Assembly: GCF_016841685.1 (NCBI RefSeq) | Contig: NZ_JAENYR010000003.1 | Span: forward strand, 1-64,000 | DNA length: 64,000 nucleotides | Reading direction: 5' to 3' | Origin: Thiohalomonas denitrificans | Lineage (GTDB): Bacteria; Pseudomonadota; Gammaproteobacteria; Thiohalomonadales; Thiohalomonadaceae | Part shown: positions 1 to 64,000 of the stretch, piece by piece | Layout: each line of letters begins with the position of its first letter | Numbering within the stretch: position 1 is the first letter of the stretch | Made by a program: the position numbers and the translations under genes | The notes under the pieces: model-generated | Database searches by the model: none | What the model saw: the letters and a program-made list of their open reading frames with translations, nothing else | Told to the model about the DNA's origin: nothing

Positions 1-104
1 TCGCTGTGGCTCCTCGCAATGACGGCTAAAGGTTCGTCACTGATTCGGGTCTGCGGAGCGGCGGGTAGTGCTCGCAATGCCATCCCCGTTCTCTCGGGTC
101 GCTT

Positions 105-129
105 GGTGGATGCGCTTCGCTTATCCACC
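105..129. repeat. Short palindrome of the ggtggat...atccacc type
   Basis: The sequence ggtggatgcgcttcgcttatccacc is an imperfect inverted repeat with arms GGTGGAT and ATCCACC around a GC-rich centre. From memory, similar 'GGATAAGCGAAGCGCATCC' palindromes are dispersed between genes in many proteobacteria. No coding role is seen here. Confidence 0.5.
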
Positions 130-197
130 CTACGGGTGATTACCTCTTTCATTCCGCCTTCGTCGCTTGGGCTCATCCTGAAGAACTTGCCCCCGCT

Positions 198-283
198 GTC
201 ATTACGAGGAGCCTGAGCGACGAAGTAATCTTCTGCTCCCAAAGCCCCAGATTGCCGCGTCGCTGGGGCTCCTCGCAATGACG
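198..283. repeat. Intergenic inverted repeat (GTCATTACGAGGAGC...GCTCCTCGCAATGACG)
   Basis: The left arm gtcattacgaggagcctgag and the right arm, which ends ctcctcgcaatgacg, are reverse complements with a few mismatches, giving an 86-bp hairpin-capable unit. Its right arm continues into the tandem array that follows, so the array probably grew from this element. It looks like a non-coding dispersed palindrome; the short plus-strand ORF across it has no recognisable product. Confidence 0.6.
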
Positions 284-492
284 GCTGAACGTTCGTCACC
301 GATTCGGGGCCGCGCGCCGGCGGGTACGGCTCGCAATGACGGCTAAATCTTCGTCACTGATTCGGACCTCGCAGCAGGGGGTACGGCTCGCAATGACGAC
401 TAAAGGTTCGTCACTGATTCGGACCTGCAGCAGGGGCTGCGGCCCGCAATGAGGCGTCACTGATTCGGGACCGCGGAGTGGCAGGTAGGGCA
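284..492. repeat. Degenerate ~57-bp tandem repeat array
   Basis: The string gtcactgattcgg (one copy has gtcaccgattcgg) recurs at about 295, 353, 410 and 456, each time near a gctcgcaatgacg-type string, so the period is about 57 bp with a shorter last unit. A related partial unit lies near 36. It ends next to the stop codon of the following minus-strand gene. No gene is supported inside it. Confidence 0.6.
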
Positions 493-493
493 C

Positions 494-883
494 TTAATGA
501 CGAATCGCCTGTCGTGAAGCTGAGAGGTACTCACGGCTTTTAGTCAGGACGGTTTGGGTTTCGTTGGTCTCCGATGCCCTATGCACTTCTTCGAGTGTGT
601 CGGCCACTAGTTCCAGTTCGGCCTGGATTTTCTCCAGGGCGTTTTCGAGCGTGTAGGTGTATTCGTGGATGGTTGCCAGTGAAGTGGCATTCAGCTCACC
701 TCCCGATAACATCGCGTCCAATCTTTGGTTGTATTCGGCAAAGTTCTCCAGCGCCTGCTCAATGGTTTTGGCCGGTTTTCCTTTGAAGTGATCGATCGGT
801 TCAGCATGAGTGATGCCGGTCATGCCCAGCCCGAGAATGCCCCCGAGTATCATGGATGTCAGATGGGAGTTGCGCTGGTTCAT
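494..883 (-). CDS. Small secreted protein, probably DUF6746-type
   Basis: A 129-residue protein with an N-terminal signal peptide (hydrophobic run ending near THAEP, residues about 10-27) followed by a soluble helical domain. The mature part starts IDHFKGKPAKTIEQALENF and continues with Glu/Leu-rich amphipathic helices, a pattern I associate with small periplasmic DUF6746 proteins; I am moderately sure of that family. Function is unknown. It is transcribed divergently from nosR, and an almost perfect Fur-type 7-1-7 inverted repeat lies 28 bp upstream of the start, so iron-dependent repression is a reasonable inference. Confidence 0.7.
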   Translation of the reverse strand: MNQRNSHLTSMILGGILGLGMTGITHAEPIDHFKGKPAKTIEQALENFAEYNQRLDAMLSGGELNATSLATIHEYTYTLENALEKIQAELELVADTLEEVHRASETNETQTVLTKSREYLSASRQAIRH

Positions 884-910
884 ATTCGTCTCCTTTGTTA
901 AGAATCTAAA

Positions 911-925
911 TGATAATGCGTATCA
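911..925. promoter_or_regulatory. Fur-box-like inverted repeat
   Basis: TGATAATGCGTATCA matches the Fur 7-1-7 core TGATAATNATTATCA at 12 of 14 defined positions. It sits 28-42 bp before the start of the minus-strand secreted-protein gene, where Fur repressor sites are normally found. The match is seen directly; binding is inferred. Confidence 0.55.
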
Positions 926-1179
926 GTTACGTCGTCAAGCTCGCTGGTATTCGCATTTTGTCTACAAGGGGCTTGAGCATCGGCGTCCGGTTCGGGATAT
1001 AATCACTGGTCCCTGGCTAGCCATATCACTGGAAAAGCCGCGGTACTCCTCTGAACTCCAAGGTGCAGTCAAACGTAAGACAGCGTCCTTGGTCCTATTG
1101 AATTAGCGATTCAATGTTCTCTCGGGATGCCCGTCATCACGCGTTTTAAGCCTCAGGGGTAACGGTTTGGTGATTCCAC

Positions 1180-1509
1180 AAAAATGAGCATCTGTGGACC
1201 TCCCGTCCGGACCGTCGGCGCATCATTTAGTGATTGAACGTAACGCGCTTTCTGATATCAAATCCGATAGCGGCTTGTCGTTGCTCGATAAATCGTTGCT
1301 CCCCTCCAAGAGAAAACGGCCCAGCCCCGCAGCCATCTTCCCGCTGACATGGCGGGTCAACATTGACACAGGTGTGGCAAATGACATACTTAGATCCGCG
1401 CTCGTGGTATTTCACGCACGTTCAGAACCCGCCGGTTCGCAAGCAGGAAACAGCAGAGCACCGAGTACATCCGCCGCATGCAGTCGCATCAAGACATTCC
1501 GTATTTTCG
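1180..1509 (+). repeat. Left copy of the duplicated nos upstream region
   Basis: This leader is related to 9721-10075 before the second nos block. Shared strings include gagcatctgtggacctcc, a TTGAA-YG-YAACGC motif, gcgatagcgg-like text, and the TTGACA promoter followed by ggcaaatgac. The similarity marks the left side of the tandem duplication. There is no convincing TTGAT-N4-ATCAA site in it. Confidence 0.6.
1363..1390 (+). promoter_or_regulatory. Candidate nosR promoter
   Basis: TTGACA (1363-1368), a 16-bp spacer and CATACT (1385-1390) form a sigma70-like promoter 120 bp before the chosen nosR start. The -35 element and the spacer text ggcaaatgac are conserved before the second nos block at 9930, which supports a real function. 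Confidence 0.5.
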
Positions 1510-3708
1510 ATGAAAGCTTCTGACTATCCGCCAGTGATGGGTCACTGGCTCCGTTTCGTGGCGCTATCAGTCCTGATACTGCTGATGGCCTTTGGCTCGG
1601 CGCAGGCTCAGACGGCTGACGAACTCTATCCCCGGGCGCATGAATTCTTTCCCCAAGCCGATCGATTTTCGGAATTCTCCGGAGAACCCCCCGCTGCAGA
1701 GGTTTATCGCGATGATGAACTGCTCGGCTATCTCCTGGTAACCGATGATGTAGTGCGCATACCCGCCTATTCCGGAAAACCGGTCAATCTATTGGTGGGT
1801 ATGGACACCTCCGGGGTAATCACCGGCGCGGAAGTGCTGGAACACCACGAACCGATCCTGCTGGTCGGTATCCCGGAACAGAAGCTATTTGATTTCGCCG
1901 ACCAATACGTTGGCCTGAGCGTCAGTGATCGTGTTCGTGTCGGTGGCGGCGGCAAGGAAACGGACATCAATGTGGATGCGGTCAGTGGTGCTACGGTAAC
2001 CGTCGTAGTGGTCGGCCAGAGCATCATGCGCAGTGCGCGCAAGCTTGCCATCTCGCGGGGTATCATCGAACCGACCCAACAGGTCACCGCGGAGCCGGGC
2101 CGGGTGCTCGAGGATGTCTATCGGGATGCCGACTGGGCCACCCTGACCGGTGACGGCAGTATCCGTCGCCTCTATCTTGATTTCGAATCCGCCGAGGCGG
2201 CCTTTGCGGGGACCGAGGCCGAGGGCAGAGGACCCAAGCCGGAGCCCGGTTGTGCCGAACTGCCGCAGGACCACCCCTGTCACGCCTTTATCAGTCTGTA
2301 TTACACCCACCTCAATCCGCCGACCATCGGAAAGAATCTGCTGGGTGATTCCCAGTACGAATGGCTGATGGGCAAGTTGGAGGAGGGCGAGCATGCCATC
2401 GCGTTGATGGCCAACGGTGCATACTCGTTCAAGGGATCCGGCTACGTGCGCGGCGGCATTTTTGATCGCATACAGGTAGAGCAGGACCGGAAGACGATCA
2501 GTTTTCGCGATACCGACTATCACCGCCTGAGTGATGTGGATGCGGAGGGGATCCCGGACTTCCGCGAGATGGGGATCTTCATCATCCGCGAGGAGAGTGA
2601 CTTCGACCCGGGCCGCGATTGGCAACTGGAACTGCTCGTCATGCGTGAAGTCGGTCCCCTGGACCGAATATTCAGCACCTTCGGCGCCGAGTACCGGCTT
2701 CCCGACGAGTATGTTGAACGGCCGGAACCGGTGGCGGCCGGTATGGGCGATGAAGAGGAGGCGATTTGGGTCTCCATCTGGCAGGACAAACCGTTCCAGA
2801 TCGGGGTCCTGGCTGTTGCCCTTCTGCTGCTCACCACCATTCTCTTCTTCCAGGATTGGCTGGTGCGCCGCGCACGCCTGTTCTGGTGGGTGCGTAACGG
2901 ATTCCTGGTCTTTACGGTCTTTTTCATCGGCTGGTACACCCTGGCCCAGCTTTCTATCGTCAATGTATTGACCTTTACCGATGCGGTGTTCCATGGCTTC
3001 AGTTGGGACACGTTCCTTCTGGATCCGCTGATGTTCATCCTCTGGTCATATGTTGCCTTGACGCTGCTGCTGTGGGGGCGCGGCGTATATTGCGGCTGGC
3101 TGTGTCCCTTCGGGGCATTGCAGGAGCTGCTGAACAAGATCGCGCGCTATGTCGGGATCAGGCAGTTCGACTTCCCGCAGCTGGTGCATGAGCGCCTGTG
3201 GGCGGTGAAGTACATCATTCTGGTGGTGCTGTTCGGGGTCTCCCTGCAGTCCATTGGCGCTGCCGAGCGCATGGCAGAGGTGGAACCGTTCAAGACCACC
3301 ATTATGCTCAAGTTCCAGCGGGAATGGAGTTATGTCTTTTATGCCGTGATTCTGCTTGCCATATCGGTCTTCAACCGGAAATTCTACTGCAAGTATCTCT
3401 GTCCGCTGGGCGCGGCATTGGCGGTGCCGGCACGGCTGCGCCTGTTCGACTGGTGGCTGCGCCGGCGCAAGGAGTGCGGCAAACCGTGTCAGGTCTGCGC
3501 CAAAGAGTGTGAGGTGCAGGCCATTCATCCCACTGGCGAGATCAATCCCAATGAGTGTCACTTCTGCCTGGACTGCCAGGCCACTTACTGGAATGACCAC
3601 AAGTGCCCACCCCTGGTGGAGCGGCGTAAACGTAAAGAGATGAGAATGGCAAAGCGAGAGGTCGCGGTGGAACTGCCGAAAAAGCACAAGGCGGACATCG
3701 GGACCTAG
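1510..3708 (+). CDS. nosR: NosR, membrane iron-sulfur flavoprotein for N2O respiration
   Basis: NosR passes electrons from the quinol pool towards NosZ and is needed for nos activity. The 732-residue product has a signal/TM segment at the N-terminus (ending SAQAQ), a periplasmic FMN-binding domain with SGAT near residue 159, several TM helices, two polyferredoxin-like motifs CGWLCPFG (about 528) and CKYLCPLG (about 627), and a C-terminal cysteine cluster ([20 protein letters not shown]). The ORF is open from 1363, but the ATG at 1510 directly precedes the signal peptide, and the decayed copy at 10076 begins with the same MKASD. nosZ follows after 29 bp. No strong Shine-Dalgarno sequence is visible. 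Confidence 0.93.
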
Positions 3709-3737
3709 TTTCTATCGATCGACGAGGACCAATAATA

Positions 3738-5615
3738 ATGAGCCACAATAACGAAAATAACGAAAACGGAAAGGTCTCCCGGCGCGCATTTCTGGGTGCC
3801 ACCGCTTTTTCCGGCGTTGCCGGTGCAGGTCTGGCAACGGGCCTGCTGCCGAGAGCAACCTTTGCCGCCAACAACGAAAACGGTGTAGCCGTCCATCCCG
3901 GCGAGCTGGATGAGTACTACGGCTTCTGGAGCGGCGGTCAGTCGGGCGAGGTGCGTATTCTCGGTGTCCCCTCCATGCGTGAGCTGATGCGCATCCCGGT
4001 GTTTAACGTCGACGGGGCCTCCGGCTGGGGAGTCACGAACGAGAGTAAACGTGTGCTCGGGGATACTGCCCACTTCCAGAACGGGGATACCCATCATCCC
4101 CATATGAGTTTCAAGGATGGTACCTACGACGGCAAGTACGTGTTCATCAACGACAAGGCCAACAGCCGCGTCGGACGTATTCGCTGCGACGTAATGGTGA
4201 CGGACAGGATTACCCGCATCCCCAATATCACCTCCGTGCATGGCCTGCGGCCGCAGAAAGCGCCCTACACCAAATACATCTTCTGCAACGGCGAGTTCGT
4301 GATCCCGCACCCCAACGACGGCCGTGACCTGGATGACCCGTCCAAGTACTTCACGGTGTTCAGCGGCCTGAACGCCGAGACCATGGAAGTGGATTGGCAG
4401 GTCATCGTCGACGGCAACCTGGATAACACCGACGCCGACTTCAGTGGCAAATATGCGGCTTCCACTTGCTATCAGGGCCGTGGCGAAGGGATCTCCCTGG
4501 CGGAGACCATGCGCAATGAGCGTGACCATGCGGTGATTTTCAACATCGAGGCGATCGAAAAGGCCGTGGAGGCCGGTGACTACATTACCATCGATGGCTC
4601 CAAGGTGCCGGTGGTGGACGGCCGCGGCGATAATACGCCGTTCACCCGCTATATCCCCGTACCCAAGAGTCCGCATGGCCTGAACACCTCACCGGACGGT
4701 AAGTACTTTGTGGCCAACGGCAAGCTGTCGCCGACCGTGACCGTGATCGCCATCGACAGGCTGGACGACCTGTTTGCCGGCAAGCTGGAAAATGAACGCG
4801 ATGTGGTGGTGGCGGAGCCGGAGCTCGGCCTGGGGCCGCTGCACACTGCCTATGACGGACGCGGCAACGCCTACACCACGCTGTTTATTGACAGCCAGAT
4901 GGTCAAATGGAACATTGAGGACGCCATTCGCGCCTACAACGGTGAGAAGGTCAACTACGTTCGCCAGAAGCTGGATGTGCACTATCAGCCCGGCCATTGT
5001 CACACCAGCATGGGCGAGACCAAGGAAGCGGACGGCAAATGGCTGGTTGCGCTTTGCAAGTTCTCCAAGGACCGTTTCCTCTCCACCGGTGTGCTCAAGC
5101 CCGAGAATGATCAGCTGATCGACATCTCCGGCGATGAGATGAAGCTGGTGCATGACGGCCCGGCCTTTGCCGAACCCCACGACTGCGTCATCGTTCACCG
5201 CAGCAAGATGAGAAACGTACAGAGCCTGTGGACGCGTGATGATCCCTTCTTTGCCGAAACCGTCGCGATGGCCAAAAAAGATGGCGTTACGCTGGAGGCG
5301 GATAACAAGGTCATTCGTGACGGTAACAAGGTGCGCGTCTACATGATCGCAGTGGCGCCTGTGTTTGGTATCGAGAAATTCACGGTGAAGCAGGGTGACG
5401 AAGTGACCGTGGTGATCACCAACCTGGACCGCATCGAGGATCTGGCCCACGGTTTCGTGATGACTAACCATGGCATCGGCTTCGGCATTGGACCGCAGCA
5501 GACGGTCTCTGCAACGTTCATCGCTGACAAGCCGGGGGTGCATTGGTACTACTGCTCCTTCTTCTGTCATGCGATGCACATGGAAATGCGCGGACGTATG
5601 TTGGTCGAAGCCTGA
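3738..5615 (+). CDS. nosZ: Nitrous oxide reductase NosZ, copy 1 (Tat type)
   Basis: Periplasmic reductase converting N2O to N2. The 625 residues start with a twin-arginine signal (VSRRAFLG, R15-R16), marking a clade I enzyme. The seven-bladed propeller region carries the CuZ motif DTHHPH (His119, 120, 122), SPHG, GPLH and AEPHD, and the C-terminal cupredoxin domain carries the CuA site [13 protein letters not shown] (from about residue 605). Two features differ from copy 2 at 10557: the YQPGH-x-H stretch reads HCH (Cys421) instead of HNH, and the loop before CuA reads GIGFGIGP instead of GVSFNISP. It follows nosR, and a terminator-like hairpin separates it from nosD. Confidence 0.96.
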
Positions 5616-5640
5616 GTAGATGCTCCTGATGCCATTCGGC

Positions 5641-5663
5641 CCATCCGGCCCGGATGGCTTTTT
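5641..5663 (+). terminator. Rho-independent terminator after nosZ copy 1
   Basis: CCATCCG-gcc-CGGATGG followed by CTTTTT lies 25 bp past the nosZ stop. It should reduce read-through into nosD, giving more nosR-nosZ than nosDFYL transcript. A diverged counterpart lies after nosZ copy 2. Confidence 0.75.
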
Positions 5664-5685
5664 ACCCTTCCGCATTCGGCAATCC

Positions 5686-6987
5686 ATGAACCTGGACTCA
5701 CTCAAGGGCCGCGCCCTCGTTGCGCTGGTCATCATGCTTATATCCGCTCCGCTCTCCGCGGCCGAGATCCGGCTGGAGCCCGATCAACCTTTACAAGAAG
5801 TACTGGATAACGCCCGGGCGGGGGATCGCATCGTACTTGCAGCCGGGAAATACCAAGGTAACTTTCGCATCGAAAAGCCCCTGGAGTTGGTCGGCGAGCC
5901 GGGGGCAGTACTCGATGGTGGCGGTATCGACAATGTGCTTTATGTGGACGCCCCCGGGGTGCGTGTCGAGGGGCTGACCATAAGGGGCTCCGGTGTCAAT
6001 CTCACCGATCTTGACTCGGCTATCTTCATCACTCCCGAGGGAGAGGGGGTCCACATCATCGGCAACCGCATCGAAGAGAGTGCGAGCGGTATCTGGCTCG
6101 ACAGCTGTGACAATTGGCGAGTGGTAGGTAATCGCATTAGTGGCCGTATCGACCTGCGCTCCCAGGATCGGGGCAATGGTATCCATCTCTCCAACACCCA
6201 CGGCGGCTACGTCGCCGATAACGAGATCTGGCAGGTGCGGGACGGCATCTATATCGAAACCTCCGATAACAGCACTCTGCACGCCAATGAAATGTACGAC
6301 TTGCGCTACGGCATCCATTATATGTACGCCCACGACAACGCCGTGACCGATAATTATACCCACGACACCCGCACCGGCTATGCCCTGATGCAGTCGCGTC
6401 GGCTCACGGTCACGGGCAACCGCTCCGAGCGGGACCAGAACTACGGCATGCTGCTGAATTTCATTACGGATAGCACCATCTCCCGAAACCGGGTGAGTGA
6501 TGCGCGCATCGGGACCAATCTGGCCGGTGGAGATATCGAGGGGGCGGATGGCAAGGCGCTGTTCGTCTACAACGCTCCCTACAACGAGATCCAGGGCAAC
6601 CTTCTTGCCCGCAGCGATATTGGCATACATCTGACCGCCGGCTCCGAAGGCAATCAGTTTTGGGAGAACGCCTTCGTTGGTAACCGCACCCAGGTCAAGT
6701 ATGTCGTTAATCGCGAGCAAGAGTGGTCACGTGACGGACGCGGCAATTACTGGAGCGACTATCTGGGTTGGGACCGGGATGCCGACGGTGTCGGCGACCG
6801 GCCCTATGAACCCAATGACGCGGTAGACGCGCTGTTCTGGCGTTTTCCGCTGGCGCGCATGCTGATGAACAGCCCGGCGGTGGAGATACTGCGTTGGGTT
6901 CAGCAGCAGTTCCCGGTTCTGAAACCCCAGGGGGTTCGCGACAGCTATCCGCTGATGGTGCCCCCCGAATTTGTGGAAATACGATGA
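5686..6987 (+). CDS. nosD: NosD, periplasmic copper-site assembly protein
   Basis: NosD works with NosF and NosY to supply sulfur for the CuZ site of NosZ. The 433-residue protein has a signal peptide (residues about 1-25, ending SAAE) and a right-handed beta-helix (CASH/NosD) made of repeated units such as GNRIEESASGIWLDSCDNW and DNEIWQVRDGIYIETSDNS. The ORF is open from 5620, but that would start inside the terminator; the ATG at 5686 precedes the signal peptide and matches the remnant ATG after nosZ copy 2. Its stop overlaps the nosF start (ATGA), so nosDFY are translationally coupled. Confidence 0.93.
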   Translation: MNLDSLKGRALVALVIMLISAPLSAAEIRLEPDQPLQEVLDNARAGDRIVLAAGKYQGNFRIEKPLELVGEPGAVLDGGGIDNVLYVDAPGVRVEGLTIRGSGVNLTDLDSAIFITPEGEGVHIIGNRIEESASGIWLDSCDNWRVVGNRISGRIDLRSQDRGNGIHLSNTHGGYVADNEIWQVRDGIYIETSDNSTLHANEMYDLRYGIHYMYAHDNAVTDNYTHDTRTGYALMQSRRLTVTGNRSERDQNYGMLLNFITDSTISRNRVSDARIGTNLAGGDIEGADGKALFVYNAPYNEIQGNLLARSDIGIHLTAGSEGNQFWENAFVGNRTQVKYVVNREQEWSRDGRGNYWSDYLGWDRDADGVGDRPYEPNDAVDALFWRFPLARMLMNSPAVEILRWVQQQFPVLKPQGVRDSYPLMVPPEFVEIR

Positions 6988-7913
6988 GTACACCCGCAGT
7001 CCGGCTTCAAGATGTTCACAAGCACTACGGTTCACTGAGGGCACTCGATGGCCTCAGCCTGGAGGTGGGCGCCGGTGAGGTGCTGGGTCTGCTTGGCCAT
7101 AACGGCGCCGGCAAAAGCACCACGATCAAGTTGATCCTCGGGCTTATCGAGGCGACCGGCGGTGACGTGCAGGTGCTGGGGCGCTCTCCCTGCGGACAGG
7201 ACAACCAGAAGCTGCGCATGATGCTGGGTTACCTGCCCGAAAGCGTCCGTTTCTACGAACAGCTCTCCGGCCGTGAGGTGCTGGATTACTTTGCCCGCCT
7301 GAAGGGAGTGGATCGGAAACAGGGTGGAAGACTGTTCGAACAGGTGGGACTGGCCCATGCCGCAGACCGGCGGGTCAAAACCTACTCCAAGGGGATGCGG
7401 CAGCGCCTGGGCCTGGCTCAGGCACTGTTGGGACAACCCAAGCTGTTGCTGCTCGATGAGCCGACGGTGGGCCTCGATCCACTGGCAACCCGGGAGTTTT
7501 ACCAGCGTGTCGATGAATTGCGCCGACAGGGCACCACCGTCATTCTCTGCTCCCATGTTCTGCCGGGGATCGAAGAGCACATCGATCGGGCCGTGATCCT
7601 TGCCGAGGGAAGGTTGCGGGCGGCAGGAAGTGTTGCCGAACTGCGCCGACAGGCGGAGTTACCACTCACTATCAAGGTGAGCGGCCGCTGGCCCGACGGG
7701 GTCTGGGATGATCTGACATCGCAATACGCAGTGAGCGAGACGGCCCCTGGCCACGTGACTATCAGCGGCGCAATGGCATCCAAGATGGAGTTGTTGCGGC
7801 GCGTCACTGCGCAGCAAGGGGTGGAGGATATTGAAGTGATGCCCCCTTCTTTGGAAGCGCTCTATGCCTATTTCAGCACTCAATTCAGCAATGAAGGGAA
7901 CGTGCCGACATGA
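6984..7913 (+). CDS. nosF: NosF, ABC transporter ATPase for CuZ maturation
   Basis: Cytoplasmic ATPase that powers the NosDFY complex. The 309-residue protein has Walker A (GHNGAGKST, near residue 40), a degenerate signature region (YSKGMRQRLGLAQ), Walker B with the catalytic Glu (LLLLDEPTVGLDP) and an H-loop (ILCSHV). The start used is the ATG overlapping the nosD stop; the longer ORF from 6894 would extend into nosD. The stop overlaps the nosY start in the same ATGA manner. Confidence 0.93.
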   Translation: MSTPAVRLQDVHKHYGSLRALDGLSLEVGAGEVLGLLGHNGAGKSTTIKLILGLIEATGGDVQVLGRSPCGQDNQKLRMMLGYLPESVRFYEQLSGREVLDYFARLKGVDRKQGGRLFEQVGLAHAADRRVKTYSKGMRQRLGLAQALLGQPKLLLLDEPTVGLDPLATREFYQRVDELRRQGTTVILCSHVLPGIEEHIDRAVILAEGRLRAAGSVAELRRQAELPLTIKVSGRWPDGVWDDLTSQYAVSETAPGHVTISGAMASKMELLRRVTAQQGVEDIEVMPPSLEALYAYFSTQFSNEGNVPT

Positions 7914-8740
7914 ACGCCATCCTCAACGTAGCCCGGAAGGAATTCCGCGACGGCTGGCGCAACCGCTGGGTAGTGGCCATTACTGCCGTATTCGCCCTGT
8001 TTGCGCTCGGCATCGCCTACTTTGGTGCCGCCGCCTCGGGGATGGTGGGCTTTACCTCACTCTCCACGACCATCGTCAGCCTCTCCAGCCTGGCCGTCTT
8101 TCTGATCCCGCTGATCGCCCTGCTGCTGGGTTATGACAGTATCGTCGGCGAGGATGAACAGGGGACTCTGTTACTGCTCCTCAGCTATCCGCTGACCCGG
8201 CCGCAGCTCCTGCTTGGCAAGCTGTTCGGTCAAGGGGGGATCCTGGCAGTCGCCACCGTCATCGGCTTCGGTGCGGCGGCGGTGGTGATCACGCTGTTCA
8301 GCGACCAGGTAGCCGGTGTGGAGCTGTGGCGAGCTTTCGCCTATTTCATTTTCTCCGCCATCCTGCTCGGGTGGGTCTTTCTCACGATCGCCTACCTGAT
8401 AAGCGTGGTGGCCACGGAGAAGGCGCGGGCGGCCGGTGTGGCACTGCTGGTCTGGTTCTTCTTTGTCCTCGTCTTCGATCTGGCCATGCTTGGTGCACTG
8501 GTGGCGGCAGGCAGTGGCGCTGCCGCGGACTGGCTGCCGTGGCTGCTGCTGCTGAATCCCACCGACGTTTTCCGTTTGATTAACCTGACCGGTTTCGAGT
8601 CGGCCAAGGCCTATTCCGGCCTCACCGCCATCGCCGGCGCCGATCTCTTTTCACCCCGGTTGCTGACTGTTGTCCTGCTCGCCTGGGTGATCGTACCGCT
8701 CGGCGCCGCTATCTGGTTCTTCCGGGGCCGCAACCAATAG
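7910..8740 (+). CDS. nosY: NosY, ABC transporter permease for CuZ maturation
   Basis: Integral membrane partner of NosF. The 276-residue product has about six hydrophobic helices and the ABC-2 permease pattern: an N-terminal ARKEFRDGWRNRW amphipathic start, a cytoplasmic loop with YDSIVGEDEQGTLLLLLSYP, and a C-terminal helix followed by basic residues (FFRGRNQ). It overlaps nosF by four bases and is followed after 9 bp by nosL, so it is co-transcribed with both. Confidence 0.92.
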   Translation: MNAILNVARKEFRDGWRNRWVVAITAVFALFALGIAYFGAAASGMVGFTSLSTTIVSLSSLAVFLIPLIALLLGYDSIVGEDEQGTLLLLLSYPLTRPQLLLGKLFGQGGILAVATVIGFGAAAVVITLFSDQVAGVELWRAFAYFIFSAILLGWVFLTIAYLISVVATEKARAAGVALLVWFFFVLVFDLAMLGALVAAGSGAAADWLPWLLLLNPTDVFRLINLTGFESAKAYSGLTAIAGADLFSPRLLTVVLLAWVIVPLGAAIWFFRGRNQ

Positions 8741-8749
8741 GGAGATCAC

Positions 8750-9262
8750 ATGAACGCAGTACGCACTTACCCCGCACGGCTGCTGATGGTGGCTCTGGTC
8801 CCTCTCCTTCTGGCCGGCTGCGGCGATGAAGCCGAGCAGCGCGCGCAGACGCGTGAACCTGTGCCCATCGAACACGGTGACGAGTGTCACGTGTGTGGCA
8901 TGATCATCACCAACTTTCCCGGCCCCAAGGGGGAGACCTTTTTGCGCGGTAGCGACCGGGCACGGAAGTTTTGCTCTACCCGCGATCTGTTCGCCTTTTT
9001 GCTACAACCGGAAAACGCCACGATCGTGCGCGAGATCTACGTCCACGACATGGCCCAGACCGATTGGGAGCATCCCGAAGATACTGCCCTTATCGATGCG
9101 CGTAGCGCCTGGTACGTAGTGGGCCATCCGTTAAGCGGCGCCATGGGACCGACGCTTGCTCCTTTCGCCGAGCGGGCGGATGCCGAGGCGTTTATTGCGG
9201 AACACGGCGGCGAGCGGTTGCAGTTCGACGAGATTACCCTCGATGTGATGGGCGAGCTTTAG
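8750..9262 (+). CDS. nosL: NosL, copper-binding lipoprotein chaperone
   Basis: Outer-membrane-anchored lipoprotein that delivers Cu(I) for NosZ assembly. The 170-residue product has a lipoprotein signal with lipobox LLAGC (Cys near 24) and the NosL copper motif ECHVCGM. A GGGAGATC ribosome site lies 6 bp before the ATG. It is the last gene of the first nos operon; no clear terminator is visible directly after it. Confidence 0.93.
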   Translation: MNAVRTYPARLLMVALVPLLLAGCGDEAEQRAQTREPVPIEHGDECHVCGMIITNFPGPKGETFLRGSDRARKFCSTRDLFAFLLQPENATIVREIYVHDMAQTDWEHPEDTALIDARSAWYVVGHPLSGAMGPTLAPFAERADAEAFIAEHGGERLQFDEITLDVMGEL

Positions 9263-9720
9263 ATCTTCCTGTCGATTGTGAGACCACAGAGAATGGCGGC
9301 TTAGCTACGGTGCACGGGGCATACGACCGGGTTGCCGGGTCGCGGCGATGCAAAGGCAGGGGCCGACTACGGCAGCCCATTTTTTGCATCCCCGTGTCCC
9401 AGTGGTTTATCCGTCACTTCGTCGGGTCGGCCTTCAGGCCGTCGGTTTTGACAGCTCAAGCCCGACCCGCCGCAAACTTGAGCGGATCTGTGCCCGAGGC
9501 ATAGCCCTCCGTGGCCGCCACATGCCCTTCGCTTCCTTGTCCACCTGTTGCAGATCTTGTTCGGATCCGGCGGATCGCGGAGCAGGTTTGCCATGCACAT
9601 GTCTTCGTGTCCCGCTGCGTCCCTGACCATGCCGTAGGCCATCGACTCCGTGTATCGAAGCCCACTCAAGCGTTCGCGCTATCTTTTACGAAAGTCAGGA
9701 TCGCCGGCTTTGATGATTTC
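9263..9720. other. Intergenic stretch, no gene supported
   Basis: About 460 bp between nosL and the second nos block. Short ORFs exist on both strands, but none shows a recognisable domain or a good ribosome site. The text ggccttcaggccgtcgg resembles low-complexity spacer text near 61.3 kb. It may be decayed sequence left at the duplication junction. Confidence 0.4.
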
Positions 9721-10075
9721 ATATGGATGAGCATCTGTGGACCTCCAGTCGGTCTATCGACACATGATTCCTTCGAAATAATGGGTTGAATGCAACGCCT
9801 TTCCTGATGCCAAACGGTTTGCGCGAATGAGGGCGATAGCGGCAGTTTGTCGCTCGTAAGCCATTGCTCCGCGCCGAAAAAACCGGTCCAACCCTTTCTG
9901 ACATATCCCGTTGATAGTGCGGGTCGACATTGACAGGTGAGGCAAATGACCTAATGTAAATTCTATAAGCGGCATTTCACACAGTCGCAGAACGCGCCGC
10001 TTCGCAGCCACGCAATAGCAGCCAACGGAGTACATCCACCGCAGACAACCGCATCAGGACATAAAAATTTTTTCG
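9721..10075 (+). repeat. Right copy of the duplicated nos upstream region
   Basis: This is related to 1180-1509. It begins with atggatgagcatctgtggacctcc, keeps the TTGACA promoter and runs to the start of the decayed nosR. Numerous substitutions and small indels separate the copies, so the duplication is not very recent, although parts of the nosZ genes are still identical. Confidence 0.6.
9930..9957 (+). promoter_or_regulatory. Candidate promoter of the second nos block
   Basis: TTGACA (9930-9935), a 16-bp spacer and TAATGT (9952-9957). The -35 and spacing are the same as before nosR at 1363. Its survival while the nosR reading frame decayed suggests it now serves nosZ copy 2. Confidence 0.5.
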
Positions 10076-10527
10076 ATGAAAGCCTCAGACAGTCCGTTGG
10101 TGTTCGGAAGATGGCTGCGCTTCGTGGCGTTTCCGTTTTTATTGCTGCTGTTGAGCTTTGGTCCGGTGCAGGCCGGTTGTGACGAACTGCCGCAGGACTA
10201 CCCTGCCACACCTTTATCAACCTTTATCAACCTTTATTACACCCAGCTCAATCCGCCGACAATCGGGAAGAGTCTGCGCGGTGATTCCCGGTATGAGTGG
10301 TGGATGGGCAAGCTGGACGAGGGCGAGCATGCCATTGCGCTGATGGCCAACGGTGCAGATTCGTTCAAGGGCTCCGGCTACGTGCGTGGCGGTATTTTCG
10401 ATCGCATCCAGGTGGAGCAGGCCCCGCTCCCCTGGTGGAGCGGCGTAAACGTAAAGAGATGAGAATGGCAAAGCGGGAGGTTGCGGTGGAACCGCCGAAG
10501 AAGCACAAGGCGGACATCGGGGCCTAG
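10076..10527 (+). pseudogene. nosR: Internally deleted nosR remnant
   Basis: The remnant keeps the NosR start (MKASD) and signal peptide, then jumps to the segment CDELPQDYP equivalent to residues about 245-325 of the intact NosR, then joins the very last codons in another frame. Relative to 1510-3708, about 0.64 kb and about 1.12 kb are missing. The second junction shifts the frame, so the ORF ends at 10462, while the original tail ([18 protein letters not shown]) and its TAG survive to 10527. All TM helices and iron-sulfur motifs are gone. A 128-residue secreted peptide could still be made, but NosR function is impossible. Confidence 0.9.
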
Positions 10528-10556
10528 TTTCTATCGAACGAAGAGGATCAATAACA

Positions 10557-12440
10557 ATGAGCCAGGACAGCGAAAACAACGAAAGCGGGAAGGTCTCCCG
10601 GCGCGCGTTTCTGGGTGCCACGGCTTTTTCCGGCGTCGCCGGTGCAGGTCTGGCAACGGGCCTGCTGCCGAGAGCAACCTTTGCCGCCAACAACGAAAAC
10701 GGTGTAGCCGTCCATCCCGGCGAGCTGGATGAGTACTACGGCTTCTGGAGCGGCGGTCAGTCGGGCGAGGTGCGTATTCTCGGTGTCCCCTCCATGCGTG
10801 AGCTGATGCGCATCCCGGTGTTTAACGTCGACGGGGCCTCCGGCTGGGGAGTCACGAACGAGAGTAAACGTGTGCTCGGGGATACTGCCCACTTCCAGAA
10901 CGGGGATACCCATCATCCCCATATGAGTTTCCAGGATGGTACCTACGACGGCAAGTATGTGTGGATCAACGACAAGGCCAACAGCCGTGTCGGTCGCATT
11001 CGCTGCGACGTAATGGTGACGGACAGGATCACCCGTATCCCCAATATTACCTCCGTGCACGGCCTGCGGCCGCAGAAGGCGCCCTACACCAAATACGTTT
11101 TCTGCAACGGCGAGTTCGTGATCCCGCACCCCAACGACGGCCGTGATCTGGATGACCCCTCGAAGTACTTCACCGTATTCAGCGGCCTGAATGCCGAGAC
11201 CATGGAAGTGGACTGGCAGGTTATCGTCGACGGCAATCTGGACAATACCGACGCCGATTACACCGGCAAGTACGCAGCATCCACCTGCTATCAAGGTCGT
11301 GGCGAAGGCGTCACCTTGGCGGAGACCATGCGCAATGAGCGTGACCATGCGGTGATCTTCAACATCGAGGCGATCGAAAAGGCCGTGGAGGCCGGTGACT
11401 ACATTACCATCGATGGCTCCAAGGTGCCGGTGGTGGACGGCCGCGGCGATAATACGCCGTTCACCCGCTATATCCCCGTACCCAAGAGTCCGCATGGCCT
11501 GAACACCTCACCGGACGGTAAGTACTTTGTGGCCAACGGCAAGCTGTCGCCGACCGTGACCGTGATTGCCATCGACAGGCTGGATGACCTGTTTGCCGGC
11601 AAGCTGAAAACCGAGCGCGATGTGGTCGTAGCGGAACCGGAGCTCGGCCTCGGGCCGTTGCACACCGCCTATGATGGCCGCGGCAACGCCTACACCACGC
11701 TCTTCATCGATAGCCAGATAGTCAAATGGAACGTCGAAGACGCCATCCGCGCCTACAACGGTGAGGAGGTCAACTACGTCCGCCAGAAGCTGGATGTGCA
11801 CTATCAGCCTGGCCACAATCACACCACTATGGGCGAGACCAAGGAAGCGGACGGCAAGTGGCTGGTTGCACTCTGCAAGTTCTCCAAGGACCGTTTCCTC
11901 TCCACCGGCGTACTCAAGCCAGAGAACGATCAGCTGATCGACATCTCCGGCGATGAGATGAAGCTTGTGCACGATGGCCCCGCTTTTGCCGAGCCCCACG
12001 ACTGCACCCTGGTCCACCGCAGCAAGATGAGAAACGTGCAGAGCTTGTGGACGCGTGATGATCCCTTCTTTGCCGAAACCGTGGCGATGGCCAAGGAAGA
12101 TGGCGTTACGCTGGAGGCGGACAACAAGGTGATTCGCGACGGTAACAAGGTGCGCGTCTACATGACCGCAGTGGCGCCTGTGTTTGGTATCGACAAATTC
12201 ACGGTGAAGCAGGGTGATGAAGTGACCGTGGTGGTCACCAACCTGGACCGCATCGAGGATCTGGCCCACGGTTTCGTGATGACCAATCATGGCGTTTCTT
12301 TTAATATCAGTCCGCAGCAGACGGCCTCTGTCACGTTTGTGGCCGACCAGCCGGGGGTGCATTGGTACTACTGCTCCTTTTTCTGTCATGCGATGCACAT
12401 GGAGATGCGCGGACGCATGTTGGTCGAGCTGCCTGAGTAG
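10557..12440 (+). CDS. nosZ: Nitrous oxide reductase NosZ, copy 2 (Tat type)
   Basis: Full-length 627-residue paralogue of copy 1. All expected elements are present: Tat signal VSRRAFLG, CuZ motif [18 protein letters not shown] and CuA motif [13 protein letters not shown]. It keeps the HNH and [11 protein letters not shown] wording that I recall as usual for NosZ, while copy 1 departs from it. Long blocks, such as the 290 bp around the mature N-terminus, are identical to copy 1, but the first 60 bp, the middle and the last 150 bp are diverged. It sits downstream of the nosR remnant with its own candidate promoter and terminator, and no intact nosDFYL follows. It is probably expressed and dependent on the first operon for maturation. 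Confidence 0.95.
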
Positions 12441-12452
12441 ACGCCCCGTAAT

Positions 12453-12485
12453 GCCGTCCGGCCCGTTTGGGCCGGAAGGCTTTTT
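12453..12485 (+). terminator. Rho-independent terminator after nosZ copy 2
   Basis: GCCGTCCGGCCC-gttt-GGGCCGGAAGGC followed by TTTTT, 12 bp past the stop. It is longer than the hairpin after copy 1 but starts with the same atgcc-cc-ggccc wording, so it belongs to the duplicated unit. Confidence 0.8.
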
Positions 12486-12506
12486 ATCCTTCCGCATCGG
12501 CAATCC

Positions 12507-12530
12507 ATGAAACCGGACTTACTAGTCGGC
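12507..12530 (+). pseudogene. nosD: First codons of a lost nosD copy
   Basis: After the terminator, cggcaatccatgaaaccgga matches the text around the true nosD start (cggcaatccatgaacctgga at 5677). The resemblance ends within about 30 bp, marking the right edge of the duplication. It also supports 5686 as the real nosD start. Confidence 0.7.
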
Positions 12531-12605
12531 CATGCGGAAAATAATGTAACTCTCAGCCGTTCCATAAAGCCCATAGGCAAGGCGCGCTGAAAGCACTGCC
12601 AAGCA

Positions 12606-12890
12606 TGCAACAGTACACTGGAGGTTGTGCAGCGGTTGCGGGTAAAAGAGGGCAAGCCCTGGCGGCTTCCCAACGTAAACGAGCTCGAACTGCTGGTGGA
12701 CTGTGACCACAGCAACCCGGCACTGCCGGCCGGCGAACTTCGACGACCCGGGAGAGGGATATTGGAGTGCCACCACCGCGTCTATGAACCGGACTGGGCA
12801 TGGGGCCCTCTACATGGCCAAGGGCGCGATCGGCGTTGGGCAGAAGCGGGATCCGCATTTCCAGGTGATGGCGGTCCGCGTGATGGGTCT
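12606..12890 (+). pseudogene. Frameshifted DUF1566-domain fragment
   Basis: Frame one encodes PWRLPNVNELELLVDCDHSNPALPA, the 'WRLP...EL..LVD' signature of DUF1566 (Lcl C-terminal) domains. A frameshift near 12730-12737 moves the match to another frame: NFDDPGEGYWSATTASMN, then GAIGVGQKRDPHFQVMAVR, which is the usual ending of that domain. No signal sequence or good start precedes it, so it is a broken 3' remnant. The intact protein is inferred to have been secreted. Confidence 0.7.
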
Positions 12891-12986
12891 TCGGGCATGC
12901 GCGACTCCGGTCTCAGCGATTACCGCGAAAGTCGTACCGCTCTGTAGACGCTCCCGGGCACCCGTGCGCGTGGTATGCTCGAGGCC

Positions 12987-13253
12987 ATGAGCAACAATCC
13001 TTTCAAGGCAGACCCCAATGCCATGCATTTCGCCGCCGGTGCCTTTATGGGCGGTATGACCGGCCTTGCCTTGAGCTTTGTCGGTTACCCCCAGGAGACG
13101 GCTGCGATGATCGGCTTGGCGGCAACAACCGCAGTCGGACTCGCAAAGGGGGCGCGTGATATATCCCGCTACCCTGCGTCGCGTGCATTGAAGAACGGCC
13201 TGTTGATCGCATCGGGCGGCCTGATCACGCCGATTATGCTCACTCTGCAGTAA
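12987..13253 (+). CDS. Small glycine-rich membrane protein
   Basis: An 88-residue protein with two or three hydrophobic stretches (MHFAAGAFMGGMTGLALSFVG; AAMIGLAATTAVGLAKGA; NGLLIASGGLITPIMLTL) rich in small residues, suggesting packed TM helices. I do not recognise the family. The ORF opens at 12975, but the ATG at 12987 is directly preceded by GAGG, and GTATGCT upstream could be a -10. It stands alone between pseudogenes, and its frame is intact, which argues it is real. Confidence 0.55.
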   Translation: MSNNPFKADPNAMHFAAGAFMGGMTGLALSFVGYPQETAAMIGLAATTAVGLAKGARDISRYPASRALKNGLLIASGGLITPIMLTLQ

Positions 13254-13259
13254 CAGCCG

Positions 13260-13475
13260 CGGAGTGCAGTCGAAGCCCACGCCCTCGGTATCCTTCTGCA
13301 GGAGATCGTCCTGGTGCAATTCGATATTGGGGAGTTCGGCCTGTGCGATCAGCCACTGCCCGTCTGACACCTGGGTAGCGGAAGGCTCGATGCCGACGAA
13401 GTGTGCATCCGGAAGCCGGAACGCGATGGGGATGAGATTGCCGCCGCTGGCACAGCCGAGTTCTGGAATGTGTCT
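13260..13475 (-). pseudogene. SAM-dependent methyltransferase fragment
   Basis: Read on the minus strand, the frame gives PELGCASGGNLIPIAF, then LPDAHFVGIEPSATQ, then LPNIELHQDDLLQ. These are motif I (ELGCxxGGNL), the acidic motif II region (VGIE) and the motif III region of a class I methyltransferase. The frame is open further but matches nothing beyond FDC, and no start codon with a ribosome site is present. It is an internal fragment of a gene lost on both sides. Confidence 0.65.
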
Positions 13476-13672
13476 ACGAGAACGGGCTGCTTTCGTAGGG
13501 TATTTCGTCGTAAAGACTTACCGCTCCAGAAAAGTAGGCAGTTGCCCTGAAGACAGAGATGGGGGCGGTTACCCCAACTGGCAAGTCCAGCCAGGTTCGG
13601 GAGTATCGCGTCTCGACGGGGTCTCGCAGATTGTAAGCGAGCGGCTGTGAAAGCCCGCTCGCTATTTTTCAT

Positions 13673-14044
13673 TTAGCGCTTGGGTGATTCGTCCCACGCC
13701 TGCACATCAATTTCACGGATGATCTTGTCGTCCTTTAGCTCGGCCAGACTGTTCATGAACACATGCGTGCCATCCGGGTACTCGCACTCCTCGGAAAAGG
13801 CCAGACTTCCGTCGCTCGTCAGTTCCCGGGTCACGTGGTGATTCAGCTGCCGGCTGAAGATGTCCCGATAGTAGTTCCCAATGGCATCTTTACCTTTGAG
13901 TTCCAAAGGGCTGCTTGGCGGGTGACTGTGATCGATAACCCGTAGCTCGGCATTTTCGTCGTACATGCTGAGCAACCGGTCCAGATCGTGTCCTTCGATT
14001 GCGCTATGCAGCGTGCTGCAAACCATCTCACTTGCCCCTTTCAT
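13673..14044 (-). CDS. SnoaL/NTF2-like protein
   Basis: A 123-residue cytoplasmic protein with the NTF2-like pattern: an N-terminal helix (CSTLHSAIEGHDLDRLLSMYDENAEL), the strand with RVIDHSHPP, a KGKDAIGNYYRDIF helix and alternating strands ending in IIREIDVQAWDE. Such proteins are small ligand-binding or isomerase-like folds with diverse roles; the substrate cannot be inferred. A GGAGG ribosome site precedes the ATG. It neighbours the metalloprotease gene on the same strand. Confidence 0.75.
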   Translation of the reverse strand: MKGASEMVCSTLHSAIEGHDLDRLLSMYDENAELRVIDHSHPPSSPLELKGKDAIGNYYRDIFSRQLNHHVTRELTSDGSLAFSEECEYPDGTHVFMNSLAELKDDKIIREIDVQAWDESPKR

Positions 14045-14157
14045 GACAACCTCCTTTCCATGAATTGGATGCCCTTGAGTCTAAGCCAGAATGTATCGAG
14101 TGCAAGGGGTCAAAAGCACAGCGTTTTGGATCGGCTACGCGGCAGCCTGCCGGACTT

Positions 14158-15393
14158 CTATGAGGTATTCTCCATGCGAAACCAGCAGCGGGGACGCGCC
14201 TCCTCGTCGTATCCGGCCCCTCGGGTGCAGGCGCCTGTACGGGAGCTGTTGTCGGAGAACGGGGCGTTCTCGTCGACAGGGCACAGTGCTCCGGCGATAA
14301 AGGTATCGAGGCGACACTGAGGACCGGGGTAGCCATGTATCAGGGTGGTGGGCCGCTGCCGGGTATCGCGCGCGGTAAGCTCCGTCGGCTCCATCTCCCT
14401 GGCGTACGCAAACCATCGGGAAAGCGTGAGTCCGGCGAGGATGTTTCGCCGGCAAACCGAACGTTCGTCGGCGTTACGGTAATTGGCCACACAGCTCGCT
14501 TCAAGATCTTCGGGCACCGCTTCGGTCTGGTGTTGAGGATACCTGGTTACCTTCAGGTAAAGTTTCATGCACTTCGTTGCGGCAAAGTAGTCCGCCTGTC
14601 CCTCGGAACTGTACCCGAGCGCGCGGGGGGCGCCGCCCAGGTGATGTCCTATCTCATGACAGATGACCATGGCGTAGGCATCCCGATTCAACATCGGGTG
14701 ACGAGCCAGCCCGCCGTCCAGTTCAATCTCGCGGATCTGGTTGATTTGCTCTTCTTCCCGGTCATACTCCTCCATCAGCCACGATACCGCCCCCTCTCTC
14801 TGTTCTCTCCACTGTCTCTTCACGACGAGTTGCTTTTCATGGTCTGCAAAGGCTCTGGCATAGAGGCCGGAGATGGTGTCAATGATGTAGCTGAAGCTCT
14901 CTTCGTCGACATCATTGATGTCGTAGGGATAAGTGGTTTGGCTGTCCCGTTTGCGGTTGCTGGGCAGTATGCAGCGTGTATGAAGCTTTTCGTCGCTGCC
15001 GTAATACCCGATCTGGCCATCGAAAAAGTCGATGTAGCGGAATACCCCGTCGTTATAGCGGGCTGAAGTCCAGTAGCGTCCTTTTTCCTTGAAGTTGGAA
15101 AACGTGTCGTTCGTTCCGTTTTTCGCACACCCCCCGTCGACCTGCGGGAACTCGGGGACTATCTCCCTGAGTTCAAGTTCGGCATGGCAGAATATCTTCG
15201 CCATCTCCTCCATCGAGGGCAGGGTCATGCCCTTGTCTTTGCACGCCTCCAGGGCTTCATGCCACGTGTAGGCGGCGCCGCCCGGTTCGTCCGCCGGGGC
15301 CAGCTGGAAGTCGAAATCCTCGGGAAGGGCATCGGCGGGAAGAGTCGGGGAAGCCAAAAAAATGACGGTAGCAAGGCTGAACAATCGTTTCAT
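14158..15393 (-). CDS. Secreted HEIGHH zinc metalloprotease with lectin/DUF1566-like N-domain
   Basis: A 411-residue protein. The chosen ATG gives a signal peptide (MKRLFSLATVIFLASPTLPADA); the ORF runs open to 15693 without such a start. Residues about 35-140 resemble a DUF1566/C-type-lectin-like fold: YTWHEALEACKDKGMTLPS, then GRYWTSARYNDG, then IGYYGSDEKLHTRCI. The second half carries CHEIGHHLGG and, about 20 residues on, EGQADYFAATKCM, giving the HEXXH plus downstream Glu of a gluzincin-like protease. A cysteine-rich tail (GPQCRLDTFIAGALC, GACTRGAG) follows. Function is probably extracytoplasmic proteolysis; the substrate is unknown. Confidence 0.75.
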   Translation of the reverse strand: MKRLFSLATVIFLASPTLPADALPEDFDFQLAPADEPGGAAYTWHEALEACKDKGMTLPSMEEMAKIFCHAELELREIVPEFPQVDGGCAKNGTNDTFSNFKEKGRYWTSARYNDGVFRYIDFFDGQIGYYGSDEKLHTRCILPSNRKRDSQTTYPYDINDVDEESFSYIIDTISGLYARAFADHEKQLVVKRQWREQREGAVSWLMEEYDREEEQINQIREIELDGGLARHPMLNRDAYAMVICHEIGHHLGGAPRALGYSSEGQADYFAATKCMKLYLKVTRYPQHQTEAVPEDLEASCVANYRNADERSVCRRNILAGLTLSRWFAYAREMEPTELTARDTRQRPTTLIHGYPGPQCRLDTFIAGALCPVDENAPFSDNSSRTGACTRGAGYDEEARPRCWFRMENTS

Positions 15394-15487
15394 GGGTCCT
15401 CCGTGACTCATGAAGAATGGGGCCAGTTCGCTTTGACCATGCCGGGCACCCGGGTGGAGGCCGTGCTGAGAGAAAAGCACAGCAGAC

Positions 15488-15881
15488 GCTTTTTGCCATG
15501 GTCTGAAGGTCGTGGTAGCGGCGGTGGCCGAAGAGTTCCGGCTGAGCAACTGGGCCGCCGTCTCCATCGTGATAGCCGTTATGCTGTTCCTGGGCAGCGC
15601 CTCCGCGTTCAGCTTTAGCCCCATGGAGTGGACCATTGCCGGTGAACCGGTGCTTGGGGTACTGGATCGACTGTCCGGCGGCAATGCCATCATCTTCTCG
15701 TGTAGTCGGTGCGGCGCTGTTTTGCTGATTTATTCGGCCGCATCGGATCCGTACCGTACTGGGTACCGAAAACCGCTGGTGGGAGTGGCGTATCTATCTG
15801 ATTGGGCGTTATCTGCCGCTTTTGATGGCCGTCTGGATTCTGCTGACTTACGCCTTCGCCCAGCTGGAGCTGGTGCCTTGA
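15488..15881 (+). pseudogene. 3' remnant of a sodium-symporter (NSS/SNF-like) gene
   Basis: Frame one reads VVVAAVAEEFRLSNWAAV, a hydrophobic helix and LDRLSGGNAIIFS, resembling the late helices of neurotransmitter:sodium symporter family transporters. The frame breaks near 15700-15750, and another frame continues with RWWEWRIYLIGRYLPLLMAV and a final helix ending LELVP at a TGA. The N-terminal two thirds and any start are missing. The family assignment is by pattern only. Confidence 0.5.
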
Positions 15882-16004
15882 CCGTGGCAGCCCGTGGAAT
15901 GCCTGCCGGTGCAGGTGTTGCGCCGGACGAATTGATTCAGCTCAATGTTGGTTCGGGCTGGTTGTGAGACAATCGGACTCCATTCCACAAGCACTCGAGC
16001 CTTC

Positions 16005-16295
16005 ATGCCTACACTCCTTGGTCTTCCATTACGCGCCGGGCGCGGCGTGGGGCGCACTCTCGGCCAGCAGATAGCCTTTGGCTTTGCGCTGCTGTTTTAT
16101 TTGTTGGCTGCGGGCTGTCTGGTGTCGTTCTTCGTTTATACACCCCAATCCTCCATTGACCCGATTCATGCCAGCCTTGTGGCCTGTGTGATCTTTTTCG
16201 TGGGGGCCGGTTTTGTGCTGCACATTGTTGGCTCGGCACGCCTGAAAGGGATTCTCTCCGGTCGCGACGACTACGTCGTCGACTCCGATTCCTGA
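16005..16295 (+). CDS. Small two-helix membrane protein
   Basis: A 96-residue protein with two TM segments (IAFGFALLFYLLAAGCLVSFFVY and ASLVACVIFFVGAGFVLHIVG) and a hydrophilic C-terminus (SGRDDYVVDSDS). I do not recognise a named family. The ATG at 16005 is preferred over the ORF start at 15945, which would add a non-hydrophobic leader. A decayed copy of its 3' part lies at 18710-18842, next to the GGDEF gene. Confidence 0.6.
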   Translation: MPTLLGLPLRAGRGVGRTLGQQIAFGFALLFYLLAAGCLVSFFVYTPQSSIDPIHASLVACVIFFVGAGFVLHIVGSARLKGILSGRDDYVVDSDS

Positions 16296-16342
16296 AACCG
16301 ATTCACCGGGGATGTACATCTTCGGGATCGATGGTCACCGGA

Positions 16343-16867
16343 TCATCGGCCCCGCGGCTCGTCCGTGTACTCTTGCCGCAGCAGCACTTTCCGCGGGTGT
16401 TTCCAGGCAACCAGCCAGTAGGTGATGCCCAGTGCAATCAGTAATGCGCCGGTTGCCCAGATATATCCCGGGTCGAGCGTCTGGTAGTCGAAAACGATCA
16501 CTTTCCGCGCCACCGCCATCAGTGCGGTGGCGATCACCAGCTTGACGTGGATGACATCATCGCGCAGGTAGAGCGTGATATTAATGAAGATCTCGATGGC
16601 GATGAGCACGGCCAAAAAGGCGCCGAAGGTAGCCAAAAGGTCCTGGATTTCCAGCATGAGCAAGGGTGGCTGGACCAGCCGCTGGTAAAGCACATACACC
16701 ACGTCGGCAACCCCCCACAGGATCACCAGCGCCATCAGCACCGAGAGGGCCCGCACCGCATAACTGATGATCCGGTGCAGCACCTTGATCAGGGGATCTT
16801 GCTGGGTAGTGGTAAGTCCAGCGTGGTCGTTTTCCTCGACGTCTTCCCGGTGACGGTTCGGCTGCAT
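16343..16867 (-). CDS. PsiE-family membrane protein
   Basis: A 174-residue inner-membrane protein with four TM helices, matching the phosphate-starvation-inducible PsiE family: an N-terminal polar tail, SVLMALVILWGVADVVYVLYQ, LLATFGAFLAVLIAIEIFINI, the characteristic loop YLRDDVIHVKLVIATALMAV, and a last helix TGALLIALGITYWLV. Its biochemical role is not known. A short copy of the DDVIHVKLVIA segment lies at 17262-17302, beyond a MITE copy, so the locus has been partly duplicated. Confidence 0.8.
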   Translation of the reverse strand: MQPNRHREDVEENDHAGLTTTQQDPLIKVLHRIISYAVRALSVLMALVILWGVADVVYVLYQRLVQPPLLMLEIQDLLATFGAFLAVLIAIEIFINITLYLRDDVIHVKLVIATALMAVARKVIVFDYQTLDPGYIWATGALLIALGITYWLVAWKHPRKVLLRQEYTDEPRGR

Positions 16868-16973
16868 GGGTTTTTTTCCTGGCTAAGAAGAGAAGCGCGT
16901 GTTCGTCGCAGCGTGCAAGAGCTGAAAGTCTGTCTGGAAGCGTTTGCTCCGGTCAAGGATTAGGCCTGTAAAG

Positions 16974-17241
16974 ATAGCAACCGCATACATTTGGTGACGA
17001 ACCCGGAATCAGGGACCACTACAGGGATAAAAGATGATGCAGGAGCATCGTCTTTCATCCCTGTAGGCTGGACGGCAGCATCCCTCGAAGACTGCTCACT
17101 TGACAATACGCTCCATGCACTGTCTACCACCGCCTTGCATGGCGGTGTGCATTGTTCTACCTCCTGCATCCATGCAGTCGTGCTGCCGACGACCCGATAT
17201 CGAGCACTTGCATCACTCGTCTCAAAGTATGCGGTTGGCCT
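16974..17241. mobile_element. MITE-like element, copy 1
   Basis: The left end gatagcaaccgcatac and the right end gtatgcggttggcc form a terminal inverted repeat. Inside are the family strings gatgcaggagcatcgtctttcatcc, cggcagcatccctcgaagac and cgtgctgccgacgacc, shared with 46211-46472 and 49519-49790. There is no coding capacity. This copy is the most diverged, and its flanks show no obvious target duplication. Confidence 0.65.
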
Positions 17242-17261
17242 GCCTGCCCCCGCCCATGGGC

Positions 17262-17302
17262 TGGCGATTACCAGCTTGACGTGTATTATGTCATCCGCAC
17301 AG
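17262..17302 (-). pseudogene. Short psiE fragment
   Basis: On the minus strand this encodes ADDIIHVKLVIAS, matching DDVIHVKLVIAT of the intact PsiE at 16343-16867. Only about 40 bp survive. It lies just right of MITE copy 1, which suggests the element landed in, or recombined with, a second psiE copy. Confidence 0.6.
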
Positions 17303-17473
17303 ATCAGCAATGGCCTCTATGAGGATGGCTATCGCTATGGGTCGGTATGACAGGACCGGCAAACGAAACAAGATCGGACATGGTCCGTTGAGCAATACTG
17401 CAATTTGAAGGGGCCGTCGGAGATAACTACGTGCACCTCCCGACCCCTGCTAACCCCTACTGAGGAGCCTTTT

Positions 17474-18688
17474 TTGGGATTTTCCACCGGCCGCAGAGTC
17501 ATATCTTTTTTGCTGCCCGGAGGGTTACTGTTCCTGGGTACACTTATCGCGGTACGCTATCCCGCGTTTCTTCACTGGAGCGAACCTCTCGCCGGCCTTT
17601 TTGCTGCCGCCGCGCTTGTGAGTGCGCTGCTTCTCGGCTGGCGCTTTGACCGCAGCCGCCTGGTATTCGCCGCAGTGATTGTTGCCATCGCCGGGTGGGT
17701 GCATGGACACTTCGGTATTCCGTACGGCCATCTCCTGGAGCAGGTAACGGAGGCGGTGGCGATCCTGCTGCCCATCAATATCGCGCTACTGGCATTGCTC
17801 AAGGAGCGCGGCATCTTCACCTGGCACGGCTCCGTTCGCTGGGCGTTCGTCCTCGCTCAGCTCCTGGCGGTGTGGGGGTTGTTCCATTACCAGCAGTACC
17901 AATGGCTGGACCTGCTTGATACCCGCATCATCAGTTTGAAGCAAGTCCCTGATTTCAGCTTGGGACAGCCGGCGCTGCTGGCCTTTGCCATTGGCTTGAC
18001 TGTCACCGGGTATCGCGGACTGCGCCACCACAGCGCAATGGACAATGGCCTGTTCTGGGCGCTGGCACTGATGCTCTACGCGCTACTCGTGCCAGCAGCG
18101 CCGCAAACAATCACCAACCTGTTTACCAGCACCCTGCTGATCCTGATTCTGGCGGTGCTGGAGGTCTCTTACAGCATGGCCTTCCACGATGAGCTGACGG
18201 GGCTACCGGGCCGTCGCGCCCTCAATCAGGCGCTGCTGAAGTTGGGCGGCCGCTACACCATCGCCATGCTCGATGTGGATCACTTCAAGAAATTCAACGA
18301 CAGCTATGGTCATGATGTCGGGGATGAGGTACTGAAGATGGTGGCCGCGCGCTTGTCCAGGGTTACCGGTGGCGGAAAAGCCTATCGCTATGGTGGCGAG
18401 GAGTTCACCGTCCTCTATCCGGGCAAGTCGATGGAAGCTACCCTCCACCACCTGGAGCAGCTGCGCGAGACGATCGCCTCATCGCCGTTCACCGTGCGTG
18501 GTAAGGGGCGCCGCCGCAAAAAGGGTGCAAAGCCAGGGAAAGGCAGCAACCGGACCGTGAACATCACCGTAAGCGCCGGAGTCGCCGAGCGCGAGGGGAG
18601 TGGCCGAAATCCCCAAGCTGTTATTAAGGCGGCGGATAAAGCGCTCTACCGCGCCAAAACAGGTGGCCGGAATCGCGTGGCCAGCTAG
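17474..18688 (+). CDS. Membrane-bound diguanylate cyclase (GGDEF)
   Basis: The product would make the second messenger c-di-GMP from two GTP. The 404-residue protein has an N-terminal membrane sensor region of about seven or eight helices and a C-terminal GGDEF domain with DVDHFKKFNDSYGHDVGD and the active-site loop RYGGEEF, so it should be catalytically competent. A basic insertion (GKGRRRKKGAKPGKGSNR) interrupts the C-terminal half. The ORF opens at a TTG (17405), but GAGGAG lies 7 bp before the TTG at 17474, which I prefer. Confidence 0.82.
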   Translation: MGFSTGRRVISFLLPGGLLFLGTLIAVRYPAFLHWSEPLAGLFAAAALVSALLLGWRFDRSRLVFAAVIVAIAGWVHGHFGIPYGHLLEQVTEAVAILLPINIALLALLKERGIFTWHGSVRWAFVLAQLLAVWGLFHYQQYQWLDLLDTRIISLKQVPDFSLGQPALLAFAIGLTVTGYRGLRHHSAMDNGLFWALALMLYALLVPAAPQTITNLFTSTLLILILAVLEVSYSMAFHDELTGLPGRRALNQALLKLGGRYTIAMLDVDHFKKFNDSYGHDVGDEVLKMVAARLSRVTGGGKAYRYGGEEFTVLYPGKSMEATLHHLEQLRETIASSPFTVRGKGRRRKKGAKPGKGSNRTVNITVSAGVAEREGSGRNPQAVIKAADKALYRAKTGGRNRVAS

Positions 18689-18709
18689 CAGACGTCGACT
18701 TAGGTATGG

Positions 18710-18842
18710 TGTCCGCTGGACAGCTTTCTTTTTCCCGGTATCGGGGACCCTGGTATTGCCGATCTGCATCCGGCATCGTCGGCTTGGCACCGCCTCAAAG
18801 GATCCTCTCCGGGCGCGACGACTACATTATCGACTCCGACTG
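18710..18842 (+). pseudogene. Decayed 3' copy of the small membrane gene at 16005
   Basis: The text ggatcctctccgggcgcgac and gactacattatcgactccga matches the end of the 16005-16295 gene (SGRDDYVVDSDS) with a few changes and indels; upstream similarity fades quickly. It is non-coding now. With the psiE fragment it shows that this 2.5-kb region was once duplicated. Confidence 0.6.
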
Positions 18843-18912
18843 AAACGTTGCATTCCGATCACCGATATGGATTTCGCTGCATGTATTTCCCGGGAGAAGG
18901 GCGGCGATGTAT

Positions 18913-20121
18913 TCAGCCGCCAAGCAGGTGATCATAAATACGGAATCCGGCCAGATAGGTTCCCAGAGAGGAGCCCAGGCCGGCCAAAAAGAACACCAGC
19001 AGGGTGCGTGAGACGCGGTTGCGCCACCAGCCACGGAGCGAGGTGACATCGGAGCGCAGGGTGCCGAAGTCGGCCACACGCGGTTTGCGCAGCCACACCT
19101 CGACCGCCCCGGCCACCATGCTCGCGCCAATCATCGGGTTGAGCGAGGTCCAGGGTGCGGCGATAAAGGCTGCGAGGATGGTCAATGGGTGGGCGCCGGC
19201 AATCAGGGTGCCGACGGCTGAAAGTGTGCCATTGATGAGAATCCACTCCCACACCAGTAGTCCGCCCAGTTCGGGACTGCGGGAAAAACCGATGGCGAAG
19301 CCGGTCAGTATGACCGCAACGATAATCCAGGGCAGTACGCGCGGCCAGCGCGCAGGTGGCGGCAGCGCTTCCAGTTCTGCAATCGTCGCCTGTGGATCGA
19401 TACATCCTTCGCCCCGGGAGAGATAGTCGGCGAGCCCCTTCAGGTGACCGGCTCCGATTACTACCAGGACCCGGCGGTAGTTCTCCGCGTCGGCCTCTTC
19501 GCACAGGCGGGCCGCCATGTAGCGATCGCGCTCGTCGATGAGCGGTCCCTGGAGAGTGGCGGAGCGCTCGGTGAATTCCGCGAAGGTGGTTTCAAGGATA
19601 TCGCCCTCTTTCAGCCGCTCTATTTCCTCCTCACTCACCTTTTCCCGGGAAAGAACACTGGCCAGTAGTCCGCCCAACAGGGTAAACCTCTGCGAGCGGG
19701 GTGTGCTGCGGTAGGTGCGCTTCAGCGTGATACCAATGTCGCGATCCACCAGCAGAACGGGGATGCTGTGGGCCAGCGCCCGTTCCACCGCCGCCCGCAT
19801 CTCTGCACCGGGCTCCACACCGAACTGGTCCGCGAGGCGCTGCTGATAGGCGCCGAGAGCCAGGGAGGCGGCCAGCATCCCCGCCTTGCCGTCGCGGATG
19901 AGCCGAAAGAGATTGGTCTGCCCCCAGACATCCGGCGTGGTCAATGCCGCGTGGCGGGAGGGACAGAGCTCCACGGCCACCGCATCATATTGCCCGCCAT
20001 CGAGCTGTCTGGTGACCTCTTCGGCGCTGGCCCGCGAGACATGGGCGGTGCCGAGCAGGGTGAATTCGACATTACCGCGCCGGACGACGCGGATGGGTTC
20101 CTGGCTGAGGGATGTAGGCAT
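18913..20121 (-). CDS. TraB/PrgY-family membrane protein
   Basis: A 402-residue protein with a soluble N-terminal TraB/GumN-like domain and a C-terminal membrane part. Family hallmarks are the early GTAHVSRASAEEV, the YDAVAVELCPSRHAAL stretch and the late VIGAGHLKGL, which supply the conserved His/Glu residues thought to make these proteins metal-dependent hydrolase relatives. The C-terminal 150 residues hold about four helices with ISLNP-like loops (PWTSLNPMIGASMVAGAVE). The physiological role in bacteria is unknown. It is monocistronic and divergent from the Tat aldo/keto reductase gene. Confidence 0.82.
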   Translation of the reverse strand: MPTSLSQEPIRVVRRGNVEFTLLGTAHVSRASAEEVTRQLDGGQYDAVAVELCPSRHAALTTPDVWGQTNLFRLIRDGKAGMLAASLALGAYQQRLADQFGVEPGAEMRAAVERALAHSIPVLLVDRDIGITLKRTYRSTPRSQRFTLLGGLLASVLSREKVSEEEIERLKEGDILETTFAEFTERSATLQGPLIDERDRYMAARLCEEADAENYRRVLVVIGAGHLKGLADYLSRGEGCIDPQATIAELEALPPPARWPRVLPWIIVAVILTGFAIGFSRSPELGGLLVWEWILINGTLSAVGTLIAGAHPLTILAAFIAAPWTSLNPMIGASMVAGAVEVWLRKPRVADFGTLRSDVTSLRGWWRNRVSRTLLVFFLAGLGSSLGTYLAGFRIYDHLLGG

Positions 20122-20294
20122 GGGTTCCGGGCGTTGTGGTGGCTAGGGGGAATTATCGACCACCCGTGCAGTGGGAAACAACCGCCACGTTCGATTGCCG
20201 GTGAATGGAGGCGTGAAAGCCGTATAGGGATGTATCCTTTCTGCATGGCAAGATTTTTGTCTCCCTTGCCCGCCGGCTTCAAAGAGGAGCACCG

Positions 20295-21227
20295 ATGCGC
20301 ATAATCGCCCCCTTGTCACGACGACGCTTTCTCGGCGCACTGGGTTGGGCCATCGCTCTCGGCGGAATCTCCAGCGGTTTTGGTGCCAATCGGGAACGGC
20401 CGGTAAACACCAAACCTGTCCCCGGTACGGGCGAACCCCTCGCTGTCATCGGCATGGGGACCTGGATTACCTTCAACGTCGGAACCGACCCGCTCCTGCG
20501 TGATGAGCGCACCGAAGTACTGCGCACCTTCTTCGAGCTCGGCGGTGAGGTGATCGACTCCTCGCCCATGTATGGATCGGCGGAGGCGGTGCTCGGCTAT
20601 GGCCTGGAGAAGCTCGGTTATCCGCCGGACCTGTTTGCGGCTACCAAGGTGTGGACCTCGTCGGGGGCCGAAGGGCGCTCCCAGGTTGCCGAGTCGCGGC
20701 GCTTGTGGGGTGTCGAACGTTTCGATTTGCTGCAGGTGCATAACCTGGTGGCCTGGCGAGAGCATCTGCAGACGCTGTTTGCCATGAAGGAGGAGGGCAG
20801 GGTTCGTTACGTTGGCATCACCACGTCCCATGGACGCCGGCACAAGGATCTGGAGGCGATCATGCGCAGCCACCCTGTCGATTTCGTTCAGGTGACCTAT
20901 AACGCCGTCGATCGTGAAGTGGAATCGCGCATTCTGCCGTTGGCAGCAGAACGCAATATCGCTGTGATTGCCAATCGTCCCTATCGGGGCGGGTCGCTCA
21001 TCGACAAGGTACAGCGCCACCCACTGCCGCCTTGGGCAGAGGATTGCGGCTGCCGCAATTGGCCGGAATTTCTGCTCAAGTACATCGTCTCCCATCCGGC
21101 CATCACCTGTGCCATACCGGCGACCACCCAGGTTGAGCATATGCGCGAAAACATGGGTGCCGCCACCGGTTCTTTGCCCGGTGCAGCGATGCGTGAGCGC
21201 ATATCGGCCTACGTCCGGGATCTGTGA
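20295..21227 (+). CDS. Tat-exported aldo/keto reductase
   Basis: A 310-residue aldo/keto reductase-fold protein whose first residues, LSRRRFLGALGWAIALGGI, form a twin-arginine signal. The AKR tetrad appears intact: Asp and Tyr in VIDSSPMYGSAE, Lys in AATKVW and His in LLQVHN. The barrel continues with RYVGITTSHGR and ends with AIPATTQVEHMREN. The family is normally cytoplasmic and NAD(P)H-dependent, so export is notable. The stop overlaps the ATG of the DUF6064 gene, making a two-gene operon. Confidence 0.85.
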   Translation: MRIIAPLSRRRFLGALGWAIALGGISSGFGANRERPVNTKPVPGTGEPLAVIGMGTWITFNVGTDPLLRDERTEVLRTFFELGGEVIDSSPMYGSAEAVLGYGLEKLGYPPDLFAATKVWTSSGAEGRSQVAESRRLWGVERFDLLQVHNLVAWREHLQTLFAMKEEGRVRYVGITTSHGRRHKDLEAIMRSHPVDFVQVTYNAVDREVESRILPLAAERNIAVIANRPYRGGSLIDKVQRHPLPPWAEDCGCRNWPEFLLKYIVSHPAITCAIPATTQVEHMRENMGAATGSLPGAAMRERISAYVRDL

Positions 21228-21898
21228 TGGGCGAGTGGCAGGGCTACCGGCTGGAAGACCTGCTGATGTTTACGCCGGAGGTCTACTTCCGGTTGTTCGA
21301 GCGTTACAACGGAATGGTGTGGCCCGGCCATTTAGTGGCTTTTTCGGTCGCGATCTGGATGTTCGTCGGCACCCGCGATAGCGGGCCGCGGCAAAGCCGC
21401 TGGATTGCCGGCGTACTCGGTGCCGTCTGGCTGTTCATCGCCTGGGCCTTCTTTTTACGTTACTACGCCGAGGTCTTCCTGGCCGCGCCCTGGTTCGCTG
21501 CGGGGTTCGCATTGCAGGGTTTGCTGTTGGTTGTGGCCGGCGGCTCGGGGCGACTGCGTTTTGCCTGGCGGGTGGATGCGGTCGCAGGCGTGGGAATTAC
21601 CCTGCTGCTTTATTCCGCCCTCGGTCACCCGCTGGTCGGAATTTTCGCCGGGCGTGACTGGAATGGCGTCGAACTATTCCTGTTAGCCCCTGATCCAACC
21701 GCTATAGGAACTCTCGGCCTTTTGTTGATGAGTTCCGGCCGGAACCATTGGGTGCTGGCCGTGGTGCCGCTACTATGGTGCCTGATCAGCGGTGCGACCT
21801 CTTGGGTCATGGGGGCGTACTCGGGCTTGGGTATTCCCCTTGCAGCGGTGGTCGCCCTGGCGTCAATGGCCTGCCGGAGCTTGGGGCCGTGCCGTTGA
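21227..21898 (+). CDS. DUF6064-type integral membrane protein
   Basis: A 223-residue protein with about seven hydrophobic helices. The start EDLLMFTPEVYFRLFERYN and NGMVWPGHLVAF, and the ending SGATSWVMGAYSGLGIP, fit DUF6064 membrane proteins as I remember them. The function is unknown. The ATG at 21227 overlaps the stop of the exported aldo/keto reductase; a GTG codon directly before it would add one residue. Translational coupling suggests the two proteins work together at the membrane. Confidence 0.7.
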   Translation: MGEWQGYRLEDLLMFTPEVYFRLFERYNGMVWPGHLVAFSVAIWMFVGTRDSGPRQSRWIAGVLGAVWLFIAWAFFLRYYAEVFLAAPWFAAGFALQGLLLVVAGGSGRLRFAWRVDAVAGVGITLLLYSALGHPLVGIFAGRDWNGVELFLLAPDPTAIGTLGLLLMSSGRNHWVLAVVPLLWCLISGATSWVMGAYSGLGIPLAAVVALASMACRSLGPCR

Positions 21899-22003
21899 TT
21901 CCTGTTCAGCGGCTCATGTTGTCGATGGGCAATTCCAGACCTGGGCTCAACCGCATCGATTCCACGTGAGCCATAAGGCCGACTCGATTAGAATGGCGGT
22001 ACG

Positions 22004-23818
22004 ATGATAACTCGAGCGAGCTTTTTACGTGTCCCGCTGCTGATCGGACTTCTGACACTTCTGTTCGCCTCCTCGGTGGTTGCCGCCGAGGTTCGTATCG
22101 GCGTACTCGCCTACCGCGGTGTCGAGCAGGCGGTCGAGACCTGGGGCGGGACTGTCGAATATCTGCGGCGGACCCTTCCCGGCCATGAGTTCCGGTTGCT
22201 ACCTCTCGAGTTTATTGCACTGGATGCGGCGCTGTCCGCCGGAGAGCTGGACTTCGTACTCACCAATCCCGGCAATTATGTGCAGCTGGAGGCCGCATAC
22301 GGGATCTCGCGCATCGCCACTGTAGAGTCGCGCATCACCGATGACCCGAATTACAGCATTGGCTCGGCTGTGGTCGTACGCCGGGACAATCAGGCTCTGC
22401 AAGAACTGGATGATCTGAAGGACCGTTCTCTGCTGGCCGTGGACCGCGGCGCGTTCGGCGGCTATCAGGTGGCGGAGGCATCGCTGCGGGCAGCCGGGGT
22501 TGAACCCGAGGACCTTCGGCTTCGTTTCATCGGTTTCCCCATGGACCGTGTGGCCCATGCGGTCGCTGCCGGGGAGGCAGACGCCGGTATCCTGCGGGCC
22601 TGTCTGCTCGAAAGGATGGTGGCTGAGGGACAGCTGCCCCCAGGAGAATTGCGGGTGCTGGCGCCGCAAAACCACTACGGCTTCCGCTGCGCCGCTTCGA
22701 CTCCCCTCTATCCGGACTGGCCATTCGCGAAGGCCCGGCACACGTCGCGCGAGTTGGCGAAACGGGTGACACAGGCACTGTTTGCCCTCGAATCCGATGA
22801 AGCTCCGGCCGCATTTACGGGTTGGACCATCCCCGTGGACTATCAGCCGGTCCACGACCTGTTTCACCGTCTGGAACTGCCGCCCTACAGTCGTGATTCA
22901 CAGATGACGCCGGTGGAAATGGTTCGACGCTATTGGCCGTGGCTGCTGGGCCTGCTTCTGTCGGCGCTATGGGTGGTGTGGCATACTGCTCGGGTGGAGC
23001 AGCAGGTGCGGGTTCGCACGGCGCAGCTTTCTGCGGCCAATGAACAATTGAAACAGGCGATGCAGGAACAGGCAGCGGCGGAGAGGGTTATCCGCCAGCG
23101 GGAGGCGGAATTGGCCCACGCAGCGCGGGTGAATACCGTGGGTGAACTGGCGGCCGGAATGGCCCATGAAGTCAACCAGCCGCTGGCGGCCATCGGTAAC
23201 TACGCCGAAGGGTGTCTGGTACGGCTGCGGCAAAAGGAAGCCGCGCCGGAGCTGATCGATGCACTGCGGGAGATCGACACTCAAGCGGCCCGCGCCGGAG
23301 CCATTGTTCACCGTTTGCGTAGCTTCCTTCGCAAGGAGGAGCCGAGGCCCGTGCCGATCGATTTGAACGATGCGGTAATCGAGGCGGTTTCACTATTTGC
23401 GCCGGAGGCGCATCGGCATGGAGTGGCTTTGCAGACTGTTCTGGCGCCGTCGCTGCCGCGGGTATGCGGCGAATCGATTCAGCTCGAGCAGGTCGTTTTG
23501 AATTTGATGCGCAATGCGGTGGAGGTGCTGGAGGAGGCCGAGTGCGAGCGGAGAGAGATCGAGGTCATCTCCGCCCGCGTAGCCGATGGCGTTCGGGTTA
23601 CGGTGATGGACTCCGGTCCCGGCCTGAGCGAAGAAGCGCGGCAGCATCTGTTCGAGCCGTTTTTTACCACCAAGCCGCAAGGCATGGGTCTGGGGCTTTC
23701 CATCAGTCGCAGTATTATCGAGGCGCATGGTGGTGGGCTGGCGGTGGCCGATGCTCCGAACGGTGGTGCCGCCCTGGAATTTACGCTGCCCGTAGCGGAA
23801 GACGATGATGAACTTTGA
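22004..23818 (+). CDS. ttrS: TtrS-like tetrathionate sensor histidine kinase
   Basis: Membrane kinase expected to sense tetrathionate in the periplasm. The 604-residue protein has a signal peptide, a PhnD-like periplasmic binding domain (RIGVLAYRGVEQAVETW at the start, residues about 25-290), one TM helix (WPWLLGLLLSALWVVWH), a coiled coil, a HisKA box (GELAAGMAHEVNQPLAAIGNY) and an ATPase domain with N, G1 and G2 boxes (NLMRNAVEVL, DSGPGLS, GMGLGLS). It overlaps ttrR by 14 bases and lies directly upstream of the ttrBCA genes, which decides the assignment. Confidence 0.9.
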   Translation: MITRASFLRVPLLIGLLTLLFASSVVAAEVRIGVLAYRGVEQAVETWGGTVEYLRRTLPGHEFRLLPLEFIALDAALSAGELDFVLTNPGNYVQLEAAYGISRIATVESRITDDPNYSIGSAVVVRRDNQALQELDDLKDRSLLAVDRGAFGGYQVAEASLRAAGVEPEDLRLRFIGFPMDRVAHAVAAGEADAGILRACLLERMVAEGQLPPGELRVLAPQNHYGFRCAASTPLYPDWPFAKARHTSRELAKRVTQALFALESDEAPAAFTGWTIPVDYQPVHDLFHRLELPPYSRDSQMTPVEMVRRYWPWLLGLLLSALWVVWHTARVEQQVRVRTAQLSAANEQLKQAMQEQAAAERVIRQREAELAHAARVNTVGELAAGMAHEVNQPLAAIGNYAEGCLVRLRQKEAAPELIDALREIDTQAARAGAIVHRLRSFLRKEEPRPVPIDLNDAVIEAVSLFAPEAHRHGVALQTVLAPSLPRVCGESIQLEQVVLNLMRNAVEVLEEAECERREIEVISARVADGVRVTVMDSGPGLSEEARQHLFEPFFTTKPQGMGLGLSISRSIIEAHGGGLAVADAPNGGAALEFTLPVAEDDDEL

Positions 23819-24422
23819 GCCGACGCTATTCGTAGTGGATGACGACGAGGCCATGCGCCGTTCGTTGAAATGGTTGCTGGAGACGCTGCGGCTCCCGCTG
23901 CAGACGTTCGACTCTGCGGAGGCTTTTCTGGAGGGTTACCGGGGTGAACCTGGAGTTCTGATCCTGGATGTACGCATGCCGGGAATGAGTGGGCTGGAAT
24001 TGCTGGAGCGGTTGGCTGAAAGTCATCCCTCCCTGCCCGCAATCCTGCTAACAGCCCACGGCGATGTGCCGATGGCGGTACGGGCCATGCGTGCCGGTGC
24101 CTTCGATTTCGTACAGAAGCCCTACAATGGTCAGGCACTTCTCGAGCGGGTACAGGCCGCGACAGGAGAGGCTCGGCATCGGCACCAGCGGCAGGGTGAA
24201 CGCGATTCGGCCGCTGCCCGGCTGGAGTCGCTGACACCGCGGGAGTGCGAGGTACTGGAGCTGGTTGCGGCTGGCGAACCCAACAAGCGTATTGCCCGGG
24301 AGCTCGGTATCAGCCTCCGGACCGTTGAGGTTCACCGTCACAATCTAATGGAAAAGCTGGATGCCCATACCGTTGGGAACGTGATTCGACTCTATCTCTC
24401 CGCCACGAAGGGGATCCCTTAA
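23805..24422 (+). CDS. ttrR: TtrR-like response regulator (FixJ/NarL class)
   Basis: A 205-residue two-domain regulator: a receiver with the acidic pocket VVDDDEA and phospho-acceptor Asp in LILDVRMPGMSG, the switch Thr in LLTAHGD and Lys in VQKPYN, then a LuxR-type helix-turn-helix (LTPRECEVLELVAAG ... ELGISLRTVEVHR). It is the partner of the overlapping ttrS and likely activates the ttrBCA promoter; paired ACCACAATAC direct repeats in the following gap are candidate binding sites. Confidence 0.9.
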   Translation: MMNFEPTLFVVDDDEAMRRSLKWLLETLRLPLQTFDSAEAFLEGYRGEPGVLILDVRMPGMSGLELLERLAESHPSLPAILLTAHGDVPMAVRAMRAGAFDFVQKPYNGQALLERVQAATGEARHRHQRQGERDSAAARLESLTPRECEVLELVAAGEPNKRIARELGISLRTVEVHRHNLMEKLDAHTVGNVIRLYLSATKGIP

Positions 24423-24428
24423 GTAAAA

Positions 24429-24459
24429 ACCACAATACGCCTGCGGTTAACCACAATAC
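24429..24459 (+). promoter_or_regulatory. Direct repeat pair, candidate TtrR operator
   Basis: ACCACAATAC occurs at 24429-24438 and again at 24450-24459. The start-to-start spacing of 21 bp is two helical turns, placing both on the same DNA face. The pair lies in the 100-bp gap before ttrB, where an activator for the reductase genes would bind. The repeat is seen directly; the TtrR assignment is inferred. Confidence 0.5.
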
Positions 24460-24485
24460 CCTCGTGATCGTGACGGGGGTTAGCC

Positions 24486-24499
24486 TTGATGTGCATCAA
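24486..24499. promoter_or_regulatory. Perfect FNR/Anr-type site before ttrB
   Basis: TTGATGTGCATCAA is an exact TTGAT-N4-ATCAA palindrome. It ends 23 bp before the ttrB start, which is unusually close for class II activation at the same gene. Oxygen control of tetrathionate reductase by FNR is established in Salmonella, so the context fits. Confidence 0.75.
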
Positions 24500-24522
24500 G
24501 CATACGAGACGAGGTTGGCCCC

Positions 24523-25242
24523 ATGGATACATCCCGCCGTAACTTCTTCAAAGGTATCGCCGTCGGAGCAGCGGCGACAGCCGTTGCTCCGAGCCACGCC
24601 GCCACCGAACGTCCCACGGGCGACTCCCGCCAGCGCTGGGGTATGGTCATCGACCTGCGTCGCTGCATCGGCTGTCAGGCCTGTACCGTTGCCTGTGGTA
24701 CCGAAAATCGCACTCCGCTTGGCAGCTATCGCACCGTGGTCTCCCAGTATGAGCTCAGCGAGGGCGGCCGGCCACGCCGCGCCGTACTGCCGCGTCTTTG
24801 CAATCATTGCGAGGACCCGCCCTGCATCCCGGTCTGCCCGGTGGATGCCACCTTTCAACGTGCCGACGGCATCGTGCTGGTGGATAACACCCGCTGCGTC
24901 GGTTGCGGCTACTGCGTTCAGGCCTGTCCCTACGATGCGCGCTTCATCAATGCAGAGACCGGTACGGCCGACAAGTGCACCTTCTGTGCGCACCGTGTCG
25001 ATGCGGGACTGCTGCCGGCCTGTGTCGAGACCTGCGTCGGCGGGGCCCGCGTGTTCGGTGACCTCAATGACCCCAAGACTGCGGTCTCGCAGTTGATCGC
25101 AGAACATCGCGTCAGCCGTCTCAACGAACAGGCCGGCACCGAACCGCAGGTTCGTTACATCGGCCTCGACGGGAGGCTGCAAAGCAAGGTGGAGGGAGTG
25201 CCGGCCCCGCTGCGTGCATCCCTTGAGGAGGTGATGTCATGA
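24523..25242 (+). CDS. ttrB: TtrB, iron-sulfur subunit of tetrathionate reductase
   Basis: Electron-transfer subunit carrying electrons from TtrC to TtrA. The 239-residue protein has a Tat signal (SRRNFFKGIAVGAA) and four cysteine clusters of the DmsB/PsrB type: CIGCQACTVAC, CNHCEDPPCIPVCPVD, CVGCGYCVQACP and CTFCAHRVDAGLLPACVETC, giving four [4Fe-4S] centres. It is the first gene of the reductase operon, with FNR-like and direct-repeat sites just upstream, and its stop overlaps the ttrC start. Confidence 0.9.
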   Translation: MDTSRRNFFKGIAVGAAATAVAPSHAATERPTGDSRQRWGMVIDLRRCIGCQACTVACGTENRTPLGSYRTVVSQYELSEGGRPRRAVLPRLCNHCEDPPCIPVCPVDATFQRADGIVLVDNTRCVGCGYCVQACPYDARFINAETGTADKCTFCAHRVDAGLLPACVETCVGGARVFGDLNDPKTAVSQLIAEHRVSRLNEQAGTEPQVRYIGLDGRLQSKVEGVPAPLRASLEEVMS

Positions 25243-26294
25243 ATCCCGAAGTGCTTCAGTTGACTGGCTTCAGTCAGCAACCCGCCTGGTTGCCCTGGGC
25301 CGTACAGTACTTCTTCATCATCGGCCTCAGTGTCGGTGCCTTTCTGATTACGCTGCCGGCCTACGTGCTGCGATGGTCACCTGATCAGCGGGCAGCCCGA
25401 GCTGCGCTGCTGGTTGCCCTGACTACTGGTCTGGCGGCGCCGGTTGCGCTCCTCGCCGACCTGCATCAGCCGGATCGGTTCTGGCATTTCTACGCCTTTG
25501 GACAGGCCGGTTCCTGGATGGCGTGGGGATCGTTCTTCCTGCCGGCCTATGTAGGACTGCTGACTCTCTACGGCTGGCTGGCACTGCGGCCGGAGTTGGC
25601 TCAGCGGGCCCGGGACCCTGGTCCGGTTGGTCGCGTTGCCGGATTGCTGGCAGGCTCCGGGGTCGAATTGCCACGCGCACGGCGTAGTGTGGGCTGGGTG
25701 ACTGCAGTCGCTGCAGCCCTGGTTGCCCTCTATACCGGCGCGGAAGTGGCGGTGGTTGCAGCCCGACCCCTTTGGCATTCGGCGCTGCTGCCGGTGGTCT
25801 ATCTCACCACCGGGATCGCCGGCGGTGCCGGGTTGGCACTGCTGTTTGTCGGCCGCTTCGAGACACCGAGACGGACACTTTTTCGCTGGCTATGGGCTGC
25901 TCTGGCGCTTACCGGGCTCACGGTGCTCGCCTGGATGCTGGGGGTCAGCGGTAGCGGCACGGCTCACGCGCTGTTGCGACTCGCTACCGAATACCGCCCG
26001 GTGTCCTTCGGACTCTGGCTGCTGTTCGGCTTGCTACTGCCGCTGGTGCTGGCCTGGTTCCATCGTGCGCCGATAGCAGCCGGCTTGCTGGCAATTTCCG
26101 GCGCCTGGATGTGGCGCTGGGAGATCTTCATGGCCGGACAAGGTATTCCGAAAAACGACGTCGGATTTTATGGCGTTCACCTGTCGCTCGGGCCCGAAGG
26201 CCTGTTGGGTATCGTCGGTACGCTTGGACTATGGGTGCTGATCGCGCTGGCGTTGACCGCGCTGCTGCGTCCCACCGCTAATGTACAAGGTTGA
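25239..26294 (+). CDS. ttrC: TtrC, NrfD-type membrane anchor of tetrathionate reductase
   Basis: Quinol-oxidising membrane subunit. The 351-residue protein has about nine TM helices and NrfD/PsrC features: QYFFIIGLSVGAFLITLPAY in the first helix, DLHQPDRFWHFYAFGQAGSWMAWGS between helices 2 and 3, and the late WRWEIFMAGQGIPKNDVGFY. It overlaps ttrB by four bases, and ttrA starts 10 bp after its stop. Confidence 0.88.
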   Translation: MNPEVLQLTGFSQQPAWLPWAVQYFFIIGLSVGAFLITLPAYVLRWSPDQRAARAALLVALTTGLAAPVALLADLHQPDRFWHFYAFGQAGSWMAWGSFFLPAYVGLLTLYGWLALRPELAQRARDPGPVGRVAGLLAGSGVELPRARRSVGWVTAVAAALVALYTGAEVAVVAARPLWHSALLPVVYLTTGIAGGAGLALLFVGRFETPRRTLFRWLWAALALTGLTVLAWMLGVSGSGTAHALLRLATEYRPVSFGLWLLFGLLLPLVLAWFHRAPIAAGLLAISGAWMWRWEIFMAGQGIPKNDVGFYGVHLSLGPEGLLGIVGTLGLWVLIALALTALLRPTANVQG

Positions 26295-26304
26295 GGAGTC
26301 TCCC

Positions 26305-29300
26305 ATGAGCAAGAATCGTCGTCAGTTCATCAAGGGTATGGGTGCAGTGGGTGCCCTGGCTGCTTTCGGTATCGGTTACAGCCACACTGCCGATCAATTT
26401 CTGAAGGGCTTCCTGGATCGCACCCGCGCCAATGATCCCTTCGCGGGTAATGCCCCCCAACCCGAATACCAGGTTGACCCGGTGACCGGTCAGGTCCGGC
26501 TCAATCCGGCGCAGCAGGTGTCGTACACGGTATGCATGGGGTGCACCACCCTGTGCGGTGTTCGGGTTCGTATCGACAAGGCCAACGACCAGGTTTTGCG
26601 GGTTAGCGGCAATCCCTACCACACCCTGTCCGCTGATCCGCACCTGCCGTACGAGACCTCGGTGCTGGAGAGCTTCGCCGGGGTGAGCCGGCACAAGGAA
26701 CGGGGGCTGGAAGGCCGCGCCACTGCCTGTGCCCGCGGCAATGCGGTGTTGGCCAAGCTCGACAGTCCACAGCGGGTGCGCGTACCGCTGAAGCGGATTG
26801 GCAAACGCGGCGCCGGGCTATGGGCACCGATCTCCTTCGAACAGCTGGTCGAAGAGGTAGTCGAGGGCGGTGACCTGTTCCGGGAAGGCGACGTCGGGGG
26901 GCTGCGGGCGATTCGTGATGTGGAGACCCCGCTCGACCCGGAGCAGCCCGAATTGGGGCCGAAGTCGAACCAGATGGTGTTCATGTCGGCCTTCAACGAT
27001 GGTCGTCTGGCCTTCGCCAAGCGCTTTGCCATCAAGAGCTTCGGCACTCGTAATTTCGCCGGCCACCGCTCCTACTGCGGGCTGTCGATGCGCTCGGGCT
27101 ATGCCGCGCTGCTCGACAACTGGAAGGCGCAGCCGCACCTGAAGCCGGATTTCGCCAACTCCGAATTTCTGCTGTTCATCGGCACCTCACCGGGCAATGC
27201 CGGTAACCCGTTCAAACGCCAGGGTCACCTGATCGCGAAAGGACGCAGCCGTGGCCTCAAGTACGTGGTGGTCGATCCGGTGCTGACCAATGCCGACAAT
27301 ATTGCAGCCGAGGACAACGGCCGCTGGTTGCCGATTCGGCCCAACACCGACGGCGCCCTGACCATGGGCATGATCCGCTGGATCATGGAACAGGACGCCT
27401 ACGACGCCAGATTCCTGGCCAGCCCCAATCCCGCGGCCGCGACCAGGGTGGGCGAAGCAAGCTGGTCCAACGCCACTCACCTGGTGATCGTCGAGCCGGG
27501 CGCTGATTTCGGGCGCATGCTGCGTGGCTCAGACCTCGGCCTCGAGCCGAAAGGAGGTGATGACGATCCGTTTGTGGTGGCGGACGAGATGGGGAAACTG
27601 CACTCCCACACGGCAGGTGATCGCGGCGAGCTGTTCTACCAGGGGCAAGCTCCGTTGGCCGAAGGCGGTGAGGTGGCGGTTGCCACCAGTCTGGCGCTGC
27701 TGCGTGAGGCCGCCTTCGAGCACACACTGGCGGAATACGCCGATGCCTGTGATATTGCCGAGGCCGAGATTGCCGAACTCGCCCGTGAGTTCACCAGTCA
27801 CGGAAAGCGCGCCGCGGTGGATACCCATGGCGGTACCATGGGCAGCAACGGCTTCTATGCCGCCTATGCCATCGTCATGCTCAATGCCCTGATCGGCAAC
27901 CTCAATCATCAGGGTGGTACCAGTGCCGGTGGTGGTCGCTTCAAGGATGTGGCGCCGGGGCCACGCTACAACCTGGCCACTTTCAAGGGCATGCAGAAGC
28001 CCAAGGGTGTCGGTCTCGGCCGCAACGGTTTTCCGTACGAGAAAACCACCGAGTTCAAACGCAAGCAGGCGGTTGGCAAGCCCTACCCGTCGGAGGCACC
28101 CTGGCTCCCTCTCAGCCCGAACATGAGTTCGGAGTTCCTGCCGGCCATGCTCAATGGTTATCCCTACAGCGCCAAGGCACTGATCCTCTGGAGTACCAAC
28201 CCGGTCTATGGGGTGTCCGGCATGACGGAACAGGTAAGGGAGCGGCTCGCCAATCCAAAGGTCGTGCCACTCATCGTTTCCATCGATCCGTTTATCAATG
28301 AGACGAACCAGTACGCCGACTATATCGTTCCCGATTCGGTACTCTACGAGAGCTGGGGCTGGGCGAGCGCCTGGGGTGGCCATCTGGCCAAGGTCAACTC
28401 TGCCCGCTGGCCTGTGGTCGAACCGCGTCAGGCGCGTGCGGCTAACGGGCAGGTAATGGAGATGGAAAGCTTCCTTATTGCGGTCGGCAAGCGTATGGGG
28501 CTGCCGGGCTATAGTGCCGGTGCGATTACCGATAGTGACGGTAACGAGTATCCGATCGAGCGGGCTGAGGACTGGTATCTGCGGGCAGCGGCCAACATTG
28601 CATTCGACGGCACGCCGGTACCCGATGCCGACGATGACGAGATCGCCGCCACCGGTGTTACCCGCCTCTTGCCGGAACTGAAACGGGTGCTCAAGCGCGA
28701 GGAGTGGCGCAAGGTGGCTTACCTCTATGCCCGCGGTGGGCGCTTCGAGGACCCGGAAGCGGCCTATGATGATAAATTTCTCCGCAAGCGCTACCCGCGG
28801 GCGATGCAGCTATACAATGAGCAATTGGCTCTGGCGCGCAATAGCCTTACCGGCAAGCGCTATCGGGGCACCCCGTATTGGCAGCCACCCGTGCTTGCCG
28901 ATGGAACGCCACTGGAAGAGGTCTACCCGGCTGAGGTATGGCCGTTGCGGGTTGTCAGTACCAAATCGCAGTTGCAGTCATCGCACACCATCGGGACCGC
29001 ACGGCTGCAGCAAATCCAGCCGGCCAATCCTATCGGGTTGCACTACGACGATGCCGCGAAGCTCGGCGTAAAAACCGGCGACCACATCCGGGTAGTCAGC
29101 CCCGAAGGCAGTGTGGAGGGGGTTGTCCTGGTCCGTGGCGGGATACAGCGCGGCGTGATCGGGATCGAGCACGGTTTCGGTCACCGGGAGCTCGGAGCAC
29201 GGATGCATCGGCTGGGTGAAAACCCGTTGCCGAAGGCAGTCGCCGCCGGAGCCGGCGTCAACCACAACGAACTCGGCTGTCCGGAACCGCACCGCCCCGG

Positions 29301-29376
29301 AGTCACCTTCCTGACCGACTGGGTAGTGGGCAACGTCGCCAGGCAAGGGTTGCCGGCACGTATCGAGTTCATTTGA
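26305..29376 (+). CDS. ttrA: TtrA, molybdopterin catalytic subunit of tetrathionate reductase
   Basis: Catalytic subunit reducing tetrathionate to thiosulfate in the periplasm. The 1023-residue protein starts with a Tat-like signal (NRRQFIKGMGAVGALAAFG), then an N-terminal [4Fe-4S] motif (CMGCTTLCGV with a distal ACARG), and a Mo-ligand cysteine in GHRSYCGLSMRSGY. Further molybdopterin-binding segments include LIGNLNHQGGTSAGG and the C-terminal domain with LHYDDAAKLGVKTGDHIRV. The ATG at 26305 follows GAGGAG and is preferred to the 26281 ORF start. Related arsenate or thiosulfate reductases are alternatives, but the ttrSRBC context favours tetrathionate. Confidence 0.9.
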   Translation: MSKNRRQFIKGMGAVGALAAFGIGYSHTADQFLKGFLDRTRANDPFAGNAPQPEYQVDPVTGQVRLNPAQQVSYTVCMGCTTLCGVRVRIDKANDQVLRVSGNPYHTLSADPHLPYETSVLESFAGVSRHKERGLEGRATACARGNAVLAKLDSPQRVRVPLKRIGKRGAGLWAPISFEQLVEEVVEGGDLFREGDVGGLRAIRDVETPLDPEQPELGPKSNQMVFMSAFNDGRLAFAKRFAIKSFGTRNFAGHRSYCGLSMRSGYAALLDNWKAQPHLKPDFANSEFLLFIGTSPGNAGNPFKRQGHLIAKGRSRGLKYVVVDPVLTNADNIAAEDNGRWLPIRPNTDGALTMGMIRWIMEQDAYDARFLASPNPAAATRVGEASWSNATHLVIVEPGADFGRMLRGSDLGLEPKGGDDDPFVVADEMGKLHSHTAGDRGELFYQGQAPLAEGGEVAVATSLALLREAAFEHTLAEYADACDIAEAEIAELAREFTSHGKRAAVDTHGGTMGSNGFYAAYAIVMLNALIGNLNHQGGTSAGGGRFKDVAPGPRYNLATFKGMQKPKGVGLGRNGFPYEKTTEFKRKQAVGKPYPSEAPWLPLSPNMSSEFLPAMLNGYPYSAKALILWSTNPVYGVSGMTEQVRERLANPKVVPLIVSIDPFINETNQYADYIVPDSVLYESWGWASAWGGHLAKVNSARWPVVEPRQARAANGQVMEMESFLIAVGKRMGLPGYSAGAITDSDGNEYPIERAEDWYLRAAANIAFDGTPVPDADDDEIAATGVTRLLPELKRVLKREEWRKVAYLYARGGRFEDPEAAYDDKFLRKRYPRAMQLYNEQLALARNSLTGKRYRGTPYWQPPVLADGTPLEEVYPAEVWPLRVVSTKSQLQSSHTIGTARLQQIQPANPIGLHYDDAAKLGVKTGDHIRVVSPEGSVEGVVLVRGGIQRGVIGIEHGFGHRELGARMHRLGENPLPKAVAAGAGVNHNELGCPEPHRPGVTFLTDWVVGNVARQGLPARIEFI

Positions 29377-29389
29377 GACTGAGCGGGGG

Positions 29390-29417
29390 CGCCAGGAGGG
29401 TGGAACCCTCCCTGGCG
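29390..29417 (+). terminator. Hairpin after ttrA
   Basis: CGCCAGGAGGGT-gga-ACCCTCCCTGGCG forms a strong stem with one bulged base, 14 bp after the ttrA stop. There is no T-run behind it, so it may protect the transcript end or be a weak or Rho-assisted terminator. Confidence 0.5.
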
Positions 29418-29496
29418 TTCCGACAGGTCGATTGCGACACCCACTGACCCATCGTATACTTTACTTACCAACTGGGAATTCGGCTGATTTGCCTGA

Positions 29497-29898
29497 ATGA
29501 AGTCTACGCGAAACATATGCTGGCCCTTTGCTCTCCTGGCCTATCTCTTCACGGGATTGGCCCTGGCCGGTATCGCCTTGCCCGGACTGCCGACCGTGCC
29601 GTTTCTGCTGGTGGCTGCATGGGCCGCCAGCCGTGGCTCCAAAAGACTGCGGTGTTGGCTGGAAGCGCACCGCCATCTGGGGCCTCTGTTGTACTGCTGG
29701 GAGCAGGAGCGCGCGATACCGCGGCGTGCCAAGCAGATGACGGTACTGCTACTTTTCCCGAGTTGGTTCTGGATCGCCTGGGTCAGTAGTGGGACGGCCG
29801 TGCCGGTCGCCATGGCGGTTCTGTTTATGACGGTGGCAGTGTACGTGGTGACGCGGCCCAATCCGACTCAACCCGTCCGCTTGTCTGCAGGAGAATAG
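29497..29898 (+). CDS. YbaN-family (DUF454) membrane protein
   Basis: A 133-residue inner-membrane protein with two hydrophobic hairpins. The signature GIALPGLPTVPFLLVAAWAASRGSKRL followed by WLEAHRHLGPLLYCWEQERAIPRRAK is typical of the YbaN/DUF454 family, whose function is unknown. It stands alone after ttrA, with a separate start, and its end converges on the spermidine-synthase-like gene. Confidence 0.85.
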   Translation: MKSTRNICWPFALLAYLFTGLALAGIALPGLPTVPFLLVAAWAASRGSKRLRCWLEAHRHLGPLLYCWEQERAIPRRAKQMTVLLLFPSWFWIAWVSSGTAVPVAMAVLFMTVAVYVVTRPNPTQPVRLSAGE

Positions 29899-29920
29899 CC
29901 CTCCGCAGCGGCTGGTCGTT

Positions 29921-30604
29921 TTACGACGGCCGAGTGGCCAACCAGATGGTGTGCCGGGCGCCCTTTTTCGGGCCGTGGGCCCGCGCTATCGTCTCCTCGA
30001 CATCGAACCCGACCTGTCGCAGGCGATCGGCGAAAGCCCCGTCGGGACCTGCCGACCAGATAGCCAGTACCCCCGCAGACCGCAGCGCGTCGAAGGCGGC
30101 TTCCAGTCCCTTGAAGGAGTAGAGCCAGTCGTTTTTACGACGGGTCAGGCCCTCCGGGCCGTTGTCCACGTCGAGCAGGATGGCATCGAATGCACTCTTC
30201 TCGCGTTTCAGAACCACCCCGACATCGCCGCCATGCACGACAGTGCGCGGATCCTCGAGCGGGTGTCCGGCCAGAGCGCCCAACAGTTCCCGGTTCCATT
30301 GCACCACCGCCGGCACCAGTTCGGCCACCGTCACTTCGGCACCGGGCGGGAGCTGCTTCAGTGCCGCCGCGAGGGTGAAGCCCATGCCCAATCCACCGAC
30401 CAGCACCCGCGGTCTGGCCCGATCGGCCACCTGCGAGCAGGCCCGTTCGGCCAAGGCGTCCTCGGAACCATGGAGCCGACTGTTCATCAGCTCACCACCG
30501 CCGCCGGATACCAGAATCGAGTACTCTTCGCGACGCCGGTAAAGCCGAAGTTCACCCCGTTCGCCGGTAACGGGCGCGGTATCCAGCAGTTCCCAGGGGG
30601 TCAC
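29921..30604 (-). CDS. Spermidine-synthase-like protein
   Basis: A 227-residue protein of the polyamine synthase/SAM-fold group. It has the nucleotide-binding glycine stretch RVLVGGLGMGFTLAAAL, the acidic residue of VTVAELVPAVVQWNRE, and FDAILLDVDNGPEGL where spermidine synthases hold their catalytic Asp. The protein is shorter than true SpeE (about 280 residues) and lacks the N-terminal beta-strand domain, so polyamine synthesis is not assured; a methyltransferase is possible. The start is GTG at 30604. Confidence 0.75.
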   Translation of the reverse strand: MTPWELLDTAPVTGERGELRLYRRREEYSILVSGGGGELMNSRLHGSEDALAERACSQVADRARPRVLVGGLGMGFTLAAALKQLPPGAEVTVAELVPAVVQWNRELLGALAGHPLEDPRTVVHGGDVGVVLKREKSAFDAILLDVDNGPEGLTRRKNDWLYSFKGLEAAFDALRSAGVLAIWSAGPDGAFADRLRQVGFDVEETIARAHGPKKGARHTIWLATRPS

Positions 30605-30702
30605 GAGGAAGTCCGGTCGATACAGCAGAGGCTGCTCGATCCTTGCGGACCGGCAGTTCCGGTGGAGTGGCGCATTTGGGGATGGACGTCCACAGTGGGC
30701 TC

Positions 30703-31143
30703 TTACCAGCTTTTGTAAGGCAGGAATTTTCCGTTCATGGTGACCACCACGCGGTCACCGGCCGGGTTCTCCTCCTTGTCGATGTCCATTGAAAAATCGA
30801 TGGCGCTCATGATCCCGTCACCGAACTTCTCGTGGATCAGTTCCTTGATGGTCTCTCCATAGACACCGACGATCTCGTACCAGCGATAGATCACCGGATC
30901 GGTCGGGATAGCCTGGTCCCACCGCTTGTGCGGGAACGCCTGCAGCGCAGTGGATACCTCGGCGGGCAGATTCAGTACCTCACAAAGCTTGTCGGCAAAT
31001 TCCGGCTTGAGGCTGTTCATGCCCAGACAGGCCGAGGTGAGGAATACCGGGGCCAGACCGGCCTCTGCGGCAATGGCCTCCCACCCCAGGCCGGACCGGG
31101 CTTTGGCGGCCATGATCACTTCGGTCATTTCCAGTTTTTTCAT
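30703..31143 (-). CDS. cynS: Cyanate hydratase (cyanase)
   Basis: Breaks down cyanate with bicarbonate to ammonia and CO2, for detoxification or nitrogen supply. The 146 residues match the family length: an N-terminal helical bundle (KARSGLGWEAIAAEAGLAPVFLTSACLG) and the catalytic C-terminal half with YRWYEIVGVYGETIKELIHEKFGDGIMSAIDF, which includes the active-site Arg, Glu and Ser. An AGGAGATAAACC ribosome site precedes the ATG. It follows a Crp/Fnr-type regulator by 59 bp on the same strand, so the two are probably co-transcribed. Confidence 0.95.
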   Translation of the reverse strand: MKKLEMTEVIMAAKARSGLGWEAIAAEAGLAPVFLTSACLGMNSLKPEFADKLCEVLNLPAEVSTALQAFPHKRWDQAIPTDPVIYRWYEIVGVYGETIKELIHEKFGDGIMSAIDFSMDIDKEENPAGDRVVVTMNGKFLPYKSW

Positions 31144-31202
31144 GGTTTATCTCCTGGTTGCAACCTGATGGGAGCACCTTCGCAGATTTCCGGCGCCATT
31201 CA

Positions 31203-31931
31203 TCAGCGATCGGTAAGGACGAAAAATTCCTCCTCCAGCTCATCGAGGATATTGTCGACCTTGCAGAAGCGGCGAAGCGCATCGATATCGTGGATGTGAA
31301 CTTCATCTTCCGTCACATCGACACCTTCATTGCGCAGGGTGACAATGGCCCGGGACATGCTCTCCGGTGTCATGTGCAGGCGGGCGGCAATCAGCTTCTT
31401 GACAAAGGGAAGTGCCAGCGTGTTGCTGTCGCCTTTTTCCACCAGGCCCAGCAGGTAGATCCCCAGCCGCTGTGCCGCCGTCCTCAGGCGCAGGTCCTTT
31501 ACGTGCCGGACCATTTGCCGATACTGGTTTGCCAGCGAGGCGACCATGGTCAGCGCCAGTTGCGATTCGTCCGATACCAGCTGGCGCAACAGTGCACTCG
31601 GGACCAGCAGGACTTCGACATCGGTGATGGCCTGGGCCGACATGAGGTACGGCTTGGAGGTCAGTACGGCCGCCATCAGGAAGCAGTCGACAGGTTGCAG
31701 CAGCTCGATGATCGTCTCCCGGCCATCGAGAGAGCTGGTTGTCATTTTAACGGTTCCGTCGAACAGCACATGCAGGTGATCGGGCTTGTCGCTGGCCTTG
31801 AACAGGAAGTTCTTGGGACCGTAGGAGGCAGGAACCGCCTCCTGGCTAAGTGCTTTTAGCACCCCGGCGGAGAGGTCGCAGAAAAGCGGTACGCGACGTA
31901 GCGCCAGTTCGATATCACTCGGGTTTTGCAT
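31203..31931 (-). CDS. Crp/Fnr-family regulator upstream of cynS
   Basis: A 242-residue transcription factor with an N-terminal cyclic-nucleotide-binding-like beta-barrel (residues about 20-130), a dimerisation helix and a helix-turn-helix (KKLIAARLHMTPESMSRAIVTLRN). The N-terminus has only one cysteine (LFCDL), so no Fnr-type iron-sulfur cluster is expected. The C-terminus carries an acidic extension (DELEEEFFVLTDR). The ligand is unknown; a DNR-like NO/heme sensor or another effector is possible. Position suggests control of cyanase. Confidence 0.8.
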   Translation of the reverse strand: MQNPSDIELALRRVPLFCDLSAGVLKALSQEAVPASYGPKNFLFKASDKPDHLHVLFDGTVKMTTSSLDGRETIIELLQPVDCFLMAAVLTSKPYLMSAQAITDVEVLLVPSALLRQLVSDESQLALTMVASLANQYRQMVRHVKDLRLRTAAQRLGIYLLGLVEKGDSNTLALPFVKKLIAARLHMTPESMSRAIVTLRNEGVDVTEDEVHIHDIDALRRFCKVDNILDELEEEFFVLTDR

Positions 31932-32036
31932 ACCATGAGCCCTTATAAGGCGGTTATAGTGTGGCGTTATGATGCAGTAATCTCAACAAAGAACAAGGAC
32001 AGTCTTTGACTGTGACAGGATCCATTGGTGCCCCCG

Positions 32037-32102
32037 TTTCGCCGTCTCTCAGCCCTGCGGTATACTTGTAGCCAATGAAAACGCCCGCGTTGCGGGCTTT
32101 TT
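32037..32102 (+). promoter_or_regulatory. argG promoter and early hairpin (possible attenuator)
   Basis: TTTCGC, 18 bp and TATACT (32061-32066) form a promoter candidate. GCCCGC-gtt-GCGGGC followed by TTTTT (32083-32102) is a compact intrinsic terminator lying between that promoter and the argG start at 32128. Transcripts from this promoter would meet the hairpin almost at once, so attenuation is conceivable. Alternatively it terminates some upstream plus-strand transcript. No arginine-rich leader peptide is seen. Confidence 0.5.
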
Positions 32103-32127
32103 GCATCTTTAGCCATCGGGAGTCCCC

Positions 32128-33339
32128 ATGTCCGAGATCAAGAAAGTCGTGCTTGCCTATTCCGGCGGCCTCGATACCTCCATTATCCTCAAATGGCTCG
32201 AGGATACCTACCATTGCGAGGTGGTGACCTTTACCGCCGATATCGGTCAGGGCGAGGAGGTCGAACCGGCACGCGCCAAGGCCCAGGCCATGGGCGTCAA
32301 GGAGATCTACATCGAGGACCTGCGTGAGGAGTTTGCGCGCGATTACGTCTTCCCGATGTTCCGGGCCAATGCTATCTACGAGGGTGAGTATCGGCTTGGT
32401 ACCTCCATCGCGCGGCCGTTGATCGCCAAACGCCTGGTGGAGATTGCCAACGAGACCGGGGCCGATGCGATCTCTCACGGCGCGACGGGCAAGGGTAACG
32501 ACCAGGTGCGTTTCGAACTGGGCGCCTATGCGCTGAAGCCGGATGTGAAGGTGATTGCACCCTGGCGGGAATGGGACCTGCTCTCGCGTGAAAAGCTGAT
32601 GGCCTACGCCGAGGAGCACGGCATTCCGGTAGACTTCAAAAAGGGCAGGAAGTCCCCCTATTCCATGGACGCCAACCTGATGCACATCTCCTACGAGGGC
32701 GGCATCCTGGAGGACCCGTGGGCCGAACCGGAAGAGGAAATGTGGCGCTGGACAGTCGCACCGGAGGCAGCACCGGACAAGCCAACCTTGCTGGAGTTGA
32801 CCTACGAGAAGGGTGATATCGTCGCCATCGATGGCAAGCCGATGACACCCGCCCAGGTAATGGAGTCCCTCAATAAGGTGGGCGGCGAGAACGGCATCGG
32901 GCGGGATGATCTGGTCGAGAACCGCTACGTCGGCATGAAGTCCCGCGGCTGCTACGAAACCCCCGCCGGAGCAATCATGTTGCGTGCCCATCGGGCCATG
33001 GAGTCCCTGACCCTCGACCGTGAAGTGGCGCACCTGAAAGATGAACTCATGCCCAAGTATGCCGAGATCATCTACAACGGTTATTGGTGGAGTCCGGAGC
33101 GGCAGATGATGCAGAAGATGATCGATGCCTCGCAGGAAAACGTCAACGGCAAGGTTCGCGTCAAGCTTTACAAGGGCAACGTCATCATTGCCGGCCGCCA
33201 GTCCGACAGCGACTCACTGTTCGACGAGAGCATCGCCACCTTCGAGGATGATGCCGGCGCCTACGATCAGAAAGACGCCGAAGGCTTCATCAAGCTGAAC
33301 GCCCTGCGCCTGCGCATCGCAGCCCGTAAACGCGGCTAA
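32128..33339 (+). CDS. argG: Argininosuccinate synthase
   Basis: Joins citrulline and aspartate with ATP in arginine synthesis. The 403 residues match the usual length. It starts with the PP-loop [15 protein letters not shown], followed by [15 protein letters not shown] and the C-terminal multimerisation region ([19 protein letters not shown]). CGGGAG, 8 bp before the ATG, is the ribosome site. It appears monocistronic, with a hairpin before it and palindromic repeats after it. Confidence 0.97.
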
Positions 33340-33356
33340 ACTGCATTTCTAACCGC

Positions 33357-33537
33357 CAAAGAAATGATTTGGACCGCGGAGACGCGGAGTGCGCTGAGAT
33401 TCGCAGAGGATTACAGTTAACGGAACCGTAGCCCGGTTTATTTCCTCTGCGGTCCTCCGCGTACTCTGTGCCTCTGCGGTGAATCTGTCAGTTGTTCTTT
33501 GCGCTCTTGGCGTCCTTTGCGGTAAATCGCTTTTGGA
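33357..33537. repeat. ACCGC-type intergenic palindromes between argG and gloA
   Basis: The gap holds accgcggagacgcggagtgc followed later by the opposite-sense strings ctctgcggtcctccgcgtac and gcctctgcggtgaatc, then ctttgcggtaaatcgc. These are arms of the dispersed ACCGCAGAG...CTCTGCGGT family found in many gaps of this window. No gene is supported here. Confidence 0.6.
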
Positions 33538-33544
33538 GGTTCTG

Positions 33545-33928
33545 ATGCGGATTTTGCACACCATGCTACGGGTAGGCGATCTCACTCGCTCCATCGATTT
33601 CTACACCAACGTGCTCGGGATGAAGCTCCTCCGGCAAAAGGAGTATCCGGAGGGGGAGTTCACCCTTGCGTTCGTTGGCTACGGGGAGGAGTCGGAGCAG
33701 GCGGTTATCGAATTCACCTACAACTGGGGCGTCGATCATTACGACCTCGGCGACGGGTACGGCCACATCGCCCTGGAGGTGGAGGATGTCTATCAGGCGG
33801 CCGAGGCGATCCGGGAGCGTGGCGGCAAGATCCTGCGCGAACCCGGCCCCATGCATGCCGGCACCACCATTATCGCCTTCGTGGAAGACCCCGACGGCTA
33901 TGCCATCGAGTTGATCGGCAAGAAGTAA
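33545..33928 (+). CDS. gloA: Lactoylglutathione lyase (glyoxalase I)
   Basis: Converts the methylglyoxal-glutathione adduct to S-lactoylglutathione. The 127 residues show two beta-alpha-beta-beta-beta modules with metal ligands in [13 protein letters not shown] (His5), VIEFTYNWG (Glu), [11 protein letters not shown] (His) and AIELIGKK (Glu), the Ni-type arrangement. The ORF opens at 33479 inside repeat DNA; the ATG at 33545 follows GGAGGT with correct spacing and matches the family start. Confidence 0.95.
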
Positions 33929-33937
33929 CGGCGATAT

Positions 33938-34086
33938 CTCACCGCAGAGACGCGGAGAGCGCAGAGGAACGCAGGGTTTTTGAAAGGGTGAGCGCGAGCG
34001 CCGTCTGGCTTCCCTCTGAATTCGATTCTTGTGGCTTGATGGGGTTCGTTGTACTCACCCCATCCTACGCGCCTCTGCGGTGCAAC
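33938..34086. repeat. ACCGCAGAG-family palindrome after gloA
   Basis: The element starts tcaccgcagagacgcggaga and ends cgcgcctctgcggtgcaa about 150 bp later. Its ends are inverted repeats of each other. The middle is unrelated to other copies. It separates convergent gloA and the DUF1841 gene. Confidence 0.6.
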
Positions 34087-34098
34087 AGCTGTTGACGT

Positions 34099-34533
34099 TT
34101 ACTTACCCTTGGCCACCCGCCGGATGCAGTCGAGGTAGGCACGTTCGTCGGGTTCACTGCCGTGGCGGTGGGCGGACCAGAGCATTTGCCCCAGGCACTC
34201 CATCAGGCGATGTTCCGCCTCATGGATGTCTCCCACTTTCTTTAGCGCCTTTTTGTACAGCCGGGCGATACCCTCGGGCCGGTCGGTACTGATCTGCTCA
34301 TGGATGGCCAGGTGCATGCCCATGTGCAGGAAGGGGTTGGACTCGCCGCTTTCGGGCGTGTAATCGCGCTCCAGCACACCGGCGCTCTCCAGCGCTTTCT
34401 GATACTCCGGGTGCATTTCCACCACCGCTACGATCTGCGCCTCCAGCGGCTCCAGGGGAGCTCCCTCACGCCGTTTTTGCCACGCCTCCCGGTAGGCGGC
34501 CCGCATCGTGTTTCTGTCGTTTCCGAAAATCAT
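34099..34533 (-). CDS. DUF1841 family protein
   Basis: A 144-residue cytoplasmic protein with the family wording FGNDRNTMRAAYREAWQK, LEAQIVAVVEMHPEY, NPFLHMGMHLAIHEQISTDRP and HRLMECLGQMLW. The conserved histidines in MGMHLAIHEQ suggest metal or ligand binding, but no function is established. It lies between repeat elements and looks monocistronic. Confidence 0.88.
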   Translation of the reverse strand: MIFGNDRNTMRAAYREAWQKRREGAPLEPLEAQIVAVVEMHPEYQKALESAGVLERDYTPESGESNPFLHMGMHLAIHEQISTDRPEGIARLYKKALKKVGDIHEAEHRLMECLGQMLWSAHRHGSEPDERAYLDCIRRVAKGK

Positions 34534-34552
34534 GGTGCGGAAGTTAACCGCA

Positions 34553-34976
34553 AAGCCGTAAAGAAAAAAGAAATTTCACCGCAAAGGCGCAAAGAGCGCA
34601 AAGGGGCGCAGAGATCTTTGAATTATGTTCAGCTGCTTTCACCGTCGGCGATATGCAATCGCGGCGAGCGCCGCTCCTACCAAGCAGCCTTTCGATTCTC
34701 CATGCGAATCTCCGCGTACTCTGCGCCTCTGCGGTGCAATCGGGGGTGTCTAGTCCTCGGTCTAAAGAAAAGAATCTGCACCGCAGAGACGCGGAGAGCG
34801 CAGAGGGGCGCAGAGTTCCTTGAAATAATGGTCAGTTGCTTTCACCGTCGGCGATATGCAATCGCGGTGAGCGCCGCTCCTATCGAAGCAGCCCTTCGAT
34901 TTTTCCCTGCGAAACTCCGCGTACTCTGCGCCTCTGCGGTGCAGGTTTAGTGTTCTTTGCGCCTTTGCGGTTCGAA
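34553..34976. repeat. Two tandem ~220-bp units of ACCGCAGAG repeats
   Basis: Each unit contains a caccgca-type left arm, the string gctttcaccgtcggcgatat followed by gcaatcgcgg, agcgccgctcctac/t, and a right arm ctccgcgtactctgcgcctc. Unit one runs about 34.57-34.74 kb and unit two about 34.79-34.95 kb. The open plus-strand ORFs across it are by-products of the repeat. No gene is supported. Confidence 0.65.
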
Positions 34977-34979
34977 TTT

Positions 34980-35615
34980 TCAGTCCTCGGTCTTGTGTTT
35001 GTATTCGCAGAGGTCTTCGATGAGGCAGGCTCCGCAGCGAGGTTTGCGGGCAACGCAGACGTAACGGCCGTGAAGGATGAGCCAGTGGTGGGCGTCGTGC
35101 AGGAACTCTTTGGGGACCAGGCGCAGCAGGCGCTTTTCCACTTCCAGAACGTTCTTTCCGGTGGCGATGCCGGTGCGGTTGGATACGCGAAAGATGTGTG
35201 TATCCACCGCAATGGTGGGTTCACCAAAAGCGGTATTGAGCACCACATTGGCGGTCTTGCGGCCGACGCCGCGGAGCGCTTCGAGGGCGTCGCGGTTGTC
35301 CGGCACCTCGCCGCCGTGTTTCTCCACCAAAGCCCGGCAGGTCTTAATGATGTTGGCAGCCTTGGAATTGAACAGGCCAATGGTCTTGATGTACTCCTTC
35401 AGCCCCTCTTCCCCCAGCTCGAGGATGGCGCCGGGTGTGTTGGCCACGGCAAACAGTTTGGCCGTGGCCCTGTTGACGCCGCGGTCGGTGGCCTGGGCCG
35501 ACAGAATGACGGCAATCAGCAGCTCGAAGGGGGTGGAGTAGTTCAGTTCGGTCGTGGGGCTGGGGTCGTTGTCCCGCAGGCGACGGAATATCTCGGTACG
35601 TTTTTCGCGGTTCAT
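34980..35615 (-). CDS. nth: Endonuclease III
   Basis: Base-excision repair glycosylase/AP lyase for oxidised pyrimidines. The 211-residue protein has the helix-hairpin-helix with catalytic Lys (LRGVGRKTANVVLN), the catalytic Asp (VDTHIFRVSNR) and the C-terminal [4Fe-4S] loop CGACLIEDLC preceded by CVARKPRC. In many gammaproteobacteria nth follows the rnf genes; here mgtE and a broken transporter lie between them. Confidence 0.96.
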   Translation of the reverse strand: MNREKRTEIFRRLRDNDPSPTTELNYSTPFELLIAVILSAQATDRGVNRATAKLFAVANTPGAILELGEEGLKEYIKTIGLFNSKAANIIKTCRALVEKHGGEVPDNRDALEALRGVGRKTANVVLNTAFGEPTIAVDTHIFRVSNRTGIATGKNVLEVEKRLLRLVPKEFLHDAHHWLILHGRYVCVARKPRCGACLIEDLCEYKHKTED

Positions 35616-35710
35616 CGGGGATCGGGTCGGTCAGAAAGCGAGGTGTCATCATAAATGTAAAATCGTGCGACTGCCCCGGTTTCATGCAGGACGTGCCCAA
35701 CGCCCCCTGT

Positions 35711-36832
35711 TCACTCCTTGCCATGCTGCGTCGAATCCTCTCCATCTTTTTCGCCACCCGGATACAGTGCTTCGCTGTCAGCGAGGGGTACCTGGGAGCG
35801 GGGGATTCCTCGATCTCCGAGGACCTGTTCCACATAAAGCATCTTTACCAGCACGATCGTCAGTGCCATCAGTGGCGTGGCCAGGATCAGCCCGATCGCT
35901 CCGGCCATCGCCAGAAGAATGACCTCTGCCAGGATGGTCAGTGCCGGCGGCATATAGACAGTGCGATGGTAGATCACCGGCGAGATCACGAGGCTCTCCA
36001 GCTGCTGCACGATCAGGTAGACCACAGCGACCCAAAATGCCAGCTCAAGGCCCCCGGTAAACCCGATCAGGATAGCCGGCAATGCAGCGACAATCGGACC
36101 GATGTAGGGCACGAAATCGAGCAGGCCGGCAATAATGGCGAGCAGCATCGCCAACGGCACGTCCAGGGCCCACAGGCCAACGAAAGTCAGCAAGCCGACG
36201 GCGATCATCTTGAGGAGGGTCCCGAATAGCCACCAGCGCAGGGTCGCCCCGGTGGCCGCCAGCACCTCGGCGGCACGGGGACGACGGGACAGTGGGACCA
36301 GGTGCAGTATCCCGTTGATATACAGCCGGGGGTCGAACGACAGGTAGATGGTAACGAAGATCAGAATAACGATGCCGGCGAAGACCTGAACGGCTGTATA
36401 GGCAAGCCCGGTGGCTCGTCACAGCACCTTTCCCATTCCGTTCTGCTCTTCCAGCTCCTCTTGCGTCGGCAGGAGATCCAGCAGCCATTCTCCCCAGGCG
36501 CGTTCACGCAGCGCTTCATGGATGGCCCCAATCGCCTCTGGCAGGCGCTGCTGTAATTGTGCGGCCTGTTCGGTAACTTGAGGCGCCGCCAGAACCATCA
36601 CCCCCGCTAGCATGAACAGGCCCCCGCCCAGCACCAGCATGAGGGCCCATTTGTCGCCCATTCCGGTGTGAGTGGCCACCCAATCCGATGACGTGCGCAG
36701 GACGATGGCCGCCAGTATGGCGGCAAAGGTCAACAGTAGCGCTTCCATTGCCCACCACAGCAGCAGCAAGAGCAGCAAGAGCCCGATGACAACGCTTGCG
36801 CCGATCAGGACGCGGAGTGCAAAGGGTTGCAT
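35711..36832 (-). pseudogene. AI-2E-type transporter interrupted by one in-frame TGA
   Basis: The 374-codon frame would encode an AI-2E/PerM family membrane protein: N-terminal helices (GASVVIGLLLLLLLLWWAMEALLLTF), a long amphipathic segment (LQQRLPEAIGAIHEALRE), then TM helices with LLDFVPYIGPIVAALPAIL. A TGA at 36419-36421 interrupts it after GKVL, where relatives normally read on with a Ser/Trp-like residue. No frameshift is needed to continue (RATGLAYTAVQVFAGIV). One nonsense mutation or a sequencing error explains it. An intact relative is at 53411. Confidence 0.8.
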
Positions 36833-36986
36833 CTGGTGGCGGTCCTTTCGCTTCGTGTGGCACCTGCGACCGCAAATCCTTGCGACTGTAAAGGAGGACA
36901 GGCGACGCTCTCTTCAAGATGGTAGCCGCGTTTTCCGCGATCCCCGATCGGCGGAGTCTGCAAGCTGATAGGCTATAGGCATCAAA

Positions 36987-38285
36987 GTGGACATCGTTCA
37001 AAGCATGGTTAGCAAAACGGAACCCGTAGATCGATTTGATCAGGCCGAGGCGTTACGGCGCATGGAGCCACCCGAGCGGGCGGACCGAATCTCCCGCATG
37101 CCGCCGGAGCAGGCACGAGCTGCCTTCGAGCAGCTTGAGGCGCCCTTGCAGGAAGAGCTCCTTGCGCACCTGCGGGATGCTCAGGTGTACCGGTTCATGG
37201 AGGATCTTGATCCTGATGACCGGGTCCGGCTGCTGGATCAGCTACCAGAGCCGGTGAGCAGGGCACTCATCGCCCGACTGAGCCCCCGGGAGCGGCGCTT
37301 CACCCATAAGCTCCTCTCATTCCCGCAAGAGACCGCGGGACGGATCATGACGCCGGAATACCTCTCGCTTGACCCCGCGTTGACCGCGGCGGCGGCTCTG
37401 GACAGGGTCCGAAGGGAGGGGGCCGGGGTGGAAACCGTCAACGCACTGCCGGTGCTGGGGCCGGGCGAGCAATTTGTCGGACTGGTGATGTTAAGTGATC
37501 TGGTCATGGCGGAAGCAGATCGGACGGTCAGCGAACTGCTGGATGCCTCGGTTCCCACGGTGGGACCGGACACTGATCAGGAGCAGGTGGCGCGGTTGAT
37601 CCAGGTTGCGGACCTGCTGGCACTTCCAGTGGTCAGCGCCAGCGGGCGCCTGCTCGGGCTGATTACCGTCGATGACGCCATGGATGTGCTGCAGTGGGAG
37701 CAGGAGGAGGATATTGCCCGCGCCGGTGCCCGGGAGCCGCTCGACCGACCCTATTTCGCCACCACGCTCATGGGCCTTACCCGTGCCCGACTCCTGTGGC
37801 TGGTGCTGCTGGCGCTGGCCGGTGCCGTCACGGTCCAGGTGCTGAACGTGTTCGAACCACTGCTGGAGCAGGTGGTCACGCTCTCCCTGTTCATTCCGCT
37901 GCTGATTGGTGTGGGTGGTAATAGTGGTGCCCAGTCGGCGACTACGGTGATTCGCGCTATGGCTACTGGCGAGATGAACAGAGGGCATGGAATGCAGGTG
38001 ATTTTCCGCGAAACCCGCGTTGGTTTATTGCTCGGTACCGCCGTTGCGCTGCTGGCCTACTTCCCCGTGGCCTTTGTCTTCAGCTTTCCGCTGGCGGCAA
38101 CCGTCGCCCTGGCTCTTACTGTCATTTGTACCGGAGCCACCTTCGTCGGTGCCGGCATGCCCCTGCTCGCCAGTCGACTCGGTATTGATCCGGCCGTGGT
38201 GAGTGCTCCGGTGGTTACCACGATCGTCGATGCCGGCGGCCTGCTGCTCTATTTTCTCATCGCCCGGGTGATCATGGGGCTTTGA
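36987..38285 (+). CDS. mgtE: MgtE magnesium transporter
   Basis: Mg2+ channel/transporter. The 432-residue protein has the N-terminal MgtE domain (RMPPEQARAAFEQLEAP, DLDPDDRVRLLDQLP), two CBS domains (from IMTPEYLSLDP and VPTVGPDTDQEQVAR) and five TM helices with the pore motif PLLIGVGGNSGAQSATTVIRA. The start is uncertain: GTG at 36987, with an ATG at 37005 as an alternative; neither has a strong ribosome site. It is divergent from the broken transporter. Confidence 0.9.
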   Translation: MDIVQSMVSKTEPVDRFDQAEALRRMEPPERADRISRMPPEQARAAFEQLEAPLQEELLAHLRDAQVYRFMEDLDPDDRVRLLDQLPEPVSRALIARLSPRERRFTHKLLSFPQETAGRIMTPEYLSLDPALTAAAALDRVRREGAGVETVNALPVLGPGEQFVGLVMLSDLVMAEADRTVSELLDASVPTVGPDTDQEQVARLIQVADLLALPVVSASGRLLGLITVDDAMDVLQWEQEEDIARAGAREPLDRPYFATTLMGLTRARLLWLVLLALAGAVTVQVLNVFEPLLEQVVTLSLFIPLLIGVGGNSGAQSATTVIRAMATGEMNRGHGMQVIFRETRVGLLLGTAVALLAYFPVAFVFSFPLAATVALALTVICTGATFVGAGMPLLASRLGIDPAVVSAPVVTTIVDAGGLLLYFLIARVIMGL

Positions 38286-38307
38286 TGTGACCCGAATGTT
38301 TGACGAA

Positions 38308-38372
38308 TTTACCGCGAGACGTAAAGAGAGCTAAGTAGCCTGGCTTGGTGCTCGTTGCGTCTTTGCGGTTGC
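38308..38372. repeat. ACCGC-family palindrome after mgtE
   Basis: Text taccgcgagacgtaaagaga and the inverse gcgtctttgcggttgctg bracket a short spacer, another member of the intergenic family. Confidence 0.5.
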
Positions 38373-38381
38373 TGTTTCCAA

Positions 38382-38612
38382 TCAGTCCCGCTCCTCTTCG
38401 TCTTGGGGTGCGGAGTGGGTAGTGATGTCGCCGCGAATGGTGTGATACCAGATCAGCGGTTCGTCACGGAGCAGAGCGGTGAATGCCCCCAAATCCTGGC
38501 TGGAGAGGTGATTTAGAATGCCTTCACTCCCGTCTTCCAGTTTGAGATGGATGGCGCCCCGGCGCTCCTGGTGATGCCAGGTGAGGTTATAATTTTGGAC
38601 CTTTTTCCACAT
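38382..38612 (-). CDS. Small hypothetical protein
   Basis: A 76-residue soluble protein (starts MWKKVQNYNLTWHHQERRGA, ends acidic HSAPQDEEERD). The pattern KLEDGSEGILNHLSSQDLGAFTALLRDE suggests a small alpha/beta fold. I do not recognise the family. A good GGAGAAACACC ribosome site precedes the ATG, and the codon use resembles neighbours, so it is likely real. It is on the same strand as the rnf operon, 52 bp after rnfE. Confidence 0.6.
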   Translation of the reverse strand: MWKKVQNYNLTWHHQERRGAIHLKLEDGSEGILNHLSSQDLGAFTALLRDEPLIWYHTIRGDITTHSAPQDEEERD

Positions 38613-38664
38613 GGTGTTTCTCCTTTGGCCTTATAGGGGTGTTGGGCTGAAGCCGACCCACGGC

Positions 38665-39360
38665 TCAGGCGGTGGGTTCTGCCGCGGGTTCTACAGGTGC
38701 GGGAGCTGTTTTGCTGCGTTCGGTAATCTTTTTATCAACCACATTTTTCAAGGCGATCAGCAGGCCCAGGCCAATAAAGGCTCCGGGCGGCAGGATGGCG
38801 AGCAGAAAACCCCGGTAGTCGGTAATGACTGTGATGGCCAGGTCGCGGGCGCCTTCACCGAACATCAGGTGGGCTTGGGCAAAGAGGGTGCCGGAACCGA
38901 CGATCTCCCGCATGCCACCGAGCAGGACCAGGGCCATGGTAAAGCCGAAACCCATGGTGAGGCCGTCGACCAGGGCCGGGCCGGCGGCGTTTTTGGAGGC
39001 GAACGCCTCGGCGCGGCCGAGGATTGCGCAATTGGTGACGATGAGCGGGATAAAGATGCCGAGAATCTTGTAGAGGTCGTGGAACCAGGCGTTCATGGTC
39101 AACTCCACCGCGGTGACAAAGGAGGCGATGACCAGAACGAATACGGGAATCCGCACCTCGGGTCGAACCAGATGCCGAATCAGCGAAACCGTGACGTTCG
39201 AGGAGACCAGTACCAGTGTGGTCGCCAGCCCCAGTCCGAGACCGTTGACGAAGGTCGAGGTAACCGCCAGCAACGGGCAGAGTCCCAGAATCTGTACGAA
39301 CGCGACGTTATTTTTCCAGAAACCATCGGCGGCGATCTGACCGTAGGCGCTATCAGCCAT
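38665..39360 (-). CDS. rnfE: RnfE, membrane subunit of the Rnf complex
   Basis: One of the two homologous RnfA/RnfE integral membrane subunits of the ion-translocating ferredoxin:NAD+ oxidoreductase. The 231 residues include six helices and the conserved [12 protein letters not shown] and [21 protein letters not shown], whose cysteines flank an intramembrane iron site in Rnf/Nqr. The C-terminal tail is rich in Ala/Pro/Glu. It overlaps rnfG by eight bases and is the last rnf gene. Confidence 0.93.
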
Positions 39361-40012
39361 GCTCCTCGTCCTCCTCCTGCTCGTCTGCCTCCGCTGCGCT
39401 GTTCCGTTCGAATAGCATCTCGCGGTTGTTTTGGAAATAGATCAGGGTGTCGTGAACCGCATTCACTACTGCCCGAGGGGTAATCGTGGCTCCCGTGAAC
39501 TGATCGAATACCCCGCCGTCTTTCTTTACCGCCCAGTTGGAGGGTCGCGGTTGCTCCAGGGAGCATCTGTCGAACTGCAGGATCCAGTCGGAGCGTTCGG
39601 CTTCGATTTTGTCACCCAGCCCCGGGGTTTCCTGGTGGCCCAAAACCCGTACCCCCGCGAGGGTGCCATCGATATTGATAGCCACGAGAAGCCGAATATT
39701 GCCCCCATAGCCTTCCGGGGCAACGGGAGCAAGAACCGCAGCCACCGGTTCACCGTCACGGCGTGCCCGATACACAGGCACCGGCCGCGAAGTGCCCAGA
39801 CGCGGGTCCGTGACATAGGTGACATCCTCAAACAGATCATTGTCATGGCGTTTGGGAGGAACCAGTTGGTGAAGCAAACTCAGCAGTGCTTCCCGCTCGT
39901 TTTGAGCAATACGCTCCACTGTCACGCTATGGGTGAGCGCAACCAGGCCGGTTCCCGCAATGGCGAAAACCCCCAGCAGGAAGGCACCGAGCAGCATGTT
40001 CTTTAGCGGCAT
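39353..40012 (-). CDS. rnfG: RnfG, covalent-FMN subunit of the Rnf complex
   Basis: Single-span periplasmic flavoprotein. The 219-residue product has an N-terminal TM helix ([21 protein letters not shown]) and an FMN-binding domain with the attachment Thr in [17 protein letters not shown] and [18 protein letters not shown]. It ends with an acidic tail ([12 protein letters not shown]). rnfD precedes it by 3 bp. Confidence 0.93.
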
Positions 40013-40015
40013 CGC

Positions 40016-41056
40016 TCAGTCCTTTCGAATATGGCCGTAAACGCGGGGCTGGGTGTAATAGTCGATGGTCGGTGCGGCCATATTCATCAACAGTACTGAA
40101 AACGCGACAGCATCGGGGAAGCCGCCAAAAGTGCGGATGAGATAGATCAGTGCGCCGGCCCCGGCCCCGAACACCAGGCGCCCTTTGTTGCTGGTGGCGC
40201 CGGATGTTGGATCGGTGGCGATAAAAAAGGCGCCTAGCAACACACCGCCGCTGGCGATATGGAACACCGGTCCCGGATATTGACCGGCATCGAAAAAGTG
40301 GAAGAAGCCCGCCAGCAGAAACAGCATGCCGAGCAGGCCGACCGGCGCATGCCAGGTGATGACGCGCCGTGCGAGCAGCCACAGCCCGCCGAGCAGGAAG
40401 AGACCATTGATGACCTGCCAGCCGGTACCACCGAATTGGGCAAATAGGGGGCTTGCGGAGCGGATTTCATTGACCGTTTGACCCAGGCTCAACTGGGTTT
40501 TCATCTCGTCCAGCGGCGTGGCGGCAGTAATGCTGTCGAGAGTGAGTCCGACGGGAAGATTGCCGGTGAATACGTAACTGAGCATGGCGCCGAAGCCGAG
40601 CTCGCCGCTACGCAGCGACTCCGGCGCCAGCCAGGTGGTCATCTCGACCGGAAAGGAGATGAGCAGCGCCACGTAACCCACCATGGCAGGGTTGAAAGGA
40701 TTAAAGCCGAGGCCGCCGTAAAGTTGCTTGGCGATAATGATGGCGAACAGAATGCCGACCGTTGTCAGCCACCAGGGGGAGAGTGGTGGCAGAGCGAGCC
40801 CCAGGAGCAAGGCGGTCACCAGCGCGCTGCCGTCGCTGAGGGCCGGCCGCACCGGTGCGCCTCGCCAGGCGAGTATGGTGGCCTCAGCGCTCAGGGCGAA
40901 CACCGCGGCGATGCCGATGTTGAGCAGCACGCCCGGCCCGAATAGCCAGACATAGGCGAGGGTCGCCGGAATCAGTGCATAGACTACCGCCAACATTACG
41001 CCCGTGACGTTTTGAGGATTGTGGGCGTAGGGTGAACTGGAATTAATCTCGGCCAT
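40016..41056 (-). CDS. rnfD: RnfD, membrane flavin subunit of the Rnf complex
   Basis: The 346-residue integral membrane subunit has about ten helices, the FMN-attachment Thr region LDSITAATPLDEMK, and conserved KQLYGGLGFNPFNPAMVGYVALLISFP and ATDPTSGATSNKGRLVFG. It starts five bases after the rnfC stop, consistent with tight operon packing. Confidence 0.93.
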   Translation of the reverse strand: MAEINSSSPYAHNPQNVTGVMLAVVYALIPATLAYVWLFGPGVLLNIGIAAVFALSAEATILAWRGAPVRPALSDGSALVTALLLGLALPPLSPWWLTTVGILFAIIIAKQLYGGLGFNPFNPAMVGYVALLISFPVEMTTWLAPESLRSGELGFGAMLSYVFTGNLPVGLTLDSITAATPLDEMKTQLSLGQTVNEIRSASPLFAQFGGTGWQVINGLFLLGGLWLLARRVITWHAPVGLLGMLFLLAGFFHFFDAGQYPGPVFHIASGGVLLGAFFIATDPTSGATSNKGRLVFGAGAGALIYLIRTFGGFPDAVAFSVLLMNMAAPTIDYYTQPRVYGHIRKD

Positions 41057-41061
41057 TGGGG

Positions 41062-42723
41062 CTATTTTTCCTCTTTTCCGCCGGATGCGCCGTTCGGTGC
41101 CTGGTCCTTGAGTGCTTTTTCGCGACGGGCCTTGGCTTCGGCCAGCTTGCGTCGTTGCTCTTTCGTCAGATCCTCGGTGTTTTTGGGTTGGGTTCCGGCA
41201 CCCTCTTTTTTGGCCTTTGCGCGCTCCATGGCGGCCTTGATGGCATCTTTTTTCGCATTGTCGCCCGTGCCCTGGTCTCCTTTCACGGCGGCCTTTTTTC
41301 TGGCCATACGTGCGGCCCGTTCGGCCTTCTCGCGCTCGATGCGGGCGGTGCGGAATTCATGGCGCTCGCGTGCCAGGTCGGACGCCTTCTTCTCCCGCTC
41401 CTGGGACCAGATCTCGGTTTTGGCGAAGCGATAGAATTGCACCAGCGGCAGATTGGAGGGGCAGACATAAGCGCAGCAGCCGCATTCGATACAGTCGAAC
41501 AGGTTGTAATCCTGAACCTTGTCGAAATCCTTGGCGCGGGCATACCAGTAGAGTTGCTGTGGCAGCAAGCTCACCGGGCAGGCCTCGGCGCAGGCACCGC
41601 AGCGGATGCAGGGGCGGACCGGGCCGCGGGAGGCGTCCATCTCCCGCGTGGCGGCGAGAATGCAATTGACCGTCTTGACGACCGGCGCCTCGCGATGTTG
41701 GAGGGTAAAGCCCATCATCGGGCCCCCGACAATGAGGCGCTCGACATTGGCGGAGAGGCCGCCCGCTTGCGGAAGGAGTTCTTCTATCGGGGTGCCTATG
41801 CGGACTTCAAGGTTGCGCGGGCGTTCTACGCCGCCGGTCAGGGTGACAATGCGCGAAATGAGCGGCTCGCCCAACTCCACCGATCGGTGCACGGCGGCTG
41901 CTGTGGCCACATTGTGACAGACGACGCCGATATCCAGAGGCAGTCCCTGGGAAGGGACCTCCTTGCCCGTGACTACCTTGATGAGCTGCTTCTCTCCGCC
42001 CATCGGATAACGGGTGGGGACTTCAACGACCTCGATGTCATCGATGTCCAGCCGCTCAAGGGCCTCACGTACGGAGGCGATTGCCTCCGGTTTATTATCC
42101 TCAATGGCGATCAGGCTTTTGCTCGCCTGCAGGGCGTGGCGCATGATGCGTGCGCCGGCGATGATTTCGTCGGCACGCTCGCGCATTAACCGGTCGTCGC
42201 AGGTGATGTAGGGCTCGCACTCGGCGCCGTTAAGGATCAGTGTATCAACGGCGGTACGGGCGCCGGGGTTGAGTTTGATATAGGCCGGGAATCCCGCTCC
42301 ACCCAGACCGACGATGCCGGCATCACGGATGATGTTCCGCAGGGCGCTCGGATCGAGAGAGTGATAATCCTCGACCGGATGGCGTTCGCACCAGACATCC
42401 TCACCGTCGGTTTCGAGCACAATGCACAAGGCCGGCAGTCCGGAAGGGTGGGCGACCGGGCGATCTTCGATCGCAAGGATGGTCCCGGAGCTGGAGGCGT
42501 GCACGGCAGCGCTGACAAACCCCTTGGCCTTGGCCAGCATTTCGCCCTTCAGTACCTTCTGTCCCGCTTCGACCAGAGGCTCGGCGGCCGCGCCAATGTG
42601 TTGATGCAGGGGGATGATCAGCCGATTGGGGATTTCGGCCGCAGCAACGGCCTCACCGACCGACAGCTCTTTATGCCCCGGCAGGTGAAGACCTCCGGGG
42701 AAATTCGACAGCTGGCGGCTCAT
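41062..42723 (-). CDS. rnfC: RnfC, NADH-interacting iron-sulfur subunit
   Basis: Peripheral subunit binding NADH and FMN. The chosen start gives 553 residues beginning [19 protein letters not shown], the usual RnfC opening; the ORF is open to 42816 inside rnfB. Features are [12 protein letters not shown] and [18 protein letters not shown] (flavin/NADH domain), two ferredoxin motifs ([24 protein letters not shown]) and a Lys/Ala/Glu-rich C-terminal coil ([13 protein letters not shown]). It overlaps rnfB by four bases. Confidence 0.94.
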
Positions 42724-43277
42724 CGCTTCCGCTGCTCCACGACCACCGGATAGGGCCACTTCCAGGTTTGGATGGTCTCCTCCAACGGCTTCATCTCGAT
42801 ACAGTCGACCGGGCACGGATCGACGCAGAGTTCACACCCGGTACACTCGCTTTCGATGACGGTGTGCATTTGCTTGGCGGCCCCGAGGATGGCGTCCACC
42901 GGGCACGCCTGCACGCACAGGGTACAACCGATACAGGTATCCTCGTCGATGACCGCAACCATCTTGGGCTGCGGCTTGCCTTCTTCGTCCAGCGCGATCG
43001 GGTCGCGCCCGAGCAGATCCGCCAGGGCCAGCATGGTGTTCTCGCCCCCCGGCGGACACAGGTTGATCTCCGCTTCACCCGCCGCAATGGCCTCGGCATA
43101 GGGGCGACAGCCGGCATAGCCGCACTGCCCGCACTGGGTTTGCGGCAGGATGGAATCGATCTGATCCACCACCGGGTCTTCCTCGACCTTGAAGCGCACG
43201 GCCGCATAGCCGAGCAGCAGCCCGAAGACGATGGCGAGACCGGCGATGGCGAGAATGGCAGTCAGCATGTCCAGCAT
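42720..43277 (-). CDS. rnfB: RnfB, ferredoxin-like subunit of the Rnf complex
   Basis: Accepts electrons from reduced ferredoxin. The 185-residue protein has an N-terminal membrane anchor, a four-cysteine cluster motif ([16 protein letters not shown]...CPPGG) and two [4Fe-4S] ferredoxin motifs ([28 protein letters not shown]). A 164-bp gap with a palindromic repeat separates it from rnfA, which is unusual for this operon. Confidence 0.95.
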
Positions 43278-43409
43278 TGCACCGCAGAGACGCAGAGTAC
43301 GCGGAGATTCGTAGAGGTTTGCTGAAAGGAAGCCAAGGTTTCGCTTCCCTGATATGTTGATTTTTCTCTGCGTCTCTCAGCGCCCTCCGCGCCTCGGCGG
43401 TGCATCTTT
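43276..43409. repeat. ACCGCAGAG palindrome inside the rnf operon
   Basis: caccgcagagacgcagagta at the left and ctccgcgcctcggcggtgca at the right are inverted arms, with a further tctctgcgtctctcagcgcc inner arm. The element fills nearly the whole rnfA-rnfB gap. It could fold in the rnf mRNA and change rnfA versus rnfBCDGE levels. Confidence 0.65.
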
Positions 43410-43441
43410 TTTTCTCCGTATTCCCTGTGGTTCATCGAAGT

Positions 43442-44023
43442 TCAACCTTTGACCAGACCCGAGAAGCCCATGAATGCCATCGACATCAGGCCGGCGGTAA
43501 CCAGGGCAATGGCCGGCCCGCGAAAGGCGACCGGAACATCCGCCACCGCAATGCGTTCGCGCATGGCGGCAAACAGTACCAGCACCATCGAGAACCCCGC
43601 AGCGGCACCAAAGCCGTAGACAGCCGATTGCAGGAAACCGTGCTGCGCCTGGGTGTTCAGCAGTGCCACGCCCAATACTGCACAGTTGGTGGTAATAAGC
43701 GGCAGAAAAATACCCAGCACCTGGTAGAGAAGCGGTGAGGTCTTGTGCACTACCATCTCGGTAAACTGCACAACCACCGCAATCACCAGAATGAAGCTGA
43801 TGGTGCGCAGGTACTCCAATCCCAGCGGTGCCAGCAAATATTCGTTCACCAAATAGCTGCACACGGAGGAGAGGGTCAGCACAAAGGTGGTGGCGAGCCC
43901 CATGCCCGTGGCCGTTTCGAGCTTCCGGGATACGCCCATGAAAGGGCACAGCCCCAGGAATTTCACCAGGACGAAGTTGTTGACCAGCACCGTGCTGACC
44001 AGGATGAGAGCGTATTCAGTCAT
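43442..44023 (-). CDS. rnfA: RnfA, membrane subunit of the Rnf complex
   Basis: The 193-residue integral membrane protein is homologous to RnfE/NqrE: six helices, with [22 protein letters not shown] and [21 protein letters not shown] carrying the conserved cysteines near the intramembrane Fe-S site. It is the first rnf gene, starting 54 bp after the metG stop on the same strand, so it may be read through from metG or have a promoter in that short gap. Confidence 0.95.
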
Positions 44024-44077
44024 ATGGGAATGACAATACCTGACTAGTTTAGTAAAGCAAGCATGGGCAAGAGTTCC

Positions 44078-46123
44078 CTATTTTACCCGCATACCCGGTT
44101 CGGCGCCGTCGTCCGGTTGCAGGATGAATAGATCTTTACCGCCCGGCCCCGCGGCCAGCACCATCCCTTCGGAGACGCCAAAACGCATCTTGCGCGGGGC
44201 CAGATTGGCCACCATCACGGTCAGGCAACCCACCAGCTCCTCCGGCTGATAGGCGGACTTGATGCCCGCGAAGACGTTGCGGGTCTCGCCTCCCAGGTCA
44301 AGCGTAAGGCGGAGCAGTTTGTCCGCGCCCTCCACAGGTTCAGCCTTGGCGATCCGCGCGATACGCAGGTCCACCTTGGCGAATTCGTCGAAAGTGATCG
44401 TCTCCGCGATGGGGTCCTTGGCCAAAGGTCCCGACGCCGGCCGGGGCTTTTCGGTCGGCTGGGCAGCAGCCAGATCCTCTCTCGAAGCCGCGATGAGGGC
44501 GTCCACCTTGTCCTTTTCCACCCGTGTCATCAATGGCTTGAATTTCCCGATGGCGTGGTTCACTAGTGGTGTCTCGAAGTTGTTCCAGGTCAGCGGGCTG
44601 ATGTGCAGGAAGGCTTCCGCCTTCCCGGCCGTTTCCGGTAGCACCGGCTTGAGGTAGTTCATCAGTACCCGGAACAGGTTGATGCCGACAGAGCAGATAT
44701 CGTGTAGTTCCTGCTCGCGTCCCGCCTCCTTGGCCACCACCCACGGCTTTTTGTCGTCGATGTACTCATTGGCGCGGTCCGCTAGCTGCATGATGGTACG
44801 CATGGCGTGACTGAACTCGCGGGCTTCGTAGTGGGCGGCGATCGACTCGCCGGCGGTGACGAAATCCCGGTAGAGTTCCGGCTCGCTCAGATGTGCGGAG
44901 AGTCTCCCATCGAACCTCTTGGCAATGAACCCGGCGCACCGGCTGGCGATATTCACCACTTTGCCCACCAGGTCCGAGTTGACCCGCTGCTGGAAATCTT
45001 CGAGGCTGAGGTCCAGGTCCTCGATGCCGTCACTGAGTTTGGCCGCGAAGTAGTAGCGCAGGTATTCCGGATTCAGATGGTCGAGATAGCTGCGAGCCAT
45101 GATGAAGGTGCCGCGCGATTTGGACATCTTCTGTCCGTCTACAGTAAGAAAGCCGTGACACCAGACGGCGTTTGGTAACCGGAATCCGGCGCCATGCAGC
45201 ATCGCCGGCCAGAATAGCGTGTGAAAGTAGGCGATATCCTTGCCGATGAAGTGGTACAGCTCGCAGTTGGCATGGGGACCCCACCAGTCGTCGAACTCCA
45301 GGTCCTCACGTTTGCTACAGAGGTTTTTGAAGGATCCCATGTAGCCAATCGGCGCATCCAGCCAGACATAGAAGAATTTGCCCGGCGCGTCGGGGATCTC
45401 GAAGCCGAAATAGGGGGCGTCCCGAGAGATATCCCAGTCCTGCAGCCCGGCATCAAACCACTCCTCGAGCTTGTGGGCGATAGCCTCCTGGAGGTGTCCG
45501 CTGCCGATCCAGTAGCGGAGCATGCCTTCGAAATCCGCCAGCTTGAAAAAGAAGTGTTCCGATTTCTTTTCAATCGGCTTGGCGCCGGAGATGGCCGAAA
45601 CGGCATCTTTGAGCTCCGTCGGCGTATAGGTGGCGCCGCAGACCTCGCAGGAGTCGCCGTATTGCTCTTTCGCAGCGCAGCGCGGGCAGGTCCCCGTGAT
45701 GAAGCGATCCGGCAGGAACATCTCCTTTACCGGATCGAATGCCTGGGTGATGGTGCGGGTTTCGATATGCCCGGCGTCACGCAGTCGTGTGTAGATGATT
45801 TCGGCACATTCCCGATTCTCGTCGGAATGGGTGCTGTGATAGTTGTCAAAGCCGATATTGAAGCCGGCGAAATCCTCTTGATGCTCCCGGCTCATGCGTG
45901 CCACGAGCTCTTCCGGAGAAATTCCCTCCCTCTGGGCTCGCAGCATGATCGGTGTGCCGTGGGCGTCGTCGGCACACACGTAGAGGCACTGGTGCCCCCG
46001 CTGGCGCTGAAATCTCGCCCAGATGTCGGTCTGGATGTATTCCACCAGGTGGCCAAGGTGGATCGGACCATTGGCGTAGGGAAGGGCGCTGGTCACCAGG
46101 ATTTTGCGATGTTTGTCGGCCAT
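44078..46123 (-). CDS. metG: Methionyl-tRNA synthetase
   Basis: Charges tRNA-Met. The 681 residues comprise the class I catalytic core with HLGH (HIGH equivalent) in [17 protein letters not shown], a zinc domain ([18 protein letters not shown]), KMSKS in [12 protein letters not shown], the anticodon-binding helical bundle and a C-terminal EMAP/Arc1p-like tRNA-binding domain ([18 protein letters not shown]). The ATG at 46123 starts the conserved N-terminus ([15 protein letters not shown]); the ORF start at 46171 adds unconserved residues. It is divergent from apbC, as in E. coli. Confidence 0.97.
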
Positions 46124-46210
46124 CGGGGTGGGGAGATTTCCGTTGCTTGAAAAAGAGGGATACAGTACCAAATTATGGGTTACGACCGCCAGCGAGCGGG
46201 TGAGACAAGC

Positions 46211-46472
46211 AGGGTAAACGCATACTCACATTTTTTGATGCCGGCGAGCGAACTGAGTCCTTGTAGCAGGTACGCTGTGAATACGACCTACAGGGATGCA
46301 GGAAGCGAAGATTATGCAGGAGCAATCATCTTTCATCCGTGTACACTCGACGGCAGCATCCCTCGACAAGTGGGCTCCTGCATTGTCTGACACCGCCGTC
46401 CGTGGCGGCGTGCTGCCGACGACCTGCTATCAAGGACTTACACCGCTCGTTTTTAAGGATGCGGTTGCCCTG
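46211..46472. mobile_element. MITE-like element, copy 2
   Basis: Left end AGGGTAAACGCATACT and right end AGGATGCGGTTGCCCT match as inverted repeats at 13 of 16 positions. Interior strings gatgccggcgagcgaac, cgacctacagggatg, catctttcatccgtgtac and gctgccgacgacctgctatc are shared with copy 3. Flanking tgagacaag and tgaggcaag may be an eroded target duplication. It lies in the metG-apbC gap and has no coding potential. Confidence 0.75.
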
Positions 46473-46569
46473 ATGAGGCAAGGTGAGTGAACCTCTAGCC
46501 TTCGATCGTAGGACGTGGAAGAGGCAGAAGCCGCGAACCGATCACGGCTCAGACTTGGGGATAATCGCC

Positions 46570-46598
46570 CCTCAGGCCGCTACTACGCGGCCCTGAGG
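46570..46598. other. Strong hairpin in the metG-apbC gap
   Basis: CCTCAGGCCGC-tactac-GCGGCCCTGAGG is an 11-bp stem with one bulge. It lies upstream of the apbC promoter. There is no T-run; its role is unclear. Confidence 0.45.
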
Positions 46599-46650
46599 AA
46601 TATCGTTATTGTCGATAATCGCGGCAAAGGCTTCCGTACCGGCCGGTGGT

Positions 46651-46679
46651 TTGCGACACTAATGAATCTCTGCGATAAT
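46651..46679 (+). promoter_or_regulatory. Candidate apbC promoter
   Basis: TTGCGA (46651-46656), a 17-bp spacer and GATAAT (46674-46679) make a good sigma70 match. The predicted transcript start, near 46686, gives an untranslated leader of about 58 nt before apbC, including an AGGAGA ribosome site. Confidence 0.6.
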
Positions 46680-46743
46680 TTCCGATTGAATTACTCAGTT
46701 ATTATGTCCGGGCGCATGGCGCCGGCAAAAAACCCAGGAGAGA

Positions 46744-47841
46744 ATGATGGCACAGGTGTCGCAGTCGCAGGTTGAAGAGGCGCTCAAAGGCTACTCCGAT
46801 CCGTACCTTGAAAAGGACGTGGTCTCCGCCAGGGCCGTGAAAGACATCCAGATCGACGGCGGCAAGGTGAAAATCGTCGTCGAGTACGGTTTCCCGATGA
46901 ACGGCTACCGTGACGAGGTTTCCGGCAAGCTGAAGGGGCTTGTCGAACAGGTGGAGGGCGTTGATAGCGCCGAAATCGAGATCGATACCCGCATCGTCTC
47001 CCATGCTGCCCAGAAGGGTGTCAAGCACATCAAGGGCGTAAAGAACATCATCGCCGTCGCTTCCGGCAAGGGCGGCGTCGGCAAGTCCACCACTTCGGTG
47101 AATCTGGCGCTGGCGCTCGCCGCCGAAGGCGCTACCGTGGGTCTGCTGGATGCGGATATCTACGGCCCCAGCCAGCCGCGCATGCTCGGCGTTCACGACA
47201 AAAAGCCGGATTCGCCGGACGGCCATACCCTGGAACCCATCGTGAATCACGACATCCAGTCCATGTCCATCGGCTATCTGATCGACGAAGATACGCCGAT
47301 GATCTGGCGTGGCCCGATGGTGACGCAGGCCCTGGAGCAGCTGCTGAACGACACCAATTGGCGTGAAGTCGATTACCTGGTAATTGATCTGCCACCGGGT
47401 ACCGGTGATACGCAGCTGACCCTGGCGCAGAAGGTCCCGGTCTCGGGCTCGGTGATCGTCACCACCCCGCAGGATATCGCTCTGCTGGATGCCCGCAAGG
47501 CCTACAAGATGTTCGAGAAGGTAGAGGTGCCGGTGCTGGGCGTGGTGGAGAACATGTCCATCCACATCTGCTCCAATTGCGGCCACGAGGAACACATCTT
47601 CGGCGAGGGCGGCGGCCAGTCCATGGCGAAGGAGTATAACGTGAACTTCCTCGGTGCCCTGCCGCTGGACATCTCCATCCGTGAGGAGACCGACAGCGGC
47701 ACGCCGACCGTAGTGGCCCATCCCGACGGCCGGATTTCCCAGATCTACCGGGATATCGCTCGCAAGGTGGGTGCCAAGCTTGCCGGCCAGGCGAAGGATT
47801 ACAGCGCCCGTTTCCCGAAGATCGTCATCCAGAACGACTGA
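46744..47841 (+). CDS. apbC: Iron-sulfur cluster carrier ApbC (Mrp)
   Basis: P-loop scaffold/carrier delivering Fe-S clusters. The 365-residue protein has an N-terminal DUF59-like domain (VEEALKGYSDPYLEKDVVSA), a deviant Walker A GKGGVGKST, the LLDADIYGPSQPRMLG switch, and the cluster-binding CxxC in NMSIHICSNCGHEEHIFG. Two ATGs are adjacent (46744, 46747). AGGAGA gives the ribosome site. Divergence from metG is a conserved gammaproteobacterial arrangement, and its clients could include the Fe-S-rich Rnf and Ttr proteins. Confidence 0.95.
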   Translation: MMAQVSQSQVEEALKGYSDPYLEKDVVSARAVKDIQIDGGKVKIVVEYGFPMNGYRDEVSGKLKGLVEQVEGVDSAEIEIDTRIVSHAAQKGVKHIKGVKNIIAVASGKGGVGKSTTSVNLALALAAEGATVGLLDADIYGPSQPRMLGVHDKKPDSPDGHTLEPIVNHDIQSMSIGYLIDEDTPMIWRGPMVTQALEQLLNDTNWREVDYLVIDLPPGTGDTQLTLAQKVPVSGSVIVTTPQDIALLDARKAYKMFEKVEVPVLGVVENMSIHICSNCGHEEHIFGEGGGQSMAKEYNVNFLGALPLDISIREETDSGTPTVVAHPDGRISQIYRDIARKVGAKLAGQAKDYSARFPKIVIQND

Positions 47842-47867
47842 CACCGATCTGAAGCTAACGGCCTTAA

Positions 47868-47943
47868 CCACAGAGGGCACAGAGACACGGAGAACGGCCT
47901 GGTTGCGTGAAGGCCTCCGTGAACTCTGTGTTCTCTGTGGCTC
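47868..47943. repeat. ACCACAGAG palindrome after apbC
   Basis: accacagagggcacagagac and ctctgtgttctctgtggctc are inverted arms of a roughly 75-bp hairpin. It is a variant of the ACCGCAGAG family with A in place of G. Confidence 0.65.
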
Positions 47944-48059
47944 ATCCCTTTTGGGAACCATCTCCTCGCTCGCTCCCCGGGGTCAAAACTCAGGCTTGTC
48001 CGGGCTCCCCTTTTCCCTGTATCTTTGATGCCTTTCCCTTGGGCGTTTCAAATTTTCCC

Positions 48060-48626
48060 ATGAGCATCAAGTGCGACAAGTGGATCCGCCGCATGGCGGC
48101 AGAGCAGGGCATGATCGAGCCGTTCGAGGCCGGTCAGGTCCGGGAGGTGAACGGTAACCGGATCGTTTCCTACGGAACTTCCAGTTACGGCTATGACGTG
48201 CGCTGTGCCGATGAATTCAAGATCTTCACGAATATCAACTCGGCGATTGTCGATCCGAAAGGATTCGACGAGTCCAGCTTCGTCGACGTGAAGTCGGACG
48301 TCTGCATTATCCCGCCCAACTCCTTCGCACTGGCCCGCACGGTGGAGTATTTCCGCATTCCACGCAGCGTACTGACCATTTGCCTCGGTAAGTCGACCTA
48401 TGCGCGCTGCGGCATCATCGTCAACGTAACGCCATTGGAACCCGAGTGGCAGGGGCATGTGACCCTGGAATTCTCCAATACCACGCCGCTGCCGGCCAAG
48501 ATCTACGCCAACGAGGGCATTGCGCAGATGCTGTTTCTCGAATCGGATGAAGTATGCGAGACCTCCTACCTGGATCGAGGCGGCAAATACCAGGGACAGC
48601 GCGGTGTAACGCTGCCCGTCACCTGA
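48060..48626 (+). CDS. dcd: dCTP deaminase
   Basis: Deaminates dCTP to dUTP for thymidylate synthesis. The 188 residues match the family length: [15 protein letters not shown], the [16 protein letters not shown] segment, catalytic-site [28 protein letters not shown] (with the active Glu) and the C-terminal lid [10 protein letters not shown]. The start is the ATG at 48060; the longer ORF from 47907 runs through repeat DNA. It follows apbC on the same strand. Confidence 0.96.
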
Positions 48627-48660
48627 AGCGGCTTTCGACGCTAGGGCACTTCTATAAATT

Positions 48661-48728
48661 CGTCATTCCCGCGAAAGCGGGAATCCAGCCATTGATTTAC
48701 TGGGCTCCCGCTTTCGCGGGAGTGACAA
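48661..48728. repeat. Double palindrome CATTCCCGCGAAAGCGGGAATC
   Basis: cattcccgcgaaagcgggaa is a tight palindrome, and a second, ctcccgctttcgcgggag, follows after about 20 bp; the two are also inverted relative to each other. Such ATTCCCGC...GCGGGAAT repeats are widespread between genes in beta- and gammaproteobacteria. It lies between convergent dcd and the DUF3108 gene, where it could stop transcription from both sides. Confidence 0.7.
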
Positions 48729-48770
48729 AAAATGAATTTTTAGAGGTTCCCGGTAGACTGCGGGAGCGGA

Positions 48771-49472
48771 TTATTCCTGGCGTTCCAGTTTGGTGATATA
48801 ACTGGTGGCCGTGTAATCCTTCTTTTCCTGGACGAGCTGTACCAGCGTGTAGTCGAGCGCCGGAGCAACCCAGAGGGTGACATCCTCCCTTTGGACCTTC
48901 AGTGTCTGATAGGTACCGAGAGGGGTCTCCAACTGCTCCTGCCCGATCACATCGAACCGATAGGTCTTGATCTCTCCCCGATCGGCGAAGGTGTACTCGA
49001 GGTGCTTCTCCCCCTCCGAGAGGTCGCGCTCAAGTGCGACCTGGTATAGCAGCTTGTCGAGAATCCCCGGTCGCACGGCCACCTTCGTCTCTTTACCTTC
49101 GCGGAGATAGGTGACGACCTCTTCCTTCCAGTCGAAGCGCATGCGCTCGACAGAGTCGTCATTGCCGCCCGTGTGTTTCGCCTGAAAGTCCAGGGGGATG
49201 AGGGTGCTATTCTGAGAGCGCCAAAGGCTCCTTTCGGTAAGTCGGTGATCCTTGAAAAGGGCAACCAGCCCTGTGGTGTAGAGCGATGACTCCATCAACC
49301 AGGTATCGTCGGGGCGCTTCTCGAGTTTGCGGGTCATTTCGCCAACCTTGAGTCCGTTGGCATGAACCGTGTACAGGGCCTCGTAGGGCTCGGGCGCATA
49401 AGTGGGCTTGGCCCCGGCGGGACTCGCCAGCAGTGCCACCAACAGAGCCGTCGTCAAAGCAAAATATGCCAC
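48771..49472 (-). CDS. DUF3108 exported protein
   Basis: An exported protein of about 233 residues with a signal peptide (AYFALTTALLVALLASPAGAKP) and a DUF3108 beta-rich domain (EALYTVHANGLKVGEMTRKLEKR, SLWRSQNSTLIPLDFQAKHTGG). The function is unknown. The start is uncertain: no ATG lies between the MITE and the signal peptide, so GTG at 49472 or TTG at 49484 must serve; the ORF-track start at 49718 reads through the MITE. It follows purN on the same strand, with MITE copy 3 between them. Confidence 0.8.
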   Translation of the reverse strand: MAYFALTTALLVALLASPAGAKPTYAPEPYEALYTVHANGLKVGEMTRKLEKRPDDTWLMESSLYTTGLVALFKDHRLTERSLWRSQNSTLIPLDFQAKHTGGNDDSVERMRFDWKEEVVTYLREGKETKVAVRPGILDKLLYQVALERDLSEGEKHLEYTFADRGEIKTYRFDVIGQEQLETPLGTYQTLKVQREDVTLWVAPALDYTLVQLVQEKKDYTATSYITKLERQE

Positions 49473-49518
49473 GTTCAGGGTCAACTCCCATTTGAGGTCC
49501 AACTCGGGTTGTATCACA

Positions 49519-49790
49519 GGGTAACCGCATACTCCCACTTTTGATGCCGGCGAGCGAACCAAGTCCTTGATAGCCGGTACGCTCTGAATACGACCTACAG
49601 GGATGTAGGAAGTGAAGATTTTGCAGGAGCGATCATCTTTCATCCGTGTACGCTCGACGGCAATATCCCTCGACAAGTGTGCTCCTGCATTGTCGAACAC
49701 CGCCATTCCCATTCCCATTCCCGGCGGCGTGCTGCCGACGACCTGCTATCAAGGACTTACACCGCTCGCTTCAAAGTATGAGGTTGCCCT
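49519..49790. mobile_element. MITE-like element, copy 3, with target duplication
   Basis: Ends AGGGTAACCGCATACT (from 49518) and AGTATGAGGTTGCCCT are inverted repeats at 14 of 16 positions. The 13-bp string GGGTTGTATCACA occurs directly on both flanks (49506-49518 and 49791-49803), as expected of a 12-13-bp target duplication. The interior matches copy 2. A short ccattcccattcccattccc run is unique to this copy. It separates purN from the DUF3108 gene. Confidence 0.8.
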
Positions 49791-49884
49791 GGGTTGTATC
49801 ACATCTCCGACAACCCGTCCGGTATTTAGGCTACGGGTTCATGAATGGTTCCGATTCGGCCGTAGATTATCCTGCCGGTCGCTG

Positions 49885-50517
49885 CTAATCACGCTGAAGT
49901 GCGGGCTGTCCATCCAGCAGGGCATGTCCGTTCTCGAGCTTGAGTCGTCCCTCCGCGAACCAGCGAATGGCCCGGGGATAGATCCGGTGCTCCTGTTCCA
50001 GGACCCGCGATGCGAGGTCCTCCGGGCTGTCGTCAGGCGATACCGGGACTCGGGCTTGAAGGATAATGGGCCCGGCGTCCAGCTCCGGGGTGACGAAGTG
50101 TACCGAGGCGCCATGTTCGGCATCACCCGCTTCGAGGCAACGGCTATGGGTATTGAGTCCCCGGTGTCTGGGGAGCAGTGAGGGGTGGATATTGAGCATT
50201 CGGCCCTGGTAGTGGCGAACGAAATCATCGCCGAGAATGCGCATAAACCCGGCCAGCACTACCAGTTCCGGATTAAAACCGTCGATGCACTTCATCAGTG
50301 CGGCATCGTAACTGTCGCGATCGGTAAACTGCCGATGCTCGACCACTTCGGTCGGAATATCCGCACGGCGGGCCCGCTCCAGGCCGAACGCATCGGCCCT
50401 ATTGCTGATGACGGCCCGGATTTCCACGGGCAGATCGGCCCGGGCGGCGTCGATGATGGACTGCAGATTGGTGCCACCTCCAGAGAGTAGTACCACAATG
50501 GGCAGCTTTGCACTCAT
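49885..50517 (-). CDS. purN: Phosphoribosylglycinamide formyltransferase
   Basis: Third step of purine synthesis, formylating GAR with 10-formyl-THF. The 210-residue protein has [29 protein letters not shown], the catalytic [16 protein letters not shown] and [10 protein letters not shown] with the catalytic Asp. The start is the ATG overlapping the purM stop; the ORF-track start at 50706 lies inside purM. The loop [13 protein letters not shown] differs slightly from the usual GLHTHQRALEAGD. Confidence 0.96.
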
Positions 50518-51569
50518 CGAATCACGACCCGCTCTCCGCTGCCCGCCTCGATATGACCGATGATCATGGCTTCTTCTCCCACCTCGCGAAGCCGTTCGGC
50601 AGCGAGTTGTGCCTGTCCACCGGGCACGCAGATTGCCATGCCTATGCCGCAGTTGAAGGTGCGATACATCTCTTCGTCGCCGATACTGCCCGTACTCTGG
50701 AGCCAATCGAATATGGCGGGGCGAGTCCAGCTGGCGGCGTCGATGATGGCCTGCGTCTCTTCCGGTAGCACCCGGGGCAGGTTCTCCGTGAGGCCGCCTC
50801 CGGTGATGTGGGCCAGGGCGTGGACTTCAATATCCGCATCCTGAAACAACTTCAGTAGCGGCTTGATGTAAATCCGCGTCGGCTCCAGCAGGACCTCACC
50901 GATGAGTCGGCCACCAAAATCGGCGTCGAGCCCGGTACCGCTCACCTCGAGCACCTTGCGAATCAGCGAGTAGCCGTTGGAGTGGGGACCGGAGGAGGCA
51001 AGTCCGATAATCGCATCTCCTTCTGCAACCCTGCTGCCATCAATGATTTCGCTCTTTTCGACCACGCCGACGCAGAACCCGGCCAAATCGTAGTCTTCGC
51101 CCTGGTACATACCGGGCATTTCCGCCGTTTCGCCGCCGGTCAGGGCGGCACCGGCCTGTGCGCAGCCGGCGGCGATCCCTTTCACCACGTCAGCCGCGGC
51201 ATCCACGTTGAGGCGGCCGGTCGCGTAGTAATCCAGGAAAAACAGCGGCTCGGCACCCTGGACGATAAGGTCGTTGACGCACATGGCCACCAGATCGATG
51301 CCGATGGTGTCGTGCTTGTTCAACTCCATTGCCAGCTTGAGCTTGGTGCCCACGCCATCGGTACCGGCCACCAGCACCGGATTGCGGTAGCGATCGAGCG
51401 GAACCTCGAACAGGGCACCGAAACCGCCCAGGCCGCTCAGAACGCCGGGTCGTAAGGTACTTTTGGCGAACGGCTTGATGCGTTCGACCAGGGTATTGCC
51501 AGCGTCGATGTCGACGCCGGCATCACGATAGCTGAGGCCTTGTGGGCCGGTTTTTGGGTCGCTGCTCAC
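50514..51569 (-). CDS. purM: Phosphoribosylformylglycinamidine cyclo-ligase
   Basis: AIR synthetase, fifth step of purine synthesis. The 351 residues carry [34 protein letters not shown] (ATP-binding), [21 protein letters not shown] and [16 protein letters not shown]. The start codon is GTG. It overlaps purN by four bases and is divergent from the DUF2066 gene, a common gammaproteobacterial layout. Confidence 0.97.
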
Positions 51570-51690
51570 TGGGGAATCCTGAGTCGGTTGAGAAAGAGGG
51601 CCTGCGAGTCTATTTTACCAGTCCCGCCGTGGGCTTGGAATCGGCTCTATTTGCTTGACTTGCTGCAGTTACTCGCATAGTTTGCGCCGG

Positions 51691-52848
51691 ATGATGCGGT
51701 TACGTGTATTTCTTTTTTCTCTATCACTTTTTCTGCCCGGGATCGATGTCCTGGCGGGGGAGCACCTCGGTTTCTACGAGGCCGAGGTGCCCGTGGCTAA
51801 TCAAAGCCGCGCTGCGCGACAGGATGCCACTGCCCGTGCCCTGGCCCAGGTCCTGGTGAAGGTGAGTGGCTCCGGTCAGGCCGAAAACAGGACTCCGGCC
51901 AAAGTCGCCAAGTACGTTCAGCAGTATCGTTATCGGCAATCACCCTCGACCGATGAACTCGTCCTGTGGGTCCGCTTTGACGCTCGGGCAGTCGACGACC
52001 TGTTGCGGGATCAGGACATTTCCGTATGGGGCGCCGCCCGTCCTGTCACGCTGGTCTGGCTCGCGGTAGAGCACGGTGGGAATCGTGAACTGGTGGGCAC
52101 CAATGACGAAGGCGTCGCCCGCGACATGCTGACCACTACTGGAGAGCGCCGCGGGTTGCCGGTGCGCCTGCCGCTGCTGGATCTGGCCGAGCAGTCACGG
52201 GTCAGACCGGCGGATATCTGGGGTGACTTCCATCAGCCCATTGTGGAAATCTCCGAACGCTACGACCCCCAGGCAGTGCTGGTCGGCAGGCTCTATCCAC
52301 TGCGAGGTTCCCGCTGGGCGGTGCGCTGGTCGCTGTATCAGGGAGACACGACTTTCCGCTGGAGCGGAGAGAGCGAAGATCAACGGTCATTGGTGGCCCT
52401 GGGGATCGAAGGGGCAGCGGATCGGTTGTCTGCAGCCTTTTCCAGCTTACACGAAGGGATGCCGGGCGACCGACTGGAACTGGATGTGGCCGGGATAGTC
52501 GACTTGGAGGGATTACAGCGGGCCCTGGGTTACCTGACCGGTCTCAACATCATTGCCGATATCGATGTGGTCCGGGTGGAGGCCGATACGGTGGGCTTTA
52601 GTCTGCAAGTGGATGGCGGCACAGAGAGGCTGGTGAACACGCTTTCTCTCGGTGACGTGTTGACGTCAGTCGCAGCGCCACAAGCACGAACAGCGCCACA
52701 AGTAAGAATAGCGCCACAGCCTGGAATAGCGCCACAGCCTGGAATAGCGCCGCAGTCAAGAATGAAGCCCGAACGGGAACAGGTAGGATTCGAAACAGAC
52801 GCAGAACAAGGAAGCCGTAGGGCCTTGCTCTACCGTCTGGTGCCGTGA
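51691..52848 (+). CDS. DUF2066 exported protein
   Basis: A 385-residue protein with a signal peptide (FLFSLSLFLPGIDVLAGE) and the DUF2066 region (YEAEVPVANQSRAARQDATARALAQVLVKVSG). The function is unknown; the family is consistently found next to purM in gammaproteobacteria. The ATG at 51691 precedes the signal peptide. Near the C-terminus five 18-bp repeats encode (A-P-Q-x-x-I/T) units. The stop overlaps the GTG start of the next gene. Confidence 0.85.
   Translation: MMRLRVFLFSLSLFLPGIDVLAGEHLGFYEAEVPVANQSRAARQDATARALAQVLVKVSGSGQAENRTPAKVAKYVQQYRYRQSPSTDELVLWVRFDARAVDDLLRDQDISVWGAARPVTLVWLAVEHGGNRELVGTNDEGVARDMLTTTGERRGLPVRLPLLDLAEQSRVRPADIWGDFHQPIVEISERYDPQAVLVGRLYPLRGSRWAVRWSLYQGDTTFRWSGESEDQRSLVALGIEGAADRLSAAFSSLHEGMPGDRLELDVAGIVDLEGLQRALGYLTGLNIIADIDVVRVEADTVGFSLQVDGGTERLVNTLSLGDVLTSVAAPQARTAPQVRIAPQPGIAPQPGIAPQSRMKPEREQVGFETDAEQGSRRALLYRLVP
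52675..52764 (+). repeat. Five 18-bp minisatellite units in the DUF2066 gene
   Basis: Units such as gcgccacagcctggaata repeat at 52675, 52693, 52711, 52729 and 52747; units three and four are identical. Eighteen bp keeps the reading frame, so copy number could vary without a frameshift. Confidence 0.85.
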
Positions 52849-53414
52849 GTCCGAAGGCTATACCCAATCTCATCACGCTTTTTCGAATACTGCTCGTCAT
52901 TCCGCTGATCGGGTTACTCATTAATCGGCAATACGGCATGGTCCTGGGGCTGTTCGCAGTCGCCGGGGCTTCCGATGCGCTGGACGGCTTTCTGGCAAGG
53001 CGCTTCGGGTGGTCGAGCCGGCTGGGAGCGCTACTCGATCCGCTGGCCGACAAACTCTTGATGGTCTCTTCTTATATCACGATGGGCCTGCTCGGCATGC
53101 TTCCGGCCTGGCTGGTGATCCTGGTTATTCTCCGCGATATCGTCATCGTCAGTGGGGCGACGGCCTACCAGTTCTTGATAGGGCGGGTGGAAATGGAACC
53201 CACCCTTATTAGCAAGGCCAATACGGCGCTTCAGGTGCTGCTGGTATTATTGGTACTTTTTTCCCTCGCAATGCAGGCGCTGCCCGAAGCGATGATCGAC
53301 GGGATGGTTCTGGCCGTGGCCGTTACGACCGTCTGGAGTGGGCTTAAATACGTCGGAATTTGGGGAAGGCGTGCACATTACCTCTACTCGAGTGAACGCA
53401 AGGGAGTTCGATGA
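52845..53414 (+). CDS. CDP-alcohol phosphatidyltransferase family protein
   Basis: A 189-residue membrane enzyme with the family active site DALDGFLARRFGWSSRLGALLDPLADK, matching D-x2-D-G-x2-A-R-x8-G-x3-D-x3-D. It probably makes phosphatidylglycerophosphate or a related phospholipid (PgsA-like), but the substrate alcohol is not determined. It has about five helices. The GTG start overlaps the DUF2066 stop, and its own stop overlaps perM, so the four genes DUF2066-pgsA-like-perM-hda form one operon. Confidence 0.88.
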   Translation: MSPKAIPNLITLFRILLVIPLIGLLINRQYGMVLGLFAVAGASDALDGFLARRFGWSSRLGALLDPLADKLLMVSSYITMGLLGMLPAWLVILVILRDIVIVSGATAYQFLIGRVEMEPTLISKANTALQVLLVLLVLFSLAMQALPEAMIDGMVLAVAVTTVWSGLKYVGIWGRRAHYLYSSERKGVR

Positions 53415-54478
53415 CGGAATCGCAAAAGTGGTACCGGCTCGCTGCGCTGGCGGCGGGTGGGTATTTACTTTACCTGCTGTCCCCGGTCCTGACGCCATTC
53501 GTGGCAGGGGCGGTATTGGCTTATATTGGTGATCCGGTCGTCGATCGTCTGGAGAGCCGTGGTCTGTCACGTTTACTCTCGGTGGTCCTGGTATTCGTAG
53601 TGCTGCTGGCCGCTATTTTTGCGCTGATGCTGGTGCTTATTCCACTGCTCGAACGGCAGATCGTGCTCTTTATATCGAAGCTGCCCACCTACATCGACTG
53701 GGTGCAAAGGGAGGGTCTGCCGGCGCTTGGAGCCCTGCTGGGTATCGACTTGGGCGGGCTCGAATTGGGTGCACTGAAAACGGCGGTCAGTGACTACTGG
53801 CAACAGGCCGCCAGTTCGGCTCGCGGGGTGGTTAGCGCGCTCTCCCGTTCCGGGGCTACGCTGCTTGGCTGGCTGGCCAATCTCATCCTCATTCCGGTGG
53901 TGACCTTTTACCTGTTACGTGACTGGGACGTGATGGTGGGTCGAATACGGGAGCTGCTGCCGCGCCGTTTCGAGCCGGATGTCGTCCGCCTGGCCCGCGC
54001 CTCCGACGAGGTGCTGGGGGCCTTCTTCCGCGGGCAACTGATCGTGATGCTCGCGCTGGGATTTATCTATTCACTGGGGCTTTCGCTGGTGGGGTTGGAG
54101 CTGGCCCTGCTGATCGGTGTGCTGGCCGGGCTCGTCAGTTTTGTGCCCTACCTGGGCTTTATCGTCGGCATCATGGCGGCCGGCATCGCGGCCATAATGC
54201 AGTTTCAGGATGCCGTGCACCTGTTGTACGTGGTGGCCGTATTCGGAGTGGGTCAGGCTATCGAGGGCATGGTACTGCAGCCGCTGTTGCTCGGTGAACG
54301 CATCGGCCTGCATCCGGTGGCGGTGATCTTCGCGGTCATGGCCGGAGCCCAGCTGTTTGGATTTATCGGCGTGCTGCTGGCATTGCCGGTGGCCGCCATT
54401 GTGATGGTCCTCCTGCGTTATGCCCATGAACATTACATGGACAGCGAGCTGTTCAATCAATCAACGGATCGATCGTGA
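53411..54478 (+). CDS. AI-2E family transporter (PerM-type)
   Basis: A 355-residue membrane protein with about eight helices and the family arrangement: two N-terminal helices, a long amphipathic stretch (LPTYIDWVQREGLPALGALLG), LPRRFEPDVVRLARASDEVLGAFFRGQL, and the VSFVPYLGFIVGIMAAGIAA signature. The role is probably transport or permeation of an unknown solute; autoinducer export is only one proposal for the family. It overlaps both neighbours by four bases. This is the intact relative of the broken gene at 35711. Confidence 0.88.
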   Translation: MTESQKWYRLAALAAGGYLLYLLSPVLTPFVAGAVLAYIGDPVVDRLESRGLSRLLSVVLVFVVLLAAIFALMLVLIPLLERQIVLFISKLPTYIDWVQREGLPALGALLGIDLGGLELGALKTAVSDYWQQAASSARGVVSALSRSGATLLGWLANLILIPVVTFYLLRDWDVMVGRIRELLPRRFEPDVVRLARASDEVLGAFFRGQLIVMLALGFIYSLGLSLVGLELALLIGVLAGLVSFVPYLGFIVGIMAAGIAAIMQFQDAVHLLYVVAVFGVGQAIEGMVLQPLLLGERIGLHPVAVIFAVMAGAQLFGFIGVLLALPVAAIVMVLLRYAHEHYMDSELFNQSTDRS

Positions 54479-55150
54479 GCGCTCAACTGCCGCTCGGGAT
54501 CGGATTGCGCGACGGAGCGACCTTCGATAATTTCTTTGCCGGCCCCAATACGGAGGTCGTTGTTCAGCTCGAGAGGGGGGATGAGCCTTTCCTGTTTCTC
54601 TGGGGCAGCAGCAGCAGCGGCCGCAGCCATCTGCTGCAGGCAGCCTGTCAAGGGATGAGTGGCGGGGGTGGCGGTGCCGTCTATCTGCCACTTTCCGACA
54701 ACGTAGAACTTGCGCCGGAGATGCTGGAGGGGCTGGAAACCATGGCCCTGGTGGCTGTCGATGACCTTCAGCAGGTGGCGGGAGATACCGAGTGGGAGCT
54801 TGGCCTGTTCCACCTCTATAACCGGGCCCGGGAGAGTGGCTGCCGGATTATCGTGGCGGCCGATGCCCCGCCGGGGGCCTTAGGTATTTTGCTGCCCGAC
54901 CTGCGTTCGCGCCTCGGTTGGGGACCGGTCTATCAACTGCTGCCGCTCGCCGACGGCGACAAGCGCACCGCCCTGCAGTTGCGCGCCCGCCGCAGGGGGA
55001 TGGCGCTTTCGGACGAGGTGGCCAACTATATTCTGCAACGCAGCCCACGGGACCTGCATTCGCTGTTTTCGATGCTTGAACACCTGGACCGCGCCTCGCT
55101 CGCTGCCCAGCGGCGGCTCACCATCCCTTTCGTCCGCGAACAGCTGGCGG

Positions 55151-55164
<14 letters not shown>
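54475..55164 (+). CDS. hda: Hda, regulatory inactivator of DnaA
   Basis: AAA+ protein that, bound to the DNA-loaded sliding clamp, stimulates ATP hydrolysis by DnaA. The 229 residues start with the clamp-binding motif AQLPLGIGL, then FLFLWGSSSSGRSHLLQA (a degenerate Walker A), ALVAVDDLQQVAG (Walker B) and an arginine-finger region PDLRSRLGWG. The C-terminal lid reads RSPRDLHSLFSMLEHLDRASL. The start is GTG overlapping perM. Its 3' end overlaps the convergent DUF2069 gene by 14 bases. Confidence 0.94.
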
Positions 55165-56223
<1,059 letters not shown>

Positions 56224-56283
56224 TTACGTGTCGAGATGGTCGATTGTAGCGTTTCAGCCGGAGTCGGGGTGATACTTTTCACC

Positions 56284-56315
56284 TTGACAGTTTTTTCAAT
56301 TCGGTGTTAGTTTGG
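56284..56315 (+). promoter_or_regulatory. Candidate promoter with shared CGGTGNTAGTTTGG element
   Basis: TTGACA (56284-56289), 18 bp, then TAGTTT within cggtgttagtttgg (56302-56315). The same 14-mer, with one changed base and a TTGACG box at similar spacing, precedes the next lipoprotein gene. The rest of the 438-bp gap between wrbA and the lipoprotein gene shows no gene, though TATAAT occurs near 56205. Confidence 0.45.
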
Positions 56316-56544
56316 ACTTATCCTAGCAGAAACAAGAGTGTACGGTGATTTTGAGCTCTCGAGCAAGGAGCGTCCGGCCTCAGCCTGCTGTTCGTTCCCG
56401 TTCCCAATCGGGCAGCTATCATCCAGTGCCCGAATACGATATCTTCGCGCGAGATGTTAGGGAAACAGAATGACTATGCGTATAAGATACTGCGACCCGA
56501 ACCTGCGGAATTTGGAAGGCTCTCGGAACGGCACCCGTTTGTGG

Positions 56545-56835
56545 ATGGAAACGACAATCCGATTGATGCCGCTTCTGTTTGTGATGGTCCTGGTGGCTTG
56601 TGCCAGCATGCCTCCGGCACAGGAAATGAGCGATGCTCGCCAAGCCATCCATGCAGCTCGGGAAGCCCATGCCGAACGCCATGCCTCCGAATACCTGGAC
56701 CAGGCGGAAACCTTCCTGGAGCAGGCTGCCCGTGATCTGGAGCATGGCGAATACGAGCGAGCTCGCCGCAATGCTACCGCTGCCAAGGCGGCTGCTGTCG
56801 TTGCGCGAGACCATGCATTGGCCACGGCACAATAG
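56545..56835 (+). CDS. DUF4398-like lipoprotein
   Basis: A 96-residue lipoprotein with signal and lipobox (LLFVMVLVAC, Cys near 20), then a helical Ala/Glu-rich domain: MPPAQEMSDARQAIHAAREAHAERHASEYLDQAETFLEQAARDLEHGEYERARRNA is the usual DUF4398 pattern of two antiparallel helices, only partly quoted in function terms. The ORF opens at 56470; the ATG at 56545 begins the signal. The role is probably structural at the cell envelope. It is a paralogue of the N-terminal half of the LysM gene that follows. Confidence 0.78.
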   Translation: METTIRLMPLLFVMVLVACASMPPAQEMSDARQAIHAAREAHAERHASEYLDQAETFLEQAARDLEHGEYERARRNATAAKAAAVVARDHALATAQ

Positions 56836-56842
56836 CCGTTGT

Positions 56843-56868
56843 CCCTAACCTCTGATTCTTGTTAGGGA
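56843..56868 (+). terminator. Hairpin after the first lipoprotein gene
   Basis: CCCTAAC and GTTAGGG form a 7-bp stem with a 12-base loop just after the stop codon. The run behind it is aatttg, so termination would be weak. Confidence 0.4.
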
Positions 56869-56887
56869 ATTTGAGAACTGGGTCGCA

Positions 56888-56918
56888 TTGACGTGGGCAG
56901 TAGCCGGTGCTAGTTTGG
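56888..56918 (+). promoter_or_regulatory. Candidate promoter of the LysM lipoprotein gene
   Basis: TTGACG (56888-56893), a 17-bp spacer and TAGTTT inside cggtgctagtttgg (56905-56918), 71 bp before the ATG. It is the second copy of the element at 56302. Confidence 0.45.
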
Positions 56919-56989
56919 CCTCGAAGCAAACGGTCCAAAAATTAGAATTTTTTTTCGACAAAAATCAATCGTCCCGGAGCACAAGAACG

Positions 56990-57622
56990 ATGAAAATCTT
57001 GACGGTAATGAAGCACTCGGCGCTATTGGCGCTCATCCTTGGATTTATGGTGGGCTGCGCCACCGCACCACAGCAGGAAGAGCCTGAGGCGCCTACAGTC
57101 GCCGAAGCACAGGCTGCGATCGATGCGGCCCACGCTGCGGTTGAAGAAGCCCAAGCCGCGGGCGCAGTCTGGCGGGATAGCGCCGATATGGTTAAGGAAG
57201 CCGAAGCGGCTCTCGCAGATGGTGACACCACTAATGCCGTGGAGTTGGCCAATCGTGCTCGCCGTCAGGCCGAAAATGCCCTCGCGCAGAAGCAGCTCGA
57301 AGATGAACGCCTGGCCCAGCAGCAGGCAGAGCAGGAGCGGCAGCAGGCCGCCGATGAATATACGGTTGAACGTGGTGATAGCCTGTGGAGCATCTCCGGC
57401 AAGAGCAGCGTTTACAACAACCCCTACAAATGGCCGCTGATCTATAAAGCTAACCGTGACAAGATCAATGATGCGGACCTGATTCATCCGGGACAGAACT
57501 TCACGATCCGGAATGACTGGTCCGATGGTGACATCGATGCCGCTGTCAACCATGCCCGCACCCGCGGTGCCTGGTCGGTGGGAGTTGTTGAAGAGTCTGA
57601 CAGAGCCTACCTGGCACGTTAA
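56990..57622 (+). CDS. LysM-domain lipoprotein with DUF4398-like helices
   Basis: A 210-residue envelope lipoprotein: lipobox GFMVGC (Cys near 22), an Ala/Glu-rich coiled region (AAIDAAHAAVEEAQAAGAVW, NRARRQAENALAQKQLEDERL), then a LysM peptidoglycan-binding domain (YTVERGDSLWSISGKSSVYNNPYKWPLIY...LIHPGQNFTI) and a short tail. It likely links the membrane to the wall. The ORF track opens at 56888, but the ATG at 56990 starts the signal and follows CGGAG. A strong terminator follows. Confidence 0.85.
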   Translation: MKILTVMKHSALLALILGFMVGCATAPQQEEPEAPTVAEAQAAIDAAHAAVEEAQAAGAVWRDSADMVKEAEAALADGDTTNAVELANRARRQAENALAQKQLEDERLAQQQAEQERQQAADEYTVERGDSLWSISGKSSVYNNPYKWPLIYKANRDKINDADLIHPGQNFTIRNDWSDGDIDAAVNHARTRGAWSVGVVEESDRAYLAR

Positions 57623-57641
57623 GACCTCGGCACTTCCTGGG

Positions 57642-57671
57642 AAAAAAGCCCCGCTTCGGCGGGGCTTTTTT
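57642..57671. terminator. Strong bidirectional intrinsic terminator
   Basis: AAAAAAGCCCCGC-ttcg-GCGGGGCTTTTTT is a perfect 7-bp GC stem with a UUCG tetraloop, A-run and T-run, 20 bp after the LysM gene. Confidence 0.95.
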
Positions 57672-57799
57672 CGTTTCCGGCTTAGCCGCACAGAAACTGC
57701 GAGATTGGCTGTAAACGTAGAGTATTTCGCTTAAAAAGTCCGTTGCGCATCGGTGCGAGTGCTGGCAATGTATCCCTACATCCGTCGGAGGCGAGTTCC

Positions 57800-58273
57800 T
57801 TGCGCAAGCTTTTTTTCCTGCTTTTTGCCGTTTCTTCCAGTCTGACCGCACTGGCTGACGTCCAACTTACGTTCGAGGATGTCAGTAGCGGTCAGGCCCA
57901 CAATCTGTCTGATTACCGGGGTAAATGGGTAGTGGTGAACTACTGGGCCACCTGGTGTCCGCCGTGTCTCGAAGAATTACCCGAACTGGTCCACTTTCAC
58001 GACGAACACAAGGATGTTGATGCCGTCGTGGTCGGCATCAACATGGAAGATTTGGAGGTGGATCGTCTGGGGCGCTTCCTCGAAGAGAATCTGATTACCT
58101 ACCCGGTTGGCGTTCGTAGTTCCGATGCCCAGATGCTCGGTCCGATTCCCGGCTTGCCGACGACCTATCTGGTTTCCCCGAACGGGACAGTGGTTGCACG
58201 GGAAGTCGGGGCTATTACCAGCGAAGGACTCGAGGAATTTATTGACGGCTTCGATCGGCAGGCCCGTCGCTAA
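57800..58273 (+). CDS. TlpA-like periplasmic thioredoxin
   Basis: A 157-residue exported thioredoxin-fold protein: signal peptide (KLFFLLFAVSSSLTALAD), then NLSDYRGKWVVVNYWATWCPPC with the redox CPPC, a central insertion and the cis-Pro region GLPTTYLVSPNG. It probably reduces disulfides outside the cytoplasm. No ATG starts the signal; the TTG at 57800 is chosen because GGAGG lies 8 bp before it, whereas the upstream ATG at 57743 has no ribosome site. It heads a run of five plus-strand genes. Confidence 0.82.
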   Translation: MRKLFFLLFAVSSSLTALADVQLTFEDVSSGQAHNLSDYRGKWVVVNYWATWCPPCLEELPELVHFHDEHKDVDAVVVGINMEDLEVDRLGRFLEENLITYPVGVRSSDAQMLGPIPGLPTTYLVSPNGTVVAREVGAITSEGLEEFIDGFDRQARR

Positions 58274-58361
58274 ACGGCATTTTTCGGAGTGCACTCGCGA
58301 CAGGAAAAAGTGCTGTTTATCCCGAGAACCCTATAATAATTAAACGAGGATGGAGGTCAGT

Positions 58362-58883
58362 ATGCGTCGCCTAATGCCCGTATTCGTATTGCTGTTTGGA
58401 TTGGTCGGACCAACTTACGCGGTGGGTGAGCGTGATCCCTATGAATATTTTTTCAATGAGACCTTCGGGGACTTTACTGAAGAGTTACAGCTTGCCCGCG
58501 ATGAGGGCAAACGGGGGATTCTTCTCTTTTTCGAGATGGATGAGTGCCCGTTTTGCCACTGGATGAAAGAGCACGTTCTCAATCAGCCGGATGTGCAGGC
58601 GTTCTATCGGGAACACTTTCTCAGCTTTCCCGTCGATATCGAAGGTGAAATCGAGGTAACTGCATTCTCGGGCGAACTCATGACCCAGAAGGATTTCGCC
58701 TTCAAGAAGCACCGCGTACGTGCCACTCCGGTCTTTGCATTTTTTGATCTGGACGGAGAGAGAATCCATCGGTTCACCGGTCGTACGCGTGACGCCGAAG
58801 AGTTCATGCTGCTGGGCCGTTATGTTGCAGAGGGCCATTACCGGGAAACCTCCTTCACCCGGTTCAAACGCCAGCATCGGTAA
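58362..58883 (+). CDS. Periplasmic thioredoxin-like protein (SoxW/thioredoxin_7 type)
   Basis: A 173-residue exported protein with signal peptide (LMPVFVLLFGLVGPTYA) and a thioredoxin fold with redox motif CPFC in FFEMDECPFCHWMKEHVL and the cis-Pro region RVRATPVFAFFD. The pattern LARDEGKRGILLFFEM fits the thioredoxin_7/SoxW group, which in sulfur oxidisers keeps Sox proteins reduced; that role is only a possibility here. The ATG at 58362 follows GGAGGT. The TolC-like gene starts 5 bp after its stop. Confidence 0.8.
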   Translation: MRRLMPVFVLLFGLVGPTYAVGERDPYEYFFNETFGDFTEELQLARDEGKRGILLFFEMDECPFCHWMKEHVLNQPDVQAFYREHFLSFPVDIEGEIEVTAFSGELMTQKDFAFKKHRVRATPVFAFFDLDGERIHRFTGRTRDAEEFMLLGRYVAEGHYRETSFTRFKRQHR

Positions 58884-58888
58884 GGGTT

Positions 58889-60196
58889 ATGAAGAAGAGA
58901 GTTCCGGACCGTTGCGTCGCAGCGGTGGCCCTGTTGTTGATGGTCGGGGCCTCGACGGCTGATACTGGTTCGCTTCCCCGGCCACTCACGCTCGAACATG
59001 CCCTGTCTCTGGCAGAGAGCGTTCCGACGGATGTGGCGCAGGCCCGCGCCGACTTGGCCTATAGTCAGGCGGAAGAGAGATTGGCGCAATCGCGCACCGG
59101 CGTGAACGTTGGGTTGGAGGGACGCCTGCGCTGGATCGAACCATCCGCAGTTGCCGCCGACCAGTCCAATGACGATCACCGAGGCAGTCTGTTCGTCCGC
59201 AAAAACCTCTACGATTTTGGTCGTAGTGCCGCCGAGGAAGCGGCGGCCAAGGGTACTAGCAAGGCCAGCCGGCTGAAATATGCCGATATCGTACGGCAGC
59301 GGCGCATCGCCATCATGGAAGCCTATTTCGATGTTCTGCTGGCAGACCTGGAGTTTGCGCGGGACAACGAGGAGATGGCCGTCGTCTATGTCAACTTCGA
59401 CCGATTGCAGGACCGCCACGAACTGGGCCAGGTTTCCGACATCGACCTGTTGGAAATGGAGGCTGAGTACCAGGCGGTACGCAAGCGGCGTGCTACCAGT
59501 CAGGCGCGACAGCGGTCGACGCGTTCCCATCTGGCTATTGCCTTGGGCCGCCCGGGAGAGCTCTCATCCGAACTCGTTCGTCCCGATCTCCCGCAGTTGG
59601 AAGAGGAGTTACCCGAATATGGGGTCTTGTTGAAGAAGACACTGGCGGAGAATGTCGCTATCCGGGCGCTGCGGGCGGAAGTGAAAGCAGCCGAAAGTCG
59701 AGTGGCAGGGGCGCGTGCCGGCCGTCGGCCCTATCTGGACGGCGAGATCGAGGCGTCTACTTATGCCCGGGAAGCCGGTTCGTATGATGATTGGCGCGCC
59801 GGTGTGGTACTGAGCGTGCCTTTGTACAGCGGTGGCGCCGTTGGTGCCCAAATTGCCAGGGCGAAAGCGGATTTGAACCGGACCCGGGCCTCACTTGCCG
59901 CGGTAGAGGATGCGGTTCGGCAGGCATTGCTGGATAATTATCTCGACCTGGAGACACTGCGAGTGGATGCGGACCGGATACTGGCGCTGCAGGACTACCG
60001 TGACCTCTACCTCGACCGTAGTCGTGCGATTTACGAATTGGAAGTAAAGACCGATCTCGGCGATGCCATGGTGCGACTTTCGGAGGCTCAACTTGATGCC
60101 GCGAAGAACCGCTTTAACCGTGCTTTGGCTTGGGAGCGCTTGAAAGCGCTGGCGGGTGGATTGCCGAACGCGCCCATATCCGGCGATGGAGGTTAG
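58889..60196 (+). CDS. TolC-family outer-membrane efflux protein
   Basis: A 435-residue outer-membrane channel subunit: signal peptide (AAVALLLMVGASTADT), then two repeats of long coiled-coil helices and strands (LTLEHALSLAESVPTDVAQARADLAYSQAEERLA; the GQVSDIDLLEMEAEYQAVRKRRA and LSVPLYSGGAVGAQIARAKADLNRTRASL segments are typical of TolC proteins). It would form a trimeric exit duct with the HlyD-type protein encoded next. No inner-membrane pump is in the cluster. Confidence 0.88.
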   Translation: MKKRVPDRCVAAVALLLMVGASTADTGSLPRPLTLEHALSLAESVPTDVAQARADLAYSQAEERLAQSRTGVNVGLEGRLRWIEPSAVAADQSNDDHRGSLFVRKNLYDFGRSAAEEAAAKGTSKASRLKYADIVRQRRIAIMEAYFDVLLADLEFARDNEEMAVVYVNFDRLQDRHELGQVSDIDLLEMEAEYQAVRKRRATSQARQRSTRSHLAIALGRPGELSSELVRPDLPQLEEELPEYGVLLKKTLAENVAIRALRAEVKAAESRVAGARAGRRPYLDGEIEASTYAREAGSYDDWRAGVVLSVPLYSGGAVGAQIARAKADLNRTRASLAAVEDAVRQALLDNYLDLETLRVDADRILALQDYRDLYLDRSRAIYELEVKTDLGDAMVRLSEAQLDAAKNRFNRALAWERLKALAGGLPNAPISGDGG

Positions 60197-60203
60197 GGGA
60201 GAA

Positions 60204-60977
60204 ATGAGCATGAATAGGGTTTCCGTAACGTTCCTGGGTGCCGGCCTGGTAATGGCCGCTGCTCAGGCGGCCGCTGAGTCGTTCGAAGGCCAGGTGCGTT
60301 GGCTTCAGCGTGTGGAACTGAGCACGCTGGTTTCCGGTGTGGTGGAGCAGGTTGCGGTAGCACCGGGGGACCGTGTGACGAAAGGCGATCTGCTCGTGCA
60401 ACTGGACCAGGGGGCCTTGCGCGCGGGGGTCCAGCAGGCCGAGGCAGAGCGGGCATTTCAGCTTGCAGCCCTGCAAGAAGCTAGACGTGAGCTGGAGCGC
60501 ACCGAGGAACTCTACGACCGTACACTGCTTTCGGATCACGACCTGGAACTGGCCAGGATCAACTCTTCCCGAACTACAGCGGCTTACCAGCGGGCACAAG
60601 CACAATTGGTCGATGCTCGCGAGCGGCTGCGTTACAGCGCAGTGCGGGCTCCCTTTGATGGTGTGGTGTTGAACCGTAATGCCGAGCCGGGACAAACCGT
60701 CGTTACCCGGCTTCAGAGCGTTCCGCTGGTGACGATGGCCGGGACCGGAGAGCTGCTAGCCCGGATGGAGGCACGTGCGGAGCAGCTGGCCGGCATTGAG
60801 ACGGCGGAGGAGATCCGAGTGCGGGTGGGGGACCGGCAGTATCGTGGGGAGCTTTACCATATCGGCGTGGAGCCGGTTGCTGCCGGCAGCGACCGTTACC
60901 CCGTGGATGTGGTGTTTTCACCCGACTCGGAGCGACCTCTCAGAGTCGGTCAGCCGGTGGACATGGATTTTCCATGA
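60204..60977 (+). CDS. HlyD/RND-type periplasmic adaptor protein
   Basis: A 257-residue membrane fusion protein with a cleavable-looking signal (FLGAGLVMAAAQAAAES), a lipoyl/barrel-sandwich half (VSGVVEQVAVAPGDRVTKGDLLVQLD), a helical hairpin (LQEARRELERTEELYDRTLLSDHDLELARI), the second half-motif (VRAPFDGVVLNRNAEPGQTV) and a beta-barrel. It is short for the family and ends without a membrane-proximal extension. The ATG at 60204 follows GGGGAG. It overlaps acyP by four bases. Confidence 0.86.
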   Translation: MSMNRVSVTFLGAGLVMAAAQAAAESFEGQVRWLQRVELSTLVSGVVEQVAVAPGDRVTKGDLLVQLDQGALRAGVQQAEAERAFQLAALQEARRELERTEELYDRTLLSDHDLELARINSSRTTAAYQRAQAQLVDARERLRYSAVRAPFDGVVLNRNAEPGQTVVTRLQSVPLVTMAGTGELLARMEARAEQLAGIETAEEIRVRVGDRQYRGELYHIGVEPVAAGSDRYPVDVVFSPDSERPLRVGQPVDMDFP

Positions 60978-61243
60978 GCCAGTGTCTGCGATGCCGCGTG
61001 AGCGGCCGGGTCCAAGGGGTCTGGTATCGGGCTGGCACCCGTCGTCAGGCGCAGGCCTTGGGCGTGACGGGCTACGCCCGTAATCTCTCTGACGGCCAGG
61101 TGGAAGTACTGGCTTGTGGTGAAACGAGTGACCTTGAGCAATTGAAGGCGTGGCTGTGGGAAGGACCCGATGCCGCTGATGTGAGGTCCGTGGAATGCCA
61201 AGCGGCAGAAGAGACGCCACCCCAGGATTTCTCAACGCGCTAA
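60974..61243 (+). CDS. acyP: Acylphosphatase
   Basis: Hydrolyses acyl phosphates. The 89-residue protein has the signature CRVSGRVQGVWYRAGTRRQAQ with the phosphate-binding Arg, then GVTGYARNLSDGQVEVLACG with the catalytic Asn. It overlaps the adaptor gene (ATGA), so it is translationally coupled to the efflux genes, probably by chance of operon packing. Confidence 0.93.
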   Translation: MSQCLRCRVSGRVQGVWYRAGTRRQAQALGVTGYARNLSDGQVEVLACGETSDLEQLKAWLWEGPDAADVRSVECQAAEETPPQDFSTR

Positions 61244-61442
61244 AGCATCGCCTCCCCGAGTAGGTACGCCTTCAGGGCCGTCACAGACTCCGGCCAACTC
61301 GGCCCCTCCCCGCAGATCGCCCGTCAGCCCGCCACAGGAATCTGGCCAGAGCCCCCGTGGAGAGATACAAGGTCGGCCTTCGGGTCGTCAAAGCTCCGTT
61401 CAGCCCCGCAGGTCGCCCTTCAGGCCGTCACCAAGAGTCCGG
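61244..61442. other. Non-coding gap with loosely repeated text
   Basis: The 200 bp between convergent acyP and the transglycosylase gene contain loose repeats such as gccttcagggccgtcacaga and cccttcaggccgtcacca with cggcc-actc strings. No gene, hairpin with T-run or known element is evident. Confidence 0.4.
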
Positions 61443-61997
61443 TCAGCGATACCAACTCGCCCGAAGCTTGGTATAAACCCGCTGCGGGTACCAGACCTTG
61501 CCGAGACTCCCGTTATAGCGGGCCAGAGCCGGGGTGAGATCACCGTCCTCGTGATCCAGGTAGTACTTCAGGATGGTGCAGCCGAAGCGCAGGTTGGTGG
61601 CGATATCGAACAGGTTGTCATCCGGCCTGCCGAGCTCCTTCAGCCAGAAGGGCATGACCTGCATCAGCCCGCGGGCCCCGGCCTCGGAGATGGCAAAGCG
61701 GTCGAAGTTGCTTTCGGTGTCGATGACGGCCAGCACCAGTTCCGGGTCGAGGCCCGCCTGGTGGGCTTCGATGTAAGTGTGCTTGAGAATGGTGAGCCGC
61801 TCCTCCCTGTCGGTTACGCGGTTGGACAGTCGCGTAGCCATATCGGTGACCCAGACCTCTACATCCCACCGATCGCCGTAATCAAATCCTTCCGCCAGTG
61901 CGTCCACCAGCCGATTTCTGAGTCGCGGGTCGACGGTATCCCCCCAACCGGTCCCGGAAAGAAGTAGCAGCAGGAGTAGGAGGATGAAAGGGCGCAT
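61443..61997 (-). CDS. Lytic transglycosylase (SLT domain)
   Basis: Exported murein-cleaving enzyme. The 184-residue product has a signal peptide (RPFILLLLLLLLSGTGWG), then a soluble-lytic-transglycosylase domain with the catalytic Glu in AVIDTESNFDRFAISEAGARGLMQVMPFW, and LRFGCTILKYYLDHEDGDLTPALARYNG. The start ATG at 61997 precedes the signal; the ORF is open to 62102, and another ATG exists at about 62030. It is a compact, single-domain family member. Confidence 0.9.
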   Translation of the reverse strand: MRPFILLLLLLLLSGTGWGDTVDPRLRNRLVDALAEGFDYGDRWDVEVWVTDMATRLSNRVTDREERLTILKHTYIEAHQAGLDPELVLAVIDTESNFDRFAISEAGARGLMQVMPFWLKELGRPDDNLFDIATNLRFGCTILKYYLDHEDGDLTPALARYNGSLGKVWYPQRVYTKLRASWYR

Positions 61998-62229
61998 ACC
62001 GGTAGCAAGGGGTGGAGCATCAAACCCCATTATACCGGTTAGTTCTCTCTGTGCACGGTGGCTGTTTTCACCGAAAAAAGCCGCTAAAGAAAGGAGCCAC
62101 AAGTCGCACGAAAACTCGTAAAGCAGTTGGTTCTGACCAACTCTGATCCTGATTATTCCCTGACCCTGATTATCCCGCTAAAAGCATTGGCTGAGCGTCG
62201 AGTCAGCAACGACTTGGAACTGTGAGCGA

Positions 62230-63801
62230 CTACTCCGCCAGTTCCGCGGCCAGCTTGCGGGCATGGGATAGCTGTTCCTTGGCAAGGTGATAGTACCGGG
62301 GATGGCTGGCTTCATGGAAAACCTCCGCAACGGCCTCAAAATCGGCAACCGCTTGGAGAGATATCTCGACGTCCCGTGTCCGCTCGGCCAAGCCCCGCCG
62401 CGCACTGCCCAGGTTTGCGCAGGTCATGGCCCAGGCGAGGGGATTGTCCTCGCGGGACAACTCCTGCAGTGCGTTTTCGTAGGCGGTGACCGCCTCGTCC
62501 AGGGAACCGGTGCCATTCTCGTGTTCGCCGAGCTTGTGGAGTGCGGCGCCCAGGTTGTTCTGGATCAGGGTCCACTCTGCAGGCCACTGTTCGCGGGTCA
62601 ACAGCGTCAGCGCGCTCCGGTAGGCGGAGACTGCTTGCTCCAGTTCCTGCGGGTCAGCGTTCTGCTCGCCGCGCACCCGTAACGCGGACGCCAGGCTGTT
62701 CTGGGTCCGGGCCCAATCGAGCGGCGCCCGTTCCCGGGTCCACTCCTCCAGCGCCTGCTGATAGGCGGCGACAGAGCGCGCCACGAAGGCGCTGTCGTGC
62801 TTGAGCTGGCCCAGGGTCAACAGGGCCGTGCCCAGATGGTACTGGGTCATTGCCCAGTCCCGAGGGGTTTGTTCCCGGTCGCGCGCCTCGAGCGCACGCT
62901 CGAATTCCGAGACCGCGCGCTCCAGCATGTGGAGGTCCTGTTGGCGCTGGGCAAGGAGGCCGAGTGCATTGGCGAGACCGTGCCGGCTTGCGGCCCACCC
63001 CATCGGTGTCTGCTCCAGACTGCGTTCACCCAAAGCATTCTCGAACGCCTCCACGGACCGCTCCAACAGACGGGTGCCTCGCCCGCGCTGGCCAAGGATG
63101 CCGAACGCATTGCCGAGCGCATGTTGCGTCGCCGACCAGTCGGCCGGTCGTTCGGTTCGGGGAGCCAGCGGCAGCACGCGGCTCTCGTAGAGTTCGACCG
63201 CTTCTCGCAGGGCCTCGTCTTGGCCGTATTCCCGGCCCAACTCATCCAGCACCGCGGCCCGCCCATATTCGAACTGCCACTGTGTCGCCGCGTCGAGGCC
63301 CGGCACCTCCGCCACTTTGGCATACAGTTCAGCGGCCTTGCGGTGGAGCTGCGCCGCCGCGGCCACTTCTGCCTGCCCGGCGGCGATGGACGCCACCCTG
63401 TCGGGCGTTGCGGCACTGTCCTGCAGACTGTACGCAAGGGCTTCGCCGAATGCCTGCTCGGCCGCTTCCAGCGAGAAGGACGGACCGGCCTGCAGTGCCT
63501 GCCGGGCACGTGCTACCGCAGCGGCGGTTTCACCGGCCGGGAGTTCGCCTGCCAGATCGCGAAAGGCGTGGGAACGGAGGTTGTCGAGTCGGGAACACGC
63601 CTGTCGCAGCACGCCGGGCAGTTGCTGACGGGTTGCACCACTGGCGCGAGCACAGGCAACAAGAGAAGCCAGCTCGGGGGGCTCGAGCCCCTGCTCTTTC
63701 CCAAGGGCTTCGATATCCGCGTGTTGCTCTGTCGAGCCGGTGTTTGCACGACCGGGTTCGCTGGATTCGGTCGTCGATAGGGAAGCAGTATCAATGGTCA
63801 T
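62230..63801 (-). CDS. Tetratricopeptide repeat protein
   Basis: A 523-residue cytoplasmic protein without a signal peptide. From residue about 200 it carries at least six TPR-like units of roughly 50 residues of the 'PxDWAxTQxxLGxALxxLGxR' kind (RPADWSATQHALGNAFGILG, TPRDWAMTQYHLGTALLTLG, APLDWARTQNSLASALRVRG), which form a superhelical protein-binding surface. The N-terminal 190 residues are helical and Ala-rich. The start used is the ATG at 63801; a TTG three codons upstream is the ORF-track start. The partner is unknown. Confidence 0.85.
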   Translation of the reverse strand: MTIDTASLSTTESSEPGRANTGSTEQHADIEALGKEQGLEPPELASLVACARASGATRQQLPGVLRQACSRLDNLRSHAFRDLAGELPAGETAAAVARARQALQAGPSFSLEAAEQAFGEALAYSLQDSAATPDRVASIAAGQAEVAAAAQLHRKAAELYAKVAEVPGLDAATQWQFEYGRAAVLDELGREYGQDEALREAVELYESRVLPLAPRTERPADWSATQHALGNAFGILGQRGRGTRLLERSVEAFENALGERSLEQTPMGWAASRHGLANALGLLAQRQQDLHMLERAVSEFERALEARDREQTPRDWAMTQYHLGTALLTLGQLKHDSAFVARSVAAYQQALEEWTRERAPLDWARTQNSLASALRVRGEQNADPQELEQAVSAYRSALTLLTREQWPAEWTLIQNNLGAALHKLGEHENGTGSLDEAVTAYENALQELSREDNPLAWAMTCANLGSARRGLAERTRDVEISLQAVADFEAVAEVFHEASHPRYYHLAKEQLSHARKLAAELAE

Positions 63802-63857
63802 CGGTACCAACGTTGATCTGTTTTGGGGTTAGGCGGGGCATTAGCCGGACTTCTCAC

Positions 63858-63943
63858 GGCCCAACCGCAAAGCCGCCAAGAGCGCCAAGAAACCAATGAC
63901 TTGTAAGTCAGTCTTTGCGTACTTTGCGCCTTTGCGGTGAGAA
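63858..63943. repeat. ACCGCAAAG palindrome at the right edge
   Basis: accgcaaagccgccaagagc at the left and ctttgcgcctttgcggtgag at the right are inverted arms with an internal acttgtaagt palindrome. It is the A-rich variant of the family seen at 33.4-34.9 kb and elsewhere. Confidence 0.6.
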
Positions 63944-63950
63944 ATAGGGG

Positions 63951-64000
63951 CTAGTCCACGATGTGGTAGACCGGGGCCTTCTCCATGGTCCACTCGCCGG
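63951..64000 (-). CDS. C-terminal end of a gene cut by the window edge
   Basis: A minus-strand reading frame enters from the right edge and ends at TAG (63951-63953), with final residues GEWTMEKAPVYHIVD. That is too little to name a family. The position directly after a repeat element, and the well-formed frame, make a real gene plausible. Confidence 0.4.
   Translation of the reverse strand, partial: GEWTMEKAPVYHIVD

Follow-up and report, generated by a model that had tools for sequence, protein, structure and literature searches.

Our comparative analysis of the window, i.e. the entire 64-kb stretch of Thiohalomonas denitrificans DNA under investigation, suggests that the 100-bp gap between ttrR and ttrB is the promoter of ttrBCA, in which tandem TtrR boxes would activate transcription and a Fnr-type protein bound on +1 would brake it. 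We consider this combined reading reasonably probable. Comparison with other ttr loci shows the two predicted TtrR boxes, their spacing and the position of the putative -10 element.

The ttr locus and the start of ttrB

The genes on both sides of the gap are arranged on the plus strand in the order ttrS-ttrR-ttrB-ttrC-ttrA:

22004..23818, plus strand: ttrS, sensor histidine kinase with Phosphonate-bd, HisKA and HATPase_c domains (PF12974, PF00512, PF02518)
23805..24422, plus strand: ttrR, response regulator of the FixJ/NarL type (PF00072 and PF00196), recognition helix LRTVEVHR with R172
24511..24514, plus strand: Shine-Dalgarno site GAGG, 8 nt 5' of the ttrB ATG
24523..25242, plus strand: ttrB, 4Fe-4S subunit with Tat signal
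25239..26294, plus strand: ttrC, membrane subunit of the NrfD type
26281..29376, plus strand: ttrA, molybdopterin catalytic subunit

TtrS unites a periplasmic Phosphonate-bd domain with a histidine kinase core, and TtrR is a regulator with a FixJ-like receiver and a GerE domain that adjoins ttrBCA. The top NCBIfam family of ttrS is TtrS (341.6 bits at a cut-off of 750 bits), and TtrA, TtrB and TtrC likewise find their best match in the corresponding Ttr families below the curated cut-offs (1179/1750, 324/416 and 194/314, respectively), thus indicating a divergent member of the Ttr family. The top score of TtrR is FixJ, followed by TtrR in second place. The ttrB product (24523-25242) exceeds the cut-off of DsrO (234 vs 200) and not that of TtrB (324 vs 416), a score pattern that may lead automatic annotation to label it DsrO.

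The ATG of ttrB is fixed at 24523 by the preceding Shine-Dalgarno site and by the Tat motif SRRNFFKG (PF10518 match). The proposal of the preliminary description that the true start could be located further downstream had to be abandoned, because such a start would delete the Tat signal; an upstream start was rejected as well, since the in-frame codons back to the stop at 24487-24489 comprise no ATG, GTG or TTG.

A second TtrSR-like pair is encoded elsewhere in the same genome (L018, contig C135, 4580-7338) and also in the congener (L012). Its TtrR is 50-51% identical, and its neighbour is an acyl-CoA-synthetase-like gene; relatives occur in many members of the family, with ttrBCA not nearby. 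TtrR homologues of about 50% identity were accordingly discarded from the promoter comparison, as they belong to this different pair. The search for TtrR boxes at the two loci L018 and L012 returned zero matches.

Tandem TtrR boxes upstream of ttrB

The following elements were located or predicted in and around the gap:

24420..24436, plus strand: predicted distal TtrR box TAAGTAAAAACCACAAT, core AGTA-AAAA-CCAC at 24422-24433, predicted centre at -65.5
24428..24438, plus strand: direct-repeat copy 1, AACCACAATAC
24443..24454, plus strand: predicted proximal TtrR box GCGG-TTAA-CCAC, AATACC extension to 24460, predicted centre at -44.5
24449..24459, plus strand: direct-repeat copy 2, AACCACAATAC
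24481..24486, plus strand: predicted -10 element TAGCCT, at a distance of 30 nt from the proximal-box CCAC
24486..24499, plus strand: Crp/Fnr-type palindrome TTGATGTGCATCAA, centre at 24492.5 (about -0.5 if counted from the predicted start)
24493 (24492-24493), plus strand: predicted transcription start, placed from the -10 element

The two copies of the 11-nt repeat lie 21 bp apart from start to start, exactly as the preliminary description had reported. Neither this repeat nor the TTGATNNNNATCAA site discussed below is expected by chance. The 3.79-Mb genome harbors four exact copies of AACCACAATAC, compared with about 0.55 expected from the base composition, and the probability that any copy is joined by another one no more than 100 bp away is about 6e-6. 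The two remaining exact sites were dismissed, as they are located inside or beside unrelated genes and lack a tandem. A tandem CCACAATA-N13-CCACAATA with zero mismatches occurs once per genome in the host and in the congener, in each case at ttrB. The whole gap differs from its counterpart in the congener by just three substitutions (24447, 24469 and 24472), whereas the fourfold-degenerate sites of the adjoining genes diverge by 10-15%, which would correspond to about 12 changes in the gap. All three substitutions are located outside the box arms, the -10 element, the FNR palindrome and the Shine-Dalgarno site.

The repeats very probably represent the strong right halves of two tandem TtrR boxes, and the idea that the direct repeat per se is the operator unit was given up. 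The downstream copy forms the right arm of the imperfect inverted repeat GCGG-TTAA-CCAC, which deviates from the published ttrR box GTGG-N4-CCAC by a single mismatch (7/8 defined bases agree); this inverted repeat lies upstream of the predicted -10 of ttrB, with its half-site 30 nt before it. The distal box is devoid of a good left arm and overlaps the stop codon of ttrR (24420-24422).

Our comparison was based on 80 ttrA-anchored loci from public genomes, in which ttrB, ttrR and ttrS were located and the DNA upstream of ttrB was extracted. A de novo motif was trained on the 45 TtrR-bearing loci, while the window and the congener were held out. The resulting motif is a palindrome close to TAGGGAAAANCCNCTAG; it ranks copy 1 in first and copy 2 in fifth place among 127,962 positions of the window, and both copies together constitute the sole tandem motif pair in its 64 kb. 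The repeats thereby hold their place as the candidate TtrR motif of the preliminary description, albeit more exactly as half-sites. In Vibrio, Aeromonas, Moritella and Arhodomonas, GTGGAAAACCACAATA is located 73-94 bp 5' of ttrB, and the gammaproteobacterium L088 harbors GTGGTTAACCACAATA upstream of the gene; all of them share the exact GTGG-N4-CCAC followed by AATA.

The distal box is conserved in other loci as well, where it precedes the proximal box by 22 (or 21) bp, with a mean log-odds of +4.8 at offset -22 vs about -19 elsewhere (z 5.3). Pairs of boxes spaced by 21-22 bp and followed by a -10 element at constant distance are also encountered repeatedly in ttr loci of alpha- and betaproteobacteria. 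Genome-wide tests relied on pattern and family searches. The tandem pattern proved specific; a genome scan for single boxes with three mismatches allowed yielded more than 2,500 matches and was uninformative. Residue 172 of TtrR, located where RTVEV begins, and the half-site covary in 24 of 24 loci: R172 is associated with CCAC (9/9), and K172 with half-sites whose third base is C (15/15). This covariation comprises two changes on the TtrR tree, one of them in the betaproteobacterial MAG L089, thus indicating that the correlation is not purely inherited, even if few events underlie it.

The promoter frame and the transcription start

In 21 of 29 loci, a TANNNT hexamer begins exactly 29 nt past the proximal half-site, and hardly any such hexamers occur at other offsets; when the promoter frame was defined more loosely, it was recovered in 26 of 50 loci compared with 0.8 in shuffles. 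The offset of 30 nt in the window, vs 29 in the other loci, counts against the frame. The predicted hexamer TAGCCT is also the -10 of the FNR-only ttrB promoters of Halomonas, and its recurrence under two different activators backs the assignment in the window. A consensus scan let no sigma-70 promoter pass, which is expected where a promoter depends on an activator. The transcript probably starts at about 24493, a position obtained from the comparative frame and in agreement with the proposal of the preliminary description that transcription starts elsewhere than inside ttrB.

The Fnr-type palindrome

The palindrome TTGATGTGCATCAA is a perfect match to TTGATNNNNATCAA and separated by 23 bp from the ATG of ttrB, as the preliminary description had correctly recognized. 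The expectation for perfect TTGATNNNNATCAA sites is about 2e-5 per 100 bp and about 0.9 for the genome, in which 13 were found. Their neighbours are nirS, a norB-like gene, nosZ, narK, napF, cydA, moaA, cytochrome c and Nap-like genes, and a few of the 13 are located in unrelated places. The distance from the site to the start codon is 30.5 nt at ttrB, compared with 64.5-404.5 nt at the 11 other sites measured in the genome. All 14 bp of the palindrome are unchanged in the congener, for which the probability is about 0.17 at 12% divergence and thus not significant alone. Within our sample, the +1 position of a Fnr-type site at ttrB is confined to this genus (two genomes).

A start at about 24493 would place the centre of the palindrome at about -0.5, so that a repressor site is the likeliest reading; this is the geometry of a repressor site, with the start itself deduced from the -10 element. 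We slightly favour the view that a Fnr-type protein at +1 represses ttrB. The suggestion of the preliminary description that FNR acts as a repressor is hence retained for the sign of the effect, whereas the protein may be a homologue either of FNR/ANR or of DNR. The opposite sign of the FNR effect on ttrB in Salmonella is the main argument against a brake (cited in PMC5408782).

The genome encodes, among others, an FNR homologue with a CxxCx5C motif as well as a homologue of DNR, for which 3dkw is the best PDB match. Both congeners possess FNR and DNR homologues, and these exhibit E--SR recognition helices. A cysteine-rich Crp/Fnr protein with an E--SR recognition helix is encoded on L145 (contig C134 of the same genome, 910-1746, minus strand); no counterpart was seen among the Crp/Fnr matches of the congener. 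The window itself harbors an FtrB-like gene of the Crp/Fnr family (31203-31931, minus strand; recognition helix PESMSR), which is located about 2 kb beyond ttrA beside a gene for cyanase and is kept in the congener.

Alternative explanations

The palindrome might represent a class II activator site with FNR at -41.5 and a transcript from about 24534, and the arithmetic of the preliminary description (24492.5 + 41.5 = 24534, inside ttrB) is correct. The position of -41.5 is canonical for an FNR activator (PMC3688515) and ttr expression in Salmonella needs FNR (PMC5408782), but a transcript from about 24534 would be devoid of the ttrB start codon and the Tat signal. Furthermore, the hexamer 22 bp past the site (24522-24527), where the FNR-dependent ttrB promoters of Halomonas exhibit their -10, reads CATGGA, and the TtrR-driven start upstream of 24534 is better supported, which makes class II activation very improbable. 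It is fairly unlikely, and still worth considering, that the TtrR-driven promoter is correct and the palindrome no repressor site, so that a Fnr-type protein bound at +1 aids transcription, acts on an antisense transcript or is without effect. Many targets of Fnr-type proteins are activated, ttr is an anaerobic pathway (PMC5408782), and the symmetry of the palindrome would allow it to serve the minus strand; however, FNR is not known to activate from +1, and GAGGGT, located 22 nt past the palindrome on the minus strand, is a poor -10.

A functionless chance match of the palindrome appears improbable in view of the low expectation for TTGATNNNNATCAA and the location of the genomic sites mostly beside genes of anaerobic respiration, even though the position at +1 is restricted to one genus and conservation between two congeners alone is not significant. 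The assumption that the direct repeats belong to a non-TtrR element, namely a terminator-like hairpin or the operator of another regulator, can draw on a single terminator-like match, which spans 24428-24448 on the minus strand. No minus-strand gene was seen to end at this location, so that the hairpin was rejected for want of a gene to terminate, and many genera share the motif, its spacing and the -10 frame at ttrB, in covariation with TtrR; such an element is hardly credible.

A model for the control of ttrBCA

In the favoured reading, TtrR boxes combined with a brake at +1, phosphorylated TtrR would bind as two dimers on one face of the DNA, two helical turns apart (-65.5 and -44.5), and bring RNA polymerase to a weak promoter whose -10 is TAGCCT and whose start is at about 24493. 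A protein of the Crp/Fnr family on the palindrome would block initiation, and the candidates are the FNR/ANR homologue, active without oxygen, and the DNR homologue, active with nitric oxide. TtrR together with tetrathionate would thus serve as the accelerator and the Fnr-type protein as the brake, and ttrBCA would give way to denitrification, which is otherwise the chief user of these sites in the genome. More tentatively, and with some doubt, we envisage a two-input switch of ttrBCA in the genus that is turned on by tetrathionate via TtrR and turned off during denitrification by a Crp/Fnr protein responding to nitric oxide or oxygen. If true, this switch would provide a direct molecular basis for the hierarchy of electron acceptors and invert the usual sign of FNR on ttr; the inverted position of the Fnr-type site is a simple candidate mechanism for ranking tetrathionate respiration below denitrification.

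According to the literature searched, the TtrR operator has been defined experimentally only in Vibrio. The operator rule derived here is concrete and testable: two palindromic boxes 21-22 bp apart, a -10 separated from the proximal half-site by about 29 nt, and a residue 172 that fits the half-site base.

Comparison with known systems

In Vibrio parahaemolyticus, the verified ttrR box GTGG-N4-CCAC is located just upstream of the -35, and its deletion abolished the binding of TtrR (PMC11293645). TtrR activates ttrBCA via this inverted repeat, to which the proximal box of the window fits in 7/8 positions, but one box has been described there compared with two here, 21 bp apart; independence of FNR was reported, whereas a Fnr-type palindrome covers the predicted start in the window (PMC11293645). 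An FNR-like site is present 28 bp upstream of the TtrR box, centre to centre, in Vibrio, Aeromonas, Moritella and Arhodomonas. Two further loci (L074 and L078) exhibit a degenerate FNR-like site (TTTATTTCGATCAA and TTTATCTCGATCAT, respectively) between two TtrR boxes, about 80 bp before ttrB.

Shewanella baltica and Salmonella share a ttrSR-controlled ttrBCA and the involvement of FNR, with a near-consensus FNR site in S. baltica, but FNR is needed for or aids activation there, while in the window the TtrR boxes come first and the Fnr-type site follows at the predicted start (PMC5408782). Transcription of ttrB in Salmonella needs FNR, its nitrate repression of ttr is still ascribed to an unknown pathway, and the TtrR operator of the Shewanella promoter used in gut biosensors was left inconclusive (PMC5408782).

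Promoters of the Halomonas type harbor an FNR site alone at about -41.5. This site precedes ttrB by 103-111 bp and is followed after exactly 22 bp by a -10 resembling TAGCCT/TAGGCT, which is class II geometry. The six loci L141, L142, L118, L126, L124 and L120 have a perfect FNR site and no ttrSR within the fetched DNA, and ttrBCA in loci of this type looks driven by FNR only. The tandem-box promoters of alpha- and betaproteobacteria agree with the window in the spacing of the boxes (21-22 bp) and the -10 about 29-30 nt past the proximal half-site; they differ in their CCCC/CTCC half-sites, vs CCAC here, and in the lack of a Fnr-type site at +1.

In Escherichia coli, FNR activates mostly from -41.5 (19/23 promoters), while its repressing sites reach +1 (PMC3688515). 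The fnr promoter of E. coli controls another gene, and the palindrome at ttrB, where repression is deduced from position, is paired with a two-component activator; both promoters exhibit a similar palindrome at the same position relative to the start, namely the -0.5 from which fnr is autorepressed (PMC3688515).
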